Positions 1 through 64,000 of a stretch of DNA of 64,000 nt are shown piece after piece. The stretch's first letter is position 1. Each line of letters starts with the position of its first letter. Under the pieces are notes generated by a model. It was not told the DNA's origin and did no database searches. It saw nothing but the letters and a program-made list of their open reading frames with translations. The stretch is from Wenzhouxiangella sediminis (GTDB lineage Bacteria; Pseudomonadota; Gammaproteobacteria; Xanthomonadales; Wenzhouxiangellaceae): assembly GCF_003410055.1 (NCBI RefSeq), contig NZ_QUZK01000035.1, positions 1 through 64,000 of the forward strand, given 5' to 3'. The position numbers and the translations under genes are program-made.

Positions 1-225
1 TTTCAGGTTTCAGGTTTCAGGTTTCAGGTTTCAGGTTTCAGGTTTCAGGTTTCAGGGTTCAGGGTTCAGGCAAAACTAAGGGGTTCCGGGTTCCGGGTTC
101 CGGCCCTCAAGATAGCATCGGGGCATTTCAGCCGCCCCGCATGCACGGTGCACAGCTTGTCGGCAACGATCCCGAAGCTTCACCAAACGCTCCTGAAACC
201 TGAACCCTGAAACCTGAACCCTTCT
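1..225. repeat. Dispersed inverted heptad-repeat element, copy A
   Basis: Eight perfect tandem copies of TTTCAGG occupy 1-56, followed by two GTTCAGG units to 70. Three GGGTTCC units follow at 81-103, then a unique core, then the inverse array (CCTGAAA/CCTGAAC, four units) at 192-219. The 41 nt at 157-197 are identical to 33487-33527 in copy D. Read from serS, the stop codon is followed by AGAAGG and then the array. The window edge cuts the left arm. I see no gene in this stretch. Confidence 0.9.
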
Positions 226-1683
<1,458 letters not shown>

Positions 1684-1690
1684 AGGCTTT

Positions 1691-3182
<1,492 letters not shown>

Positions 3183-3184
3183 GG

Positions 3185-4042
3185 CTAGTCCTGCTGCTTG
3201 TCCAGGTAGCGGAAGAAGTCCGACTCGGCGTCGAGCAGCATGACGTCGTTCTGCGTGCCGATGCTGGCGTTGTATGCCTCGAGGCTACGCCAGAAGGAAT
3301 AGAAATCCCGGTTCTGGTTGAACGCCTCGGCATAGATGGCGGCCGCCCGCGCATCACCCTCACCACGCAGTCGCTGCGCATCGCGTTGCGCCTCGGCCAG
3401 CAGGATCCGTACCCGGCGGTCGGCATCGGCGCGGATTCTCTCGGCCTCTTCCCGACCGAGCGAGCGCAACTCGTTGGCATACTCCGTGCGCTGGGTCTCC
3501 ATGCGGTCGAAGACGGAACTGAGCACTTCGTCGGTCAGCTCGATCTTCTTGATTCGAACGTCGATGACATCGATACCGAAATCCTCGAAGCGCTGGTCGG
3601 CTCGAACCACGAGCGCTTCCATCATCTCGCGGCGCTGCTCGGAGACGACCTCGCTGAGCGTGCGCTGTGCGAACTCGTCACGCAGGTCGTTCCGGATCAG
3701 CTCCGACAATCTCGCTCGCGTGAACACCTGGTCGCCCCGCGTGGCCACGTAGTAGTCGCGCGGGTTCATGATGCGCCACTTCACGTAGTAATCGACTTCG
3801 ACGAACTTCTGCTCGGCGGTGTTCATCTGCTCGGGCCGCATGTCCATCGTCATCAGGCGATTGTCGAACTTGCGGATGTTGTTGATGAACGGGACCTTCG
3901 TGTGCAGGCCCGGCTCGTAGTCCGTCTGCACGACTTCACCGAGCCGGAAGCGAATGGCGTATTCGGTTTCCTTGACGATGAACAGGCTGCTGAGGCCGAC
4001 GACCACGAGCGCGATCAACACGATGGGAATAAGCAATCTCAT
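3185..4042 (-). CDS. hflC: HflC, SPFH-domain modulator of FtsH protease
   Basis: HflC pairs with HflK to build the large periplasm-facing cage around the FtsH membrane protease. The start MRLLIPIVLIALVVVG begins with the single N-terminal membrane anchor and leaves one base between the hflK stop and this start codon. The SPFH/band-7 domain follows (ETEYAIRFRLGEVV), then a long charged helix (residues of about 190-250) rich in Glu, Arg and Ala. It is 285 aa, slightly short relative to E. coli HflC (334 aa). Confidence 0.96.
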   Translation of the reverse strand: MRLLIPIVLIALVVVGLSSLFIVKETEYAIRFRLGEVVQTDYEPGLHTKVPFINNIRKFDNRLMTMDMRPEQMNTAEQKFVEVDYYVKWRIMNPRDYYVATRGDQVFTRARLSELIRNDLRDEFAQRTLSEVVSEQRREMMEALVVRADQRFEDFGIDVIDVRIKKIELTDEVLSSVFDRMETQRTEYANELRSLGREEAERIRADADRRVRILLAEAQRDAQRLRGEGDARAAAIYAEAFNQNRDFYSFWRSLEAYNASIGTQNDVMLLDAESDFFRYLDKQQD

Positions 4043-4043
4043 A

Positions 4044-5207
4044 TCAACGATCCTCCCGGCCGGTGCGGCTGCGCGGATCAGTCTGGGTCTGGGTCGTGCC
4101 CGAACCCCTCTGGTCATCCTGCAAGGTCATGGGCGGCGGTGGCGCCAGCGACGAGCCACCCTGGCTCAGCCGATCGATGGGGAGGTACAGCATGTTGTTG
4201 CTCGATGGGGCATCCATGAGGATCTTCGCCGAGCGACCAAAGACCGTTTCGAGCGTCTCGATATAGAGACGTTCGCGGGTCACCTCCGGGGCCTGTTCGT
4301 ATTCGGTCAGCAGCGCGACGAAGCGATCTGCTTCACCGGTTGCCTCGGCGATCTTGGCGTCGCGATAGCCCTCGGCCTCCTCCATGACGCGTGCGGCCCG
4401 ACCGCGCGCCTCGGGCACCACCTGGTTGGCGTAGGCCTGCGCTTCGTTGGCAAAGCGGATCTGATCCTCGCGGGCCCGAACGACGTCGTCGAAGGCCTGG
4501 CGCACCTGCGACGGCGGCCGGACTTCCTGCAGGTTGAACGATGTGATCTCGATGCCGACCTCGTAACGCGCGATGATCTCCTCGAGCAACGCCTGCGTGT
4601 CGAGCGCGATCTGCCCGCGGCCGATCTCGAGGATGAAATCCATGTTGTTGGTACCGACGATCTCGCGGATGGCGCTGTCGGCCGCGTGCGAAAGCGACAC
4701 CTCCGGCTGTGAGACGTTGAACAGGAAGTCCTCCGGCGTGACCACGCGATACTGCACCGCGTAGGCCAGATCGATGAGGTTCTCGTCACCGGTCAGCATG
4801 CGGCTGGAGTTCTCCAGCGAGCGCACCCGGCTGACGTTGACCTTCTGCACTTCTTCGACCGGCTGCGGCAGGGTGAACTTCAGGCCCGGGGCGACGGTGC
4901 GGTTGTACTCACCGAAGCGCAGGACGACGCCGCGCTCGGATTCGTCGATGATGTGGACCGAGCTCCAGGCGACCCAGATGACCAGCAACAGGACCACGAG
5001 GCCGACGAAGGGCGCGAAGGAACCACCGCCCGAGCCGCCCTTGCGGCCGCCGCCGTCGTCGCCACCGCCGCCCATGATCTTCTTCAGGCGCCGTTGCACG
5101 TTGGCAAATACTTCGTCGAGGTCCGGCGGCTGCTGACCGTTGCCCCCTTTCCAGGGGTCGCGATCGCCTCCGCCGCCACTGCCGCGTCCGGGTTCGTTCC
5201 AGGGCAT
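4044..5207 (-). CDS. hflK: HflK, SPFH-domain modulator of FtsH protease
   Basis: HflK is the partner of HflC. The chosen start MPWNEPGRGSGGGG is preceded by GGAGA at good spacing and matches the family N-terminus, a Gly/Pro-rich cytosolic segment with WxPGG-like character (DPWKGGNGQQPPDLDE). One transmembrane helix (FAPFVGLVVLLLVIWVAW, about residues 58-75) is followed by the SPFH domain with SERGVVLRFGEYNRTVAPGL. The protein is 387 aa. It lies downstream of hflX and directly upstream of hflC. Confidence 0.96.
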   Translation of the reverse strand: MPWNEPGRGSGGGGDRDPWKGGNGQQPPDLDEVFANVQRRLKKIMGGGGDDGGGRKGGSGGGSFAPFVGLVVLLLVIWVAWSSVHIIDESERGVVLRFGEYNRTVAPGLKFTLPQPVEEVQKVNVSRVRSLENSSRMLTGDENLIDLAYAVQYRVVTPEDFLFNVSQPEVSLSHAADSAIREIVGTNNMDFILEIGRGQIALDTQALLEEIIARYEVGIEITSFNLQEVRPPSQVRQAFDDVVRAREDQIRFANEAQAYANQVVPEARGRAARVMEEAEGYRDAKIAEATGEADRFVALLTEYEQAPEVTRERLYIETLETVFGRSAKILMDAPSSNNMLYLPIDRLSQGGSSLAPPPPMTLQDDQRGSGTTQTQTDPRSRTGREDR

Positions 5208-5312
5208 TGATATCTCCGTGATTTCGTCCTTGCGCCGGTCCACTGGCCGACCACTGCCGGCCCCGTTCACTCGCTGCAGATGAGCCGCGCGGCGCCCGAT
5301 GCTCGGAATCGA

Positions 5313-6620
5313 TTAGTTTAACAGGAGTTGCTCGGCCAGTTGTCCATCCGCTCCCCGCAGTCGGGCGAGTTTCCGGGCATCCCGCTCATCGAGATCGACC
5401 TCCAGGCGACTGGAGCCGTCATCCTCGATCCGCTCGTCGACCACCACACCCAGATCGAACAGGCGCGATCGCAACCGCTGCCCCTCGACCGGCACATGGA
5501 TCTCCCGTCGGATCCGGCCCTCGGCCAGCCGCTCCGACAGCGCTGCGGCGAAGTCGTCGAGCCCTTCGCCGCCCTCAGCCGACAGCCAGACGGCCGTGAT
5601 CCGGCCGTCGGCATCGCGTTCCAGGCCCGGGCCGCGCTCGGTCAGGTCGACCTTATTGAAGACCTTGAGCATGGGCAACTCGCCGGCACCGATATCGTCG
5701 AGCACTTCTTCGACCACAGACTGCTGCTGCAGCCGGTCGGGATCGGCGGCGTCGATCACGTGCACGACCAGGCTGGCCGACAGCGTTTCTTCCAGCGTGG
5801 AGCGGAAGGCAGCGACCAGCTCGTGCGGCAGCTCACGAATGAAGCCGACGGTGTCCGACATCAGCACCGACGAGCCGGCCAGGCCCTCGATGCGTCGAAC
5901 CGTTGGGTCGAGCGTGGCAAACAACTGGTCGCGCGCCATCACCTCGCCCGAGGTGAGGCGATTGAACAGCGTCGACTTGCCGGCGTTGGTGTAGCCGACC
6001 AGCGCCACGAGTGGCACCTCGCTGCGATTGCGGGCACGCCGCCCCTGCTCGCGGCGCTGCTGTACCTTTTCCAGGCGCGCGGTCAGCTGGCGTATTCGGT
6101 TGCCGAGCAGGCGACGGTCCGTTTCGAGCTGGGTTTCACCCGGCCCGCGCATGCCGATACCGCCGCGCTGGCGCTCGAGGTGGGTCCAACCGCGCACCAG
6201 CCGCGTCGACAGGTGGCGCAGCTGCGCCAGCTCGACCTGCAGCTTGCCCTCGTGCGAGCGGGCCCGCTGGGCGAAGATATCGAGAATCAGGGTGGTCCGG
6301 TCGAGCACGCCGCGCTTGAGGCTGCGCGCGAGGTTTCGCTCCTGAACGGGGCTGAGCCTGCCGTTGACGAGCACCAGTTGCGCTTCGCTCGCCTCGGCTC
6401 GCTCACGCACTTCATCGACCTTGCCGCTGCCGACCAGGTACTTGGGATCGGGCGCGTCTCGCGGAGCCAGCACCTCATCGACCACCTCGAGCCCGGCCGA
6501 CCGGGCCAGCAGGCGAAACTCGGTGCGCGATTCCTCGCCCGAATCCGGCCCGAGAACCGGATGCAGCAACAGGGTCCTGGAGGCGCCGCCAGCGACGGCT
6601 GGCGCGAAATCTTCTATCAG
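5313..6620 (-). CDS. hflX: GTPase HflX, ribosome-associated
   Basis: HflX is a ribosome-binding GTPase that rescues or splits 70S ribosomes under stress. The N-terminal HflX domain ([17 protein letters not shown]), the Arg-rich linker ([19 protein letters not shown]) and the G domain ([18 protein letters not shown]) are all present. The first conventional start is TTG at 6569, but an open, family-like stretch ([10 protein letters not shown], aligning with GEQAVLVH of E. coli HflX) continues upstream. No ATG, GTG or TTG lies between the in-frame stop and 6569. I therefore place the start at CTG 6620, which overlaps the hfq TGA and has GGAGG 10 nt upstream; ATA at 6617 is the alternative. This start is uncertain but gives a normal length of 435 aa. 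Confidence 0.9.
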
Positions 6621-6856
6621 GGCTGCTCGTCCTCCGCCAGGTCACCGATGTGCACGTTGCGAGCCGGCACGACGGTGGAAATGGCATGCTTGTAGATCAT
6701 CTGGCTGACCGAATTCTTCAAAAGCACCACGAAGTTGTCGAACGACTCGATCTGTCCCTGCAGCTTTATGCCGTTGACGAGAAAGATCGAAACCGGAACG
6801 CGTTCGCGCCTTAATGCATTGAGAAACGGATCCTGTAACGACTGACCCTTGGACAT
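6617..6856 (-). CDS. hfq: RNA chaperone Hfq
   Basis: Hfq is a hexameric Sm-like protein that pairs small RNAs with mRNAs. The 79-residue protein has the full Sm1 and Sm2 motifs: [27 protein letters not shown], cited here as the segment from residue 8 to 34, and then [10 protein letters not shown] with the conserved KH. The C-terminal tail is very short ([15 protein letters not shown]), unlike the long tail of E. coli Hfq. AAGGAG stands 8 nt before the ATG. The gene lies between miaA and hflX. Confidence 0.98.
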
Positions 6857-6946
6857 CTTGACTCTCCTTAGAAGTTCTTTTTCAGCCTGTTAATAATTCT
6901 TATGGGGTCGACGCCAGGTCGGGAACCGGCCGGGGCCGGGGCACAA

Positions 6947-7924
6947 TCAATCGGTCCTGGTTCCAACTCGATATTGTGCAAAAAAGTCGCCTACCTGCCT
7001 GAAAATCAAATCAATTGTACGATCTTGCAGTGAATCGTGCCATAGCGCACCCGACATTCTCCGCAACGCGGTCAATTGCCGCTTGGCCAGCTGCCGGGTC
7101 GCCGCGACCGCCTTGCGCCGGCAATCGGCCTGGCACCCGCCCTCGTCGAGACAACTCCAGACCTGACGATAGCCCACGCTCTTCATCGAAGCGTGAGCGG
7201 CGCTCAGGCCCGGCCTGGCCCTGAGGCGCTCGACCTCGGACAAGAAACCGGCCTCGCGCATCTGCTCGAAACGCCTGGCAATGCGCTCATGAAGAATATG
7301 GCGATCAGCCGGCGTCAGAACAAGGCGCAGCGCCTCCAGCCTGGGATAGCGGTTGTGTCCGTGGTGAGCGCTCGGCCCTGAGCCGGTCAGGCGCAGGATT
7401 TCGACCGCGCGCTGAATCCGCTGCTTATCCGCGGGACGAATGGCCGCCGCCGCGGCCGGATCATGCCGCGCCAGCTCGGCGTGCAGGGCCCGCCAGCCGC
7501 GCGATGCAGCCTCGGCGGCGATGACCCTGCGCAACTCGGGATCGGCCGGCGGCATGGGATCGAGACCGTAGAGGAGCGCCCTGTAGTAGAGCATCGTGCC
7601 GCCGACGAGCACCGGCCAGCGTCCGGCGGCATGGATTCTACGGATCTCGCTGGCGGCATCGACGGCGAAATCCGCGGCCGAATAGGTCTCCTCGGGGTCC
7701 CGAATGTCGATGAGCGCATGCGGATAGCGGGCCAGCGTACCGGCATCGGGCTTGGCCGAGCCGATATCGAGCCCCCTGTAGACCTGAGCCGAATCGACGC
7801 TGACCAGCTCGACGGGGAAACGGTCGTGCAGGGCGAAAGCGGCCGCTGTCTTGCCGGCCGCCGTGGGGCCCATCAGGAAAACCGCGGGAGGCAGCTCCCG
7901 CCGGCCACGTTCCTTATTGACCAC
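6947..7924 (-). CDS. miaA: tRNA dimethylallyltransferase
   Basis: MiaA adds a dimethylallyl group to A37 of tRNAs that read codons starting with U. The P-loop GPTAAGKT is at residues of about 19-26, followed by DSAQVYRGLDIGSAKP, the dimethylallyl diphosphate/tRNA recognition signature. The protein is 325 aa. It overlaps the end of mutL by 11 nt, so translational coupling is likely. A 90-nt gap separates it from hfq. Confidence 0.96.
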   Translation of the reverse strand: MVNKERGRRELPPAVFLMGPTAAGKTAAAFALHDRFPVELVSVDSAQVYRGLDIGSAKPDAGTLARYPHALIDIRDPEETYSAADFAVDAASEIRRIHAAGRWPVLVGGTMLYYRALLYGLDPMPPADPELRRVIAAEAASRGWRALHAELARHDPAAAAAIRPADKQRIQRAVEILRLTGSGPSAHHGHNRYPRLEALRLVLTPADRHILHERIARRFEQMREAGFLSEVERLRARPGLSAAHASMKSVGYRQVWSCLDEGGCQADCRRKAVAATRQLAKRQLTALRRMSGALWHDSLQDRTIDLIFRQVGDFFAQYRVGTRTD

Positions 7925-9677
7925 GCAGGAAAAGCCGGTCGAGGGCCTTCATGTCCAGCTGCACCCAGGTCGGGCGACCGTGGTTGCACTGGTCGGAGCG
8001 CTCGGTGCGCTCCATGTCGCGCAGCAGGGCGTTCATCTCGTCGATGTTCAGCCGCCGGTTGGCCCGGACCGAACCATGGCAGGCGATGGTCGACAGCAGT
8101 TCGTCCAGCACGGTCTCGATACGCTGGCTCTGGCCGAGCGCCACGAGGTCGGCGAGCACGTCGCGCACCAGCCCCTGGCCGTCGGCCCGTGCCAGCAGGG
8201 CCGGCACCGCGCGGATCACGACCGCCTCGGGGCCGGCAAGGCCCAACTCGAAGCCCAGCCGTTCGAGCCCTTCTATGTGGCGCTCAAGGGCTCGGCCTTC
8301 ACGTTCCGAGACGGCAATCTTTTCAGGCACCAGCAGCTGCTGCGATCGCACTCGCTCTTCGCTCCAGGCCTGCTTGAGTTGCTCGTAGACGATGCGCTCG
8401 TGGGCGGCGTGCATATCGACGACGATCAGGCCGTCGGCGTTCTCGGCCAGCACGAAGACCCCGTGGATCTGGGCCACGGCGAAGCCCAGCGGCGGGATTT
8501 CGTCGCCGGCGGCCTGCTCTCGCCCTTGCCCCGCGCGGGCCAGTTCGGCATAGCGCGAGACCGTCTCTGCCACGCCCAGGCCCAGCCCGGACTGATTGCC
8601 CTCGCCCTGCCAGCCCGCCGCGCTCGGCGCGGCGGCGTGAGCCCTCGATGCGGCGGCCATCTGGGCCGACTCGCCGCCGGGCCGCGTGCCCGAAAGCGCA
8701 TGGTGGATGGTCTTGAAGAGGAAATCGTGGACCAGCCGGCCGTCGCGGAAGCGCACTTCGTGCTTTTGCGGGTGCACGTTGACGTCCACGCGCTGCGGAT
8801 CGAGCTCCAGCATCAACGCGAAGGCCGGGTGACGGCCGTGGAACAGCACGTCACGGTAGGCCTGGCGCACGGCGTGGGCAACGAGACGGTCCCGGACCAG
8901 GCGGCCGTTGACGAAGAAGAACTGCAGGTCGGCCTGGCTGCGCGAAAACCCGGGCCGCGCGATCCAACCCGTCAGCCGCAAGCCGGCGTGGGCCTCTTCG
9001 AGCACGATGGCCTGCTCCATGAAGGCTTCGCCGCAGACGGCCGCCACCCGCCGGTTGCGCGTGGCTTCGTCGGCCGCCGGCGCCAGGCTGCGCACCATCC
9101 GGCCGTCGTGCGCCAGGTCGAGCGCCACATCCATCCGGGCCAGTGCGAGCCGCTTGAGCAGGTCGTCGATGTGGCCGAACTCGGTGCGCTCGGTGCGCAT
9201 GAACTTGCGCCGGGCGGGCGTGTTGTAGAACAGGTCGCGCACCTCGATGACCGTCCCCTCGGGCATGCCGGCGGGCCGCACCTCGCCGACCTTCCCGGCC
9301 TCGGCCTCGAGTTCAAAACCGCTGTCGGCGCCGGCCGGACGCGAGGCCAGCCGCAGGCGCGAAACGGAAGCGATCGAAGGCAGCGCCTCACCGCGAAACC
9401 CAAGGGTGGCCACGCCCTCCAGGTCGTCGAGGGACTCGATCTTGCTGGTCGCATGCGCGCTCAGGGCCAGTGCCAGCTCGTCGCGCGAAATGCCGCAACC
9501 GTCGTCGCTGACCCGGATCCTGCGCGCCCCGCCGCGCTCGGCCTCGACGCGGATCCGGCCGCTGCCGGCATCCAGGCTGTTTTCGACCAGTTCCTTGACG
9601 ATCGAAGACGGCCGCTCGATGACTTCACCGGCGGCAATCTGGTTGACGAGATGGACGGGCAGCTTGCGAATCGGCAT
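7914..9677 (-). CDS. mutL: DNA mismatch repair protein MutL, with endonuclease motifs
   Basis: MutL couples mismatch recognition by MutS to strand incision. The N-terminal GHKL ATPase is clear: IAAGEVIERPSSIVKELVEN, DDGCGI and TLGFRGEAL. The C-terminal dimerisation domain carries DMHAAHERIVYE, ACHGSVRANRRL and CNHGRPTW. These match the metal-binding endonuclease motifs of MutL proteins from MutH-less bacteria, with Met in place of the usual Gln of DQHA. It is 587 aa. A 330-nt repeat-filled gap separates it from amiC upstream. Confidence 0.97.
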   Translation of the reverse strand: MPIRKLPVHLVNQIAAGEVIERPSSIVKELVENSLDAGSGRIRVEAERGGARRIRVSDDGCGISRDELALALSAHATSKIESLDDLEGVATLGFRGEALPSIASVSRLRLASRPAGADSGFELEAEAGKVGEVRPAGMPEGTVIEVRDLFYNTPARRKFMRTERTEFGHIDDLLKRLALARMDVALDLAHDGRMVRSLAPAADEATRNRRVAAVCGEAFMEQAIVLEEAHAGLRLTGWIARPGFSRSQADLQFFFVNGRLVRDRLVAHAVRQAYRDVLFHGRHPAFALMLELDPQRVDVNVHPQKHEVRFRDGRLVHDFLFKTIHHALSGTRPGGESAQMAAASRAHAAAPSAAGWQGEGNQSGLGLGVAETVSRYAELARAGQGREQAAGDEIPPLGFAVAQIHGVFVLAENADGLIVVDMHAAHERIVYEQLKQAWSEERVRSQQLLVPEKIAVSEREGRALERHIEGLERLGFELGLAGPEAVVIRAVPALLARADGQGLVRDVLADLVALGQSQRIETVLDELLSTIACHGSVRANRRLNIDEMNALLRDMERTERSDQCNHGRPTWVQLDMKALDRLFLRGQ

Positions 9678-9700
9678 GCCGTACAGTTTACCGGACCGCG

Positions 9701-10008
9701 TCAGGTTTCAGGTTTCAGGTTTCAGGTTTCAGGCGGCGGCCGCTCTTGCAGGTGGGCGGCTTCGCCGCGATGGGTTGGGGGCTGGGTGTTCCGGGTTCCG
9801 GGTTCCGGGTTCCGGGTTCCGGGTTCCGGGTTCCGGGTTCCGGGTTCTGGGTTCTGGAGGACAGCGCTCAGGTGTCAGCGTTGGCGGCGAGGGCGACTCG
9901 ATATGAACTGAAGCAGTCGGCGGGCACGGCGCGAGGGTTTTCGGCAAGTCACTCGGGGCCCCGCCCAATGCGCCTGAAACCTGAAACCTGAACCCTGAAA
10001 TCCTTCTT
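9701..10008. repeat. Dispersed inverted heptad-repeat element, copy B
   Basis: This fills the whole 331-nt gap between amiC and mutL, which holds no gene. The left arm is four perfect TTTCAGG units at 9706-9733 (plus a partial unit). A GGGTTCC array of about nine units runs at 9784-9857 with its last copies drifting to GGGTTCT. The right arm is CCTGAAA/CCTGAAC at 9973-10000. The amiC stop codon, read on the minus strand, is followed by AAGAAGGA and then the array. A core segment at about 9926-9977 aligns without gaps to the core of copy D. Confidence 0.92.
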
Positions 10009-11319
10009 CTAGGATCCCGCTGGGATCACCAGCACCGCGCCCGGATGGATGACATCCCCGTCGATATTGTTGGCCTGCCGGATGCGGGACACGCTGGTGC
10101 GGTATTTCTGCGCGATCACGCCCAGGGTATCGCCGCGCTCGACGATGTGGCGGCTGCCTTCCCGATTGGCGGCGATCCAGGTGCCCTGCGGCGCGGTCTC
10201 GAAGAAATGTCGGCGCACGCCGTTGACGATGGCCTCGGCGACCTGGCTACGGTGCGTGCCGCTGTTGAGATTGGCCTCGTCGTGCGGATTGCTGATGAAC
10301 CCGACCTCGACCAGGACGCTCGGGACGTCGGGCGAGCGCAGCACCACGAAATTGGCCCGCTCGACCCGCTCGCGGTGCTGCTTGCCCACGCGAGCGAGCT
10401 GACCGAGGATGGCCTCGGCGGCTTCCGTGCTGTATTCCATGGCCACGTTCTGCGACAGGTCGAGCAATACCGAACTCAGCACGTCGTCGTCGCGATCCAG
10501 CTTGACCCCGCCGACCAGGTCCGATCGGTTCTCGCTTCGGGCCAGCCACTTGGCTGCCTCACTGGAAGCGCCGCGGCGCGACAGGACGTAGACGGAACTC
10601 CCGCGAACCCGGCGATCCCGGAACGCATCCGCGTGGATCGACAGGAACAGGTCCGCGCGAGCCTCGCGCGCTCGCGCATAGCGTTCTTCGAGGGGAATGT
10701 AATAGTCACCGGTGCGAATCAGTACGCTGCGCATGCCCGGCTCAGCGTCGATCTGCTCCTTGAGCTCACGCGCCAGGGCCAGGGCCACGGTCTTTTCGTA
10801 GGTACCGGACGGCCCGATGGCGCCCGGATCCTCGCCGCCGTGCCCGGCGTCGATGGCCACGATCATGTCGCGTTCGCCGCCCTGGGCCGACTGGACCGCC
10901 TCGCGCACGCGCTGCTCGGCGGTCTGCCCATCCTCGGGATACAGGTCGACGACGAGTCGATGGCCATATTCCCCGGCCGGGGCGAGCAGGAAACTCTGGG
11001 GGCGCACTGTTCCTTCGAGATCGAGCACGACGCGCAGGTCGTGACCTTCGCGCACGCCATGACGAACGCGACGGATCACGCCGCTGTGTTCCTCGTCAAG
11101 CTCCAGTACGCGGTCGAGATCGACATCGTCGATGTCGATGACCACGCGCGAAGGGTTGTCCAGCGTGAACAGGCGGTAGTCCACGCGCTGATCGAGATCG
11201 AGCACCGCGCGCGTGCTGTCCGGACTGGCCCAGACACGCAGGTTGCGCACCTCGCCGGCGGCCGCCGACAGACTGGCCGCTACCAGCAGAAACCCTAGAA
11301 GCGTGATTGCCTTGCGCAT
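10009..11319 (-). CDS. amiC: N-acetylmuramoyl-L-alanine amidase (AMIN-Amidase_3-LysM)
   Basis: This periplasmic zinc amidase cleaves the stem peptide from muramic acid during daughter-cell separation. The start MRKAITLLGFLLVAASLSAAAG opens with a signal peptide. An AMIN domain (about residues 22-130) targets the septum. The Amidase_3 domain begins IVAIDAGHGGEDPGA with the zinc histidine; SIHADAF and VEVGFISNPHDE complete the site. A LysM domain follows at the C-terminus (GDTLGVIAQKYRTS). It is 436 aa. AmiB versus AmiC naming cannot be settled here; the domain order AMIN plus LysM resembles AmiB of E. coli. Confidence 0.95.
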   Translation of the reverse strand: MRKAITLLGFLLVAASLSAAAGEVRNLRVWASPDSTRAVLDLDQRVDYRLFTLDNPSRVVIDIDDVDLDRVLELDEEHSGVIRRVRHGVREGHDLRVVLDLEGTVRPQSFLLAPAGEYGHRLVVDLYPEDGQTAEQRVREAVQSAQGGERDMIVAIDAGHGGEDPGAIGPSGTYEKTVALALARELKEQIDAEPGMRSVLIRTGDYYIPLEERYARAREARADLFLSIHADAFRDRRVRGSSVYVLSRRGASSEAAKWLARSENRSDLVGGVKLDRDDDVLSSVLLDLSQNVAMEYSTEAAEAILGQLARVGKQHRERVERANFVVLRSPDVPSVLVEVGFISNPHDEANLNSGTHRSQVAEAIVNGVRRHFFETAPQGTWIAANREGSRHIVERGDTLGVIAQKYRTSVSRIRQANNIDGDVIHPGAVLVIPAGS

Positions 11320-11572
11320 GTGGAATCGACCCTCGGCCGCAAGTTCCACTCAATCATGCACTGACGGGAGGATTTTTTCAAGCCAAATCGGAAGCTTGCG
11401 AATACTTTCCAGAAGCTGCTTGGGGAAACGCATCCAACCCCGCGACCGGCCGTGGCCGACGCCACAAAGGCCTGCGTCGTCAATGGATTGCGCAGGAGAG
11501 GCCCGGCGTCCGCCAGGACTCGGGCGCAAGTGCCTGTTTCGACGAGCGCGTGCGGGAGTCGGAAGGGTCGTC

Positions 11573-12022
11573 TCAGGCCGATTCGACGCGGATATCGAGC
11601 AGGCGCGAGAGTTCCTGACGGCGCGGCGGGGCGAGGATGTCGGCCAGGGTATAGCCGTCGAGCACCTCCAGAAATGCCTTCTTCGCTTCCGACAGCATGC
11701 CGACGAGCGCGCAGGCCGGCGTGATCACGCATTCGTTGTCGGGTCGCATGCACTCGACCAGACCGAGATCGGGCTCCATGGCCCGCACGATGCGCCCCAC
11801 CTTGAGCTGGCCCGCATCGGCCGAGAGCGTCAGACCGCCGCCCACGCCCCGGACGGAATCGATGAAGCCCTCCGCGGCCAGCTGCTGCACGACCTTCATG
11901 AGGTGGTTCCGGGAGATGCCGTAAGCCTCGGAAATCTCGCGGATCGTGCATCGGCGGTCATCATGCAGGCCCAGGTAGATGAGCACGCGCAGGGAAAAAT
12001 CGGTGTACTGGGTCAGGCGCAT
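11573..12022 (-). CDS. Rrf2-family transcriptional regulator, NsrR-like
   Basis: This 149-residue protein has the N-terminal winged helix of Rrf2 regulators (MRLTQYTDFSLRVLIYLGLH, then ISEAYGISRNHLMKVVQQL). Three cysteines in ECMRPDNECVITPACAL match the spacing that holds the iron-sulfur cluster in NsrR, the nitric-oxide sensor. It is divergent from the AidB-like gene with an 81-nt shared control region containing a perfect palindrome. NsrR is the best family guess; IscR is less likely because the Cys pattern and length fit NsrR better. No nitric oxide detoxification gene lies nearby. Confidence 0.9.
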   Translation of the reverse strand: MRLTQYTDFSLRVLIYLGLHDDRRCTIREISEAYGISRNHLMKVVQQLAAEGFIDSVRGVGGGLTLSADAGQLKVGRIVRAMEPDLGLVECMRPDNECVITPACALVGMLSEAKKAFLEVLDGYTLADILAPPRRQELSRLLDIRVESA

Positions 12023-12060
12023 CGCGTGATTCTAACCCGCCGACCGTCAGCTTTTGTATA

Positions 12061-12072
12061 GTGAATATTCAC
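12061..12072. promoter_or_regulatory. Candidate operator in the divergent Rrf2/aidB region
   Basis: GTGAATATTCAC is a perfect 12-bp palindrome, roughly centred between the two divergent start codons at 12022 and 12104. A TATAGT hexamer (12057-12062) overlaps its left edge on the plus strand, so a bound regulator could block a promoter. The neighbouring Rrf2 regulator is the obvious candidate protein; this is inference. Confidence 0.5.
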
Positions 12073-12103
12073 ATCATCAAGTGATCGATCCTCCGGGGGC
12101 GCC

Positions 12104-13771
12104 ATGTCGCAGGATTCTTCAACCGCTCGCGTATCGAAAAGGGATACGCACCAGGTCTTCAATCAGCCCGAGCCGCTGACCGACTACGATCCCTGGGCGC
12201 GCCACCCGGCCCTGCGGGAGGCCCTCGAACGCGAGGGCGGCAGCGCCTTCGAACAGCGCGTCCACGATTTCGCCCGGCTGGCCGCCGCCGAGATCGGCCC
12301 GCTCGGATTCGACGCCAACGAATTCACGCCGCGTCTGCGCACCCATGACCGATTCGGCCACCGCATCGACCGGGTCGACTATCACCCCGCCTACCACCGC
12401 ATCATGGCCATCGGGCTCGACAACGGCCTGGCCAGTCTGACCTGGTCGGGCCGGCCCGGCGGCAGGGTCGCCCGCTCGGCGATGATGTTCCTGCACAATC
12501 AGTTCGAAGCCGGCACGATGTGCCCGATCACCATGACCCACGCCGTGGTCCCGGCACTGCGCGCCCAACCCGAAGTGGCCGCGGAATGGGAGCCGCGGGT
12601 GCTGGCCTCGCGCTACGACGAGCGCTTCGTGCCGGCGGAACAGAAGCGCGGCGTTACGCTTGGCATGGCCATGACCGAAAAGCAGGGTGGCTCGGATGTG
12701 CGCTCGAATTCGACCCGGGCGACGCCCCTGGGCAAGCCCGGCGCCGGCCGGGAATACGAACTGGTAGGCCACAAGTGGTTCTGCTCGGCGCCGATGTGCG
12801 ATGCCTTCCTGACCCTGGCGCAGTCCGACGAAGGCCTGAGCTGCTTCCTGGTGCCGCGCTTCCGTCCGGATGGCTCGGCCAATCCCTTCCGCATCATGCG
12901 GCTCAAGGACAAACTCGGCAATCGCTCCAACGCCTCGTCGGAAATCGAATACCCGGGTACCTGGGCGGTCATGGTCGGCGAACCGGGACGCGGCGTAGCC
13001 ACCATCATCCGAATGGTCGCGGAGACGCGCCTGGACTGCGTGATCGGCTCGGCCTCACTGATCCACAAGGGGGTGGTCGAGGCCATCCACCACGCGCGCG
13101 GGCGCGAGGCCTTCGGCAACCGGCTGATCGACCAGCCGCTGATGGGCAACGTGCTGGCCGACCTGTCGATCGAATCCGAGGCCTCGCTGAGCCTGGCGAT
13201 GTTCCTCGCCGGTCGCTTCGAGCGCGCCAGCGGCGGCGACGAGCAGGCCGAGCGCCTCGCCCGCATCGCCACACCCGTGGCCAAGTACTGGGTGTGCAAG
13301 CGCGCCGTCGGCGCGATCAACGAGGCCCAGGAATGCCTGGGCGGCGCCGGCTACGTGGAGGAGTCGATCCTGCCGAGGCTCTATCGGGAGGCGCCGGTCA
13401 ACGCCATCTGGGAAGGTTCGGGCAACGTGCAGTGCCTGGACGTGCTGCGCGCGGCCCAGCGCGATCCGGGGTCGATGGACGCGCTGCTCGGGCATCTCGA
13501 ACCGCACCGCGGCGACCACGACGGCATTGCCGGGCGTCTCGACACGGTCAAGCGGCTGATGGATCGTCCCGACGAAGCCCCCCAACAGGCGCGGGTCCTG
13601 ACCGAGGCCCTGGCGCTCTGCCTGCAGGCCACGGTGCTGATCGAGGCCGGCAGCCCGCTGGCCGAAGCCTTCTGCGAAGCCCGGCTCACTCCCCGCGGTG
13701 CCGGCCTTCACGGCTCGCTGCCGGCGGGCGTCGACCGGACAGCGATCGTCGAGCGCGCCTTTCCGGCCTGA
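12104..13771 (+). CDS. aidB: AidB-like acyl-CoA dehydrogenase
   Basis: A flavin-dependent acyl-CoA dehydrogenase-fold protein of 555 aa. The N-terminus THQVFNQPEPLTDYDPW and the following segment match AidB, the E. coli protein induced by alkylation damage. MTEKQGGSDVRSN and GHKWFCSAPMCDAFL are FAD/substrate signatures, and the C-terminal half has QECLGGAGYVEES. AidB has been associated with isovaleryl-CoA dehydrogenase activity and DNA binding, although its in vivo role is debated. It is divergent from the Rrf2 regulator, which suggests stress-linked control. Confidence 0.92.
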   Translation: MSQDSSTARVSKRDTHQVFNQPEPLTDYDPWARHPALREALEREGGSAFEQRVHDFARLAAAEIGPLGFDANEFTPRLRTHDRFGHRIDRVDYHPAYHRIMAIGLDNGLASLTWSGRPGGRVARSAMMFLHNQFEAGTMCPITMTHAVVPALRAQPEVAAEWEPRVLASRYDERFVPAEQKRGVTLGMAMTEKQGGSDVRSNSTRATPLGKPGAGREYELVGHKWFCSAPMCDAFLTLAQSDEGLSCFLVPRFRPDGSANPFRIMRLKDKLGNRSNASSEIEYPGTWAVMVGEPGRGVATIIRMVAETRLDCVIGSASLIHKGVVEAIHHARGREAFGNRLIDQPLMGNVLADLSIESEASLSLAMFLAGRFERASGGDEQAERLARIATPVAKYWVCKRAVGAINEAQECLGGAGYVEESILPRLYREAPVNAIWEGSGNVQCLDVLRAAQRDPGSMDALLGHLEPHRGDHDGIAGRLDTVKRLMDRPDEAPQQARVLTEALALCLQATVLIEAGSPLAEAFCEARLTPRGAGLHGSLPAGVDRTAIVERAFPA

Positions 13772-13854
13772 GCGCCCGTCTGCGCGGGTGGTTGAAAGCG
13801 CTGGAGGCCCGCTCCATGTTAGTTTGTTCACCAAACCAGAAAGCTAGGATCATC

Positions 13855-14319
13855 ATGGAAATTGCCAACAACACCGTCGTCAGCATCGACTACACCCTGA
13901 CCGGAGACGACGGCCAGGTCATCGACACCTCCGAAGGCCGGGAGCCGCTGCAGTACCTGCACGGCCACCAGAACATCATTCCCGGCCTGGAAAAGGCGAT
14001 CGAGGGCAAGACCGAGGGCGACGAGCTGGAAGTGGCCGTCGATCCCGAGGAAGGCTACGGCCCCTATCGCGACGAACTGGTCCAGGACGTACCGAAGGAT
14101 GCCTTCGCGGGCGTCGAAAAGGTCGAGCCGGGCATGACCTTCCGCGCCGAATCCAATGCCGGCCCGATGACGGTGACCGTCAAGGAAGTCGGCGACGAGT
14201 CGGTCACGGTCGACGGCAACCACATGCTGGCCGGCCAGGTGCTCAACTTCAAGGTCGCCATCAAGGGCGTGCGCGAAGCCACCGAGGAAGAAGTCTCCCA
14301 GGGCACCGTCGCGGCCTGA
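13855..14319 (+). CDS. slyD: SlyD-type FKBP peptidyl-prolyl isomerase
   Basis: A 154-residue cytosolic peptidyl-prolyl cis-trans isomerase. The FKBP part (VVSIDYTLTGDDGQVIDTS, YLHGHQNIIPGLEKAIEGK) is interrupted by the insert-in-flap domain typical of SlyD (EEGYGPYRDELVQDVPKDAF). The His/Cys-rich metal-binding tail of E. coli SlyD is absent. The ATG at 13855 has AGGA 5 nt upstream and matches the family start; the frame stays open far upstream through aidB and is not coding there. A strong terminator follows 30 nt after the stop. Confidence 0.93.
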   Translation: MEIANNTVVSIDYTLTGDDGQVIDTSEGREPLQYLHGHQNIIPGLEKAIEGKTEGDELEVAVDPEEGYGPYRDELVQDVPKDAFAGVEKVEPGMTFRAESNAGPMTVTVKEVGDESVTVDGNHMLAGQVLNFKVAIKGVREATEEEVSQGTVAA

Positions 14320-14349
14320 TCGCTGCCGCTAAGAAGCAGGACTTTCCGA

Positions 14350-14376
14350 GGGGCCTCATCGCGAGGCCCCTTTTTT
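14350..14376 (+). terminator. Rho-independent terminator after slyD
   Basis: An 8-bp stem GGGGCCTC/GAGGCCCC with a 5-nt loop (ATCGC) is followed by six T residues at 14371-14376. Confidence 0.93.
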
Positions 14377-14456
14377 GTGGCCGCAAGCCGCCGCAGCACG
14401 CGGTGATTGCCCCTTCGGCGCTATCATCGAGGCTCTATCCGTTCACCGGATGATCG

Positions 14457-17102
14457 ATGGCCGACTGGCATGCACTCGGGGTCGACGAGACCCTTCACAA
14501 GCTCGAATCCTCGCCCCGTGGCCTGGATGACTCGGAGGTCGAACGTCGTCAGGCGGAATTCGGCCCGAACCGCCTTCCGGGGCAGGCCGGACGGCCCTGG
14601 TGGCGGCGCCTGGCCGCCCAGTTCCACGATGTCCTGATCTACGTCCTGATTGCAGCCGCTGCGTTGTCGGCATTGACCGATCACTGGGTCGACGCCGCCG
14701 TGATCGCGGCGGTTGTGATCATCAACGCACTGGTCGGCCTGGTGCAGGAAGGCAAGGCCGAACGCGCCATGGAGGCCATCGGCCGGATGCTCGCGCTGCG
14801 CGCAAGGGTGCGGCGCGGGGATCGGCCCGTCACCGTGCCCGCCGCTTCACTGGTCCCGGGCGACATCGTCGCGCTGCAGGCCGGCGACCGCGTGCCCGCC
14901 GACATGCGCCTGATCGAATCGCACGGCCTGCGCATCGACCAGGCCGCGCTGACCGGCGAGTCGGTGCCGGTCGGGCGGCAAACCGAACCGGTGGCCGCAA
15001 ACACCGATCTGGCCGAGCGCCGAAGCATGGTCTGGTCGGGCACCATGGTCGTCGGCGGCCAGGCCATCGGCGTGGTCACCGGGATCGGGCGCGACACCGA
15101 GCTAGGCCGCATCAGCACGCTGCTCGAGCAGGTCGAGCCGCTGTCGACGCCTCTGGTACGCCAGATGAACCGGTTCGGCCGGCGCCTGACCGGCCTCCTG
15201 CTGGCCCTGACCACCGCAATCATCGCCCTGGGCGTCGGTCTCCACGACATGGGCCTCGGCGAGGGTTTCCTCGCCGGCGTGGCGCTTGTGGTTTCAGCCA
15301 TTCCCGAGGGCCTGCCGGCCATCATGACCGTTACCCTCGCGATCGGCGTACAGCGCATGGCCGCGCGAAAGGCCATCGTCCGGCGCTTGCCCGCGGTCGA
15401 AACCCTGGGTGCGGTCACCGTCATCTGCTCCGACAAGACGGGAACGCTGACGGGCAACGAACTGCGCGCCCGCGAACTGATCACCGCCGAAGGCAGCATC
15501 GCGCCCGGACAGCTTCCGGGTGCCGGCGAGACATTCAGGCGACTGGTCGAAGCGGCGCTGCTCTGCAACGACGCCGAGCAGGGCAGCGACCACAACGACC
15601 CCATCGAGGCCGCGCTGCTCGGCCTGGCCGAGCCGGCCGGCATCGACCTGGCGGCATTGCGGCGCAAGCGGCCGCGGACGGGGCTGCTGCCCTTCTCCTC
15701 GGAGCGCAAGCTGATGGCAAGCGCCCACGGCCAAACCCTCACGGTCAAGGGGGCGCCCGAGCGCATCCTGTCGCTGTGCGAAAGCACGGCCACCGCTTCG
15801 GGATCCATGCCCCTGGATGCCGCCGGATGGCACGAGCGGCTGGATGGCCTGGCCGAGAAAGGGCTTCGCGTGCTCGCTGTGGCCGCCGGAAAGTCGGATG
15901 GCGCCGGCGCAGCACTCGACGAGTCCCGCCTGAGCGACGCCGGCCTGCGCCTGCTCGGGCTGGTCGCATTCTCCGACCCGCCCCGGGCGGAAGTGCCCGA
16001 GGCCGTCGCCGCCTGCCGGCGGGCCGGCATCCAAGTGAAGATGATCACCGGCGATCACGCTGCAACGGCTCGCGCCGTCGCCGAGGAGCTGGGCATGGCC
16101 GGGGACCAGCCACCAGTCACCGGCCAGGAACTCGAGCGGCTCGACGAGCGGGCGCTGGCCGAACGAGTGCGCGTTTCCCACGTGTTCGCGCGAACCGCGC
16201 CCGAGCACAAGCTCCGCCTCGTCGAGGCGCTCCAGGCCAACAGTGAAGTGGTGGCGATGACCGGCGACGGCGCCAACGACGCGCCGGCCCTCAAGCGCGC
16301 CGACATCGGCGTAGCCATGGGCATCAAGGGGACCGAAGCCTCCCGGCAGGCGGCGGCCATGGTACTGGCCGACGACAACTTCGCCTCCATCGCCGCCGGC
16401 GTCGAGGAAGGGCGCGGCGTCTACGCCAACATCCGCAAGTCCCTGCTTTTCATCCTGCCCACCAATGCCGCGGAATACATCGTCGTTTCACTCGCGGTCC
16501 TCGCGGGCATGGCCCTGCCGGTCACGCCGGTGCACATTCTCTGGATCAACATGGTCACGACCGTGACCCTGGCCCTGGCACTGGCCTTCGAACCCGCCGA
16601 GGAAGACGCCATGCGCCAGCCCCCGAGGCCGCCCGGGGAGGGCTTGATCAACCGCTTCGTGGCCATTCGCATCGTCTGGTTCGGTCTGGTGTTGATGGCG
16701 GCCACCTCCGGACTGTTCCACTGGGAAATGGCCGCCAGCGGCGAGGAGCTGCTGGCAAGGACCCTGGCGGTAAACATGCTGGTCGCCGGGGAGGCGATCT
16801 ACCTGTTCAACTGCCGGCAGTTGCTCGCACCGGGATTCACGCCCGGGACCCTGGGAACGAACCCGGTCGCACTGGCGGCCATCGGCGCGCTGATTGTCCT
16901 GCAGCTGGGGTTCACCTACCTGCCCGCGGCGGCCGAAGTCTTCGGCACGGCCCCGCTGAGCGCCCGTCACTGGCTGACGATCGCCGCGCTTGCCCTGCCC
17001 ATCGCAGCGCTCGTGGAACTGGAAAAGGCCCTGTGGCGCGCAAGCCTCGGGCGCCGACGCGAACCGATCGAATCGCAGATCGACAACCGGACGGACGCCT
17101 GA
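14457..17102 (+). CDS. P-type cation-transporting ATPase (P2 group)
   Basis: An 881-residue cation pump of the SERCA/PMR1-like P2 group. It has the N-terminal cation-ATPase domain, the actuator loop (ALTGESVP), the M4 motif AIPEGLPAIMT, the phosphorylation site CSDKTGTLTG (Asp326), the KGAPE nucleotide-binding motif and the hinge MTGDGANDAPALKRADIGVAMG. M5 keeps Asn and Glu (PTNAAEYIV). In M6 the usual NxxTD calcium-site Asp is replaced: the sequence is NMVTTVTLA. Calcium specificity is therefore doubtful; Na+, K+ or another cation is possible. It is convergent with the MFS gene, 12 nt apart. Confidence 0.93.
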   Translation: MADWHALGVDETLHKLESSPRGLDDSEVERRQAEFGPNRLPGQAGRPWWRRLAAQFHDVLIYVLIAAAALSALTDHWVDAAVIAAVVIINALVGLVQEGKAERAMEAIGRMLALRARVRRGDRPVTVPAASLVPGDIVALQAGDRVPADMRLIESHGLRIDQAALTGESVPVGRQTEPVAANTDLAERRSMVWSGTMVVGGQAIGVVTGIGRDTELGRISTLLEQVEPLSTPLVRQMNRFGRRLTGLLLALTTAIIALGVGLHDMGLGEGFLAGVALVVSAIPEGLPAIMTVTLAIGVQRMAARKAIVRRLPAVETLGAVTVICSDKTGTLTGNELRARELITAEGSIAPGQLPGAGETFRRLVEAALLCNDAEQGSDHNDPIEAALLGLAEPAGIDLAALRRKRPRTGLLPFSSERKLMASAHGQTLTVKGAPERILSLCESTATASGSMPLDAAGWHERLDGLAEKGLRVLAVAAGKSDGAGAALDESRLSDAGLRLLGLVAFSDPPRAEVPEAVAACRRAGIQVKMITGDHAATARAVAEELGMAGDQPPVTGQELERLDERALAERVRVSHVFARTAPEHKLRLVEALQANSEVVAMTGDGANDAPALKRADIGVAMGIKGTEASRQAAAMVLADDNFASIAAGVEEGRGVYANIRKSLLFILPTNAAEYIVVSLAVLAGMALPVTPVHILWINMVTTVTLALALAFEPAEEDAMRQPPRPPGEGLINRFVAIRIVWFGLVLMAATSGLFHWEMAASGEELLARTLAVNMLVAGEAIYLFNCRQLLAPGFTPGTLGTNPVALAAIGALIVLQLGFTYLPAAAEVFGTAPLSARHWLTIAALALPIAALVELEKALWRASLGRRREPIESQIDNRTDA

Positions 17103-17114
17103 TCCCGGAACGGT

Positions 17115-18320
17115 TCAAAGGCGGCTTGAATGACTGACCCGCGGCACCAGCAAAGCCGGCACCACGAGAACGTAAGCCATCACGACGACCCCCATGGTGA
17201 ACTGACCGACTCCGGCCTCGAACGCCATTCCCAGCACGATCGGTCCGATAGCCGTCGACACCACCATCAGCGCAGCGTAGACACCCCGGATCATTCCCAG
17301 CCGCGCGGTGCCGAACAACTCCACCCAGACCGCCCCGCAGACGACGCCGTTGACGCCCGCAGTCAGCCCCAGGCCGGCGAACATGAGCCACATGGCGGCC
17401 TGCGACGGCAGAATACCGAGCCCGAGAACGCCGACGCCCAGTGGCAAAAGATAGGAACGCAGCAACGCCCGGGCGCTGAAGCGGTCAACCAGCCGACCGC
17501 CGGCGAAGGCGGCCAGTGCCTGCATCCCCGCGAAGAGCACGAATCCGGAGGCCACGGCCGCCAGCGACCAGTCCAGTCGCTCGGCCAGGGTGCCCTGGTG
17601 CAAGAACAGCGCGGTAACCACGAAGGGCGAAACCAGGGCGACCGCAAGCACCCGCAGGAACCGGCCGTTGACGAACAGGCTCCTGCGCGAGCGTACCGAT
17701 GTATCGATATCGCCGACTTCCCCGGCCTCGGGCTCGACATGCCCGACCAGGGGCCGCGCCAGGCCGAAAAGGGCCGGCAGCGCCAGCAGGGCGACACCGG
17801 CCGCGGCGCAAAACCAGATCTCGCGCCAGTCCAGCCAGCCCATCAGGGCAGCAACGCCCGGCGGCAGCAGCGCCTCGCCCAGGATGAAGCCGTAGGTCGC
17901 CATCGCGACGGCCCGGCCGCGCCCGGCAACCGCGTAGCGGCCGGCGGCCACGACGGCCAGGTGCCCAGCCAGCCCCTGCCCCGCCAGGCGGAGCAGGAAC
18001 AGGCCGACGAAAAGGCCGGCGACGCCGGGAGTGAGGCCGACCAGGGCCGCGCCCACCGCCAGCATGGCCATGGTCACGACGATGGCCCGGCGCATGGCCA
18101 GGCGGTCGGCCATCGCGCCGAGCCAGAACATGCTCAGGCCGCTGATCAGCGTGGCCGTGCCGTAGAGCGTGCCCAGCGCCGACTCGCTCAACCCGAACTC
18201 GGCGCGGAAGTCCGCGCCGAACAGGCCGATGTAGAAGGTCTGGCCGAAAGAGGAGCAAAGGGCGGCCAGGAATGCGAAGCGGCCCGCCGGGGGCAGGCCG
18301 CCGCGGCGATCCTCAGGCAT
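17115..18320 (-). CDS. MFS transporter
   Basis: A 401-residue inner-membrane protein with about 12 hydrophobic helices. The loop between helices 2 and 3 (WLGAMADRLAMRRAIV) is the major-facilitator signature motif. The central cytosolic loop is at about residues 195-215 (HVEPEAGEVGDIDTSVRSRR). The substrate cannot be predicted. It lies downstream of the copper-type TonB receptor on the same strand but behind a GC-rich hairpin, so shared transcription is uncertain. Confidence 0.9.
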   Translation of the reverse strand: MPEDRRGGLPPAGRFAFLAALCSSFGQTFYIGLFGADFRAEFGLSESALGTLYGTATLISGLSMFWLGAMADRLAMRRAIVVTMAMLAVGAALVGLTPGVAGLFVGLFLLRLAGQGLAGHLAVVAAGRYAVAGRGRAVAMATYGFILGEALLPPGVAALMGWLDWREIWFCAAAGVALLALPALFGLARPLVGHVEPEAGEVGDIDTSVRSRRSLFVNGRFLRVLAVALVSPFVVTALFLHQGTLAERLDWSLAAVASGFVLFAGMQALAAFAGGRLVDRFSARALLRSYLLPLGVGVLGLGILPSQAAMWLMFAGLGLTAGVNGVVCGAVWVELFGTARLGMIRGVYAALMVVSTAIGPIVLGMAFEAGVGQFTMGVVVMAYVLVVPALLVPRVSHSSRL

Positions 18321-18388
18321 GCACCACCCTCCCCGGCCGCTGCAGGACCGGGCATGTCGTCTTGCCGGAAACCATGGCGCCAGTATAG

Positions 18389-18414
18389 AGCGCCGCGCCG
18401 ATTGGCGCGGCGCT
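18389..18414 (-). terminator. GC-rich hairpin between the TonB receptor and MFS genes
   Basis: A perfect 11-bp stem AGCGCCGCGCC/GGCGCGGCGCT with a 4-nt loop lies 10 nt past the TonB-receptor stop codon. It lacks a T-tract on either strand, so it may be a weak terminator, an mRNA-stabilising 3' end or an attenuator. Confidence 0.55.
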
Positions 18415-18424
18415 CGTGCCTTGA

Positions 18425-20452
18425 TTACTCGAATGCGCCCTTGAGCTGGAGCCAGGCGGTGCGTCCCGGTTCGGGAATCCGGCCGGCCAGCGCACCCAGC
18501 TCGGCCGCCCCGCGCTGCAGGTGCTCGGCATAGCGGCGATCGAAGACATTGTCCAGGCCGGCGGTCAGGGTCCAGCGTCCAGCCAGGTGACGGCCGACAT
18601 AGAACGAAGTCACGGCAAACCCCGGGGTGGGCGTGGTATCCAGCGAGTAGATCGTGCCGTACCCGGGATGAATCCGGTCCTGCCGGGCCACGGCGCGCAG
18701 CAGGGCGCCGCCGAACCAGTGCGCGTCATCGTAGTCGACGCTGAACGTCGCCTCCAGCGGCGGCGTCTGGGCCAGCGGCCTGCCATCGCTGTCGTTGTCC
18801 GAACGTACCCAGGCCAGGCTGCCGCCCACGCTGAAGCGCTCATCGAGCGCAAGGCGCCAGTCCGCCTCGGCACCGAAGGTGGTGGCATCGACGCTGCGCG
18901 CCTCCGCCGGCTCCAGGCCGGGCGCGATGATCAGGATGTAGTCGTCGAGCTTTCCGTAGAAAAGCGACAAGGTGGCGCTCAGTCGCCGACCGCGGTAGCG
19001 GGCACCGGCATCGAGCTGCGTCAGGACCTCGCTGCCAAGATCGAACAAACGCTCGCGCTCCCAGTAGTCAGGCGCTCGTTCAGCACGACCCAGCCCGGCG
19101 TAGAAGGCCAGTGGCTGATCGGCGAGACGGTGCTCATAGCGCGCGAAGCCGCTGAGCTGCCGTCCGCTCTGACGCTGTCCGGCAGCCGCACCGCCGAAGC
19201 CGTCAAGCAACGCGCGGCTGCTGCTGCGGTCGATGCGAACCCCCCAGACCGTCTTGCGGCGATCGTCCAGGGATCGCTCGAGTTCGACGAATGCGCCGGC
19301 ATCGGTGAATCGCGCGGTGTCTGCTCGGGGCGTTTCGTCGAAGCGGACCACAGCCGGCCCGCGCAGCATGCCGTCGCGGTGACGGTTGCGCATCCAGTCG
19401 ACACCGGCGTGCACCACCAGGTCATCGGCCGGCTGCAGCCGACCGACCAGGCGCGCGCCCTGGGTGCGCCGATCGGGGAAACGCACCATCGGCATCATCG
19501 GCGACTCGCGCAGCGTGTAGTTGTCCATGACGTGGTCGACGTCGTTGCGGAACAGCAGCAGCTCGAGCTCGCGAAGCCAGGGCGTGATGTCTTTTCGCAC
19601 GATCCGCAGGCTGTATCCGCTGCGGTCGAAGCGAGTGCCGTCCATCATGCGGTCGTCGTAGGCGGCTTCGCCGTCGCTGCGCTCGATGCCCAACTCGACG
19701 CGGGTGTCCTCGTCCGGCGTCCAGCCGGCCAGGAGGCTGCCGCTCCAGCGTTCGTATTGCGAGTGGATGCGTTCCCCCGATCCGTCGCGGTAGTCGTCGC
19801 GACTCGACCAGGTGCCGATGAAACGGGCATAGCCGCCCTGCCCGCCGAGCAGCACCTCACCGGTACCGTCGCGCCGGTCGAAGCTGCCGACAGTCGCACC
19901 GAAGTAGCCACGCTGCGTCGGACCCTCGAAGGCCGGATCCTCTCGATCGAAGCGCACGACACCCGCCGCGGCCACGCCATGGCGAACCGACTGCGGTCCC
20001 TTGATCACCTCGATGCGATCAAATGCTTCGGGGTAGACGTAGGCCGTGGGCGGGTCCATCCGCGAACCGCAGCCGCCCAGCACCGTGGCATCGTCGAGCA
20101 GGATGTTGAGACGCGACCCGCCCAGGCCGCGCAGGGCAGGATCGCCGCTGGTCCCGCCCTTGCGCGAGAGCGCAAAGCCCGGAATCGACTTCAGGTAGGA
20201 GCCGCCGTCATGCGCGGGCAGGGGCAGGCGCGGCTGGCGCGGGTCCGTCGTGACGCGGTAGGGATCGCTCATGATCGGCGCAGTCACCACCACGGGGCTG
20301 AGCGCGAGCCGCGCCTGCAGAAGTTCGGCGACCGTCGGCTCGTTCGACGCTGCTTCTTCCCGCTCTTCGGCGCCAGCGACGGGGACTTCGCCGGCCCATG
20401 CGGGCAGGCAAAGCATGGCGGCCAGCAGGCCGCCGGAGACATGATTTCCCAT
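18425..20452 (-). CDS. TonB-dependent outer-membrane receptor, copper (OprC/NosA) type
   Basis: A 675-residue outer-membrane receptor with a signal peptide (MGNHVSGGLLAAMLCLPAWAG). The plug domain reads DPYRVTTDPRQPRLPLPAHD, then GGTSGDPALRGLGGSRLNIL, then IEVIKGPQSVRHG. This arrangement, including the GCGSRMDPPTAY segment, matches copper receptors of the OprC/NosA family. The C-terminus ends in Phe-Glu rather than a terminal Phe. A small Cys/His-containing protein gene lies 78 nt upstream on the same strand. Copper is inferred from family and context only. Confidence 0.9.
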   Translation of the reverse strand: MGNHVSGGLLAAMLCLPAWAGEVPVAGAEEREEAASNEPTVAELLQARLALSPVVVTAPIMSDPYRVTTDPRQPRLPLPAHDGGSYLKSIPGFALSRKGGTSGDPALRGLGGSRLNILLDDATVLGGCGSRMDPPTAYVYPEAFDRIEVIKGPQSVRHGVAAAGVVRFDREDPAFEGPTQRGYFGATVGSFDRRDGTGEVLLGGQGGYARFIGTWSSRDDYRDGSGERIHSQYERWSGSLLAGWTPDEDTRVELGIERSDGEAAYDDRMMDGTRFDRSGYSLRIVRKDITPWLRELELLLFRNDVDHVMDNYTLRESPMMPMVRFPDRRTQGARLVGRLQPADDLVVHAGVDWMRNRHRDGMLRGPAVVRFDETPRADTARFTDAGAFVELERSLDDRRKTVWGVRIDRSSSRALLDGFGGAAAGQRQSGRQLSGFARYEHRLADQPLAFYAGLGRAERAPDYWERERLFDLGSEVLTQLDAGARYRGRRLSATLSLFYGKLDDYILIIAPGLEPAEARSVDATTFGAEADWRLALDERFSVGGSLAWVRSDNDSDGRPLAQTPPLEATFSVDYDDAHWFGGALLRAVARQDRIHPGYGTIYSLDTTPTPGFAVTSFYVGRHLAGRWTLTAGLDNVFDRRYAEHLQRGAAELGALAGRIPEPGRTAWLQLKGAFE

Positions 20453-20530
20453 TTGGATACTTCCTCTTGCTGATCAAACGCGAGCGAAGCGGCCGGAGCC
20501 ATTCGCTCGCTTACATCGGATTCGATTCGT

Positions 20531-20893
20531 TCAGCAGGGAAGTCCCGGCGGTGCGCGAACGCGTGGCAGCCCGGTGACGGCATGGTCCGGCGGGCACTCG
20601 ATCGGGGCCACCGTGGACCCGACGGCCGGGTATCGCGTCGGCAGGGAAGGCCCGCACGGCAGCAGCGCACCGGGGAAGAATGCATGGGCCCAGGGGCATT
20701 CGACAGCGAGCGAGGCCTCGACCTCGACCGGCTCTCCGGTTTCCGGGTCGATGACCACGGTCACCATGCCCTCGGGGGTACACAGGGTGACGGCACCGTC
20801 CTCGCCGGGCATGAAGCCTTCGGCCACCAGCGAACGCAGCAGGACCGCCGCCAGGATCAGAATCGTCAGCCAGGTCCGATCGGCGTTGTGCAA
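20531..20893 (-). CDS. Small secreted or membrane-anchored protein, DUF2946-like
   Basis: A 120-residue protein with an N-terminal hydrophobic segment (WLTILILAAVLLRSLVA). It has the pattern VTLCTPEGMVTVVID followed by ECPWAHAFFPG, resembling DUF2946 proteins that often sit beside copper-type TonB receptors. Start is TTG at 20893 with GGAG 7 nt upstream. The role is unknown; a part in copper handling is inferred from the neighbour and the Cys/His residues. Confidence 0.7.
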   Translation of the reverse strand: MHNADRTWLTILILAAVLLRSLVAEGFMPGEDGAVTLCTPEGMVTVVIDPETGEPVEVEASLAVECPWAHAFFPGALLPCGPSLPTRYPAVGSTVAPIECPPDHAVTGLPRVRAPPGLPC

Positions 20894-21116
20894 GCTGTCG
20901 CTCCGACGGGCCCTTGCCGGGCGCCAGGTTCGTCCAGGTCGGAATTATAAGCTTTTTCTTATGGAGCCAGGCGCGATTGCACCGCCGCATGGGCGGGCAC
21001 AGTGTCGGAAGCGATGGGCACCGCCAGGCGTGCATGCCGAAGGCCGCAAGCACGCTGAACCCGGAGCATTGCCGTTCAGGAACGCCATGCTGATCCGAAG
21101 CCGGGAAGCGCGCTGA

Positions 21117-21500
21117 TCAATCGCCCCGGTTGATCTGTCGCAGCTTGCGGCGCTCGCGCTTGTCGGGCCGGCGCGAGGGCGCCACACCGGCCGCCTGCTT
21201 GAGGCGACGCTCTTCGGCCAGTCGCTCGCGCGCCGCGCGACTCGCCCCGGTCTCGGTGTACATGGCCTGGGCCAGTGGGGCGGATACCCGCTTTTCGCCG
21301 ATTTCATCGACCACCACTTCGAAGCGCACCTCGCCCTTGGTGATCTGCAGCCGGTCGCCGCAACGCACCAGGCGCGAGGCCTTGGGCGAAGCCCCATTGA
21401 TCTCGACCTTGCCGCCCTTGATCGCCTGCTGGGCCATGCCCCGCTTCTTGAAGAAGCGGGTGGCCCAGAGCCATTTGTCGAGTCGTACGGCGTCGGTCAC
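21117..21500 (-). CDS. hslR: Heat-shock protein 15-like S4 RNA-binding protein
   Basis: A 127-residue protein whose N-terminal S4 domain (RLDKWLWATRFFKKRGMAQQAIKGGKVEING) spans about residues 6-66, followed by a basic Arg/Lys-rich tail (RRPDKRERRKLRQINRG). This matches Hsp15/HslR, which binds 50S subunits carrying stalled nascent chains. It lies downstream of htpG and the ion channel on the same strand, after a gap containing an 8-bp tandem repeat. Confidence 0.92.
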   Translation of the reverse strand: MTDAVRLDKWLWATRFFKKRGMAQQAIKGGKVEINGASPKASRLVRCGDRLQITKGEVRFEVVVDEIGEKRVSAPLAQAMYTETGASRAARERLAEERRLKQAAGVAPSRRPDKRERRKLRQINRGD

Positions 21501-21505
21501 GGTTG

Positions 21506-21537
21506 GTTCGTTGGGTCGTTGGGTCGTTGGGTCGTTG
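21506..21537. repeat. 8-bp tandem repeat
   Basis: The unit TCGTTGGG recurs about 3.5 times between the hslR start and the channel gene's stop. A second short periodic stretch (CTTTGGC-like) lies at 21550-21566. No gene fits here. Confidence 0.85.
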
Positions 21538-21566
21538 GCAGCTTTCTCGCCTTTGGCCTTTGGCCT

Positions 21567-22403
21567 TCAACCCGACCTGCGATCGTCCGCGCCTTCTTCG
21601 AGATGCTTGAGGCGCTGGTTGATCGAGCGCAGTTCGGCCAGAAGCTCGCGGCGCTCCAGGTCCTCTTCGTCCTGGTGGATGGACTGGGTGGCGGTCACGA
21701 TGATCGCAATGAAAAGGTTGAGCACCATGAAGCTCGAGACCAGGATGAAGGGCACGAAGAAGGCCCAGGCCCAGGGATAGGCGTCCATCATCGGGCGCGC
21801 GATGCCCGACGACCACGATTCCAGGGTCATGATCTGGAACAGCGCGAACAGGCTGCGCCCGAGGTTGCCCCAGTACTCGGGGAACTGCTCACCGAAGAGC
21901 ATCGTACCCATGACGGCGAACACGTAGAACACCAGCACCAGCAGCAGCGCCGTCCAGCCCATGCCGGGCAATGCGCGCAGCAGGGATTCGATGATGACCC
22001 TGAGCTTGGGCACCTGCGAGAGCAGGCGCAGTACGCGCAAAACGCGCAGCGCGCGCAGGATCTCCAGCGGACCGGCCGCGGGCACCAGCGCGATGCCGAC
22101 GACCAGGAAATCGAAGACGTTCCAGCCGGATTTGAAGAAGCGCGGCCCGAAGGCGACCAGCTTGAGCGCAATCTCGACGATGAAGGCGCCCAGGATGGCG
22201 GTGTTGAGCGCGATCAACGCATCACCGAAGCGCGCCATCACGGCCGGAGAGGTCTCCAGGCCGAGCACCACGGCGTTGACGATGATCAGCGCGATGATGA
22301 AGCGGCTGAAAGCCGGGCCCTCGACCCTTCGACCGAGTCGCTGGCGCCAGCCGCCGCCGGGGGCGGCCGAAGCGATCGCCTCCCCGTCAGGCCGAGGCGG
22401 CAT
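21567..22403 (-). CDS. Bacterial voltage-gated sodium channel (NavAb/NaChBac type)
   Basis: A 278-residue six-helix ion-transport protein. S4 carries regularly spaced arginines (ILRALRVLRVLRLLSQVPKLR). The pore loop TLESWSSG is the sodium-selectivity filter of bacterial Nav channels. A C-terminal coiled coil (EEDLERRELLAELRSINQRLKHLEE) is the tetramerisation domain. The start MPPRPDGEA overlaps htpG by 17 nt; a longer frame would reach deeper into htpG. Homotetrameric inner-membrane channels of this kind support flagellar motility or pH homeostasis in marine and alkaliphilic bacteria. Confidence 0.93.
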   Translation of the reverse strand: MPPRPDGEAIASAAPGGGWRQRLGRRVEGPAFSRFIIALIIVNAVVLGLETSPAVMARFGDALIALNTAILGAFIVEIALKLVAFGPRFFKSGWNVFDFLVVGIALVPAAGPLEILRALRVLRVLRLLSQVPKLRVIIESLLRALPGMGWTALLLVLVFYVFAVMGTMLFGEQFPEYWGNLGRSLFALFQIMTLESWSSGIARPMMDAYPWAWAFFVPFILVSSFMVLNLFIAIIVTATQSIHQDEEDLERRELLAELRSINQRLKHLEEGADDRRSG

Positions 22404-24291
22404 CGTCTTCGCTCGATTCACCCTTTCCGCCGAGCGCATTGACCAGCAAGGCGTTCACTCGCCGCACGTAGCCGGCCGGGTCGGCCAGCTCGCCGCCCTC
22501 GGCCAGCAGGGCCTGGTCGAATAGCAGCTGCGAGAGCTCGCCGAATCGGGCCTCGTCCGTCTCGTCGGCCATGGCTTGCAGCAGGGGATGTCCGGCGTTG
22601 ATCTCAAGATCGGGCTTCGAATCCGGCACGTCCTGTCCGGCCTGACGCAGCATCTTTTGCATCTGCAGGCTCATGGCGTTGTCGTCGCTGACGATGCAGC
22701 CCGGCGAGTCCGTCAGGCGACTGCCGGCCGTGACGTTGCCGACCTGCTCACCGAGGACCTGCTTGATGCGACCGGCAAGCGTCTTTGCCGACTCGTCCGG
22801 TTCGGCCTCGTCGGTATCGAGGTCGAGCTTGCCGCTGGCCGCGGACTTGAGCTGCTTGCCCTTGTACTCATGGAGGTGGGCGACCAGCCACTCGTCGATC
22901 CGGTCGGTCAGCAGCAACACTTCAATGCCGCGCTTTCGGAACGCCTCCAGGTGCGGGGAGTTCTTCGCCACCTTCAGGCTGTCGGCGGTGAGGTACCAGA
23001 TCGTGTCCTGGCCTTCTGCCATATTGTCGATGTAGGCATCCAGCCCGACGCCCTCGTCGTCGGACTTGCTGGAAGCGAAACGCAGCAGCGAGGCGATCCT
23101 TTCGCGCTGCTCGAAGTCCTCGATCACGCCTTCCTTGAGCACGCTGCCGAAGGCGGTGTGGAATTTCTCCCAGGCTTCGCCGCCCTCTTCGGCCAGTCTC
23201 TCGATCAGGTCGAGTGAGCGTTTGATCACCGTGGCGCGGATCTTCTTCAGCAGGGGGTCGTCCTGCAGGATCTCGCGCGAGATATTGAGCGGCAGGTCGG
23301 CCGAGTCGATCACCCCGCGCATGAAGCGCAGGTAGCGCGGCACGACCTGCTCGGCCGCATCCATGATGAACACGCGCTGGATGTAGAGCTTGACGCCCTC
23401 GCGCTCGTCGCGGTTGATCAGCATGTCGAACGGCGCCTGCGAAGGCAGGTAGAGCAGCAGGCTGTATCGCTGGCTGCCCTCGACGTGGTGGTGCGCCCAG
23501 CTCAGCGGCTTCTCTTCGTCGCCGGTCAGGCTGGTGTAGAACTCCTGGTAGTCCTCGTCGGACAACTCCGACTTGGCCCTGGCCCATAGCGCCTTGGAGT
23601 CGTTGACCGTTTCCGGGGCTTCGTCCTTGGCTTCGTCCTTGCCGGCCTCGCTCAGGCGGATCGGAAAAGCGATGTGGTTCGAGTAGTGACGGATGATGCG
23701 CTTGAGCTGCCACTCCGAGAGCAGGTCCTTGTGCTCGTCGCGCAGCGTCAGGGTGATCGTCGTGCCCTGCGCCTCACGTTCGATCGGCTCGAGCTGGTAC
23801 TCGCCCTCGCCGCTCGAGGTCCAGCGCACGGCCTTGGCCGCCGGCTCGTCGGCACGCCGGGTCTCGACGCTGACCTCCGAGGCCACGATGAATGCCGAGT
23901 AGAAGCCCACGCCGAACTGACCGATCAGCGCGGCGTCCTTCTGCTTGTCGCCCGACAGGGACTCGAGGAACTGCTTCGTGCCCGACCGGGCGATGGTGCC
24001 GAGATTGTCGATGACCTCTTCGCGGCTCATGCCGATGCCGCGGTCGCATACCGTCAGGGTGCCGGCTTCGGCGTCGAATCGCACATCGACGGCGAGGTCC
24101 TGGTCGAGGCCCTTGAGCGATTCGTTGGTCAGCGCCTCGAAACGCAGCTTGTCGCAGGCGTCGGAGGCGTTCGAAATCAGTTCACGAAGGAAGATCTCGC
24201 GATTGGAATACAGCGCGTTGATCATCAGCTTGAGCAGCTGATGAACTTCGGTGTCGAAGCGGCGGGTCTCGGGGGCGTTGGCTTCACTCAT
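22387..24291 (-). CDS. htpG: Chaperone HtpG (Hsp90)
   Basis: A 634-residue cytosolic Hsp90. The N-terminal ATPase has NREIFLRELISNASDACDKL and then CDRGIGM, with GQFGVGFYSAFIV for the lid region. The middle domain contains NISREILQ and the C-terminal domain ends in an acidic tail. Its last 17 nt overlap the ion-channel gene, suggesting coupled translation. Hsp90 with downstream Hsp15 is consistent with heat-shock regulation; I see no confident sigma-32 promoter. Confidence 0.97.
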   Translation of the reverse strand: MSEANAPETRRFDTEVHQLLKLMINALYSNREIFLRELISNASDACDKLRFEALTNESLKGLDQDLAVDVRFDAEAGTLTVCDRGIGMSREEVIDNLGTIARSGTKQFLESLSGDKQKDAALIGQFGVGFYSAFIVASEVSVETRRADEPAAKAVRWTSSGEGEYQLEPIEREAQGTTITLTLRDEHKDLLSEWQLKRIIRHYSNHIAFPIRLSEAGKDEAKDEAPETVNDSKALWARAKSELSDEDYQEFYTSLTGDEEKPLSWAHHHVEGSQRYSLLLYLPSQAPFDMLINRDEREGVKLYIQRVFIMDAAEQVVPRYLRFMRGVIDSADLPLNISREILQDDPLLKKIRATVIKRSLDLIERLAEEGGEAWEKFHTAFGSVLKEGVIEDFEQRERIASLLRFASSKSDDEGVGLDAYIDNMAEGQDTIWYLTADSLKVAKNSPHLEAFRKRGIEVLLLTDRIDEWLVAHLHEYKGKQLKSAASGKLDLDTDEAEPDESAKTLAGRIKQVLGEQVGNVTAGSRLTDSPGCIVSDDNAMSLQMQKMLRQAGQDVPDSKPDLEINAGHPLLQAMADETDEARFGELSQLLFDQALLAEGGELADPAGYVRRVNALLVNALGGKGESSEDDAASA

Positions 24292-24361
24292 GGCGGCGTC
24301 GAGTCAGTGGTTCGCGATGCTCACGAAGTGGGAACAAACACCCCGGCTTTCAAGTCTCGGC

Positions 24362-26080
24362 CTAGTATTCCTCGATACCGAGCACTTCCTTGCCCTGGCG
24401 GAATTTCACATCCACCGGAATCCCGGCGGCGTCGATGCGATCGAGGTCGGATTGCAGCGCCTCGCCGATGACGCCCAGCTCCTCGAGCATTCGGCCGGCC
24501 TTTTCGTAGTCGCCGTCGCCCTGCATCACCAGGATTTCGCGCGAGAGCGCGTCGATGGCCTCGCTGAAGCGCTCGGGGACGACACGGTAGTGGCCGTTGT
24601 CGTCGCGCTCGAAGGCGCCGAAATCCTCGAAGTAGTTGAATCGCATCATGTTGGCCCGGCCGTGCGCGCTCGAGGCGCCGAAACGAACCGAGCGGAAGAT
24701 ACCGGCCAGGAAGGTGACGTAATAGTCCATGATGTCGCCCTCGATCTCGCCGGCTTCGTGGAGTTCTCGCACCATGTACAGTCCGAGCACGTCGGCCTTT
24801 CCTTCCTCGTGCGGGCTGGCATGCTCCTTGAGCGCGGCGCGCACGGTGCCCTCGCCCTCGACCAGGTTCTTGATGCCCAGACCGTGGGCCACCTCGTGGA
24901 ACATCGTGTTGCCGAAGAAGGCGTCGAAGCCGATGTGCTCGCGCTGATCCTCGGCGATGACCACGTCGGCGATGGGTACCAGGATGCGATCGTACTTGGC
25001 ACGCATTGCGTTCTTCAGCTGGGACCGGCGCGTCCCCTTGGCCAGCTGCACCTCCTCGTCGTTGGGCAGATTGACCGCAATGGTCTTGGAGCCGGCGTTG
25101 GAGTCGCCCGCGTAGTAGACGACATCGTAGGCGTTGAGCTCGGCCTCACTGCCGGGCTGCTCGGCCTTGTAGGCCTCGGGCACGGGCAGGTTGCGCTGCA
25201 GTTCGGGCAGGAACTCGGCGAAGCGGGCCAGGCGCTCGCTCCACTCCAGGTCCTTGATCAGCACATAGGCCTCGAAGGCCGCCTTGTAGCCGTAGCGCTG
25301 GTCCTCGTAGGTCTCGATCGGGCCGTAGATCAGGTCGACCTTGTTGTCCGATACGTCCATCCAGGCCAGGTCGGAGGGCTGGTAGCGGTTGGTGCGAAGC
25401 GCATCCGCCCTCAGCCGCAGATAACGCGCGAAGCTCTCGTTCTCGGCCAGCTCCGCGGCCCGCTCGAGCATCTCCGCCGCATCGGCCAGACGCTCCGCGT
25501 AGAACTCGTTGTAGGGCTCGACCGTCAGCTCGCCAGCGTCGTTGCGGCGGACCAGGCTGTAGAGATCGTCCTTACGGCGGTCTTCGAGCGCCTCGAATTC
25601 GGCGTCGGTCATGTCCGCCGGGTAGAAATTGGCGCCCGGCGGCTTCGGACCGTAGCCGGGCACGAAGGGGCGGTTGCCGGCCAGGCGGTCCCAGGGACCG
25701 TAGTTGATGCGGGCGAACTCGCGCGCGGCCTCATCGTCGATCTCCTCGAGCAGGGCATCGCGGTTACCGAAGGCCTGGTGCCAGAACAGGTCGTCCATGA
25801 TCCGGCTGGCGTCGATCAGAACGGCGACCATCTCTCGCTGCTTGTCGCTGAGATGACTCAGGTTCGCTTCGAGCGTGAACTCCGAGTAGATCCCGGGCCG
25901 GGGTTCGGCAACATCCACGGCTTCTTCTGGAGGCGGGCCGTCTTCGGAGGCGGCGGGCTGCTCGACGGCCACTTCGCCGGCCGCGCCCGTCGCTGCGTCC
26001 GGGCTTGCGGCTTCGTCCTGGGCACCGCCGCAGGCGGCAAGAAAGAGGCAAACGAAAACACTCAGAATCGTCTTGTTCAT
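24362..26080 (-). CDS. M49-like zinc peptidase lipoprotein
   Basis: A 572-residue protein beginning with a lipoprotein signal peptide (MNKTILSVFVCLFLAACGG; the Cys is the acylation site). A low-complexity Ala/Glu/Pro linker follows to about residue 60. The zinc site is HEVAHGLG with a second motif EEGKADVLGLY, resembling dipeptidyl-peptidase III relatives. Classical DPP III has the longer HELLGH, so this is a variant of the M49 clan. The open frame continues far upstream, but the lipobox fixes the start. It should act in the periplasm; the substrate is unknown. Confidence 0.85.
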   Translation of the reverse strand: MNKTILSVFVCLFLAACGGAQDEAASPDAATGAAGEVAVEQPAASEDGPPPEEAVDVAEPRPGIYSEFTLEANLSHLSDKQREMVAVLIDASRIMDDLFWHQAFGNRDALLEEIDDEAAREFARINYGPWDRLAGNRPFVPGYGPKPPGANFYPADMTDAEFEALEDRRKDDLYSLVRRNDAGELTVEPYNEFYAERLADAAEMLERAAELAENESFARYLRLRADALRTNRYQPSDLAWMDVSDNKVDLIYGPIETYEDQRYGYKAAFEAYVLIKDLEWSERLARFAEFLPELQRNLPVPEAYKAEQPGSEAELNAYDVVYYAGDSNAGSKTIAVNLPNDEEVQLAKGTRRSQLKNAMRAKYDRILVPIADVVIAEDQREHIGFDAFFGNTMFHEVAHGLGIKNLVEGEGTVRAALKEHASPHEEGKADVLGLYMVRELHEAGEIEGDIMDYYVTFLAGIFRSVRFGASSAHGRANMMRFNYFEDFGAFERDDNGHYRVVPERFSEAIDALSREILVMQGDGDYEKAGRMLEELGVIGEALQSDLDRIDAAGIPVDVKFRQGKEVLGIEEY

Positions 26081-26260
26081 TGACCGGACTCCATCGGCAT
26101 ACGGTACGACACAGGCGGGCATTCTAACCGCCGGCCGGGCCCGGTGTTTGCAACCGATCGCCGCCCCTCGCATAATTGGCGCCCCGGCTGCGGGCAAAAC
26201 CCGGCCGAAAACGGGTGCTTGGCGCCCGGATACCGACAACAACAAGAGCGATACCAGCGC

Positions 26261-27214
26261 ATGCGGCAACGCTATCATGTCACCATCACCGACTACCGGG
26301 GCTCGCGTCATTTCACCCTCGACCAGCTCGTCCGCCGCGTGATCGCGGGATCGGCCGTCGGCCTGGCGGTCATACTGGTCGTCGGCGCGGCCAGCATCCT
26401 GCTGCTGTCGAGCCGCGTCGGTTCGCTCAACGGACAGGTCGCGGAGCTGGCGGCCGAAAAGCAGGCGATCCGCGCCGACAAGGAGCGGCTGGCCGAACAG
26501 CGCAGGCAGCTCGAACGCGAAGTCCAGCGCCGCAGCCGCGAACTGGCCGTGCTCGGCAGCGAAGTGCAGCGAATCGAGACCCTTGTGGGCCTGGAGCCGG
26601 CCGACGACCGCCCGCTTGCGCAGCGCGTCGACATTGCCGCGCAGACGGCCTTCGAGAAGCGCCTGATGCTGCGTTCCATTCCGAGCGGCTTTCCGGTCCA
26701 GTCCGGCCGCGTGACCAGCGATTTCGGCATGCGCCACCACCCGATCCACGACCGCGAGGCCCTGCACGGGGGCGTCGACCTGCGCGCCCGGCGCGGCACG
26801 CCGATCTACGCCACCGCCGACGGCGTGGTCGAGTGGGCGGCCATGCACCAGAGTTCCGGCCTGGGCAAGATGGTCAAGGTGGTCCACAACTACGGGTTTT
26901 CGACCATCTACGGCCATCTCGACGATATCGAGGTGAACTCCGGAAGTTACGTCAAGCGCGGAGACCTCCTCGGTTACTCGGGCAACACGGGCCAGTCAGC
27001 GGCGCCTCACCTGCACTACGAAGTGCGCTACCTGCAGCGTCGCCTCGACCCCTCACCCTTCCTGCGCTGGTCGCTGGAGGAATACGACGTACTGTTCAGC
27101 GAAGAGGATCGCGTTCAATGGGAATCATTAACCGAAGTCGTCCGGACGGCAGCCAGCACGCCGGAACGACCGTCATTGCAGCAGGTTCAAAGTTTGTCGG
27201 CGACCTTGCCCTGA
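26261..27214 (+). CDS. M23 (LytM) peptidoglycan endopeptidase, membrane-anchored
   Basis: A 317-residue protein. The N-terminus (MRQRYHVTITDYRGSRHFTL) precedes one transmembrane helix (AVGLAVILVVGAASILLL), then a coiled coil (about residues 60-105), then a LytM domain with the zinc ligands HGGVDLRA and HLHYEV. The 3' end overlaps the bactofilin gene by 97 nt. LytM endopeptidase and bactofilin pairs are known in proteobacteria that shape curvature or stalks. The longest frame starts 39 codons earlier but has no family support there. Confidence 0.93.
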   Translation: MRQRYHVTITDYRGSRHFTLDQLVRRVIAGSAVGLAVILVVGAASILLLSSRVGSLNGQVAELAAEKQAIRADKERLAEQRRQLEREVQRRSRELAVLGSEVQRIETLVGLEPADDRPLAQRVDIAAQTAFEKRLMLRSIPSGFPVQSGRVTSDFGMRHHPIHDREALHGGVDLRARRGTPIYATADGVVEWAAMHQSSGLGKMVKVVHNYGFSTIYGHLDDIEVNSGSYVKRGDLLGYSGNTGQSAAPHLHYEVRYLQRRLDPSPFLRWSLEEYDVLFSEEDRVQWESLTEVVRTAASTPERPSLQQVQSLSATLP

Positions 27215-27552
27215 GCGACAACCTGCACGTGGACGGCCGAATCGAGGGCGCGGTTCACTCCGAAGCGGAAGTCGCCATCGGCCAGGGAGGCAGCATCGAC
27301 GGTGAACTCAAAGCCGATCACATCGTGATCAGCGGCAGCTTCGAGGGCAACATCGACGCCAAGCGCCTGGAGATCGTCGCCGGTGGCCGGGTCCACGGCG
27401 ACGTCACCGTGGCCGAACTCGTCATCGAACCCGGCGCCCTGTTCAACGGCAACAGTCGCATTCGCGAATCCGAGGCCGTCGGCAAGCGCAAGACGGAGAA
27501 ACCGACCACCGGGGCCGGCAGCGGCGGCGAAGAGGCGGCCAAGGCCGGTTGA
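27118..27552 (+). CDS. Bactofilin cytoskeletal protein
   Basis: A 144-residue protein with the beta-helical bactofilin core (about residues 17-115): TVIAAGSKFVGDLALSDNLHV, then VHSEAEVAIGQGG, then ADHIVISGSFEGNIDAKRLEI and so on in a regular period. A Gly/Lys/Glu-rich disordered tail follows. It starts inside the upstream LytM gene in another frame, indicating coupled translation. Bactofilins polymerise without nucleotides and position cell-wall enzymes. Confidence 0.93.
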   Translation: MGIINRSRPDGSQHAGTTVIAAGSKFVGDLALSDNLHVDGRIEGAVHSEAEVAIGQGGSIDGELKADHIVISGSFEGNIDAKRLEIVAGGRVHGDVTVAELVIEPGALFNGNSRIRESEAVGKRKTEKPTTGAGSGGEEAAKAG

Positions 27553-27610
27553 CGCGATTGCCCGCCTTTGGGGGAAGCGGACGGTTTGAAACCGGAGCGT
27601 CCCGAAACGC

Positions 27611-27640
27611 AAAAAGGCCAGCCGCCCGGCTGGCCTTTTT
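27611..27640. terminator. Bidirectional terminator between bactofilin and rplS
   Basis: AAAAAGGCCAGCC and GGCTGGCCTTTTT form a 13-bp stem, including the A/T runs, around a 4-nt loop. It serves both convergent genes: a T-tract follows the stem on each strand. Confidence 0.93.
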
Positions 27641-27661
27641 GCGTTCGGAGCGTTGCTCGAT

Positions 27662-28036
27662 TCAGGCGCGGGCGCGGTTGCGGCCGGAACCCGAAAGCTT
27701 TTCCTTGATGCGAGCGGCTTTGCCTTCCAGATTGCGCAGATAGAACAGCTTGGCGCGGCGCACCTTGCCCTTGCGCTTGACCTTGATCGATTCGATCAGC
27801 GGGCTGTAGGTCTGGAAAACACGCTCGACACCGGTGCCGTGGGACACCTTGCGAACGGTGAAAGCGGAGTTGACGCCGCGATTGCGCTTGGCGATGCAGA
27901 CGCCTTCGAAAGCCTGCACACGCTGGCGATCGCCTTCGCGAACCCACAGGTTCACGGTGATCGTGTCACCCGCCGCGAAATCCGGAATCTCGCGTTCGGT
28001 CTGTTCCTTGTTGATCTCGTCGATGATATTGCTCAT
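27662..28036 (-). CDS. rplS: 50S ribosomal protein L19
   Basis: A 124-residue protein with L19 signatures: [50 protein letters not shown] and [14 protein letters not shown]19 lies at the 30S-50S interface. It is the last gene of rpsP-rimM-trmD-rplS and ends at a bidirectional terminator. Confidence 0.98.
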
Positions 28037-28125
28037 GACTGCTCGTTCCCATTGGCGCGTTGACTAGGAGCGCGTTCTTTTTGCCCCGCCCAGGGGCAGA
28101 CAAGCCGGTAATTGTAACCGGTTTT

Positions 28126-28875
28126 TCAGCCCTTGTCTTGTTCTGCGTCCGAAAATTCTGCCAGTACCCGCTCGTCTTCGGCATCGAGACCGCGCAGGTC
28201 CAGCATGTCCGGCCGCCGGCGCCGGGTGCGCTCGATCGCCTGCGCGCGTCGCCATCGCTCGATCCGGGCGTGATCGCCGCTGAGCAACACCGGCGGCACA
28301 TCCAGACCACGCCAGGACTCCGGGCGGGTGTAGTGCGGACAGTCCAGCAGGCCGTCGGAGAAGGAATCCTGCTCGGCCGACTGATCGTGACCGAGAACTC
28401 CCGGCAGCAGGCGCACGACCGCATCGATCATGACCGCAGCGGCCGGCTCACCGCCCGAGAGCACGAAATCGCCGATCGACCACTCCTCGTCGACCAGGGT
28501 ATCCATCACACGTTCGTCGATGCCCTCGTAGCGACCGCAGACCAGGATCAGGCGTTCACGCCCGGCCAGTTCACGGACCGCGGCCTGGTCGAGGCGGCGG
28601 CCCTGCGGTGTCAGGCAGCCGACGAGGGCCTCGCCGTCGTCGCCCCGGGCCGACTCGATCGCCTGCGCCAGCGGCTCCGGGCGCATGACCATACCCGGAC
28701 CACCGCCGTAGGGCCGGTCGTCGACGCTCTTGTGAACGCCGGGCGCGTAGTCGCGCGGATTCCAGCAGTGGAGATCGACCGTTCCGTCGGCTATCGCCCG
28801 GCCGGTCAGGCCGAGTTCGCGAAGCCCCCGAATCCAGTCGGGGAAGAGGGTCACCACATCGATGCGAGAGAGCAT
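28126..28875 (-). CDS. trmD: tRNA (guanine-N1)-methyltransferase
   Basis: TrmD methylates G37 of tRNAs next to the anticodon, preventing +1 frameshifts. The start [15 protein letters not shown] gives 249 aa, the standard length; the longer frame reads into rimM. The trefoil-knot SAM site is [14 protein letters not shown] followed by [19 protein letters not shown]. It follows rimM with a 4-nt gap. An 89-nt spacer containing several short hairpins separates it from rplS. Confidence 0.97.
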
Positions 28876-28879
28876 TGCT

Positions 28880-29398
28880 TCAGACCGGCTCGGTCCACTC
28901 GAGCGGCCAATCGACCGTGATGCGGCCACCGTCGAGGTCCACCTCGCGCACGAATTCGCCGGTGACGAAGGGAATCAGGACGGTGCCGCCCTCGCCGCGG
29001 ATCTGTAGCACGTCGTGGGCGCCGGTTTCCTGCATCTTCTCGACGCGGCCGTAGCTGTGGCCCTCGAGGTTGACCACCTCCAGGCCGATCAGGTCGTGCC
29101 AGTAGTATTCGCCCGGCTCGGGCTCGGGCAGCGACGAGCGCGCGACGCGGATGACCTGCCGGCCCAGCGCCGTCGCCTGTTCAGGAGTGTCGATGCCGTG
29201 CAGCTTCACGACCAGCCGGGGGCCGGACTGCTGCCACTGCTCGATTTCGAGGGAGTCGCCGTGCTCGCCGAGGAGCCACGGCTGATAGTCGAAGATGGCG
29301 ATGGGCGGCCGGGTGTCGGACCACACCTTGACCCAGCCGCGAACGCCCCAGGGGCCGTTGAACCGGCCGACTACGACCGATTCGTCCGACCGGCCCAC
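28880..29398 (-). CDS. rimM: Ribosome maturation factor RimM
   Basis: RimM assists maturation of the 30S head and binds S19. The protein (172 aa) starts at GTG 29398, 4 nt after the rpsP stop, and reads [18 protein letters not shown], the family start. The longer frame upstream runs antisense-like through rpsP and is not coding. The C-terminal PRC-barrel domain includes [20 protein letters not shown]. Confidence 0.94.
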
Positions 29399-29402
29399 GC
29401 GT

Positions 29403-29660
29403 TCAGGCCGCGGCCTGGGCCCGGCGTGCTTCGTTGGCGAGGTCGCGGACGCGCTCGGAAATCTGCGCACCCTGGCCGAGCCAGTAGTCGATGCGCTCGA
29501 CGTCGAGGCGCAGGCGCTCGTCGTTGCCGCGGGCCACGGGGTTGAAGAACCCGAGCCGCTCGATGTTGCGGCCGTCGCGCGCGTTGCGGCTGTCGGTGAC
29601 GACAATGTGGTAGAAGGGCTGCTTCTTGGCGCCGCCCCGGCTCATGCGAATCTTGACCAT
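29403..29660 (-). CDS. rpsP: 30S ribosomal protein S16
   Basis: An 85-residue S16 protein: [39 protein letters not shown] and [16 protein letters not shown] are diagnostic. It is the first gene of the operon. The leader contains an 8-bp hairpin and a possible promoter at about 29730-29760. Confidence 0.98.
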
Positions 29661-29679
29661 TTTCTCTCCTGAATCGCCC

Positions 29680-29699
29680 CGGAACCGCTGCCGGTTCCG
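29680..29699 (-). promoter_or_regulatory. Leader hairpin upstream of rpsP
   Basis: CGGAACCG and CGGTTCCG form an 8-bp perfect stem with a 4-nt loop 20 nt before the rpsP start codon. It is in the 5' leader, so it could influence translation or mRNA stability. I know of no leader of this form and treat its function as unknown. Confidence 0.5.
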
Positions 29700-29773
29700 T
29701 GACTTGCAATTGCTGAATTCGGCAAACTCGCCATTCTATCGGATTCCCCATGCGTTGGGAAGGGGCGAATGGC

Positions 29774-29825
29774 TAGGTTTCAGGGGTTCCGGGTTCTTTC
29801 CTGAAACCTGAAACCCTGAAACCTA
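29774..29825. repeat. Dispersed inverted heptad-repeat element, copy C (minimal)
   Basis: The shortest well-formed copy is about 52 nt. The left end CTAGGTTTCAGG, a short GGTTCCGGGTTC middle, and the right end CCTGAAACCTGAAACCCTGA then AACCTA are near mirror images. The right outer TAG, read on the minus strand, is the ffh stop codon. The other end carries the same TAG although no gene reads into it. Confidence 0.9.
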
Positions 29826-31196
29826 AAACGGCATCCCGCCACCCCCACCCGGCATCCCACCGGGCAGGCGCTTCATCATCTTCGCCATGGCGCCCTTGCT
29901 GCCGACCTTCTTCATCATCTTCTGCATCTGCTTGTGCTGCTTGATCAGGCGATTGACGTCCTGGATCTGCAGGCCCGAGCCGGCCGCGATGCGGCGCTTG
30001 CGGGACCCCTTGATGATGTCGGGGTAGCGGCGTTCCTTGGGCGTCATCGAATTGATGATTGCGACCATGCGCCGGGTCTGCTTGTCGTCGACCTGCGACT
30101 TGACTGCATCGGGCAGATTGCCCATGCCGGGCAACTTGTCCATCAGCGCGCCCATGCCCCCGAGCTTGTCCATCTGAAGCAGCTGGTCGCGGAAGTCGTC
30201 CAGGCCGAATCGGCGACTGCCCTTGCCGACCTTGCCGGCCAGTTTCTTGGCCTGCTTCTGGTCGACCTTGCGCTCGACCTCCTCGACCAGGCTGAGCACG
30301 TCGCCCATGCCCAGGATCCGCGAGGCCAGGCGATCCGGATGGAAAGGCTCGATCCCGTCGATCTTCTCGCCGGTGCCGAGAAACTTGATCGGCGCGCCGG
30401 TGATGTGTCGAACCGAAAGCGCCGCACCGCCGCGCGCATCGCCGTCGGTCTTGGTCAGCACCACGCCCGACAGGGGCAATGCCTCGTGGAAGGCCTTCGC
30501 CGTATTGGCGGCGTCCTGGCCGGTCATGGCGTCGACCACGAAGAGCACCTCGGCCGGATCGACCGCGGCGTGGACTCGCCGAATCTCGTCCATCATCGCC
30601 TCGTCCACGGCCAGGCGGCCGGCGGTGTCGAGGATGAGAACGTCGGCGAACTGCTTGCGCGCGTGATCGACCGCGTCGGTGGCAATGCGCACCGGATCGG
30701 CAGTCTCCGCGGATCGGAAGAACCCCGCATCCACCTGTCCCGCCAGGGTCTCGAGCTGGTCGATTGCCGCGGGCCGGTAAACGTCGCAGCTCGACAGCAT
30801 CACCTTCTTCTTGTGCCGCTCCTGGATCAGACGGGCGAGCTTGCCGGCCGTGGTGGTCTTGCCGGCGCCCTGCAGGCCCGCCAGCAGGATAACCACCGGC
30901 GCCTGGCGATCGAGAGCGAGCGGGGCCTGCTCGTCGCCCAGGACGTGCTTGAGCTCCTCGTGAACCACCTTGATGAGGGCCTGGCCGGGCTTGAGGCTCT
31001 TCGTGACCTCCTGCCCCACGGCGCGATCGTTGACCCGGGCAATGAACTCCTTGACCACCGGAAGCGCGACGTCGGCCTCCAGCAGGGCGACGCGCACCTC
31101 GCGCAGGGATTCGCGAATGTTGTCTTCGGTCAGCCGGCCGCGGCTGCGCAGCCGCTCCAGGGATCCGGAAAGTCGCTTACTGAGCTGGTCGAACAT
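29823..31196 (-). CDS. ffh: Signal recognition particle protein Ffh
   Basis: Ffh is the GTPase subunit of the bacterial SRP, directing inner-membrane proteins to SecYEG. It is 457 aa. The NG domain has GLQGAGKTTTAGKLA, DTAGRLAVDE and TKTDGDARGGAALS; the methionine-rich M domain begins at about residue 330 and ends in a Gly/Met/Pro tail (PGGMPGGGGGMPF). The stop codon TAG is also the end of repeat copy C. The promoter shares its TATAAT with the divergent ypjD gene. Confidence 0.98.
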   Translation of the reverse strand: MFDQLSKRLSGSLERLRSRGRLTEDNIRESLREVRVALLEADVALPVVKEFIARVNDRAVGQEVTKSLKPGQALIKVVHEELKHVLGDEQAPLALDRQAPVVILLAGLQGAGKTTTAGKLARLIQERHKKKVMLSSCDVYRPAAIDQLETLAGQVDAGFFRSAETADPVRIATDAVDHARKQFADVLILDTAGRLAVDEAMMDEIRRVHAAVDPAEVLFVVDAMTGQDAANTAKAFHEALPLSGVVLTKTDGDARGGAALSVRHITGAPIKFLGTGEKIDGIEPFHPDRLASRILGMGDVLSLVEEVERKVDQKQAKKLAGKVGKGSRRFGLDDFRDQLLQMDKLGGMGALMDKLPGMGNLPDAVKSQVDDKQTRRMVAIINSMTPKERRYPDIIKGSRKRRIAAGSGLQIQDVNRLIKQHKQMQKMMKKVGSKGAMAKMMKRLPGGMPGGGGGMPF

Positions 31197-31207
31197 GAGA
31201 ATGCTTC

Positions 31208-31235
31208 TTACGAGTCGTCATCGAGACATTATACT
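31208..31235. promoter_or_regulatory. Overlapping divergent promoters for ffh and ypjD
   Basis: On the minus strand 31228-31233 reads TATAAT, the consensus -10, and would serve ffh. On the plus strand the same bases give TATACT (31230-31235) with TTACGA (31208-31213) 16 nt upstream, serving ypjD. The ffh -35 element is weak. Confidence 0.5.
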
Positions 31236-31264
31236 GGGCTCGAGTTTCTTTCATTCGGTCATCC

Positions 31265-32095
31265 TTGGACAAGAACGCTCTTTTCCACCTGTTGCCGATC
31301 GTCGTCTACCTGGGGGCGGCAGCCGACCTGGTGCTTGCCCAGGTTCTGGAACGGGGACAGTTTCGCAAAACCGGGCTGTGGTTCGCGGCCACGGGCGTCT
31401 TGCTGCACGGCTTCGCGCTCTCTCACGCCGTGGACACTCCCGCCGGCTGGGACGCCAACTTCGTCAACATGCTCTCGCTGGCCGCCCTCCTCATCATGGG
31501 CACGCTCGTGGCAACCGCTGCGGCCTGGGCCAGGGCCGGCGAGGCCTGCATCATCGCCGCTCCCGGCGCGGCGCTCTGCGTGGCGCTGCAGTGGCTGTTG
31601 CCGGTCGACGCGCTGATCCTCGGCGAAATCACGGTCACCGTGAGGCTGCACATCGTCAGTTCACTGCTCGCCTACAGCCTGCTCAGCATCGCCGCCATCA
31701 ACGCCCTGATGCTCGCCGCCCAGGACTACGCCCTGCGCCACCCCCGCCTGGTGCGCCGGCTCGAGTTCCTGCCTCCCCTGACCGTCATCGAGACGATCAT
31801 GTTCCGGCTGATACTGGCCGGCTGGCTGCTGCTGTCGCTGAGCCTGGCGACGGGACTCGTCTTCGTCGACAACCTCTTCGCACAGCACCTGGTGCACAAG
31901 AGCGCGCTGTCGATCCTGTCCTGGCTGCTGTTCGGACTGCTGTTGCTGGGACGCTGGCGCCTGGGCTGGCGTGGCCGCCGGGCCGTGCGCTGGACGCTGA
32001 TCGCCATGACGGTGCTGGCCCTGGCCTATTTCGGCAGCAAGCTGGTACTGGAGGTCCTGCTCGATCGAAGCTGGCAGATGACGGCCGGTTCCTGA
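31265..32095 (+). CDS. ypjD: YpjD/CcsA-like cytochrome c assembly-type membrane protein
   Basis: A 276-residue protein with eight or so hydrophobic helices and the tail of the cytochrome c assembly (CcsA/HemX) fold (HIVSSLLAYSLLSIAAINAL, then IETIMFRLILAGWLLLSLSLA and HKSALSILSWLLFG with a conserved His). It begins at TTG 31265 with no obvious ribosome-binding site. In E. coli the same order, ffh divergent from ypjD then a CNNM gene, is conserved; there the pair is linked to magnesium/cobalt transport. A direct role in cytochrome maturation is not shown. Confidence 0.88.
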   Translation: MDKNALFHLLPIVVYLGAAADLVLAQVLERGQFRKTGLWFAATGVLLHGFALSHAVDTPAGWDANFVNMLSLAALLIMGTLVATAAAWARAGEACIIAAPGAALCVALQWLLPVDALILGEITVTVRLHIVSSLLAYSLLSIAAINALMLAAQDYALRHPRLVRRLEFLPPLTVIETIMFRLILAGWLLLSLSLATGLVFVDNLFAQHLVHKSALSILSWLLFGLLLLGRWRLGWRGRRAVRWTLIAMTVLALAYFGSKLVLEVLLDRSWQMTAGS

Positions 32096-32101
32096 GGCGA
32101 T

Positions 32102-33361
32102 ATGACTGAAGCGCCCCTGTCCGCACTGTTCATCCTGCTGGCGGTCCTGATCGTTCTGTCCGCCTTCTTCTCGAGCTCGGAAACCGGGCTGGTCGCCCTC
32201 AACCGCTACCGCATGCGCCATCAGGCCAACAGCGGGCACCGCGGCGCGCGCCTGGCCCAGCGCCTGCTGGCCAAGCCCGATCGGATGTTCGGAATCATTC
32301 TGCTGGGCAACAACCTGGTCAACATCCTGGCCGCATCCGTCGCCACCGTCATCGCCATCCGGCTGCTCGGCGAGTCCGGCATTCTCGCTTCCACCCTCGC
32401 GCTGACGGCGGTCATTCTGGTGTTCGCCGAGGTCGCCCCCAAGACGCTGGCCGCCCTCAAACCCGAGCGAATCGCCTACCCGGCCAGCTATGTACTGGTG
32501 CCGCTGCTCAAGCTGCTCTACCCGGCCGTCTGGCTGGTCAACCTGCTCGCCGCCGCGCTCCTGCGGCCCTTCGGAGCCCACCGGGCGGGAAGCGCCCAGG
32601 ACTCCATCAGCCGCGAGGAGCTGCGCACCCTGGTCAAGGAGGGAGGCCGGCACATTTCGCTCGACCACCGGCAGATGCTGATCAATATCCTCGATCTCGA
32701 GCACGGTTCGGTCGACGATGTGATGGTGCCGAGGCAGGACATCGTCGGCATCGACCTGGAAGCCGACTGGGAAGAGATCCTGCTCACCCTGGAGACCAGC
32801 ATCTACACCCGGCTGCCGGTCTGGCGCGGCGACCTGGACAACATGATCGGCCTGCTGCACATTCGCTCGGTCCTGCCCGGGCTGACCCAGGGCCTGCTCA
32901 ACCGCGACACGCTGGAAAAAGCCATTCGTTCACCCTACTTCGTCCCCGAGGGCACACCGCTGACCCAGCAACTGCTGGAATTTCAGACGCGCGAGCGACG
33001 GCTCGGCCTGGTCGTCGATGAATATGGCGACATCCAGGGCCTGATTACGCTCGACGACATCCTCGAGGAAATCGTCGGCGAGTTCACCAGCGAACGCCGC
33101 CACCGCCAGCGCATGGTGCGCAAGCTGGAAAACGGCGACTGGATCGTCGATGGTGGCGCCACCGTTCGCATGCTCAACCGGCGATTCGACTGGAACCTGC
33201 CCATCACCGGCGCCAAGACCCTCAACGGACTGATCCTGGAACACCTCGAGTCGCTGCCCGACGGCCGCACCAGCCTGCGCATCGGCCCGCACACTTTCAC
33301 CATCGTCGACATGGTCGACAAGCGGATTCGGAAGGTGCAGGTCAGGCAGGTGAGGGGCTAG
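32102..33361 (+). CDS. yfjD: CNNM/CorC-family (HlyC/CorC) transporter
   Basis: A 419-residue inner-membrane protein. The N-terminal DUF21/CNNM domain has LSAFFSSSETGLVALNRYR and GNNLVNILAAS, with four hydrophobic helices to about residue 160. Two CBS domains (residues of about 195-315; MVPRQDIVGID and VVDEYGDIQGLITLDDILEEIVGE) and a C-terminal CorC_HlyC domain follow. The family is tied to Mg2+/Co2+ efflux or resistance. It begins 7 nt after ypjD. The stop TAG coincides with the first bases of repeat copy D. Confidence 0.94.
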   Translation: MTEAPLSALFILLAVLIVLSAFFSSSETGLVALNRYRMRHQANSGHRGARLAQRLLAKPDRMFGIILLGNNLVNILAASVATVIAIRLLGESGILASTLALTAVILVFAEVAPKTLAALKPERIAYPASYVLVPLLKLLYPAVWLVNLLAAALLRPFGAHRAGSAQDSISREELRTLVKEGGRHISLDHRQMLINILDLEHGSVDDVMVPRQDIVGIDLEADWEEILLTLETSIYTRLPVWRGDLDNMIGLLHIRSVLPGLTQGLLNRDTLEKAIRSPYFVPEGTPLTQQLLEFQTRERRLGLVVDEYGDIQGLITLDDILEEIVGEFTSERRHRQRMVRKLENGDWIVDGGATVRMLNRRFDWNLPITGAKTLNGLILEHLESLPDGRTSLRIGPHTFTIVDMVDKRIRKVQVRQVRG

Positions 33362-33558
33362 GTTTCAGGTTTCAGGTTTCAGGTTGCAGGTTGCAGGTTG
33401 CAGGTTAAAGACCGGGTTCCGGGTTCCGGGTTCCGGGTTCGGGACGGCACCGGGTTTTCCGGCGTGCGGCATGCACGGCGCAAGGATTGTCGGCAACGAT
33501 CCCGAAGCTTCACCAAACGCTCCTGAACCCTGAACCCTGAACACTGAACCCCTTCTTT
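33359..33558. repeat. Dispersed inverted heptad-repeat element, copy D
   Basis: This fills the gap between two convergent genes. The left arm is TTTCAGG three times, then TTGCAGG three times (33363-33404), then GGGTTCC units at about 33412-33442. The core (33467-33521) shares a 41-nt identical segment with copy A. The right arm is CCTGAAC three times and ACTGAAC (33522-33549). Both flanking stop codons touch or nearly touch the arrays: TAG directly at the left, TGA plus AAAGAAGGG at the right. Confidence 0.93.
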
Positions 33559-35562
33559 TCACCCTTCCGTCATCGCCACCAACTGCGCCACCAGCCGGGG
33601 CCAGTCGACCAGCCGCCGGTGGCCGACCACGTCGAGATGCGGCAGGCCCCGCCCCTCCACGATGTAGAAGCCGCCCGATTCGTGCGGGGCGACGCCGTCG
33701 ATGTGGCAGATGTTGCGGTCGAGGCGACAGGCCAGCCCGGCCCGCCGGTAGGGGAATTCTTCGAACATGCGCAGCACGGTCGCGCCCAGCGCCGCCGCGC
33801 CGCCGCCCAGTCGGGAGAGGTTTTCCACCGCGCGCTGGCTGATGCGCCGGCTCGGTACGTCCTCATGCGTATACAGACGGGCATCCATTGCCACCGGGCG
33901 CCAGTCGAGCAGGCGCAGATCGCGCATCCAGCCCGAGACCTCGCCTTCCATATGGCCGAAGTTGAACGCGCCGGTCAGCTCGGCGAGGTCGAGCCGCTCG
34001 ATCTCGACCTGGGCCGCCAGCGCCGGCAGCGAACCGAAGGGCCGCTCGATGACGAGGTCGCCGAGACGAATCCCGCCCGAGAAGGCCCGGATATCGATGC
34101 CGCCGGAGAAGGCAATTCGATCGCCGCTGACCTGCACTCCGGGAAAGCTGCCCGACAGTTGCCCGGAAAACGTAGGGAAGCCGAGCATCTCGGTCAGTGC
34201 CGACAGCTCCAGGGGGGCGATATGCGCATCCAGGGTCAGCGAGCGCTGCGCGGAATCGGCGCCCTGAACAGCCAGGCGCTCGACCACGAAGGCGCCGTCG
34301 AGCAGCGGAAGCCTGAGGGGCTCGATGAGCCCCCACGCCGAGGGCTCGCCCGCCGCCGCGAGGCGGGAGCTGCCGAAAGCGAGGCTGAACAGTTCGAGTG
34401 CATCCCAGGTCAGCTCGGCCCGCAGATCGTCCTTGGAGCGGTCGAAGGAGCCCTCGAGCGAATCGATGGCGGCCCGTCCGGCCGCATCGCGAACGTCGAC
34501 GGCCTCGAAATCCACGCGGAAGGACTGCAGGTCGCCCGAACGCCAGGCAAGGGCGGCCGAGACTTCGCCATCGGTCTCGAGATCGCCGAAACCGCGCGAC
34601 GAAGCCAGCCCGTCGCCCCAGCGCCGCCACGCCCCCGGAAACTCGAGACGGGCGCGCTCGACAATCAGCTCGGCCAGGCGCCAGCCGCCCTCCCCCATTG
34701 CCAGCGTGAAGCCACCGTCGGCCTCGACCAGCCCGCCGTCGTCGAGAGCCAGCGAATCGACCTGGATCCGCCTGCCGTCAGCCACGCTGCCGGACAGCTC
34801 GAGTTCGAGCGGGCGCTCGGGAGACGGCAAGTAAACCGGGCCGGCCAACAGTTCACCGGCACGCTGCGACAGCGCCGCCGAAAAGCCGAGCTCCCCGAGG
34901 TCGCCGAGGTCCTCGACCTCCCCGCGAAGCGACACCGCCAGCCCGGCGCCGGCGACCAGCCCGTCGGGGCGATCGAAAGCGCCGTCGGCCAGCGCGAGGT
35001 CGAACGACAAGCCGCCCGATTCGACTTCGATCTGTCCGTCGAGCCTCCCTTCCAGCACGCTCAGGCCCATCGCCTCCACGAGGGAACCGGGCGGCGAAGT
35101 CAGGTCGAAGCCCTGCAGCATGACGCGGACGCCGGGCAAGGGCGAACCGGACGGGTCGGGCCAGCTGAGCGATCCGGTCAGGGTGTCGCCCTCCAGTGCA
35201 AAGGCAAGATCGGACGCCCCTTCCGGCCGCAGCAGCCGCCCGGCAAGTCGACCGGCACCGTCGGCGCCGAGCCATTCGAACTCCCCCTGATGACACCAGG
35301 GCAGGCCGGCACGCAAACCGCCGACGGCGCAGTCGATGGCGACCGAACCGCGCCAGTCCTGCCACGCCAGTCCGTCGACGCGCAACCGCCATTGCGACGC
35401 CCCATCGGGTTCCGGACCGCCTCCAGGAAGGTAGACGAGGGACGCCGATCGCCAGCTGAGCGGACCGGCGCGCCCGTCACCCGATTCGAGTTCGAGCCGG
35501 CTTTCCGCATCCGCACGCGCGGTGAGCGCCAGCAGCATGACCAGGAACACCAGGGGCGGCAT
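33559..35562 (-). CDS. AsmA/YdbH-like periplasmic protein of unknown function
   Basis: A 667-residue protein with an N-terminal signal peptide (MPPLVFLVMLLALTARADA; the longer frame adds 21 unlikely residues). Most of the sequence is made of short beta strands with alternating polar and hydrophobic residues, as in AsmA/TamB/YdbH proteins that make a lipid groove between membranes. The C-terminus has a compact motif: AGLACRLDRNICHIDGVAPH, then GGFYIVEGRG and VDWPRLVAQLV, with two cysteines. I do not recognise a named family with certainty. It is divergent from the REC-HPt gene with only 35 nt between starts. Confidence 0.75.
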   Translation of the reverse strand: MPPLVFLVMLLALTARADAESRLELESGDGRAGPLSWRSASLVYLPGGGPEPDGASQWRLRVDGLAWQDWRGSVAIDCAVGGLRAGLPWCHQGEFEWLGADGAGRLAGRLLRPEGASDLAFALEGDTLTGSLSWPDPSGSPLPGVRVMLQGFDLTSPPGSLVEAMGLSVLEGRLDGQIEVESGGLSFDLALADGAFDRPDGLVAGAGLAVSLRGEVEDLGDLGELGFSAALSQRAGELLAGPVYLPSPERPLELELSGSVADGRRIQVDSLALDDGGLVEADGGFTLAMGEGGWRLAELIVERARLEFPGAWRRWGDGLASSRGFGDLETDGEVSAALAWRSGDLQSFRVDFEAVDVRDAAGRAAIDSLEGSFDRSKDDLRAELTWDALELFSLAFGSSRLAAAGEPSAWGLIEPLRLPLLDGAFVVERLAVQGADSAQRSLTLDAHIAPLELSALTEMLGFPTFSGQLSGSFPGVQVSGDRIAFSGGIDIRAFSGGIRLGDLVIERPFGSLPALAAQVEIERLDLAELTGAFNFGHMEGEVSGWMRDLRLLDWRPVAMDARLYTHEDVPSRRISQRAVENLSRLGGGAAALGATVLRMFEEFPYRRAGLACRLDRNICHIDGVAPHESGGFYIVEGRGLPHLDVVGHRRLVDWPRLVAQLVAMTEG

Positions 35563-35597
35563 AAATGCGGTTTGTCGGGCGACGACGCTCGGGTAAG

Positions 35598-36374
35598 ATG
35601 ACCGCCATGAGCAAAGGGACATCACGTTATTCGATCGAGTCGCTCAGCGTTTTGGTCGTCGATGACCACCGCATCAACCGCGAGTTTCTCGGAACCGGCC
35701 TGGGACGCGTGGTCGGACAGGTCGCGCTGGCCGAGGACGGTCCGGGGGCCATCGGACTTTGCGAGCAGGAAGATTTCGACGTCATTCTGATGGATCTGCA
35801 CATGCCGGGCATGGACGGTCTGGCTACGGCCAACAGGATACGCGATCTCGATCGCCGCTCCGCTCATGCCCAGATGGTGGCGCTGACCGCCGACGCCCGG
35901 CCGGAGGAAAGACTCAGGCTGCTCGAGGCCGGCTTCGACGACTACCTCAACAAACCCATCAACATTCCCGACCTGGTCGAGGCCATTGAAGCCCTGTTCA
36001 ACCCGGGTGCGGCACGATCGCCGCGCGAGCAGCCCGCCGCCCCGACCCAGCTCATCGACCGCAGCCGCGCCCTCGCCGCCGCCAACGGCGACACCGAACT
36101 GGCGGCAAGGCTCCAGGACATGCTTTCGCGAGAACTCGACGAGAAACTGCCCCAGCTCGACCGCATGATCGCTGCGCGAGAGTACCGGGAAGCGGCGGAG
36201 TTGCTCCACCAGTGGGCGGGTGCAGGCGGCTACGCCGGTGCCACGCGCATGACGCAGGCCTGCCGGATGCTGCGCCAGCGCCTGCTCTCCGGGCTGGACA
36301 GCTCGCCCGGGACCTCGTATCTCAACTTTCTACGGATCGCTCACGCCACGCGGCAGACGCTGCGGCACATCTGA
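35598..36374 (+). CDS. Orphan REC-HPt phosphorelay protein
   Basis: A 258-residue cytosolic protein with a receiver domain (about residues 15-130: VLVVDDHRINREFL, phosphoacceptor Asp in VILMDLHMPGMDG, Lys in YLNKPIN) and a C-terminal histidine phosphotransfer domain (LLHQWAGAGGYAGATRM, where His is the predicted phosphosite). No kinase or output domain is present and no histidine kinase gene is nearby. The arrangement resembles the C-terminal half of BarA-type hybrid kinases. The alternative start is ATG 35607. Confidence 0.9.
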   Translation: MTAMSKGTSRYSIESLSVLVVDDHRINREFLGTGLGRVVGQVALAEDGPGAIGLCEQEDFDVILMDLHMPGMDGLATANRIRDLDRRSAHAQMVALTADARPEERLRLLEAGFDDYLNKPINIPDLVEAIEALFNPGAARSPREQPAAPTQLIDRSRALAAANGDTELAARLQDMLSRELDEKLPQLDRMIAAREYREAAELLHQWAGAGGYAGATRMTQACRMLRQRLLSGLDSSPGTSYLNFLRIAHATRQTLRHI

Positions 36375-36376
36375 AC

Positions 36377-37099
36377 CTAGGCGCTCGCGATCAATCCGCG
36401 CATTTCGCGCACCGCCGAGTCCAGGCCGGTAAACACGGCCCGCGAGACAATGGCATGCCCGATGTTGAATTCCGCGATGCCCTCGATGGCGGCGACCCGC
36501 CGGATGTTGTGATAGTCAAGGCCGTGACCGGCGTTGACCACCAGCCCGAGGCGACGTCCGGTTTCGACGGCCTGGCGCAGGCGCGCGAGCTCATCAGCCG
36601 CTGCGCGACCGCGCGCTTCGGCGTAAGCGCCCGTATGCAGTTCGACCACCGGCGCCCCGACGGCGACGGCCAGTTCCAGCTGTTCGGGATCGGGATCGAT
36701 GAACAGGCTGACGCGAATGCCCGCGGCCGACAGCCGCTCGCAGGCGCTCGAGATCCGTTCGCGCCCCGCGCCGACGTCGAGCCCGCCTTCGGTGGTCAAC
36801 TCCTCGCGGCGCTCGGGAACGAGGCACACGTCGCTCGGCCGCAGGCCTTCCGCGAATGCGATCATCTCATCGGTTACCGCGAGCTCGAGGTTCATGCGCG
36901 TACCGATCGTGGCCGCAAGCAGGCGCACGTCCTCATCCTGGATGTGGCGCCGGTCCTCCCGCAGATGGATGGTAATGGCGTCTGCACCGGCCTGCTCGGC
37001 CACCAGCGCTGCCTGGATGACCGAGGGATGGTGGCCCAGCCTGGCCTGCCGCAGCGTGGCGACATGATCGATATTGACGCCCAGCAGCGCTTGGCTCAT
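36377..37099 (-). CDS. pdxJ: Pyridoxine 5'-phosphate synthase
   Basis: PdxJ condenses 3-amino-2-oxopropyl phosphate with deoxyxylulose 5-phosphate to form pyridoxine 5'-phosphate. The 240-residue TIM barrel shows [49 protein letters not shown] and [10 protein letters not shown]. It overlaps recO by 4 nt, the classical arrangement, so translational coupling is expected. It is the last gene of the cluster that begins at rpoE or lepA. Confidence 0.98.
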
Positions 37100-37827
37100 G
37101 AATCGCTTCCTCCTGTGCTCTTGCCTTTCGCGCCGGCCAACAGTCGGCGCGTGGCCAACTCCCGACCGGCCAGGTGATGGTCGATCAAGGTGCGCATCAA
37201 TTCACGCATCTCGCGCGCCGTCTCGCGCTGATCGGTGCTTCCCGCAGCGAGCGCCCGAATGGCGGCGCCGCGAAACACACCCGCGCCGCCGCGCTCGACG
37301 GGCACGAAACCGACCTCCGGCTGCAGATGATACAACCCGTCGGGACGGATCGCGTCGCCGCCGGCGGCATCGAAATCGAAGTCCGGGGCCACGCCCATGC
37401 CGCTGAGCAGGGCCAGCTCGAAACGACGCAGCAACATCGACTGCGGCTCGTCTCCGCCAGCCAGCCCCCTGAAGACGGCCTCACATGCGTCGAATACCGT
37501 GGGGTGAGGATCGTCGCGCTCGAGCAGCCTCAGCAGCAGTTCGTTGACGTACAAGCCGCACCACAGCGCCCGGCCGGCCAGCGCATGGCGGTCGCCTGCG
37601 GGTTCCAGCCCGGTGAGCGTACCCATTTCGCCACGCCGCGACCACGAAGCGCTCAGCGGCACGAAAGGCTCGGCCAGTCCGCGCCAGGGCGAGCGCGCGG
37701 AGCGCGCGCCCTTCGCGACGAGTCCGATACGGCCGTGCTCGCGGGCAAAGAACTCGACGAGGAGGCTGGTTTCGCGCCAGGGGCGACGGTGGACCACCCA
37801 GCCCGGCTGGTGCTCGACGCGGGACAC
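37096..37827 (-). CDS. recO: DNA repair protein RecO
   Basis: A 243-residue RecO with the N-terminal OB fold ([39 protein letters not shown]) and the C-terminal helical domain. RecO loads RecA onto SSB-coated gaps with RecR. The zinc cysteines of some RecO proteins are not seen. It sits 5 nt after era. Confidence 0.93.
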
Positions 37828-37832
37828 GGCGC

Positions 37833-38723
37833 CTATCGGCTGTAGCCGAGCTCGTCGAGGGCGCCTTCGTCGTCCATCCAGTCCGCGCGGGTCTTGACGT
37901 GCAGTTCGAGATGAACACGCTCGCCGAGCAGCTCGGCAATCTGGTGCCGGGCGCGGGTGCCGACGCGCTTGAGCACCTGGCCCGACTTGCCGATGACCAT
38001 GCCCTTGTGGCGATCGCTGGCCACCAGGATCAGTCCGTCGATCTCGACGCGTCGCGGCGTGCGCTCGAAACGCTCGATCACCACCGTCACGCCATAGGGG
38101 ATCTCCTGGTGAAGCTGGAGCATGAGCTGCTCGCGAATCAACTCGGCGGCCAGGAATCGTTCCGACTTGTCGGTGAACAGGTCGGGGTCGAAGATCGGCT
38201 CGGCTTCGGGCAGATGCCGGAAGACTTCATCGAGCAGGTCGTCGAGTCCCTTTTTCTTCTCTGCCGACACATAGACGACGGCATCGAAATCGACCTCCTC
38301 GCTCAACTGCGCGGTCTTCTCGAGGAGGCTGGCGCGGTCGGCAAGCAAGTCGATCTTGTTGAACGCGAGGATCTTCGGCACCTCGAGCTGGGCCACCATA
38401 TCGAGCACCATCCGGTCCTCGTCCGTCCAGCGCATGGCGTCGACGAGCATGACGACCAGGTCCACGCCCTGACGCGTGTCGGCCGCGATCCGGTTCAGGC
38501 GGCGATTGAGCGCGTGATCGCGCCGACGATGCAGGCCCGGGGTATCGACGAACACCGCCTGGCCGGCGTCGCGGGTCACGATGCCGGTGATGCGGTGGCG
38601 CGTGGTCTGCGGCTTGTGCGTGACGATGGCGACGCGTTCGCCGACCAGAGCGTTGAGCAATGTCGACTTGCCGGCGTTCGGGCGGCCCAGGAGAGCCACG
38701 TATCCACTGTGCTTCAATGACAT
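37833..38723 (-). CDS. era: GTPase Era
   Basis: A 296-residue GTPase that binds the 3' end of 16S rRNA during 30S assembly. The G domain has GRPNAGKSTLLNALVG, DTPGL and FNKIDLL. The C-terminal KH domain contains VIGKSGQVLKRVGTRARHQIAELL. It starts 14 nt after the rnc stop, standard for rnc-era operons. Confidence 0.97.
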   Translation of the reverse strand: MSLKHSGYVALLGRPNAGKSTLLNALVGERVAIVTHKPQTTRHRITGIVTRDAGQAVFVDTPGLHRRRDHALNRRLNRIAADTRQGVDLVVMLVDAMRWTDEDRMVLDMVAQLEVPKILAFNKIDLLADRASLLEKTAQLSEEVDFDAVVYVSAEKKKGLDDLLDEVFRHLPEAEPIFDPDLFTDKSERFLAAELIREQLMLQLHQEIPYGVTVVIERFERTPRRVEIDGLILVASDRHKGMVIGKSGQVLKRVGTRARHQIAELLGERVHLELHVKTRADWMDDEGALDELGYSR

Positions 38724-38737
38724 GTCCGGATCAGGAA

Positions 38738-39472
38738 TCAGTTGCTGTTTGAACTCGCCGCCGGGCGCGGGTTGCCCGACTCGAGCAGGCTCAGGAGGTT
38801 TTCGTGCATCAGGCGCGCGGCCGCCTGCTCGGCCTTGCGGCGGCTTCCCGCCTCGGCGCGAACCGGCTCGGCCAGGTTACCGGCACTGCACTCGACCTCA
38901 AATCGCTTGGCATGGTCGGCGCCCGACTCGGAAATCACGCTGTAGACCGGCAACTCATAACCCCGCCCCTGCAGCAACTCCTGAAGGCGCGTCTTGGGGT
39001 CCTTGAGGCTGTCGGCATCCGGCAGATCGGCGAGACGTTCGGCAAACAACTCCCTGAGTACCCGGCGGGCGGCCTCGAATCCCCCGTCGAGATAGATGGC
39101 GCCGATGATCGCCTCGACCACATCCGCCAGGATGGACTCCCTGAGAAATCCGCCGCTCTTGAGCTCGCCGCCCCCCAGGCGCAGGTAATCGCCGAGATTC
39201 AACTCCCTGGCGAGCCGCGCCAGGGTGACGTCTCGCACCAGGCGGGATCTCAGCCGGCTGAGGTCCCCTTCCGCGGCATGCGGTCTCTGGTGGAAGAGCT
39301 GCTCGGCAATGACCATGCTCAGGAGACTGTCGCCGAGAAACTCCAGGCGTTCGTAATGGCGGGGGCCGAAACTGCGATGCGTCAGGGCCTGCTGGAGCAG
39401 GCCCGCGTCACCGAACCGGTAGTCGATACCGGGAATTCGATCCAGGCGTTCAGTTCCGGAGGGGTTCGGCAC
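38738..39472 (-). CDS. rnc: Ribonuclease III
   Basis: A 244-residue double-strand RNA endonuclease. The catalytic RIIID domain has ERLEFLGDSLLSMVIAEQLF with the metal-binding Glu and Asp, and LADVVEAIIGAIYLDGG. A C-terminal double-stranded-RNA-binding domain follows (PKTRLQELLQGRGYELP). The start overlaps the DUF4845 gene by 23 nt; the first ATG of the longer frame is used. Confidence 0.97.
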   Translation of the reverse strand: MPNPSGTERLDRIPGIDYRFGDAGLLQQALTHRSFGPRHYERLEFLGDSLLSMVIAEQLFHQRPHAAEGDLSRLRSRLVRDVTLARLARELNLGDYLRLGGGELKSGGFLRESILADVVEAIIGAIYLDGGFEAARRVLRELFAERLADLPDADSLKDPKTRLQELLQGRGYELPVYSVISESGADHAKRFEVECSAGNLAEPVRAEAGSRRKAEQAAARLMHENLLSLLESGNPRPAASSNSN

Positions 39473-39818
39473 TGTTGAATCGCACGATCGCGTCGATGTT
39501 GCCGATGAGGTGCTGTTGCACGTCGTACTTGACTACGATCCTGACCTGATCGGCCCGCTCGATCGTGATGTGCTGGGGCTCGACGTGATCAATGTAGCTG
39601 ACACTCATTCGCCGCAGCAGCTCTCTCCGAATCGTGTTGGGGGGCTTGTTGGCCGACCCCGGCTGCGAAGCGACTGCCTTCACCTCGCTCATCACCGACA
39701 TGTGATTGAGGTAGATGGGCACGAGCTTGATGCCGATATAGGTAAAAAACAGAACCAGGACGAGAATGAAGATGAAGCCGAGCAGGCTCAATCCACGCTG
39801 GTTTTGCAGTGATTTCAT
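39450..39818 (-). CDS. DUF4845 pilin-like small membrane protein
   Basis: A 122-residue protein. MKSLQNQRGLSLLGFIFILVLVLFF has a short basic stretch followed by one hydrophobic helix, reminiscent of type IV pilin-like N-termini. The rest is a mixed alpha/beta periplasmic domain. Between lepB and rnc this is the DUF4845 protein of many gammaproteobacteria; the function is not known. It overlaps rnc by 23 nt. Confidence 0.88.
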   Translation of the reverse strand: MKSLQNQRGLSLLGFIFILVLVLFFTYIGIKLVPIYLNHMSVMSEVKAVASQPGSANKPPNTIRRELLRRMSVSYIDHVEPQHITIERADQVRIVVKYDVQQHLIGNIDAIVRFNSAEPLRN

Positions 39819-39853
39819 TATTCCAGGTCCCTCTGGTTTCGGTGCCCCCCGGT

Positions 39854-40642
39854 TCATTCGATTCTATCACCGATTCGGCTGAAGTCGACACAGCCCCGCG
39901 AGCAGTCCCAGTGCATCCAGATACGAACGGCCTTGCCGACCAGGTTCTCTTCCGGCACGAAGCCCCAGGAACGGCTGTCGAGCGACTGATCGCGGTTGTC
40001 GCCCATCACGAAGTAATGCCCCTCGGGTACGGTGACCGACTCGAAGCGCCCGTTGGGGCGGCTCGGATAGATCACGACGGGATGCGGGTCTTCGGTCAGG
40101 TACTCGAGGCGCTTGACCGGATCGGTGCCCGGACGGTTGCGGTTGAGCCCCACGCCTTCCCAGCGACCGGCGGGCTCCTGCTCGACCGGCTCGCCGTTGA
40201 TGTAGAGCACCTTGTTGCGGTAGGTGATCGTGTCGCCGGGAAGGCCGACGACTCGCTTGATGTAGTTGACGCGCTCGTCTTCGGGAAAACGGAAGACGAT
40301 CACATCGCCGCGCTCTGGATCACCGGTTTCCAGGATCTTGCTGTTGAGCACCGGCAACCGAAGACCATAGGCGTACTTGTTGACGACGATGAAATCACCG
40401 ATCCACAGGGTCGGGATCATCGAGCCGGAAGGAATCTTGAACGGCTCGAACAGGAAAGAGCGAAAGACCAGCACCAGCAACAGTACGGGAAAGAGCGAGC
40501 CGACGACTTCGACGGTCTTGTGCGCGCCCTCGGGCTCTTCTTCATGGGCCTGACGGCGCCGGAAGTAGTAACGCTCGATCAACCAGAACACGGCGGTAAC
40601 CAACGTCAGCACCGTCAGGATGAGTGCGAAATCCAGATGCAT
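39854..40642 (-). CDS. lepB: Signal peptidase I
   Basis: A 262-residue inner-membrane serine protease that removes Sec and Tat signal peptides. Two N-terminal transmembrane helices (residues of about 3-22 and 48-65) lead to the catalytic Ser in PSGSMIPTL and the general-base Lys in YIKRVVGLPGD. The C-terminal motif GDNRDQSLDSRSWGFV is typical. It follows lepA directly (4 nt). Confidence 0.97.
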   Translation of the reverse strand: MHLDFALILTVLTLVTAVFWLIERYYFRRRQAHEEEPEGAHKTVEVVGSLFPVLLLVLVFRSFLFEPFKIPSGSMIPTLWIGDFIVVNKYAYGLRLPVLNSKILETGDPERGDVIVFRFPEDERVNYIKRVVGLPGDTITYRNKVLYINGEPVEQEPAGRWEGVGLNRNRPGTDPVKRLEYLTEDPHPVVIYPSRPNGRFESVTVPEGHYFVMGDNRDQSLDSRSWGFVPEENLVGKAVRIWMHWDCSRGCVDFSRIGDRIE

Positions 40643-40646
40643 CGTT

Positions 40647-42452
<1,806 letters not shown>

Positions 42453-42477
42453 GGATCCTTCGCGGCTGCGCAATCAG

Positions 42478-42504
42478 ATCGCCCCCGCGGGTCACGGGGG
42501 CGAT
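42478..42504. repeat. Perfect hairpin in the mucD-lepA gap
   Basis: ATCGCCCCCG and CGGGGGCGAT form a 10-bp stem with a 7-nt loop between the TATAAT-like hexamer and the lepA start. There is no T-tract, so it may be an mRNA leader structure of lepA. Confidence 0.65.
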
Positions 42505-42523
42505 CACGGGTCAAAGAGCGGGG

Positions 42524-42529
42524 ATTATA
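42524..42529 (-). promoter_or_regulatory. lepA: Candidate -10 element of a lepA promoter
   Basis: On the minus strand this is TATAAT, the consensus -10, about 72 nt upstream of the lepA ATG. A convincing -35 was not found. If active it would separate lepA expression from the rpoE-mucD operon. Confidence 0.45.
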
Positions 42530-42559
42530 CCGGCCCGACCGGTCCGGAGACCAATCGCA

Positions 42560-43969
42560 TCACTCCCCGCCGCCGTTTTCCGGCCGGTAGGCCAGGAATG
42601 CGGTGGCGCCATTGGCCTGCTGGACGAGCAGCGCAACGGTACGCTCGGGCTCGATGCCTTCGACGATCTCGTTGAAGTCGCCCATGTCGCCGACCGGCTG
42701 GTTGTTGATCATCAGGATCAACTGGCCGCGGCGGATGCCGGCACGATAGGCGTTGTCGCTCTCGACCTCGGCGATCAGGACACCGCCTTCGGGGTCTCCG
42801 TAGCGATTGCGAAGGTCGTCGGTCAGCGGCTCCACGATCAGCCCGAGGGCATTGGAGGGCTCCACGGCGCCTTCACCGTCGCTGCCGGTTTCGACGGCAT
42901 CGGCCTCGCGTTCACCCAGGGTGACCTCGACCGTCTGCCTTTCGCCCCAGCGCCAGATCGTCATTTCGGCCTCCGTCCCCGGACGCTCCATACCCACCAG
43001 CGGCGGCAGTTCGGAATGCTGATCGATGGGCGTGCCGTTGAATGCAAGGATGACGTCGCCGACCTCGATACCGGCCTCTTCGGCCGGGCTGCCGGGCTCG
43101 ACCCGGTTGATCAGCGCGCCGGTCGGACGCTCCAGCCCCAGTGCATCGGCCTGTTCGCGGCTGACCGCCTGCAGCTGCACGCCGAGGAAGCCGCGCGCGA
43201 CGCGGCCGGTGTCGAGCAACTGCCCGATGGAGTTCTGCGCCACCTCGCTGGGGATCGAGAACGAAAGGCCGATATTGCCGCCATGCGAACTCAGGATCCA
43301 GGAATTGATGCCGACCACCTTGCCGTCGGTGCTGATCAGGGGGCCGCCGGAGTTGCCGCGATTGATCGCCACATCGGTCTGGATGAACGGCACGTACTGC
43401 TGTTGCGCGCCCTGGCTTCGGCCCTTGGCGCTGACGATGCCGGCGGTGACCGACTGTTCGAACTGAAACGGCGAGCCGATGGCGATGACCCATTCTCCCG
43501 GCTTGAGATCGTCGGTCGACCCGAACTCCAGCGTGGGCAGGTCTTCGGCCGGAATGCGCAGGACGGCAATGTCGGTTTCGGCATCCGAGCCCACCAGCTC
43601 GGCCTCGAATTCGCGCCGGTCGGAGAGCCGGACGATGATCTCGTCGGCCCCGTCGATGACGTGGTGGTTGGTGATCACCAGGCCGTCGGATTCGAGGATG
43701 AAGCCGGAACCCCCGCCCATGCGGTCGGGCTGACCGCGGCGACCGTAGGGTTCGTCGAAGAAGCGCCGGAAGAACTCGGGCATGTCCTCGGGCATCCGCC
43801 GATCATTCTCGGGCGCCTCGTCCGGCCGCGTCCCGAAACGCGTGGTTTCGATGTTGACCACGGCCGGAATCGAGTCCTCGACCAGGCCGGTGAAGTCCGG
43901 CTGCGCCAGCACCGGCTGGACGAGCAGCACCAGAATCAGAGTCGCGAACGGTTTGAAGGTTCTGTGCAT
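42560..43969 (-). CDS. mucD: Periplasmic serine protease/chaperone, MucD/DegP type
   Basis: A 469-residue HtrA-family protease. The start MHRTFKPFATLILVLLVQPVLAQ has a signal peptide. The catalytic triad is visible in NHHVID (His), DAETDIAVLRI (Asp) and NRGNSGGPL (Ser). Two PDZ domains follow (VQLQAVSREQADALGLERP and YRAGIRRGQLILMINNQP). In Pseudomonas MucD closes the algU-mucABC operon; the same place here, behind rpoE-rseABC, gives the name. Confidence 0.95.
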   Translation of the reverse strand: MHRTFKPFATLILVLLVQPVLAQPDFTGLVEDSIPAVVNIETTRFGTRPDEAPENDRRMPEDMPEFFRRFFDEPYGRRGQPDRMGGGSGFILESDGLVITNHHVIDGADEIIVRLSDRREFEAELVGSDAETDIAVLRIPAEDLPTLEFGSTDDLKPGEWVIAIGSPFQFEQSVTAGIVSAKGRSQGAQQQYVPFIQTDVAINRGNSGGPLISTDGKVVGINSWILSSHGGNIGLSFSIPSEVAQNSIGQLLDTGRVARGFLGVQLQAVSREQADALGLERPTGALINRVEPGSPAEEAGIEVGDVILAFNGTPIDQHSELPPLVGMERPGTEAEMTIWRWGERQTVEVTLGEREADAVETGSDGEGAVEPSNALGLIVEPLTDDLRNRYGDPEGGVLIAEVESDNAYRAGIRRGQLILMINNQPVGDMGDFNEIVEGIEPERTVALLVQQANGATAFLAYRPENGGGE

Positions 43970-43992
43970 GATGAGCAATCCTTTTGCTGTTG

Positions 43993-44451
43993 CTAGCTGA
44001 AGGAAGAGTTGGTGTCGCCTCGAGTGCATGACAAGCGCTCGAGCGCAGGATTCAACACGGGTCGCGCGCCGCGGGCCAGCAACCGCGCAACGGCGAGGAA
44101 AGCCACCAGACCGGCCGCCAGCGCGCCCGCGTCTTGCCCCGGCCGGCCGCCCATGGCCACGTGCCCGGCGACCACGCCCGCCAGAAATCCGAGCAAGGGC
44201 AGGCCGTAGTGCACGGCCGCTGCGAACGCCAGCTGACGGGGCTCGAGTCCGACACGCACCCAGTCACCGCAGGAAACCGGCAGGCTTCCGGGCAAGGTCA
44301 CGCACGTCGCCCGACGGCTGAACAGGCGCGCGAACACACCCGCGCCGCATCCTTCCCCCCGCGCGCACCGCTCGCATTCTTCCGGCGCCGAGAACAGCAG
44401 GGTCAGACGCTCCGCATCGATGGAGACGACACGTGCGAGCTGCCAGATCAT
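43993..44451 (-). CDS. rseC: SoxR-reducing/sigma-E factor RseC (MucC-like)
   Basis: A 152-residue inner-membrane protein. The Cys cluster CERCARGEGCGAG in the N-terminal domain and two hydrophobic helices (about residues 75-91 and 105-122) match RseC. It is the fourth gene of the rpoE operon. Its role in SoxR reduction and sigma-E regulation is minor or debated. Confidence 0.93.
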   Translation of the reverse strand: MIWQLARVVSIDAERLTLLFSAPEECERCARGEGCGAGVFARLFSRRATCVTLPGSLPVSCGDWVRVGLEPRQLAFAAAVHYGLPLLGFLAGVVAGHVAMGGRPGQDAGALAAGLVAFLAVARLLARGARPVLNPALERLSCTRGDTNSSFS

Positions 44452-44460
44452 GGCGCCGGG

Positions 44461-45450
44461 TCAGCGACGCGACGGCAGGCGACTCGTGCGGCGGAGCTGA
44501 CGACCGACGAACTCGACCGTCGCCGCGGGCACCTCGCCGACGACGGTGAACAGCCTGCCGCCGCTCTGGGTCGTGTAGACGTGAACCGGACCCATGGTCT
44601 CGACCCGGCCGGCCATCGTCTCCTCACCGGCCCGCTCGATATAGATGGAAAAGCTCGACAGTCCGTCGCTGTAAAGGAGGTGATCGAATTCAGCCCCCCC
44701 GGCGCCGCGCCCCTGGCCGGCGTTGACCAGCCGGAATCCGCGCGGCACGCGCGGGCTGACCGGCACGGGTCCGACACTCGATCCTGCAGAGTGGATCGAT
44801 TCGTCGATCGACTCGGTGGTGAACTGCTGGCCGACCAGCTCGGGCTCGAGCTCGGCGTCGGAAATGTTCGCGCCCAGCTCCAGCGAGGTGAAGGACAACT
44901 GCTGGAGTTGGCGGCCGTCGTGATCAATGAGCGCATAGCGCAGGAGCATGCCCGTGCGTTCCTCCAGCCACAGGCGCGACCCATAGCGATAGGCGTCACG
45001 CGGCTGGATGTGGATGATGCGCGCCATCATGCCGGCCACGCGTTCTCGGCCACCCATTGTCATCCGGTATCCGGACTCGGGACCGAGCAGGCGGTTGACC
45101 GGCAGCGAAGGAAGCAGACGCCCGGCCAACTGGCTCTCGAGCATCATCGGTTCGTCGCCTGGCAGGACGCAGCGCACACTGTCGCCCTCCCTGAGAACTT
45201 CCCGCGGCACACCATCGACCGAGTAGATCCTTTCCCGCACACCGTCCTCGTCGGCGCGGTGGATGATCCTCAGCGTATCGACTTCGCCATTGCGCACGTT
45301 GACCAGGGTGCCGCGGTAGTCGAGGGTCTCGACCGCGCGCGACATGCGATCCAGCCAGCGCTGGACCGTCTCCTCGGCCCTTGCCGGCGCGGCCAGCGTG
45401 GCAGCCGCGATCAGTACCGCCAGCATCCAGCGAAGTTCGGGAATGCGCAT
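44461..45450 (-). CDS. rseB: Sigma-E regulator RseB (MucB)
   Basis: A 329-residue periplasmic protein with a signal peptide (MRIPELRWMLAVLIAAATLAAPARA). The LolA-like N-terminal domain begins WLDRMSRAVETLDYRGTLV, followed by the C-terminal RseA-binding domain. RseB shields RseA from DegS and senses mislocalised lipids. It begins 4 nt after rseA. The longer frame adds 17 residues that are not family-like. Confidence 0.95.
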   Translation of the reverse strand: MRIPELRWMLAVLIAAATLAAPARAEETVQRWLDRMSRAVETLDYRGTLVNVRNGEVDTLRIIHRADEDGVRERIYSVDGVPREVLREGDSVRCVLPGDEPMMLESQLAGRLLPSLPVNRLLGPESGYRMTMGGRERVAGMMARIIHIQPRDAYRYGSRLWLEERTGMLLRYALIDHDGRQLQQLSFTSLELGANISDAELEPELVGQQFTTESIDESIHSAGSSVGPVPVSPRVPRGFRLVNAGQGRGAGGAEFDHLLYSDGLSSFSIYIERAGEETMAGRVETMGPVHVYTTQSGGRLFTVVGEVPAATVEFVGRQLRRTSRLPSRR

Positions 45451-45454
45451 CGAT

Positions 45455-46057
45455 TCAGGGTTCGCCCACGCGGGCGTCGGCTTCCGAAGCGGTCGGCTCA
45501 CCCTGCCGCTCGTCTTCGTTCATGTCGGTCACGATGGGCACCCATGAGACGAAGCCGGTGCTGCCGGCCGCCTGATGGTGACGCATCACGTAGCCGCTGA
45601 TGCGCTGCCGCTGGGCGCGGCGATCCTCGGAGTAGCTGACCGGCACCGCCGATTGCGTGAACGGCTTGTCCAGTTCGGTCGGACGGCTGACGAAGCCGGG
45701 CTCGTCGCCTTGGAGCGAAGCGGCGCCCTGCTGTTCGAGCATGCTGGAGTTGATACCCACAATGGCCATCACCGCCACGCTCGCGGCAATTGCGCCGCCC
45801 GCGACGGGCCGCAGAAGCCGGGCCGGAAGGCTTCTGCTGGGGACCGGCTCGGCATCCAGGGCGGCGGATACCCGGGCCACCAGGTCGCCGGTGGCGAGCT
45901 TTTCCTGGTGCAGACAGGCCCTGACCGCGTGCATGCGATTCCAGCTGGCCTTCATGTCGGCATCGCCGGCCAGGCGTCTCAGCAGGAACTTGCGTCCTTT
46001 CCGGTCCAGCTCACCGTCCATCAGGCTCGACAGGTTTTCCCGGCTCGATTCACTCAT
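45455..46057 (-). CDS. rseA: Anti-sigma-E factor RseA (MucA)
   Basis: A 200-residue transmembrane anti-sigma factor. The cytosolic N-terminal domain (SSLMDGELDRKGRKFLLRRLAGDADMKASWNRMHAVR) binds the sigma factor; the membrane helix is AIAASVAVMAIVGI at about residues 93-107. The periplasmic part should bind RseB and be cut by DegS and RseP homologues, which are not in this window. It follows rpoE by 13 nt. Confidence 0.95.
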   Translation of the reverse strand: MSESSRENLSSLMDGELDRKGRKFLLRRLAGDADMKASWNRMHAVRACLHQEKLATGDLVARVSAALDAEPVPSRSLPARLLRPVAGGAIAASVAVMAIVGINSSMLEQQGAASLQGDEPGFVSRPTELDKPFTQSAVPVSYSEDRRAQRQRISGYVMRHHQAAGSTGFVSWVPIVTDMNEDERQGEPTASEADARVGEP

Positions 46058-46070
46058 GTGTCAGCACTTC

Positions 46071-46652
46071 CTATTGGTTGTCCAGCAGCGGCCGAAGCCG
46101 CGCGTCGATGGCCTCTCGGGCCCTGAAGATTCTCGACCGGACCGTGCCGATCGGGCAGTCCATGGTCTTGGCGATGTCTTCGTAACTCATGCCGTCGAGT
46201 TCTCGAAGGGTAATGGCGACCCGCAAGTCCTCGGGCAGGTCCGCGATCGCCTGGTGGATCGTCTCTTCGATTTCGGCCCGCAGCACGTCGTGCTCGGGCG
46301 AATCCTGCTCCTTGAGACGCGAATCCACCTGGAATTGTTCCGCATCCGTTGCGTCAACGTCGGATTGCGGCGGTCGCCGGCTCTGGGCGACGAGGTGATT
46401 CTTGGCCGTGTTGATGGCAATCCGGTACAGCCACGTGTAGAACGCGCTGTCGCCGCGAAAACGGCCGATTGCTCGATAGGCCTTGATGAATGCTTCCTGG
46501 GCCACGTCCATGGCTTCGGCATGGTCGGTTACATAGCGGGAAATCAGGCTGACGATCTTGTGCTGGTATTTGCCGACCAGCAGGTCGAAAGCCGACTTGT
46601 CACCGCTCTGTACACGCTCTACCAGTTCTTGATCGACTTCCCGCTCGCCCAT
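46071..46652 (-). CDS. rpoE: RNA polymerase sigma-E factor (AlgU type)
   Basis: A 193-residue ECF sigma factor. The start MGEREVDQELVERVQSGD fits the family; a 13-codon longer frame starts at 46691. Region 2 is clear (FIKAYRAIGRFRGDSAFYTWLYRIAINTAKNHLV) and region 4 reads TLRELDGMSYEDIAKTMDCPIGTVRSRIFRARE. It controls the response to misfolded outer-membrane proteins. The promoter candidate upstream suggests autoregulation. Confidence 0.97.
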   Translation of the reverse strand: MGEREVDQELVERVQSGDKSAFDLLVGKYQHKIVSLISRYVTDHAEAMDVAQEAFIKAYRAIGRFRGDSAFYTWLYRIAINTAKNHLVAQSRRPPQSDVDATDAEQFQVDSRLKEQDSPEHDVLRAEIEETIHQAIADLPEDLRVAITLRELDGMSYEDIAKTMDCPIGTVRSRIFRAREAIDARLRPLLDNQ

Positions 46653-46698
46653 CGGGGCATTTCCTGTCCTTGCATAGGCGACCGGGCTCACGCTGGAA

Positions 46699-46726
46699 CT
46701 AGACCATGGCCCGGCCGGATAGTTTC
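46699..46726 (-). promoter_or_regulatory. rpoE: Candidate sigma-E (AlgU) promoter of rpoE
   Basis: Read on the minus strand, GAAACT (46721-46726) is followed after 17 nt by TCTAG (46699-46703). The AlgU consensus is GAACTT with a 16-17 nt spacer to TCTGA. Placement about 50 nt before rpoE supports positive autoregulation. Confidence 0.55.
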
Positions 46727-46827
46727 ATGAATCGTCGGAGAATATCATGGCGCGGGTCTGACCTGCCCGGCGCAGGATGCGATAATACTCCGTTTTCCAA
46801 GTGGACAAATCTCAGGAGAAAGCGGTC

Positions 46828-48357
46828 ATGAGCGATCACAAGCAACTTCTCGAACGCCTCGGACTCAAGGACATCAATCCGGGCGCCTGTTTCGGGCCCG
46901 GCCAGCATGCGCCGGTACGCGAGGACAACCTCGTGGAGTCGATCAACCCCACCGACGGTAGCGTCATCGCCCGCGTCAGCGGCGCCTCCGTGGAGGACTA
47001 CGAGAAGGTCATCAAGACCGCCCAGGAAGCCGCGCTGGCCTGGCGCCAGGTGCCGGCCCCGGAACGCGGCAACGCCGTGCGGCTGGTCAACGACGCCCTG
47101 CGCGACTACAAGGACGCACTCGGCTCGCTGGTTTCGCTGGAAATGGGCAAGATCAAGCCCGAGGGCGACGGCGAGGTCCAGGAAATGATCGACATCGGCG
47201 ATTTCGCCCTGGGCCAGTCGCGCATGCTCTACGGTAACACCATGCACTCCGAGCGCCCCGGCCACCGCCTCTACGAGCAATGGCACCCGCTCGGCGTGGT
47301 CGGCGTGGTCACCGCCTTCAATTTCCCGGTCGCCGTCTACGCCTGGAACGCCTTCATCTCGGCCATCTGCGGCAACGCCACCATCTGGAAGCCGAGCCCG
47401 AAGGGCGTGCTGTGCTGCTCGGCCGTGCAGAACATCATCAACGAGGCCCTGGCCGACACCGACTATCCGCCGGTGTTCACCTCTTTCATGGAGCCGACCA
47501 ACGACCTGGCCGCGCGCTTCATCGACGACGAGCGCGTCAACCTGCTGTCGTTCACCGGCTCGAGCAAGGTCGGCCGCATGGTCGGCGAGCGCGTCGCCGC
47601 GCGTATGGGCAAGAGCCTGCTGGAACTCGGCGGCAATAACGCCATCATCATGGACGAATCCGCCGACATCAAGCTGGCGGTCCCCGCCGTCGTCTTCGGC
47701 GCCGTCGGCACGGCCGGCCAGCGCTGCACGACCACGCGCCGCCTGTTCGTCCACGAGTCGATCTACGACCAGACGGTCGAGGCCCTGGTCAATGCCTACG
47801 GCCAGGTGCGCATCGGCGACCCCCTCGACGAAAACACCCTGATGGGCCCGTTGACCGGTGAGCAGGCTGTCGACAGCTTCCTCGACGCCGTCAAGCGCGC
47901 CAAGGAAGCCGGCGGCAAGGTGCTGACCGGCGGCAATCGCGTCAACCGGGAAGGCTTCTTCGTCGAGCCGACCATCATCGAGGCCGAGAACCACTGGGAC
48001 ATCGTCCAGGAAGAAACTTTTGCCCCCATCCTCTACGTGATGAAGTTCAGCGACATCGAGGACGCGGTGAGAATGCAGAACGACGTCCGCCAGGGCCTGA
48101 GTTCGTCGATCTTCACCACCGACCTGCGCAACGCCGAGTACTACCTGTCGCACCAGGGCTCGGACTGCGGCATTTCGAACGTCAACATCGGCACCTCGGG
48201 TGCGGAGATCGGCGGCGCCTTCGGCGGCGAGAAGGAAACCGGCGGCGGCCGCGAGTCCGGTTCCGACGCCTGGAAGGCCTACATGCGCCGGCAGACCAAC
48301 ACCATCAACTGGTCGAAGGAAATGCCGCTGGCCCAGGGCATCAAGTTCGAACTGTGA
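46828..48357 (+). CDS. Aldehyde dehydrogenase, antiquitin (ALDH7) type
   Basis: A 509-residue NAD-dependent aldehyde dehydrogenase. AGGAG sits 9 nt before ATG 46828, and this start fits better than GTG 46801. [21 protein letters not shown] (general-base Glu) and [11 protein letters not shown] (nucleophile Cys) mark the active site. The C-terminal [19 protein letters not shown] is the antiquitin signature of L-piperideine-6-carboxylate dehydrogenases in lysine degradation. No other lysine catabolism gene is nearby. Confidence 0.94.
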
Positions 48358-48366
48358 GCCCAGCAA

Positions 48367-48454
48367 GTTTTCAGGTTGAAGGTTTCAGGTTTCAGGAAAG
48401 GGGCCAGTTGCTTCCTTCCTGGAGCCTGAAACCTGAAACCTGAAACCTGGAACC
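48367..48454. repeat. Dispersed inverted heptad-repeat element, copy E
   Basis: The left arm has TTTTCAGG, then TTGAAGG, then two TTTCAGG units; the right arm at 48424-48449 has CCTGAAA three times then CCTGGAA. The middle is only about 27 nt and lacks a GGGTTCC array. It lies between the ALDH stop (48357) and the pyrD ATG (48459), so it forms the pyrD leader. Confidence 0.9.
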
Positions 48455-48458
48455 TCCG

Positions 48459-49493
48459 ATGTACCAATGGCTCCGCAACGGCCTTTTCCTCCTTCCCCCG
48501 GAGACGGCCCATGATGTCGCGCTGAACGCGCTTTCGGCCGGCAGGCTGATCGGCCTGCCGCGCCTGATGGGCGGGAGGCCCGAGTCCAAGCCCGTCGAAT
48601 TGATGGGACTGACCTTTCCCAACCCGGTCGGTCTGGCCGCCGGCCTGGACAAGAACGGCGATCACATCGACGCGCTGGGCGATCTCGGTTTCGGCTTCAT
48701 CGAGGTCGGCACGGTTACCCCGAAGCCGCAACCGGGCAATCCCAAGCCGCGCATGTTCCGCCTGTCCGAGCACCAGGCCCTGATCAACCGGCTGGGTTTC
48801 AACAACAAGGGCGTCGACCACCTGGTCGACCGCCTCGAGCAGCGGAAATTCGGCGGGATCGTCGGCGCCAATATCGGCAAACAGAAAGAAACCCCGGTCG
48901 AGCGCGCAACCGATGATTATCGGTATTGCCTCGAGAAGGTCTTCGCCCACTGCGACTACGTGACGGTCAACATCTCTTCGCCCAACACGGCCAACCTGCG
49001 CGAACTGCAGGATACCGGTCGCTTGCGTGAGCTGCTGTCCGAACTGAAACGGAGCCGCGATCGACTCTCCGAAGAACACGGCGCCCACCGACCGCTACTG
49101 GTCAAGATTGCGCCGGACTGGGACGAACAGGCGTTGGCGGAATCGCTGAAAGTCATTGGCCAATCGGGTATCGACGGACTGATCACGACGAATACGACGC
49201 TCGATCGCACTGCGGTAAACGGGCACCCGCATTCCAACGAGGTCGGGGGCCTCAGCGGCGCCCCGTTGAAGTCACGAGCCGATCATGTGTTGCGATTTGC
49301 ACGGCGCGTGCTCGGTCGCGACTTTCCGATCATCGGGCTGGGCGGCATCACCCGGGGCGCCGACGCAGCCGACAAGCAGCGCGCCGGCGCCGACCTCGTT
49401 CAGGTCTACACCGGTTTCATCTACCGCGGGCCGACCCTTATCCGGGAGTGTATCCGCGCCTGGGATGGCGATGGTTTCGCAGACCACGCCTGA
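48459..49493 (+). CDS. pyrD: Dihydroorotate dehydrogenase (quinone), class 2
   Basis: A 344-residue membrane-associated flavoprotein that oxidises dihydroorotate to orotate using quinone. The N-terminal amphipathic segment (MYQWLRNGLFLLPPETAHDV) is the membrane/quinone site of class 2 enzymes. NPVGLAAGLDKNG, VNISSPNTANLRELQ (catalytic Ser) and LITTNTT are typical. The start has a weak ribosome-binding site because repeat copy E abuts it. The 3' end overlaps murB by 23 nt. Confidence 0.97.
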   Translation: MYQWLRNGLFLLPPETAHDVALNALSAGRLIGLPRLMGGRPESKPVELMGLTFPNPVGLAAGLDKNGDHIDALGDLGFGFIEVGTVTPKPQPGNPKPRMFRLSEHQALINRLGFNNKGVDHLVDRLEQRKFGGIVGANIGKQKETPVERATDDYRYCLEKVFAHCDYVTVNISSPNTANLRELQDTGRLRELLSELKRSRDRLSEEHGAHRPLLVKIAPDWDEQALAESLKVIGQSGIDGLITTNTTLDRTAVNGHPHSNEVGGLSGAPLKSRADHVLRFARRVLGRDFPIIGLGGITRGADAADKQRAGADLVQVYTGFIYRGPTLIRECIRAWDGDGFADHA

Positions 49494-50493
49494 AGTCTTA
49501 AGTGACGCCGACCTGACGGGCCTGAGCACGTTCGGACTGCCAGCCCGCGCGGCCGAGCTGGTCTGCCTCGAATCGCCCGAGCAACTCGCCGAGCTGCCCT
49601 CATCGACCAGGCCGGAACTGATCATCGGCGGCGGCTCCAATACCGTTTTCGTCGCCGACTTCCCCGGCCGGGTTCTCCTGAACCGAATGCGGGGTGTGCG
49701 CATGACGCCCCGGGGCGATGATGTCCTCGTTTCCGCGGCGGCAGGAGAGAACTGGCATGCGCTGGTGCGACGCTGCCTGGACAAGGGGCTGCACGGCATC
49801 GAGAACCTGGTCATGATCCCCGGGTCCGTGGGAGCGGCGCCAATGCAGAACATCGGCGCTTACGGCGTGGAACTGGCCGATGTCTTCGAGTCGCTCGAAG
49901 CGCTCGACCGCAAGAACGGCAAGCGAGTCACCCTCTCTCGCGAGGATTGCCGCTTCGGATACCGGGACAGTCGCTTCAAGTCCGCCGATCGCGGCCGGTT
50001 CATCATCTGCGAAATCACGCTGCGGCTGACCCGGCGCTTCGAGCCCGCAACCGACTACGCCAGCCTGGCCGCCGAACTGGCCAAGCGGCGCATCGGCGCT
50101 CCGAATCCACGCCAGCTGACGGCTGCGGTGATGCGCCTGAGACGCCACCGCCTTCCCGATCCAAGACGACTGGCCAACGCCGGCAGTTTCTTCAAGAACC
50201 CGATTGTCGATGATGAGACCGCCAACCGACTGATCGCCGAACACCCTGACCTGCCGCATTGGCGCTTACCCGGCGGCGGCACCAAGCTCGCCGCCGCCTG
50301 GTTGATCGAAAGCCTGGGCTGGAAGGGGCGCTCGATGGGCCGGGTTGGCGTATACGCCCATCACGCCCTGGTGCTGGTCAACCACGGCGGCGCCACGACA
50401 GCCGAACTGATGGCCTTGGTCACCGCCATCACCGACTCGGTCGAGGCCCGCTTCGGACTGACCCTCGAGCCGGAACCCCAACTGGTGGGCTAG
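49471..50493 (+). CDS. murB: UDP-N-acetylenolpyruvoylglucosamine reductase
   Basis: MurB reduces UDP-GlcNAc enolpyruvate to UDP-MurNAc with NADPH and FAD. The start ATG 49471 (alternatively 49465) lies inside pyrD. IIGGGSNTVF, MIPGSVGAAPMQNIGAYG and ANAGSFFKNP (with the proton-donating Ser) are the three FAD/catalytic motifs. It is 340 aa, matching type I MurB. The frame open far upstream is not family-like. Confidence 0.96.
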   Translation: MVSQTTPEVLSDADLTGLSTFGLPARAAELVCLESPEQLAELPSSTRPELIIGGGSNTVFVADFPGRVLLNRMRGVRMTPRGDDVLVSAAAGENWHALVRRCLDKGLHGIENLVMIPGSVGAAPMQNIGAYGVELADVFESLEALDRKNGKRVTLSREDCRFGYRDSRFKSADRGRFIICEITLRLTRRFEPATDYASLAAELAKRRIGAPNPRQLTAAVMRLRRHRLPDPRRLANAGSFFKNPIVDDETANRLIAEHPDLPHWRLPGGGTKLAAAWLIESLGWKGRSMGRVGVYAHHALVLVNHGGATTAELMALVTAITDSVEARFGLTLEPEPQLVG

Positions 50494-50575
50494 CCCGGTC
50501 AGTCGGCGCTCGCAAGCGGCGAGGGCTTGGAGTAGCATGACGCGATTCCATTGCATCGAGAGCGAGAGCCTTCCC

Positions 50576-51121
50576 ATGTCGAAGATCAGAAGATTCTGCA
50601 CCACCCTCGGCGCGGCTGGCCTGGTGGCCATGAGTGCGGCTGCCCAGGCCGGTGTAGGCGCCTCCGGATGCGACGACCTCAGCGGCATCGCAGAAACCCC
50701 GATGGTCGATTTCCAGAGCCAGATCCAACCCATCTTTGACAACAGCTGCACGGGTTGTCACGGCGCATCGGGGCCGGCCGGCCTGGACCTCCGCCCCGGA
50801 GAGTCCTACGGCAATCTGGTGGGCGTGATCAGTACGACCAATACGAGCCGACTGCGCGTGGAACCCTTCAGCCCCGAAAGCAGCGCCCTTTTCCTCGCCG
50901 TCAACTGCGACGCTCCGGCCGGGCCCGGCTTTCGCATGCAAGGCACCGATGCCCAGCAGCGCGCGCTCATCCGCGACTGGATCGCTCAGGGCGCGCTGGC
51001 CGAGCCGGCCGGTGCGCCCGAGCCGATTGCCGTCCCTGTGGACGGCCACTGGGCACGGGTCCTGCTGACGATCATGCTCCTGCTCACCGGCCTGAATCTC
51101 GTTCGAGCGACCCGACCGTGA
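50576..51121 (+). CDS. Secreted c-type cytochrome-like protein with sorting tail
   Basis: A 181-residue protein with a signal peptide (MSKIRRFCTTLGAAGLVAMSAAAQA). One haem-binding motif CTGCHG is flanked by FQSQIQPIFDNS, as in small domains of cytochrome c used in gathered degradation or oxidase modules. The C-terminus VPVDGHWARVLLTIMLLLTG then ends Arg-Ala-Thr-Arg-Pro, which resembles PEP/IPTL-CTERM sorting signals. Nothing closer is recognised; the role is unknown. Confidence 0.75.
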   Translation: MSKIRRFCTTLGAAGLVAMSAAAQAGVGASGCDDLSGIAETPMVDFQSQIQPIFDNSCTGCHGASGPAGLDLRPGESYGNLVGVISTTNTSRLRVEPFSPESSALFLAVNCDAPAGPGFRMQGTDAQQRALIRDWIAQGALAEPAGAPEPIAVPVDGHWARVLLTIMLLLTGLNLVRATRP

Positions 51122-51192
51122 TGGCATGACAGGATTCCGGGCGGGAATGCGCTTGCTTGTGCAGGTCATTCCCGAATCCCGGAGTCCACAGC

Positions 51193-52668
51193 ATGCAGTC
51201 CTTCTCAGGCTTTTCCAGCGCAGGCCGGCTCGCCGCCCTGCCGATTCTCTTCGCGCTCTTCCTGATGGTTTCGCCGCCAGCCGACTGCGGCGAAGGGAGC
51301 GATCGAGTGTTCGCATCGGCCTTCAGCGAAGACATTCACCCCCTCTTTCCCAGTTCGGGCGGCACGGTCGACTGGCCGGACTACGGACTGTCCGACCGGC
51401 TGCAGTGGGTGATCGACGAGCTGGCGGCTTCGGAAACGACGAGCCTGGCGGAAATCCAGGCCAGGTTCTCGGGGGGCTTCGACCAGCCCGGGCTGGTCTC
51501 GTTCTTCAACGACGTACTTCGACCGCAGTTTCCCGACGCTGTCGTGGTCGATGTCGTGGGCGTCTCACCGACCCGCGCCACCGTCGTCATCGACGGCGAC
51601 AATCCGGCGTCCGAACTGGGCTATCTGAACCTGTGGACCCAGTATGCGGGCAGCGGCCTGATCACCTACTTCAGCGTCGGCAACTTCTCCGGATCAGTCC
51701 AGTTTCCCGGCGACCAGTACTTGACGCTCGGCGAGGCGGCCGACCACTTCCAGGGACTCACTCCCGCCAACAGTCTCTACATCGGAAGGATCGACAGCCA
51801 GGGACAATGCTCGCCCGTGCTCCAGCGGGAGGCACAGACGCCGCGGGCGCTGGGCTCGATCTTCAAGATGTGGGTGCTGGCCGCCGTCGCGCAACGCCTG
51901 GCCGACGGCCTCTCGAACCCGCAGGATCCGATTACCCTGGTCGCGGCCGAGCGCGCGGCCGGCGGCATCATCAACGAAGAGCCGCTGGGCACCAGCTTCA
52001 GCGTGGACCACATGGCCACCCTGATGATGGGCAACAGCGACAACACGAGCACCGACCACCTCCACGAGCTGGTCGGCCGCACGGCGATTGCCGGGCAGCT
52101 CGCCGATATCGGCGTCGAGAATCCCCAGCTCCTGCAGCCCTTCCTCAACATCAGCGAGCAGTTCCACGTGTTCACGCGCTTCGACCTGCCCACGGCACAG
52201 TCCTACGTGAGCGGTTCGCAGGCCTTCCGCGAACAATTCCTGAACGACGAGATCGTTCCGGAAGGGCCGTCCTACCCGATCGACTTTCCGTTCTTCCACG
52301 ACGCCTTGCTGACCGAAGGGACCTGGCGCGCCACCGCAGAGGACATCTGCCGCACCCTGGCCAGCCTCCAGGGCCTGCCGAGGAACTCGTCGGCGTTCGA
52401 AGTCGTCGATCGCGCCATGGGGTCGCAGGCCGCCCAGCCGGGCGTCCGCAACGAGTGGGCACGAGTCTGGTACAAGGGCGGCAGCCTCGAGTCCGGCATC
52501 AGCGGCCTGCACGTGCTGACCCATGCCTGGCTGCTGCAGGCCGACGGCGCCTCGAGGCCCTGGGTCGTCGTGGCGCTGTCCAACAACGAGGCGGGAAACA
52601 TCGACGCGATCGCGATCCAGTCCGTCACCTCCCGGATCCTCGAACTGGTCGCCGGAATGCCGGACTGA
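51193..52668 (+). CDS. Secreted beta-lactamase-fold serine hydrolase
   Basis: A 491-residue protein with a signal peptide (MQSFSGFSSAGRLAALPILFALFLMV). GGAG is 8 nt before the ATG. The C-terminal class A beta-lactamase-fold domain (about residues 200-490) carries SIFK (SxxK nucleophile), SDN in GNSDNTSTD and KGGS in place of KTG. The N-terminal 150-residue domain has the sequence character of the DUF3887-like regions of LpqF-type proteins. Such proteins are often esterases or peptidases rather than antibiotic-resistance enzymes. Confidence 0.85.
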   Translation: MQSFSGFSSAGRLAALPILFALFLMVSPPADCGEGSDRVFASAFSEDIHPLFPSSGGTVDWPDYGLSDRLQWVIDELAASETTSLAEIQARFSGGFDQPGLVSFFNDVLRPQFPDAVVVDVVGVSPTRATVVIDGDNPASELGYLNLWTQYAGSGLITYFSVGNFSGSVQFPGDQYLTLGEAADHFQGLTPANSLYIGRIDSQGQCSPVLQREAQTPRALGSIFKMWVLAAVAQRLADGLSNPQDPITLVAAERAAGGIINEEPLGTSFSVDHMATLMMGNSDNTSTDHLHELVGRTAIAGQLADIGVENPQLLQPFLNISEQFHVFTRFDLPTAQSYVSGSQAFREQFLNDEIVPEGPSYPIDFPFFHDALLTEGTWRATAEDICRTLASLQGLPRNSSAFEVVDRAMGSQAAQPGVRNEWARVWYKGGSLESGISGLHVLTHAWLLQADGASRPWVVVALSNNEAGNIDAIAIQSVTSRILELVAGMPD

Positions 52669-52681
52669 GGCGCGTGGTCGC

Positions 52682-53479
52682 TCAGGGCGGGTCGATTGGA
52701 ACGACCCCGGTGATCCAGGGCTCGTGTCCCCGGCCCCAGCGAATCTCGACCCGATAGCGGGGCGGCGCGTCGATCGCGTTGCGTTGCTCGTCGGTCGCCT
52801 GCCGAAGCGCCTCGTGGAAGCGACGCGGCAGGTAGACCTCACCGGGCAGGAGCCGGCCGACGCGGCCGCGCAGCCGCAGGTCTTCACCCCGACCGTGCGG
52901 GGCGATGGCATGCATTCGCAGCAGGCCCCGCGTCACCACATGGCGCTCCGGGTTCGCGTAGCGATTCCGGAGCGCGTCGGCGTCGGTTCCGGCATCGACG
53001 GCGACCAGCCTGGATCCGGCCCTGAGAAGACGCTCCAGCCCGCTCCGGGCGGCTTCCACTTCGTGGCGGCTCGCCCCGCCGGCCGCCAGCTCCGATCGCA
53101 GCCGCTCCAGCCGCGAGCGCTGCTGGTCGAGCAGGGCTTCGAAGGCCGGGCCGTCGTATTCCAGCGCGACGAACAGCCGGCGCTCCTGCCCTCGCCAGTA
53201 GCGGCCATCGTCGCGATCGGCGGGCACGACATCGAAGCCCAGCTCCGCGAGTTTGCCCGCGTCCAGCCAGTCGTAGTCCTGGTCGGCCAGACGCAGCGAC
53301 AGGGACACGCCGGTACTCTCCCGGTTCGACCAGCGGTCATGGGACAGGGCCAGTTCGCGCTCGGTCAATTCGAGCACCGACGCCGGCTGGCCCGAGCGAT
53401 TCCAGGCCACGCCGACCAGCACCAGGGCGTTGGCTACGACCACCAGAGCGATGGCGAAGATCGACAGCCGAATCTTCAT
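52682..53479 (-). CDS. DUF4824-like membrane-anchored protein
   Basis: A 265-residue protein. One N-terminal membrane helix (MKIRLSIFAIALVVVANALVLVGVAW) leads into a periplasmic domain with NRSGQPASVLELTERELAL, which looks like the DUF4824 family. It overlaps the upstream DUF2157-like gene by 4 nt. It is convergent with the serine hydrolase gene. Function unknown. Confidence 0.75.
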   Translation of the reverse strand: MKIRLSIFAIALVVVANALVLVGVAWNRSGQPASVLELTERELALSHDRWSNRESTGVSLSLRLADQDYDWLDAGKLAELGFDVVPADRDDGRYWRGQERRLFVALEYDGPAFEALLDQQRSRLERLRSELAAGGASRHEVEAARSGLERLLRAGSRLVAVDAGTDADALRNRYANPERHVVTRGLLRMHAIAPHGRGEDLRLRGRVGRLLPGEVYLPRRFHEALRQATDEQRNAIDAPPRYRVEIRWGRGHEPWITGVVPIDPP

Positions 53480-54549
53480 GACGCACCTCCGCCTCGCCGC
53501 AGCCGTCCCAGCACCAGCAGGAAGCCGACGGCAATCAGCCCCACGACGAGGAAAAACAGCCACTTGGGCAGCCAGTCCCACCACCAGTCGAAGACCTTGG
53601 TGTAGAGAAAGAGCAGGAAGAACGTGGCGCCCAGGTTGAAGAGCTTGTGCCAGCCGCGCCGAATGCCGAGCACGATCAACACCGCACTGCCGGCGAAGCC
53701 GAGCAACTGGTAACCCGCCTCGATCAGGGAAACCGACAGGGGGAGGAAACTCGCCCGCCCCCAGTGCGAGAGTATGAGCACGCTGACGAGAGCCACCAGC
53801 AGCCCGAACACGCGATAGACGTTCCGGAATTCGGGTCGGGGCAGCCCCCAGAACCAGCCCGGCAGCGTGATCAGCAGGCCGGCGATCAGGACGGTTTCCG
53901 GTCGCTCGCCGAACGACAGCCAGTAAAGGCCGCCCCAGGCACCGACGGTCGCCGACAGCCACGCGACGAGACTGACCAGGCCGGCGGTCAGCACCAGCTT
54001 CAGTCCCCAGGAGTAGGCCAGGATCAGCGCGAAGGCGGCCCACAGCAGAAACGCGTTGCGGCTGGGCACGAGATTGAAGGTCTGCCCCAAGACGGCGAGG
54101 TTCAGGACGAAACAGGCCACGGCCACCAGCGCCGCCAGGGACGTGAAGTAGCCGCTCCGCTCGCGGCGATGCACGACGCCGGCTAGCACGATCGCGGCGA
54201 TAGGCGCAGCGACCAGCAGCACCACCTGCACCGGCACGTCGAGCAGCCCCCAGATCCGGTAGAAGAAGAAGAAAACGGCCGCCGAAAGCGCCAGGGCACC
54301 GATCAGAGAGGCGATCCTCATGCCCAGGGACAGGCGCTTGCGGGATTCGTCGACATCCACATCGAAGCGCTCGCGCAGCTCGGCCTCGATTGCAGCGTGG
54401 TAGTCGTCGATGCGCTGCCGATCGGCGTCACCAAGCGTCAGCACGCGCTCGCGCTCGAGGGCGGCCAGCTCTTCGCGAAAAGCGTGCACCCGATCGATTC
54501 GCGCCTGGGCGGCGCTACGGGTATCGGGGGCATCGGGCAGAGCACTCAT
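53476..54549 (-). CDS. DUF2157-like polytopic membrane protein
   Basis: A 357-residue protein. An N-terminal charged coil (residues of about 10-70) is followed by ten or more hydrophobic segments, for example LIGALALSAAVFFFFYRIWG, AFLLWAAFALILAYSWGLKL and LFFLVVGLIAVGFLLVLG. The layout fits DUF2157/DUF4401-type membrane proteins that pair with DUF4824 or GDYXXLXY proteins. The family assignment is tentative and the function is unknown. Confidence 0.72.
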   Translation of the reverse strand: MSALPDAPDTRSAAQARIDRVHAFREELAALERERVLTLGDADRQRIDDYHAAIEAELRERFDVDVDESRKRLSLGMRIASLIGALALSAAVFFFFYRIWGLLDVPVQVVLLVAAPIAAIVLAGVVHRRERSGYFTSLAALVAVACFVLNLAVLGQTFNLVPSRNAFLLWAAFALILAYSWGLKLVLTAGLVSLVAWLSATVGAWGGLYWLSFGERPETVLIAGLLITLPGWFWGLPRPEFRNVYRVFGLLVALVSVLILSHWGRASFLPLSVSLIEAGYQLLGFAGSAVLIVLGIRRGWHKLFNLGATFFLLFLYTKVFDWWWDWLPKWLFFLVVGLIAVGFLLVLGRLRRGGGAS

Positions 54550-54563
54550 GTGTTGATGATAGT

Positions 54564-54580
54564 GGTTTCAGGTATCAGGT
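54564..54580. repeat. Heptad-repeat remnant, copy F
   Basis: GGTTTCAGGTATCAGG is a two-unit remnant of the dispersed heptad array, directly before the rpoH terminator. Confidence 0.6.
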
Positions 54581-54611
54581 AAAAAAAACGCCCCGGCAAA
54601 TACCGGGGCGT
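54581..54611 (-). terminator. Rho-independent terminator after rpoH
   Basis: On the minus strand ACGCCCCGG and CCGGGGCGT form a 9-bp stem with a 6-nt loop followed by eight T residues. Confidence 0.93.
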
Positions 54612-54647
54612 CATTCGTTCGGATCAACTCGTCGGCTCGGCCGGAAT

Positions 54648-55505
<858 letters not shown>

Positions 55506-55530
55506 GGATTCCTCCTTCGATTCACCGCAA

Positions 55531-55536
55531 ATTATA
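55531..55536 (-). promoter_or_regulatory. rpoH: -10 element of the rpoH promoter
   Basis: TATAAT on the minus strand, 26 nt before the start codon. A TTAGAG hexamer 18 nt further upstream is a weak -35. The remaining 160 nt of this gap (to 55700) hold no other feature that I can recognise. Confidence 0.6.
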
Positions 55537-55700
55537 CCAAACGAGCCGTCGACTCTCTAAATCAGGATCGATTTGGTACGTTTTGCCTTTCGCGAGCTTT
55601 GACTGCGGTCGAGTCCCCGAAGTTCCAAACCTTGGGGCATCGATGGACAGAGCCAAGGGGCAGGGCACAATCCCTGCCCCCCCCGGCCGCCGATTCCAGC

Positions 55701-57803
55701 TCAGCCACCGGCATTCGACTCGCCCGCCGAACCCAGCCGTTCGTGCAGGTAGGCGTAGATCAGGCCCGACAGGAACGCGCGCTGCTTGAGGTTGGCCGCG
55801 CCGCCGTGGCCGCCTTCGATGTTCTCGTAGTAGAGCACGTCGTGGCCCTGGTCGAGCATCCGCGCGACCATCTTGCGGGCGTGGCCCGGGTGCACCCGGT
55901 CGTCCCGCGTGGAGGTCGTGAAGAAGGCCTTCGGGTACTCGCCATCGGCCGAGACGTTCTGGTAGGGCGAATACTCGCTGATGTAAGCCCACTGCTCGGG
56001 GTCGTCGGGGTTGCCGTACTCGCCCATCCAGCTCGCCCCGGCGAGCAGCTTGTGGAATCGCTTCATGTCGAGCAGCGGCACCTGGCAGACCACGGCGTTG
56101 TAGAGATCGGGTCGCTGGACCATCACCGCGCCGACGAGCAGGCCGCCGTTGGAACCGCCCTGGATGCCCAGATGCTCCGGCGAGGTAATGTTGCGCTCGA
56201 CCAGGTCTTCGGAGACCGCGATCAGGTCGTCGTAGGCGCGCTGCCGATTCTCCTTGAGCGCGGCCTGGTGCCAGCGCGGTCCGAACTCGCCGCCACCGCG
56301 GATATTGGCCAGCACGAACACGCCGCCGCGCTCGAGCCAGGCGGTTCCGGTCACGCCGGAGTAGTAAGGCGTGCGCGATACCTCGAAGCCGCCATAGGCC
56401 GACAGCAGGGTCGGGTTGGCGCCGTCGGCCTCGTAGCCGGACGGCGTCACGACGAAGTACGGGATCATCGTGCCGTCGGCCGACTCGGCCTCGTGCTGAG
56501 CCACTTCCATACCCTCGGCATCGAACCAGGCCGGCTCGGCGCGGACCTCACGGTGGGTGTCAGCCACCGCGTCGGCCTCGAAGAGCGTCGACGGGGTCAG
56601 GAAGCCGGTGTAGTTGTAGAAGAAACGGTTGGACCGATCGTCGGCGGTCACGACCGAAATCGTGCCCATCTGCGGCACCTCGAGTTCCTTCTGCCGCCAG
56701 CGACCGTCCTCGCGGGTAAAGCTCAACAGCTTGCCGTTGACGTTGTCGAGCAGGTTGACCAGCACGGCTCCGTCGGTGGTCGACACGCCGTTGATCGACT
56801 GACGAGCGCCCGGCTGGATCAGGACCTCGAGTGCGGGCGCATCGGCGAGGAAGGACTCGACCGGTGCGGCCACCAGGGCACCCTGCGCGAAGGTGTGCTC
56901 GCCCACCGTCCAGTCGGACTTGAGGTCGACCAGCAGCTGGCCGTCGATGACCCCGGAAAGCTCGGCGTCGGCCGGCACGTTGAGACGCTTCGCCTCGCCG
57001 TCTTCGAACAAGTAGTACTCGCGGGTGAAGAAGGTCGGCGCGCGGGTAATCACGTCGTAGTGGTCGTCGCCGTCGTGGATGCGCGCGGAGAAGACGCCCA
57101 CGTCGCCCTTCTCGCCTTCGAACACGGTTTCGGCCTCGGCCAGGTCGGTGCCGCGCCGCCAGACGCGCACGGTGCGCGGATAGCCCGAATCGGTGACCTG
57201 CTCGTCGGTGTAGGCCGGACCGACGAAGACACTGTCGCGATCGCGCCAGGTGATCGAACTCTTGGACTCGTCGAGCCGGAAGCCGTCATCGACGAACTCG
57301 CGGGTCTCGAGATCGAATTCACGCCGCACGGCGGCGTCGGCCCCGCCGATCGACAGGCCGACGATGCAGCGATCGTAGGCCGGGTAGCGGCAGTTGGAGC
57401 CGGCCCAGACCCAGTTGCGCTCCTCACGCTCGGCCAGGGCGTCGACATCGAGAATCACGTCCCAACCCGGCGATTCGCCGCGATAGCTCTCCAGCGAGGT
57501 CTTGCGCCAGATGCCGCGCACGTGCTCGTCGTCGCGCCAGAAATTGTAGATTTCCCCACCCATCAGCGAGGGGTAGGCGATGCGTTCGTCGGAGGTCAGG
57601 ATCTCGAGCGCGCGCTCGTGAATCGGCTCGAACAGCGGGTGGGACTGGATGACATCGAGCGAACGCTCGTTCTGGCCGCGTGCCCAGGCCAGGGCGTTCT
57701 CCCCCTCGACGTTCTCGAGCCACAGCCAGGGATCGTCATGCGCCATGGTTACCACCGGGGCGAGCAGCCCGGCCGTCAGCAGTACAGCGGAAAGCTTTTT
57801 CAT
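55701..57803 (-). CDS. Secreted prolyl oligopeptidase (S9A)
   Basis: A 700-residue protein with a signal peptide (MKKLSAVLLTAGLLAPVVTMA). The N-terminal two-thirds is the beta-propeller gate; the C-terminal hydrolase domain has IQGGSNGGLLVGA (Ser), DDRVHPGH (Asp) and EGGHGG (His). The frame stays open far upstream but the signal peptide sets the start. Such enzymes cut after proline in oligopeptides, here probably in the periplasm. Confidence 0.95.
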   Translation of the reverse strand: MKKLSAVLLTAGLLAPVVTMAHDDPWLWLENVEGENALAWARGQNERSLDVIQSHPLFEPIHERALEILTSDERIAYPSLMGGEIYNFWRDDEHVRGIWRKTSLESYRGESPGWDVILDVDALAEREERNWVWAGSNCRYPAYDRCIVGLSIGGADAAVRREFDLETREFVDDGFRLDESKSSITWRDRDSVFVGPAYTDEQVTDSGYPRTVRVWRRGTDLAEAETVFEGEKGDVGVFSARIHDGDDHYDVITRAPTFFTREYYLFEDGEAKRLNVPADAELSGVIDGQLLVDLKSDWTVGEHTFAQGALVAAPVESFLADAPALEVLIQPGARQSINGVSTTDGAVLVNLLDNVNGKLLSFTREDGRWRQKELEVPQMGTISVVTADDRSNRFFYNYTGFLTPSTLFEADAVADTHREVRAEPAWFDAEGMEVAQHEAESADGTMIPYFVVTPSGYEADGANPTLLSAYGGFEVSRTPYYSGVTGTAWLERGGVFVLANIRGGGEFGPRWHQAALKENRQRAYDDLIAVSEDLVERNITSPEHLGIQGGSNGGLLVGAVMVQRPDLYNAVVCQVPLLDMKRFHKLLAGASWMGEYGNPDDPEQWAYISEYSPYQNVSADGEYPKAFFTTSTRDDRVHPGHARKMVARMLDQGHDVLYYENIEGGHGGAANLKQRAFLSGLIYAYLHERLGSAGESNAGG

Positions 57804-57944
57804 TGTCCATTTCCAGAATTTGGGCCCAAACGGGCGCATCATGCCAGATCGACCATCAACGTGCCTGTGCCGAAAGTCGCGTTCGCGCCATGGCAAACTC
57901 GCTGCCGTGCGCAATCGGCCGGAGCTTCCTTTATCATTCGCCGA

Positions 57945-59819
57945 ATGAAAAGAACGCTTGCCCTGCTTGTCGCGTTGGCCCTGCTGGCTGCCTGCGCCCC
58001 CTCCGGTCCCGGCACGCGCTCCGGTGTCGCCGGTGACGAAGATATCGCCCGCATCGAAGGCATGCTGGCCGCCGGCGACCACGAGGACGCCGCCCTCGCC
58101 TTCGAACAGGAGGCCCTGACCCGGCCGCTGGCCGGCGACCGCCTGATGATCCGGGCCGCCGAGGCCTGGCTGGCCGCCGATCGCCTGGAAGAGGCCGAAC
58201 TCGCCCTGGGCCGCATCGACACTGCCACGCTGGCCGACGATGATCTCGTCCGCCTCGACCTGGCGCAGGCCGAGCTGGCGATGCGCCGCGGCGACCTGGC
58301 GAACGCCGGCTGGCTGCTGGCGAGCACCGCCGGCCGCCTGCCGGGCGACCTGGAGCGCCGTCACGCCACGCTCGAAGCCCGGCTGCTCGAGCTCGAATCC
58401 CGACCGGTGCGCGGCGCCCTGACTGCGCTGCGGGAAGCTGTCGGGGAACCGGACTTCGGCGGCGACACCGCACTCTCGCTGATGCTGGAATTCCCGGTCT
58501 CCGATCTCGAACGGGTGCTCTACCAGGTCGGCGACCAGCCCCGGCTGCTGCCCTGGCTGGACCTGGTCATCAGCGCCCGCGAAAATCTGCTCGACGATCC
58601 CGAACTCGGCGAGGCCCTGGCGTCCTGGGAGCGGCGCTGGCCCGAACTCGACTACGGCGCCGAGGAGGCGCGACGCTGGATCGCCGCCTGGCGACAGACG
58701 CGGCCCATGCCCGACCGGATCACCGTTCTGCTCCCCGCCGCCGACACCGCCCTGCATCGTCCGGGCGAAGCCCTGCGCGAGGGGCTCATGGCCGGATGGC
58801 TGGGGTTGCCCCCGCAACAGCGTCCGGAACTGGATTTCCGTTACATCGGCCCCGAACCGGCCGACGTCCTGGCGGCCTGGTTCGATGCGCGCGAGAACGG
58901 CACCGACTTCCTGATCGGGCCGCTCGACCGCCGCAAGGCGCAGGCCCTGGCGGAACTGCCCGACGCCGGCGTGATCCCCACCCTGCTGCTCAACCTGCCC
59001 GACGAAATCGGCCGCCTGGCCGAAGCGGGCGGAGAGATGGCTGCCCTGGCGCTGCCCCCGGAAACGGAGGCCGAGCTGGCCGCCATCCATGCACTGGCCA
59101 CCGGCCGGCGCCGCGCGCTGGTGCTCTCGCAGTACTCCGATTGGGGCGAACGCGTCGCCGACGCCTTCATCGAGACCTTCACCCTCGGTGGTGGCCAGGT
59201 CCTGGCCGACCGCATCTACGATCCGGAGCTGCCGGACCACTCCACGCTGCTGAAGGAAGTACTCGAGGTCGATCGCTCCGAGGCGCGCATCGATCGCGTC
59301 GCCGGGCTGCTCGGCGACGAGGTGGAGTCCGTCGCCCAGCGGCGCACCGACGCCGACGTGATCTTCCTGGGTGCACGCGCCACCGACGGGCGCCTGCTGC
59401 GCCCGCAGCTCGAGTTCTTCGACGCCGGCGACCTGACCCTGATGGCGACTTCCTACATCGTCGACGGCGCGCCGCGCCCCGAACGCGACCGCGACCTCGA
59501 CGGCATCACCACGCCGATGCCCCCCTGGTTCCTGGACTTCACCGCTGCCGGCGCGGTTCGCGACCGCGCCGCATCGCTCTACGCGGGCCTCGACAACGCG
59601 ACGCTGTCGCGCCTGCATGCCCTCGGCCGCGATGCCATCGCGCTGCTGCCCTGGCTGTCGATGATGCGCACCGACCCGACCCTGACCCTGCCCGGCATGA
59701 TGGGGCGGCTGAGCCTGCCCGACGGGCACGTCATACAGCGCGACCTGCCGATCGTCCGGATCGAGGGCGGGCGCGCACGACCGATCGAATTCGAGCATGC
59801 ACCGACGACACCGCGGTGA
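57945..59819 (+). CDS. lpoA: LpoA-like (LppC) penicillin-binding protein activator lipoprotein
   Basis: A 624-residue outer-membrane lipoprotein with a lipobox (MKRTLALLVALALLAACAP). The N-terminal half has helical TPR-like repeats; the C-terminal half is a periplasmic-binding-protein fold (ITVLLPAADTALHRPGEALR, then FLIGPLDRRKAQALAELPDA). LpoA activates PBP1A. It overlaps yraN by 23 nt, the usual order. Confidence 0.9.
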   Translation: MKRTLALLVALALLAACAPSGPGTRSGVAGDEDIARIEGMLAAGDHEDAALAFEQEALTRPLAGDRLMIRAAEAWLAADRLEEAELALGRIDTATLADDDLVRLDLAQAELAMRRGDLANAGWLLASTAGRLPGDLERRHATLEARLLELESRPVRGALTALREAVGEPDFGGDTALSLMLEFPVSDLERVLYQVGDQPRLLPWLDLVISARENLLDDPELGEALASWERRWPELDYGAEEARRWIAAWRQTRPMPDRITVLLPAADTALHRPGEALREGLMAGWLGLPPQQRPELDFRYIGPEPADVLAAWFDARENGTDFLIGPLDRRKAQALAELPDAGVIPTLLLNLPDEIGRLAEAGGEMAALALPPETEAELAAIHALATGRRRALVLSQYSDWGERVADAFIETFTLGGGQVLADRIYDPELPDHSTLLKEVLEVDRSEARIDRVAGLLGDEVESVAQRRTDADVIFLGARATDGRLLRPQLEFFDAGDLTLMATSYIVDGAPRPERDRDLDGITTPMPPWFLDFTAAGAVRDRAASLYAGLDNATLSRLHALGRDAIALLPWLSMMRTDPTLTLPGMMGRLSLPDGHVIQRDLPIVRIEGGRARPIEFEHAPTTPR

Positions 59820-60171
59820 GCAGGGCGAGCAGCGGGCCGAGGACTTCCTGATCGATCGGGGCCTGAGACTCGTCGAGCGCAACTACCAGTGCCGCTCGGG
59901 CGAGATCGACCTGGTCATGCTCGACCCTAACCCGAGCGACACCGAGGTCCTGGCCTTCGTCGAGGTGCGCCTGCGCGGACCGGGCGCCCGCGTCGACAGC
60001 ATCGACAGCGTCGACGAGCGCAAACAACGAAAGCTGGCAACCGCCGCCCGCCATTTCCTGATGGCTCACCCGCAGTGGCAGGAACACGCCTGCCGTTTCG
60101 ACGTGGTCGGAATCGACGGCGAGGAGGGCCGTCTGCGCTGGATTCCGGGCGCCTTCGAGCTGCCCGGCTGA
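59797..60171 (+). CDS. yraN: UPF0102 protein YraN
   Basis: A 124-residue cytosolic protein with a nuclease-like core: GEQRAEDFLIDRGL, NYQCRSGEIDLVMLD and FVEVRLRGPG. The Glu-Asp-Glu arrangement resembles archaeal Holliday-junction resolvases, although activity is not demonstrated. The ATG overlaps lpoA, as in E. coli. Confidence 0.94.
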   Translation: MHRRHRGEQGEQRAEDFLIDRGLRLVERNYQCRSGEIDLVMLDPNPSDTEVLAFVEVRLRGPGARVDSIDSVDERKQRKLATAARHFLMAHPQWQEHACRFDVVGIDGEEGRLRWIPGAFELPG

Positions 60172-60187
60172 ATTCCTGCGACGGCCG

Positions 60188-60676
60188 TCAGCCGCCGAGG
60201 AAAGCCTGTGCGGCGAGCAGGCAGGCCAGGGAGACGCCGGCCGCCAGCAGGTCGTCGAGCATCACCCCCAGTCCGCCATGAATGCGCTTGTCGAACCAGC
60301 CGATGGGCCAGGGTTTGGCTGCGTCGAAAATCCGGAAGACGACGAAGGCCGCGAGCCACCACGCCCAGTGAGCGGGGATGCAAACCAGGATCAGCCACAG
60401 GCCGACGAACTCGTCGAAGACGATACCGCTGTGATCGTGCACGCCCAGGCGACGCCCCACCCGGCCGCAGATCCAGACGCCGAAGGCAAAGGCCGTCGCG
60501 ATGACGAGCAGCGCCGCGGGCATCGGAAGCAGCAGCAACGGCAGGGCCAGCGGCACCGCCGCCAGGCTTCCGGCGGTGCCCGGCGCAATGGGGGAAAGAC
60601 CGCTGCCGAAGCCGAAGGCCAGCAGGCCGTCGGCCGACTTCAGGGCGATTTCGCGGGTGCGGGCCCGATCAGTCAT
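60188..60676 (-). CDS. pgpA: Phosphatidylglycerophosphatase A
   Basis: A 162-residue inner-membrane lipid phosphatase in phosphatidylglycerol synthesis. FGSGLSPIAPGTAGSLAAV, FDEFVGLW and KPWPIGWFDKRIHGGLGVML then DDLLA are the PgpA motifs. It overlaps thiL by 8 nt. The longer frame upstream is inside thiL and is not coding. Confidence 0.96.
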   Translation of the reverse strand: MTDRARTREIALKSADGLLAFGFGSGLSPIAPGTAGSLAAVPLALPLLLLPMPAALLVIATAFAFGVWICGRVGRRLGVHDHSGIVFDEFVGLWLILVCIPAHWAWWLAAFVVFRIFDAAKPWPIGWFDKRIHGGLGVMLDDLLAAGVSLACLLAAQAFLGG

Positions 60677-61610
60677 CGTCGAAATGATCCCAACCGCGTC
60701 CGAGTCCGGCGGGCACCGCGCGCGTCGCGGACCGGCAGGCCACACCCTGCCCTTCGACGACCCGCCCGATGGCGGTCAGCGCCACGCCGCCGGCTTTCGA
60801 CAGCGCGTCGAGATCCGCGTCCGGCGGCAGGACGACCAGCAGTTCGTAGTCGCTGCCGCCACCGGTCTGCAGCCGCCAGCGCTCGACCGGATCGGCCACG
60901 GCTTCGAGCAGGGCCGCCGAGGCCGGCAGCGCATCGAGATCCAGCTCGGCACCCTGCCCGGGCGCGAGCAGGTGGGCCAGGTCGGCCAGCAAACCGTCGG
61001 AAAGATCGATCATGGCGCGCGCGCTGCTTCTCAGGGTCTCGCCGGCCTGCAGCCGGGCCCGCGGGCGACGAAGCCGATCGAGCAGCTCCGGGGATGCTGC
61101 TTCTCCCAGGCTCAGCGCCGCGGCCGCATCGCCGACGGTGCCGGTGACCGCGATGCGGTCCCCGGGACGCGCGCCGCAACGCGTCACCGCCTGGCCCGCG
61201 GGAACCTCGCCCACCAGGTGGACACCGATGTTGAGGGGACCGCGTGCCAGGTTACCGCCCACCAGGGTCATGCCGGCCGAGCCGGCGGCCGCCAGGAAGC
61301 CGTCGAGAAAAGCGTCGATCCAGGCTTCGTCGATGGCAGGCAGGGTCAGGGCAAGCAGCGCCCAGCGCGGGCTCGCGCCCATGGCGGCCAGATCGCTCAG
61401 GTTGGCCTGCGCGGCCAGCTGCCCGACATTGCTGCCCGGCCAGTCGGCCGTGAAATGACGATCGAGCACGATCGAATCGGTGGTGACGACCAGTTCACAG
61501 CCGGGCGTGGGGGCGAGTACGGCGGCGTCGTCGCCGATTCCGACCACCACGCCGCTGCCGGGCGCGGCGCGCGAGCGGATGCGTTCGATCAGCTCGAACT
61601 CACCCATCAC
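60669..61610 (-). CDS. thiL: Thiamine-monophosphate kinase
   Basis: ThiL phosphorylates thiamine monophosphate to the active diphosphate. The 313-residue protein has GIGDDAAVL, TTDSIVLDRHF, LSDLAAMGASPRWAL, IGVHLVGEVP and IDLSDGLLADLAHLL. Met 1 or Met 2 (61607) may be the true start. It overlaps nusB by 11 nt. Confidence 0.96.
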   Translation of the reverse strand: MMGEFELIERIRSRAAPGSGVVVGIGDDAAVLAPTPGCELVVTTDSIVLDRHFTADWPGSNVGQLAAQANLSDLAAMGASPRWALLALTLPAIDEAWIDAFLDGFLAAAGSAGMTLVGGNLARGPLNIGVHLVGEVPAGQAVTRCGARPGDRIAVTGTVGDAAAALSLGEAASPELLDRLRRPRARLQAGETLRSSARAMIDLSDGLLADLAHLLAPGQGAELDLDALPASAALLEAVADPVERWRLQTGGGSDYELLVVLPPDADLDALSKAGGVALTAIGRVVEGQGVACRSATRAVPAGLGRGWDHFDDD

Positions 61611-62061
61611 CGGGGTCGAGGTCGCGCTCGGCCTGGCGCGTCTCGCGAGCCAGGCGGTCGAGCACGCCGTTGACGAAGGTGTGCGCCTGCTCGGCGCCGA
61701 AGCGGTGAGCGAGCTCCACGGCCTCGTCGATGATCACCCGATAGGGCGTTTCGGGATGGTGGATCAGCTCACAGGCGCCCAGGCGAAGGATCACGCGCTC
61801 CATCTGGTCGAGACTGGCGTCGACCCGCGTTACGTGCGGCCGGAGCGCTTCGTCGAGCGCTTCACGATTGGCCACCACCTCGCGCACGAGAGTCTGGAAA
61901 TAGCTTTCGTCGACGCCCTCGAAGTTCTGCTCCTCGCGGAACTGGTCGATGATGGCGGCGGCCGAGTCGTCGTTGATCTGCCACTGGTAGAGCGCCTGGA
62001 GCGCGCGTCGGCGCGCCCGGCGACGGGGCTCGAAGGGGCTGACGGTCCGACGTCGGCTCAT
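61600..62061 (-). CDS. nusB: Transcription antitermination factor NusB
   Basis: A 153-residue helical protein, binding boxA with S10. RRRARRRALQALYQWQIN and ILRLGACELIHHPETPYRVIIDEAVELAHRF are NusB signatures. The start ATG 62061 overlaps ribH by 4 nt; the longer frame above lies within ribH. Confidence 0.95.
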   Translation of the reverse strand: MSRRRTVSPFEPRRRARRRALQALYQWQINDDSAAAIIDQFREEQNFEGVDESYFQTLVREVVANREALDEALRPHVTRVDASLDQMERVILRLGACELIHHPETPYRVIIDEAVELAHRFGAEQAHTFVNGVLDRLARETRQAERDLDPGDG

Positions 62062-62531
62062 GCCGTCACCCGACGCTTGAAATCGATCATGTCCAGCACG
62101 GCCATGGCCGCCTCGCGGCCCTTGTTCTTGCGCTCGGGATCGGCTCGCTCCATCGCCTGCTCGCCGTTCTCGGGCGTGAGCACGCCGAAGCCAACGGGCA
62201 CGCCCGTCTCGAGCATGGTCTGCTGCAGACCGCGGGCGCATTCGGCCGAAATGAAGTCGAAGTGGGCGGTCTCCCCGCGGACCACCGCGCCCAGCGCGAT
62301 GATGCCGTCGTAGCGGCCGGTGTCGGCCAGCTCCCGGGCCGCCAGGGTCAACTCCCAGGCACCGGGAACCGGATGCACATCGATATCGGCCTCACGCATG
62401 CCGGCGTCGAGCAGGGCCTGGCGGCAGCCCGCCAGCATGAGGTTGGTGACTTCGGGATTGAAACGGGCAACGAGCACGGCGATGCGGCTGCCCGGGCAGG
62501 CGGGATGCTGTTCGGTCATGGTGTCGCTCAA
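62058..62531 (-). CDS. ribH: 6,7-dimethyl-8-ribityllumazine synthase
   Basis: A 157-residue subunit of lumazine synthase, the penultimate step of riboflavin synthesis. VARFNPEVTNLMLAGCR, PGAWELTLAA, GAVVRGETAHFDFIS (catalytic His) and FGVLTPENGEQAMERA are diagnostic. It overlaps ribBA by 4 nt. Confidence 0.97.
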   Translation of the reverse strand: MSDTMTEQHPACPGSRIAVLVARFNPEVTNLMLAGCRQALLDAGMREADIDVHPVPGAWELTLAARELADTGRYDGIIALGAVVRGETAHFDFISAECARGLQQTMLETGVPVGFGVLTPENGEQAMERADPERKNKGREAAMAVLDMIDFKRRVTA

Positions 62532-63643
62532 CCCTCTCCTTCCGGAACGACGTAGTCGGTCACCTCGAGGCCGAAGCCGTCGAGGGCGTGCAGGCGCTTG
62601 GGCGCGCCGAATACCTGCATGCGGCGAATGCCCAGCTCGGCGATGATCTGTGCGGCAATGCCGTAGCTGCGAAGCTCGTTGGCCGCCTGGCTGCGTTCGC
62701 CGCCCTCGGGGCCGGTACCGCCGTTCTTCAGGCCGGCGAGCCGGTCGGCGTCGTCCTCATCATAGCCCAGCACGAGCGCCATGCCCTTGCCGCGGCGTGC
62801 GATGTCGGACAGGGCCGCATCCAGCGGCATGCCGAAACTCGGCTCGGTAATGCCCATGACGTCGCCGAGCAACTCCGGCACGTGGACGCGCACCGGGAAG
62901 GGTTCTTCCGGATCGATCTCCCCGCGGATCAGCGCCCAGTGGAGACGATGCGTGATGCGATCACGGAAGACCCGCAGCCGGAACTCGCCGTGCGCCGTGC
63001 CCACCGTCTGGGTGTGCACGCTCTCGACGTTCTGCTCGGTGCTCATGCGGTAGCGAATCAGGTCGGCGACGGTGCCCATCTTCAGCCCGTGGGTCCGGGC
63101 GAACTCCTCGAGCTCGGGCCGCCGGGCCATGGTGCCGTCCTCGTTGAGGATCTCGACGAGCACGCCGGCCGGCTCGAAACCCGCCAGCAGCGAAAGGTCC
63201 ATGCTCGCCTCGGTGTGCCCGGCGCGCGCCAGGACGCCGCCCGGCTGGGCCATCAGGGGAAACACGTGGCCGGGCTGGGTCAGGCTGTCGGGACCGGCGT
63301 CGGGCGCCACTGCCGTACGGATGGTATGCGCACGGTCGTAGGCCGAAATGCCGGTGGTCACACCCGTGGCCGCCTCGATCGAGACGGTGAAGTTGGTCTG
63401 GTGGTGGCGATCGGTGTCGCGCACCATCAATTGCAGGCCCAGCTGCCGGCAGCGCTCGCGCGTGAGCGACAGGCAGATCAGGCCCCGACCGTAGCGCGCC
63501 ATGAAATTGATGTCCTCGGGCCGCACCAGCGGGGCGGCCATGATCAGGTCGCCTTCGTTCTCACGGTCCTCGTCGTCGAGCATGACCACCATGCGGCCCT
63601 GACCGATGTCCTCGAGGATGGATTCGATCGAATCAAAACTCAT
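62528..63643 (-). CDS. ribB: DHBP synthase with degenerate GTP-cyclohydrolase II domain (RibBX type)
   Basis: A 371-residue protein. The N-terminal DHBP synthase domain is intact: [16 protein letters not shown] and [20 protein letters not shown]. The C-terminal GTP cyclohydrolase II-like domain lacks the three zinc cysteines; at that place the sequence reads [21 protein letters not shown] separate active RibA is therefore expected elsewhere in the genome. It overlaps ribE by 4 nt. Confidence 0.95.
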
Positions 63644-64000
63644 GTTTGAACTCCTGTAAGCCGTTCCAGGTAGCGCGCCAGGAGATCGACCTCCAGGTTG
63701 ACGCGGTCTCCGGCTTCGAGTTGCCCCAGCGTGGTGACGGCCAGGGTGTGTGGAATCAGGTTGACCTCGAACTCGCGCGCTTCAACGGCATTGACGGTCA
63801 GGCTCACCCCGTCGAGCGTGACCGAACCCTTCTCGGCGACAAAGCGCGCCAGCTCGGGCGGGACACGAAAGCGGAATATCCGGCTCTCGCCGGCCGGCCG
63901 CACCGACATCACTTCGGCAAGGCCGTCGACGTGTCCGCTGACAAGATGCCCACCGAGGCGGTCGCCCACCGCCAGGGCCGGCTCGAGGTTGACCGGGTTG
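63640..64000 (-). CDS. ribE: Riboflavin synthase alpha subunit, partial (5' end outside window)
   Basis: The last 119 codons of the gene run off the window edge. NPVNLEPALAVGDRLGGHLV and GHVDGLAEV are a lumazine-binding repeat; a second repeat segment includes KGSVTLDGVSLTVN. Start codon not in view. It is followed by ribBA with overlapping start and stop codons. Confidence 0.95.
   Translation of the reverse strand, partial: NPVNLEPALAVGDRLGGHLVSGHVDGLAEVMSVRPAGESRIFRFRVPPELARFVAEKGSVTLDGVSLTVNAVEAREFEVNLIPHTLAVTTLGQLEAGDRVNLEVDLLARYLERLTGVQT

Follow-up and report, generated by a model that had tools for sequence, protein, structure and literature searches.

Tandem heptanucleotides dispersed through the genome (STRR), with units other than TTTCAGG, occur in Calothrix and other cyanobacteria, and we know of no description of inversion or stop codon anchoring for them. 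In E. coli, REP and similar hairpins stop exonucleases. Many bacterial genomes show an excess of heptamer arrays that is unexplained. In the parts of the report of Rehm et al. 2015 (PMC4692102) drawn on here, the GGGAATC and GGGGA(C/T)T heptamers of Xanthomonas and Nostoc form ~180 arrays per genome, about 90% of them intergenic, with a variable number of units, 70-75 convergent pairs and 83% retained at the same pair of genes in different species. According to the same parts, the arrays lie mostly within 50 nt of stop codons, few are found between divergent ORFs, and the G-rich strand points outward from the adjacent ORF. As of 2015, no function had been settled for the Xanthomonas arrays. 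TAACTGA heptamer repeats were described by MacGregor 2015 (PMC4679880) in Beggiatoaceae, Cyanobacteria and Bacteroidetes.

The window analyzed here is a stretch of 64,000 nucleotides from Wenzhouxiangella sediminis (contig NZ_QUZK01000035.1, positions 1 to 64,000). A sequence-only reading of it had reported inverted TTTCAGG-type arrays in six gaps. The arrays are present in all six, and their tandem units were also detected by TRF. In the larger clear copies (1-225, 9701-10008, 33359-33558 and 48367-48454), TTTCAGG arrays oppose CCTGAAA or CCTGAAC arrays, and the GGGTTCC array described inside the first three was confirmed. The window gave 0 matches to Rfam at the gathering score. The features are as follows.

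1..219, no strand assigned: two-arm element at the serS 3' end, (TTTCAGG/GTTCAGG)x10, inner (GGGTTCC)x3, class-A core, (CCTGAAA/C)x4; serS stop 6 nt past the right edge; length a lower bound, as the contig starts at base 1 of the window, within the TTTCAGG array
1543..1565, + strand: CGCAAAGG, a related micro-array belonging to a different family (period 8), within gap 1510-1690
9699..10000, no strand assigned: two-arm element flanked by the start of mutL and the stop of amiC, TTTCAGG x4-5, inner (GGGTTCC)x9, core, CCTGAAA x4; amiC stop 8 nt away
21502..21538, + strand: octamer array (GTTGGGTC)x4.6 in the gap 21501-21566
29774..29828, no strand assigned: short element at the ffh 3' end, GTTTCAGG, GGGTTCCGGGTTC, (CCTGAAA)x3; the ffh stop TAG overlaps the array edge
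33359..33551, no strand assigned: element in the convergent gap between CNNM/CorC (+) and a gene ending at 33559 (-), TTTCAGGx3, TTGCAGGx3, (GGGTTCC)x3-4, class-A core, CCTGAACx4
48367..48454, no strand assigned: core-less two-arm element in the gap between aldehyde dehydrogenase and dihydroorotate dehydrogenase
54564..54580, + strand: remnant GTTTCAGG-TATCAGG, beside an intrinsic terminator-like hairpin

The hairpin beside the two-unit remnant (54580-54612, - strand) is strong and conventional, with T8. The stop codons had been read correctly: ffh and the CNNM/CorC gene (then called yfjD) end as TAG|GTTTCAGG, serS as TGA-AGAAGGGTTCAGG, amiC as TAG-AAGAAGGATTTCAGG and the gene at 33559 as TGA-AAAGAAGGGGTTCAG. 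Pfam supported the names serS, amiC (Amidase_3+AMIN+LysM), ffh and CNNM/CorC, and gave no match for the gene called AsmA-like. The list of gene ends requires two amendments: the copy at 48367 also sits after a stop, that of the aldehyde dehydrogenase, at 11 nt, and the remnant at 54564 is not at a gene end, as it lies in a divergent gap 16 nt upstream of a start.

A full copy runs from the stop codon through 0-14 nt of an A/G-rich degenerate unit (AAGAAGG, AATTAGG or TAGG), (TTTCAGG/GTTCAGG)n, often AAAGAAGGGG and (GGGTTCC)m, and a core, to a mirror image ending in (CCTGAAA)nCCT. Since other edges read AAGG, GAGG and CAGG, the TAGG edge, which gives the TAG stop of ffh and CNNM/CorC, appears to be one variant of a degenerate edge unit. 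At least three unrelated core classes recur, A having TTGCCGACAA, B having GCGGCAAAGCCGC palindromes and C having REP-like TGACGCGAAGCGTCATCCCGG...CCGGGA; several copies with TTTCAGG arms have no core at all.

The exact 14-mer TTTCAGGTTTCAGG matches the 3.5 Mb W. sediminis genome 382 times (177+205) and the reversed control 0 times, so the arrays are not a product of chance. They do not go back to one assembly artefact either, as flanks and interiors vary among copies and separately assembled relatives bear arrays at the same sites. Contigs C11 and C19, like base 1 of the window, start within TTTCAGG arrays, so that the array lengths at these points are minimum values and such elements interrupt draft assemblies. 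Three consecutive units were found in 20/30 members of the genus and in 24/399 genomes sampled from the order, the 4 outside the genus being 2 from the same family and 2 from one further family; the TTTCAGG expansion is therefore lineage-restricted. It is strongest in W. sediminis and G026; the latter and G031 are probably one genome, as the contig numbers and positions of the arrays listed are identical. The nearest ffh (99% protein and 90% DNA identity) is that of Wenzhouxiangella sp. isolate KhS_metabat.34 (L032/G031). The gaps of W. sediminis, G031, G021, G018, G024 and G080 show a conspicuous lag-7 signal, which is faint or missing in those of G002, G017 and G023 and is lacking in W. sediminis coding sequence and in the gaps of the other gammaproteobacteria compared. 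A plasmid BLAST search with a bare TTTCAGG array gave no match, although a simple-repeat query may be masked.

Placement relative to genes was analyzed in 1.13 of the 3.5 Mb, using arrays with no more than two mismatches in 14 nt and gene calls from a simple purpose-written codon-usage caller. Clusters numbered 66 in gaps and 13 at stretch edges vs 5 in genes, and period-7 arrays were 49 intergenic vs 4 genic. For the 66 intergenic clusters, 47/69 stop-facing edges lie <=14 nt from the stop codon, compared with 26.5 +/- 2.7 when each cluster is moved inside its own gap (2000 trials, maximum 35); start-facing edges show no excess by the same sliding (12/63 vs 12.2). The suggested anchoring on stop codons thus withstood comparison with random placement very well, and recurs in the sister species (15/23 vs 6.7 in G031, 11/16 vs 5.4 in G021). 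Among more distant members of the genus it is weaker (6/16 vs 2.9), and G080, from the same family, shows none (0/9); the loci of the relatives were partly picked for holding arrays, which does not affect the within-gap sliding test. We have high confidence that the TTTCAGG arrays and their placement after stops are real. The median distance of a cluster from the stop is 10 nt, and in co-directional gaps the cluster is closer to the stop in 31 cases and to the start in 9. Convergent gaps are over-represented (14/66 vs 54/474, P 0.011), and divergent gaps hold 11/66 clusters. For 51/69 stops and 45/63 starts, the G-rich strand points away from the neighbouring gene. Inverted pairs make up 30/66 clusters, and arrays in a single orientation 36/66.

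One way of explaining such placement is that the elements are selfish and MITE-like, cores with heptad arms being spread by a trans-acting transposase and surviving where they are harmless, just past stops. The TA of TAG and TAA stops would be a natural target for them, because the leading G of the element restores a TAG stop, and these two codons are commoner at element stops (33/69 vs 288/922, P 0.003). The element at ffh has TA|GG...CC|TA ends, and loci that are not linked share core classes (83% over 77 bp, 80% over 103 bp and 83% over 96 bp, for example). However, the ends are inconstant (TGA-AGAAGGG..., TAACAATCAGG...), the same arms are carried by at least three unrelated interiors and by core-less copies, and neither a DDE_3 (IS630-type) nor a Y1 (RAYT) transposase gene, the only two families looked for, is present in the W. 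sediminis genome. The ffh and CNNM/CorC sites of G031 are without the element yet retain TAGGTT, so that both apparent empty sites may be contractions. Spread of this MITE-like kind is therefore unlikely in our judgment. The earlier idea of a mobile element is supported insofar as the recurring cores suggest copying of some interiors; the search for a clean empty site or a candidate mobiliser found neither. A single mobile element was rejected because the interiors are unrelated among classes or missing, an IS630 MITE because of the lack of a DDE_3 match and the retained TAGGTT, and a RAYT/REPIN system because of the lack of Y1_Tnp in the W. sediminis genome.

The strong RNA stem that had been proposed is upheld as a prediction, with a median z of -3.8 for 29 two-arm elements and a median of 81% of the left arm paired with the right; for the 36/66 clusters of single orientation a full stem is impossible. 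Arms within an element are no more alike than arms from different elements (P 0.85), arm lengths are uncorrelated (rho 0.09), and palindromy of the outer 12 nt is not significant (P 0.07). Arm likeness at the random level and uncorrelated lengths give no nucleotide-level sign of selection for pairing, favour independent slippage and speak against hairpin-templated copying; such correction between the arms was rejected on the arm likeness and the outer palindromy.

A role in mRNA end formation had also been suggested, and the inner layout of several copies, with A-tract, GC stem and T-tract (AAAAGAAG-GGGTTC...GAACCCC-TTCTTTT), as well as the enrichment of convergent gaps, would suit bidirectional intrinsic terminators lying inside the arms. 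The test on U-tracts speaks against such terminators: U-tract terminators are not enriched at element ends compared with other ends, either in convergent (4/26 vs 17/152) or in tandem arrangement (2/39 vs 25/353), and the copies read have no T-tract after the outer arms. In the terminator scan (GC stem + U-tract), such terminators are rare overall at the gene ends of the W. sediminis genome. We rejected the canonical intrinsic terminator on these counts and regard bidirectional terminators within the arms as improbable. Position and predicted fold tentatively fit a stem-loop of the exonuclease-stopping kind, at the 3' end or between cistrons.

The anticipated copy-number variation was found between species, the number of units being unlike at 9/12 sites shared with the 90%-identical G031; right arms in shared gaps of W. 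sediminis and G031 have, for example, 4 against 8, 7 against 11 and 4 against 11 units. At loci not chosen for arrays, arrays are present in both W. sediminis and G031 at 9 sites, in W. sediminis only at 2, in the relative only at 0 and in neither at 34 (P 6e-8); the corresponding numbers for G021 are 10, 1, 1 and 24 (P 5e-7). The ffh element, missing in G031, is bigger in G021. The occupants of the sites differ as follows. The amiC gap has TTTCAGG in W. sediminis and G021 and CACGGAA arrays in G031. Gaps C20:120669 and C4:51551 have CACAGATGAA arrays in W. sediminis and TTTCAGG in G031, and gap C20:121663 has CACAGATGAA in W. sediminis and CACGGAA in G031; these three CACAGATGAA replacements lie on G031 contigs selected for TTTCAGG, so that their frequency is inflated and their existence unaffected, and the other cases are free of this bias. 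The element at 33359 is missing in G031, and G017 has TTCGTCGC-type arrays there; gaps C20:34473 and C20:36947 have GGGTAGAGGG-type arrays in G018. At 48367, arrays are found in G031, G021 and G017, and GTGAAAGx2 in G018, and the gap 21501-21566 has GGGTCTGT/GCGTCTGT octads in G021. The species share array sites but not the array family that fills them. We are aware of no published mechanism by which a site could exchange its array for an unrelated one; GGGTTCC nested within TTTCAGG may be an intermediate of such replacement. In G080, heptamer staircases in unbroken phase (CCTGAAA, CCGGAAA, ACTGAAA; GAGCGGT, GAACCCG) were observed at L229:12844-12996 and L227:12318-12601, with unit counts CCTGAAA x8 -> CCGGAAA x7 -> ACTGAAA; they are apparently a record of unit replacement.

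These data also bear on the possibility that the arrays are a neutral by-product of slippage, with the best-slipping heptamers filling the gaps, the stop marking the end of coding constraint, and promoters and ribosome sites excluding arrays. The independence of arm lengths, the in-phase staircase of G080 and the fact that an mRNA role of the arrays is unproved agree with it. On the other hand, the same units in facing orientation are found at scores of unrelated sites, the sites are conserved (P 6e-8, as above), and the ffh array abuts the stop though most of the gap is empty, which makes neutrality a rather unlikely account, if a slightly better one than MITE-like spread. Far less credible is templated synthesis, whereby a telomerase-like or DRT10-like reverse transcriptase would add G-rich heptads at breaks, inward from both ends. 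The G-rich strand usually runs inward in the arms and tandem-repeat-making bacterial reverse transcriptases exist (PMC12632851), but no RVT_1 domain was found in the 99.79% complete W. sediminis genome, in a search that detected its positive controls, and a telomerase-like enzyme was rejected for this reason.

The reading that we favour, and consider quite possible though somewhat short of probable, is that of a lineage-specific family of heptamer arrays which grow by slippage and form mRNA stem-loops with a protective or delimiting role, at long-lived sites where one family is replaced by another. The elements are non-coding intergenic arrays, nearly half of them inverted pairs with sense TTTCAGG after the stop and CCTGAAA before the next gene. 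Their arms would gain and lose units in 7-nt steps by replication slippage, as suggested by arms that are in phase, copy-variable and independently varying; slippage alone cannot place one unit at scores of sites. Paired in RNA, the arms would give a long stem-loop with its foot usually 0-14 nt past the stop codon, which, at the 3' end or between cistrons, may protect or delimit the mRNA, in a genome with few detectable U-tract terminators and in a position comparable to that of REP elements. The gene-end sites are long-lived, while the occupying family is swapped over evolution.

Three further inverted families with similar geometry are present in W. sediminis, CACAGATGAA (period 10), CACGGAAnn (period 9) and ACGCAAAG (period 8).

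C20:120668-121837, C4:51550-51782, C3:58249-58513 and C9 near 52200: intergenic CACAGATGAA arrays of period 10, inverted
C20:43163-43295, C5:21252-21426 and C4:56085-56203: inverted CACGGAAnn arrays, period 9, with gene-end geometry
Window 1543-1565, C3:62341-62510 and C20:4145-4347: inverted ACGCAAAG arrays, period 8, with similar geometry

The ACGCAAAG arrays are often flanked by GAAAATCTT...AAGATTTTC. The CACAGATGAA family is found with both arms on a Thiodictyon plasmid, about 16 nt past a stop. Two cyanobacterial plasmids bear single arms of it, and five genomes from one distant genus of the phylum have the family as well; a search of E. coli with this period-10 family gave no match. Plasmid BLAST with the period-8 and period-9 queries, the latter assembled from two copies, also gave no match. 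A very long GGGTTCC array was observed in Burkholderia stagnalis (NZ_CP156686.1 near 1960091, L282), with at least 40 matching places in the replicon. A bolder and more doubtful proposal is that certain gene ends are 'sockets' which must hold some inverted short-unit array, that unrelated families (7, 8, 9 and 10 nt) are interchangeable and swapped whole between sister species, and that at least one family crosses phyla.

Replacement of families at conserved sites is explained by neither slippage alone, transposition alone nor G-quadruplex formation, and we found no explanation in the literature searched. A copy-rich genome, copy and family differences between sister species and sharp stop anchoring together constitute a natural experiment, which could ask if mRNA ends or half-lives track the presence, length or family of the arrays.

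The sequence-only reading could not say if the family was already described. Its kind is (PMC4692102, PMC4679880), and the literature searched had no instance of this unit in this lineage: a string search with six diagnostic array strings gave a sole match, in a paper on a human gene, and the words intergenic, heptad and transposase are absent from the genome paper of AB-CW3, a cultured strain of the genus (PMC7691419). Like REP/REPIN, the TTTCAGG elements are intergenic, often after genes and hairpin forming, with REP-like cores in class C; unlike REP/REPIN with RAYT, they occur in a genome without Y1 transposase, their arms are tandem heptads and they have no fixed REP head. With the TAACTGA repeats (PMC4679880) they share dispersed intergenic heptamer direct repeats, a patchy distribution and a mechanism that is not known; in the main genome of that study, however, the repeats are just upstream of starts and direct, with one indirect exception, whereas TTTCAGG arrays follow stops and are often inverted. 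Of the features of the intergenic heptamer class of Rehm et al., the arrays have at least two tandem 7-nt copies, an overwhelmingly intergenic location, G-rich polarity and a position near the stop. The quadruplex unit GGGNATC does not describe TTTCAGG, which has only GG and so could not form a three-tier G-quadruplex from the outer arms; the inner GGGTTCC arrays, which are few, could form one. Compared with the parts of PMC4692102 used here, the TTTCAGG family agrees with the GGGAATC heptamers in its rule of location, its polarity, the many convergent pairs and the conservation of sites. Its geometry is the one published there, so the kind is already known, and with fairly high confidence we file the family as a variant of the Xanthomonas GGGAATC heptamer kind. 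It differs, against the same parts, in its nested second family, recurrent cores and tighter anchoring (the median given above), and those parts do not report the replacement of unrelated arrays at orthologous sites seen among W. sediminis relatives. On this comparison, what is new here is the unit, the lineage, the nesting and the tight stop anchoring.
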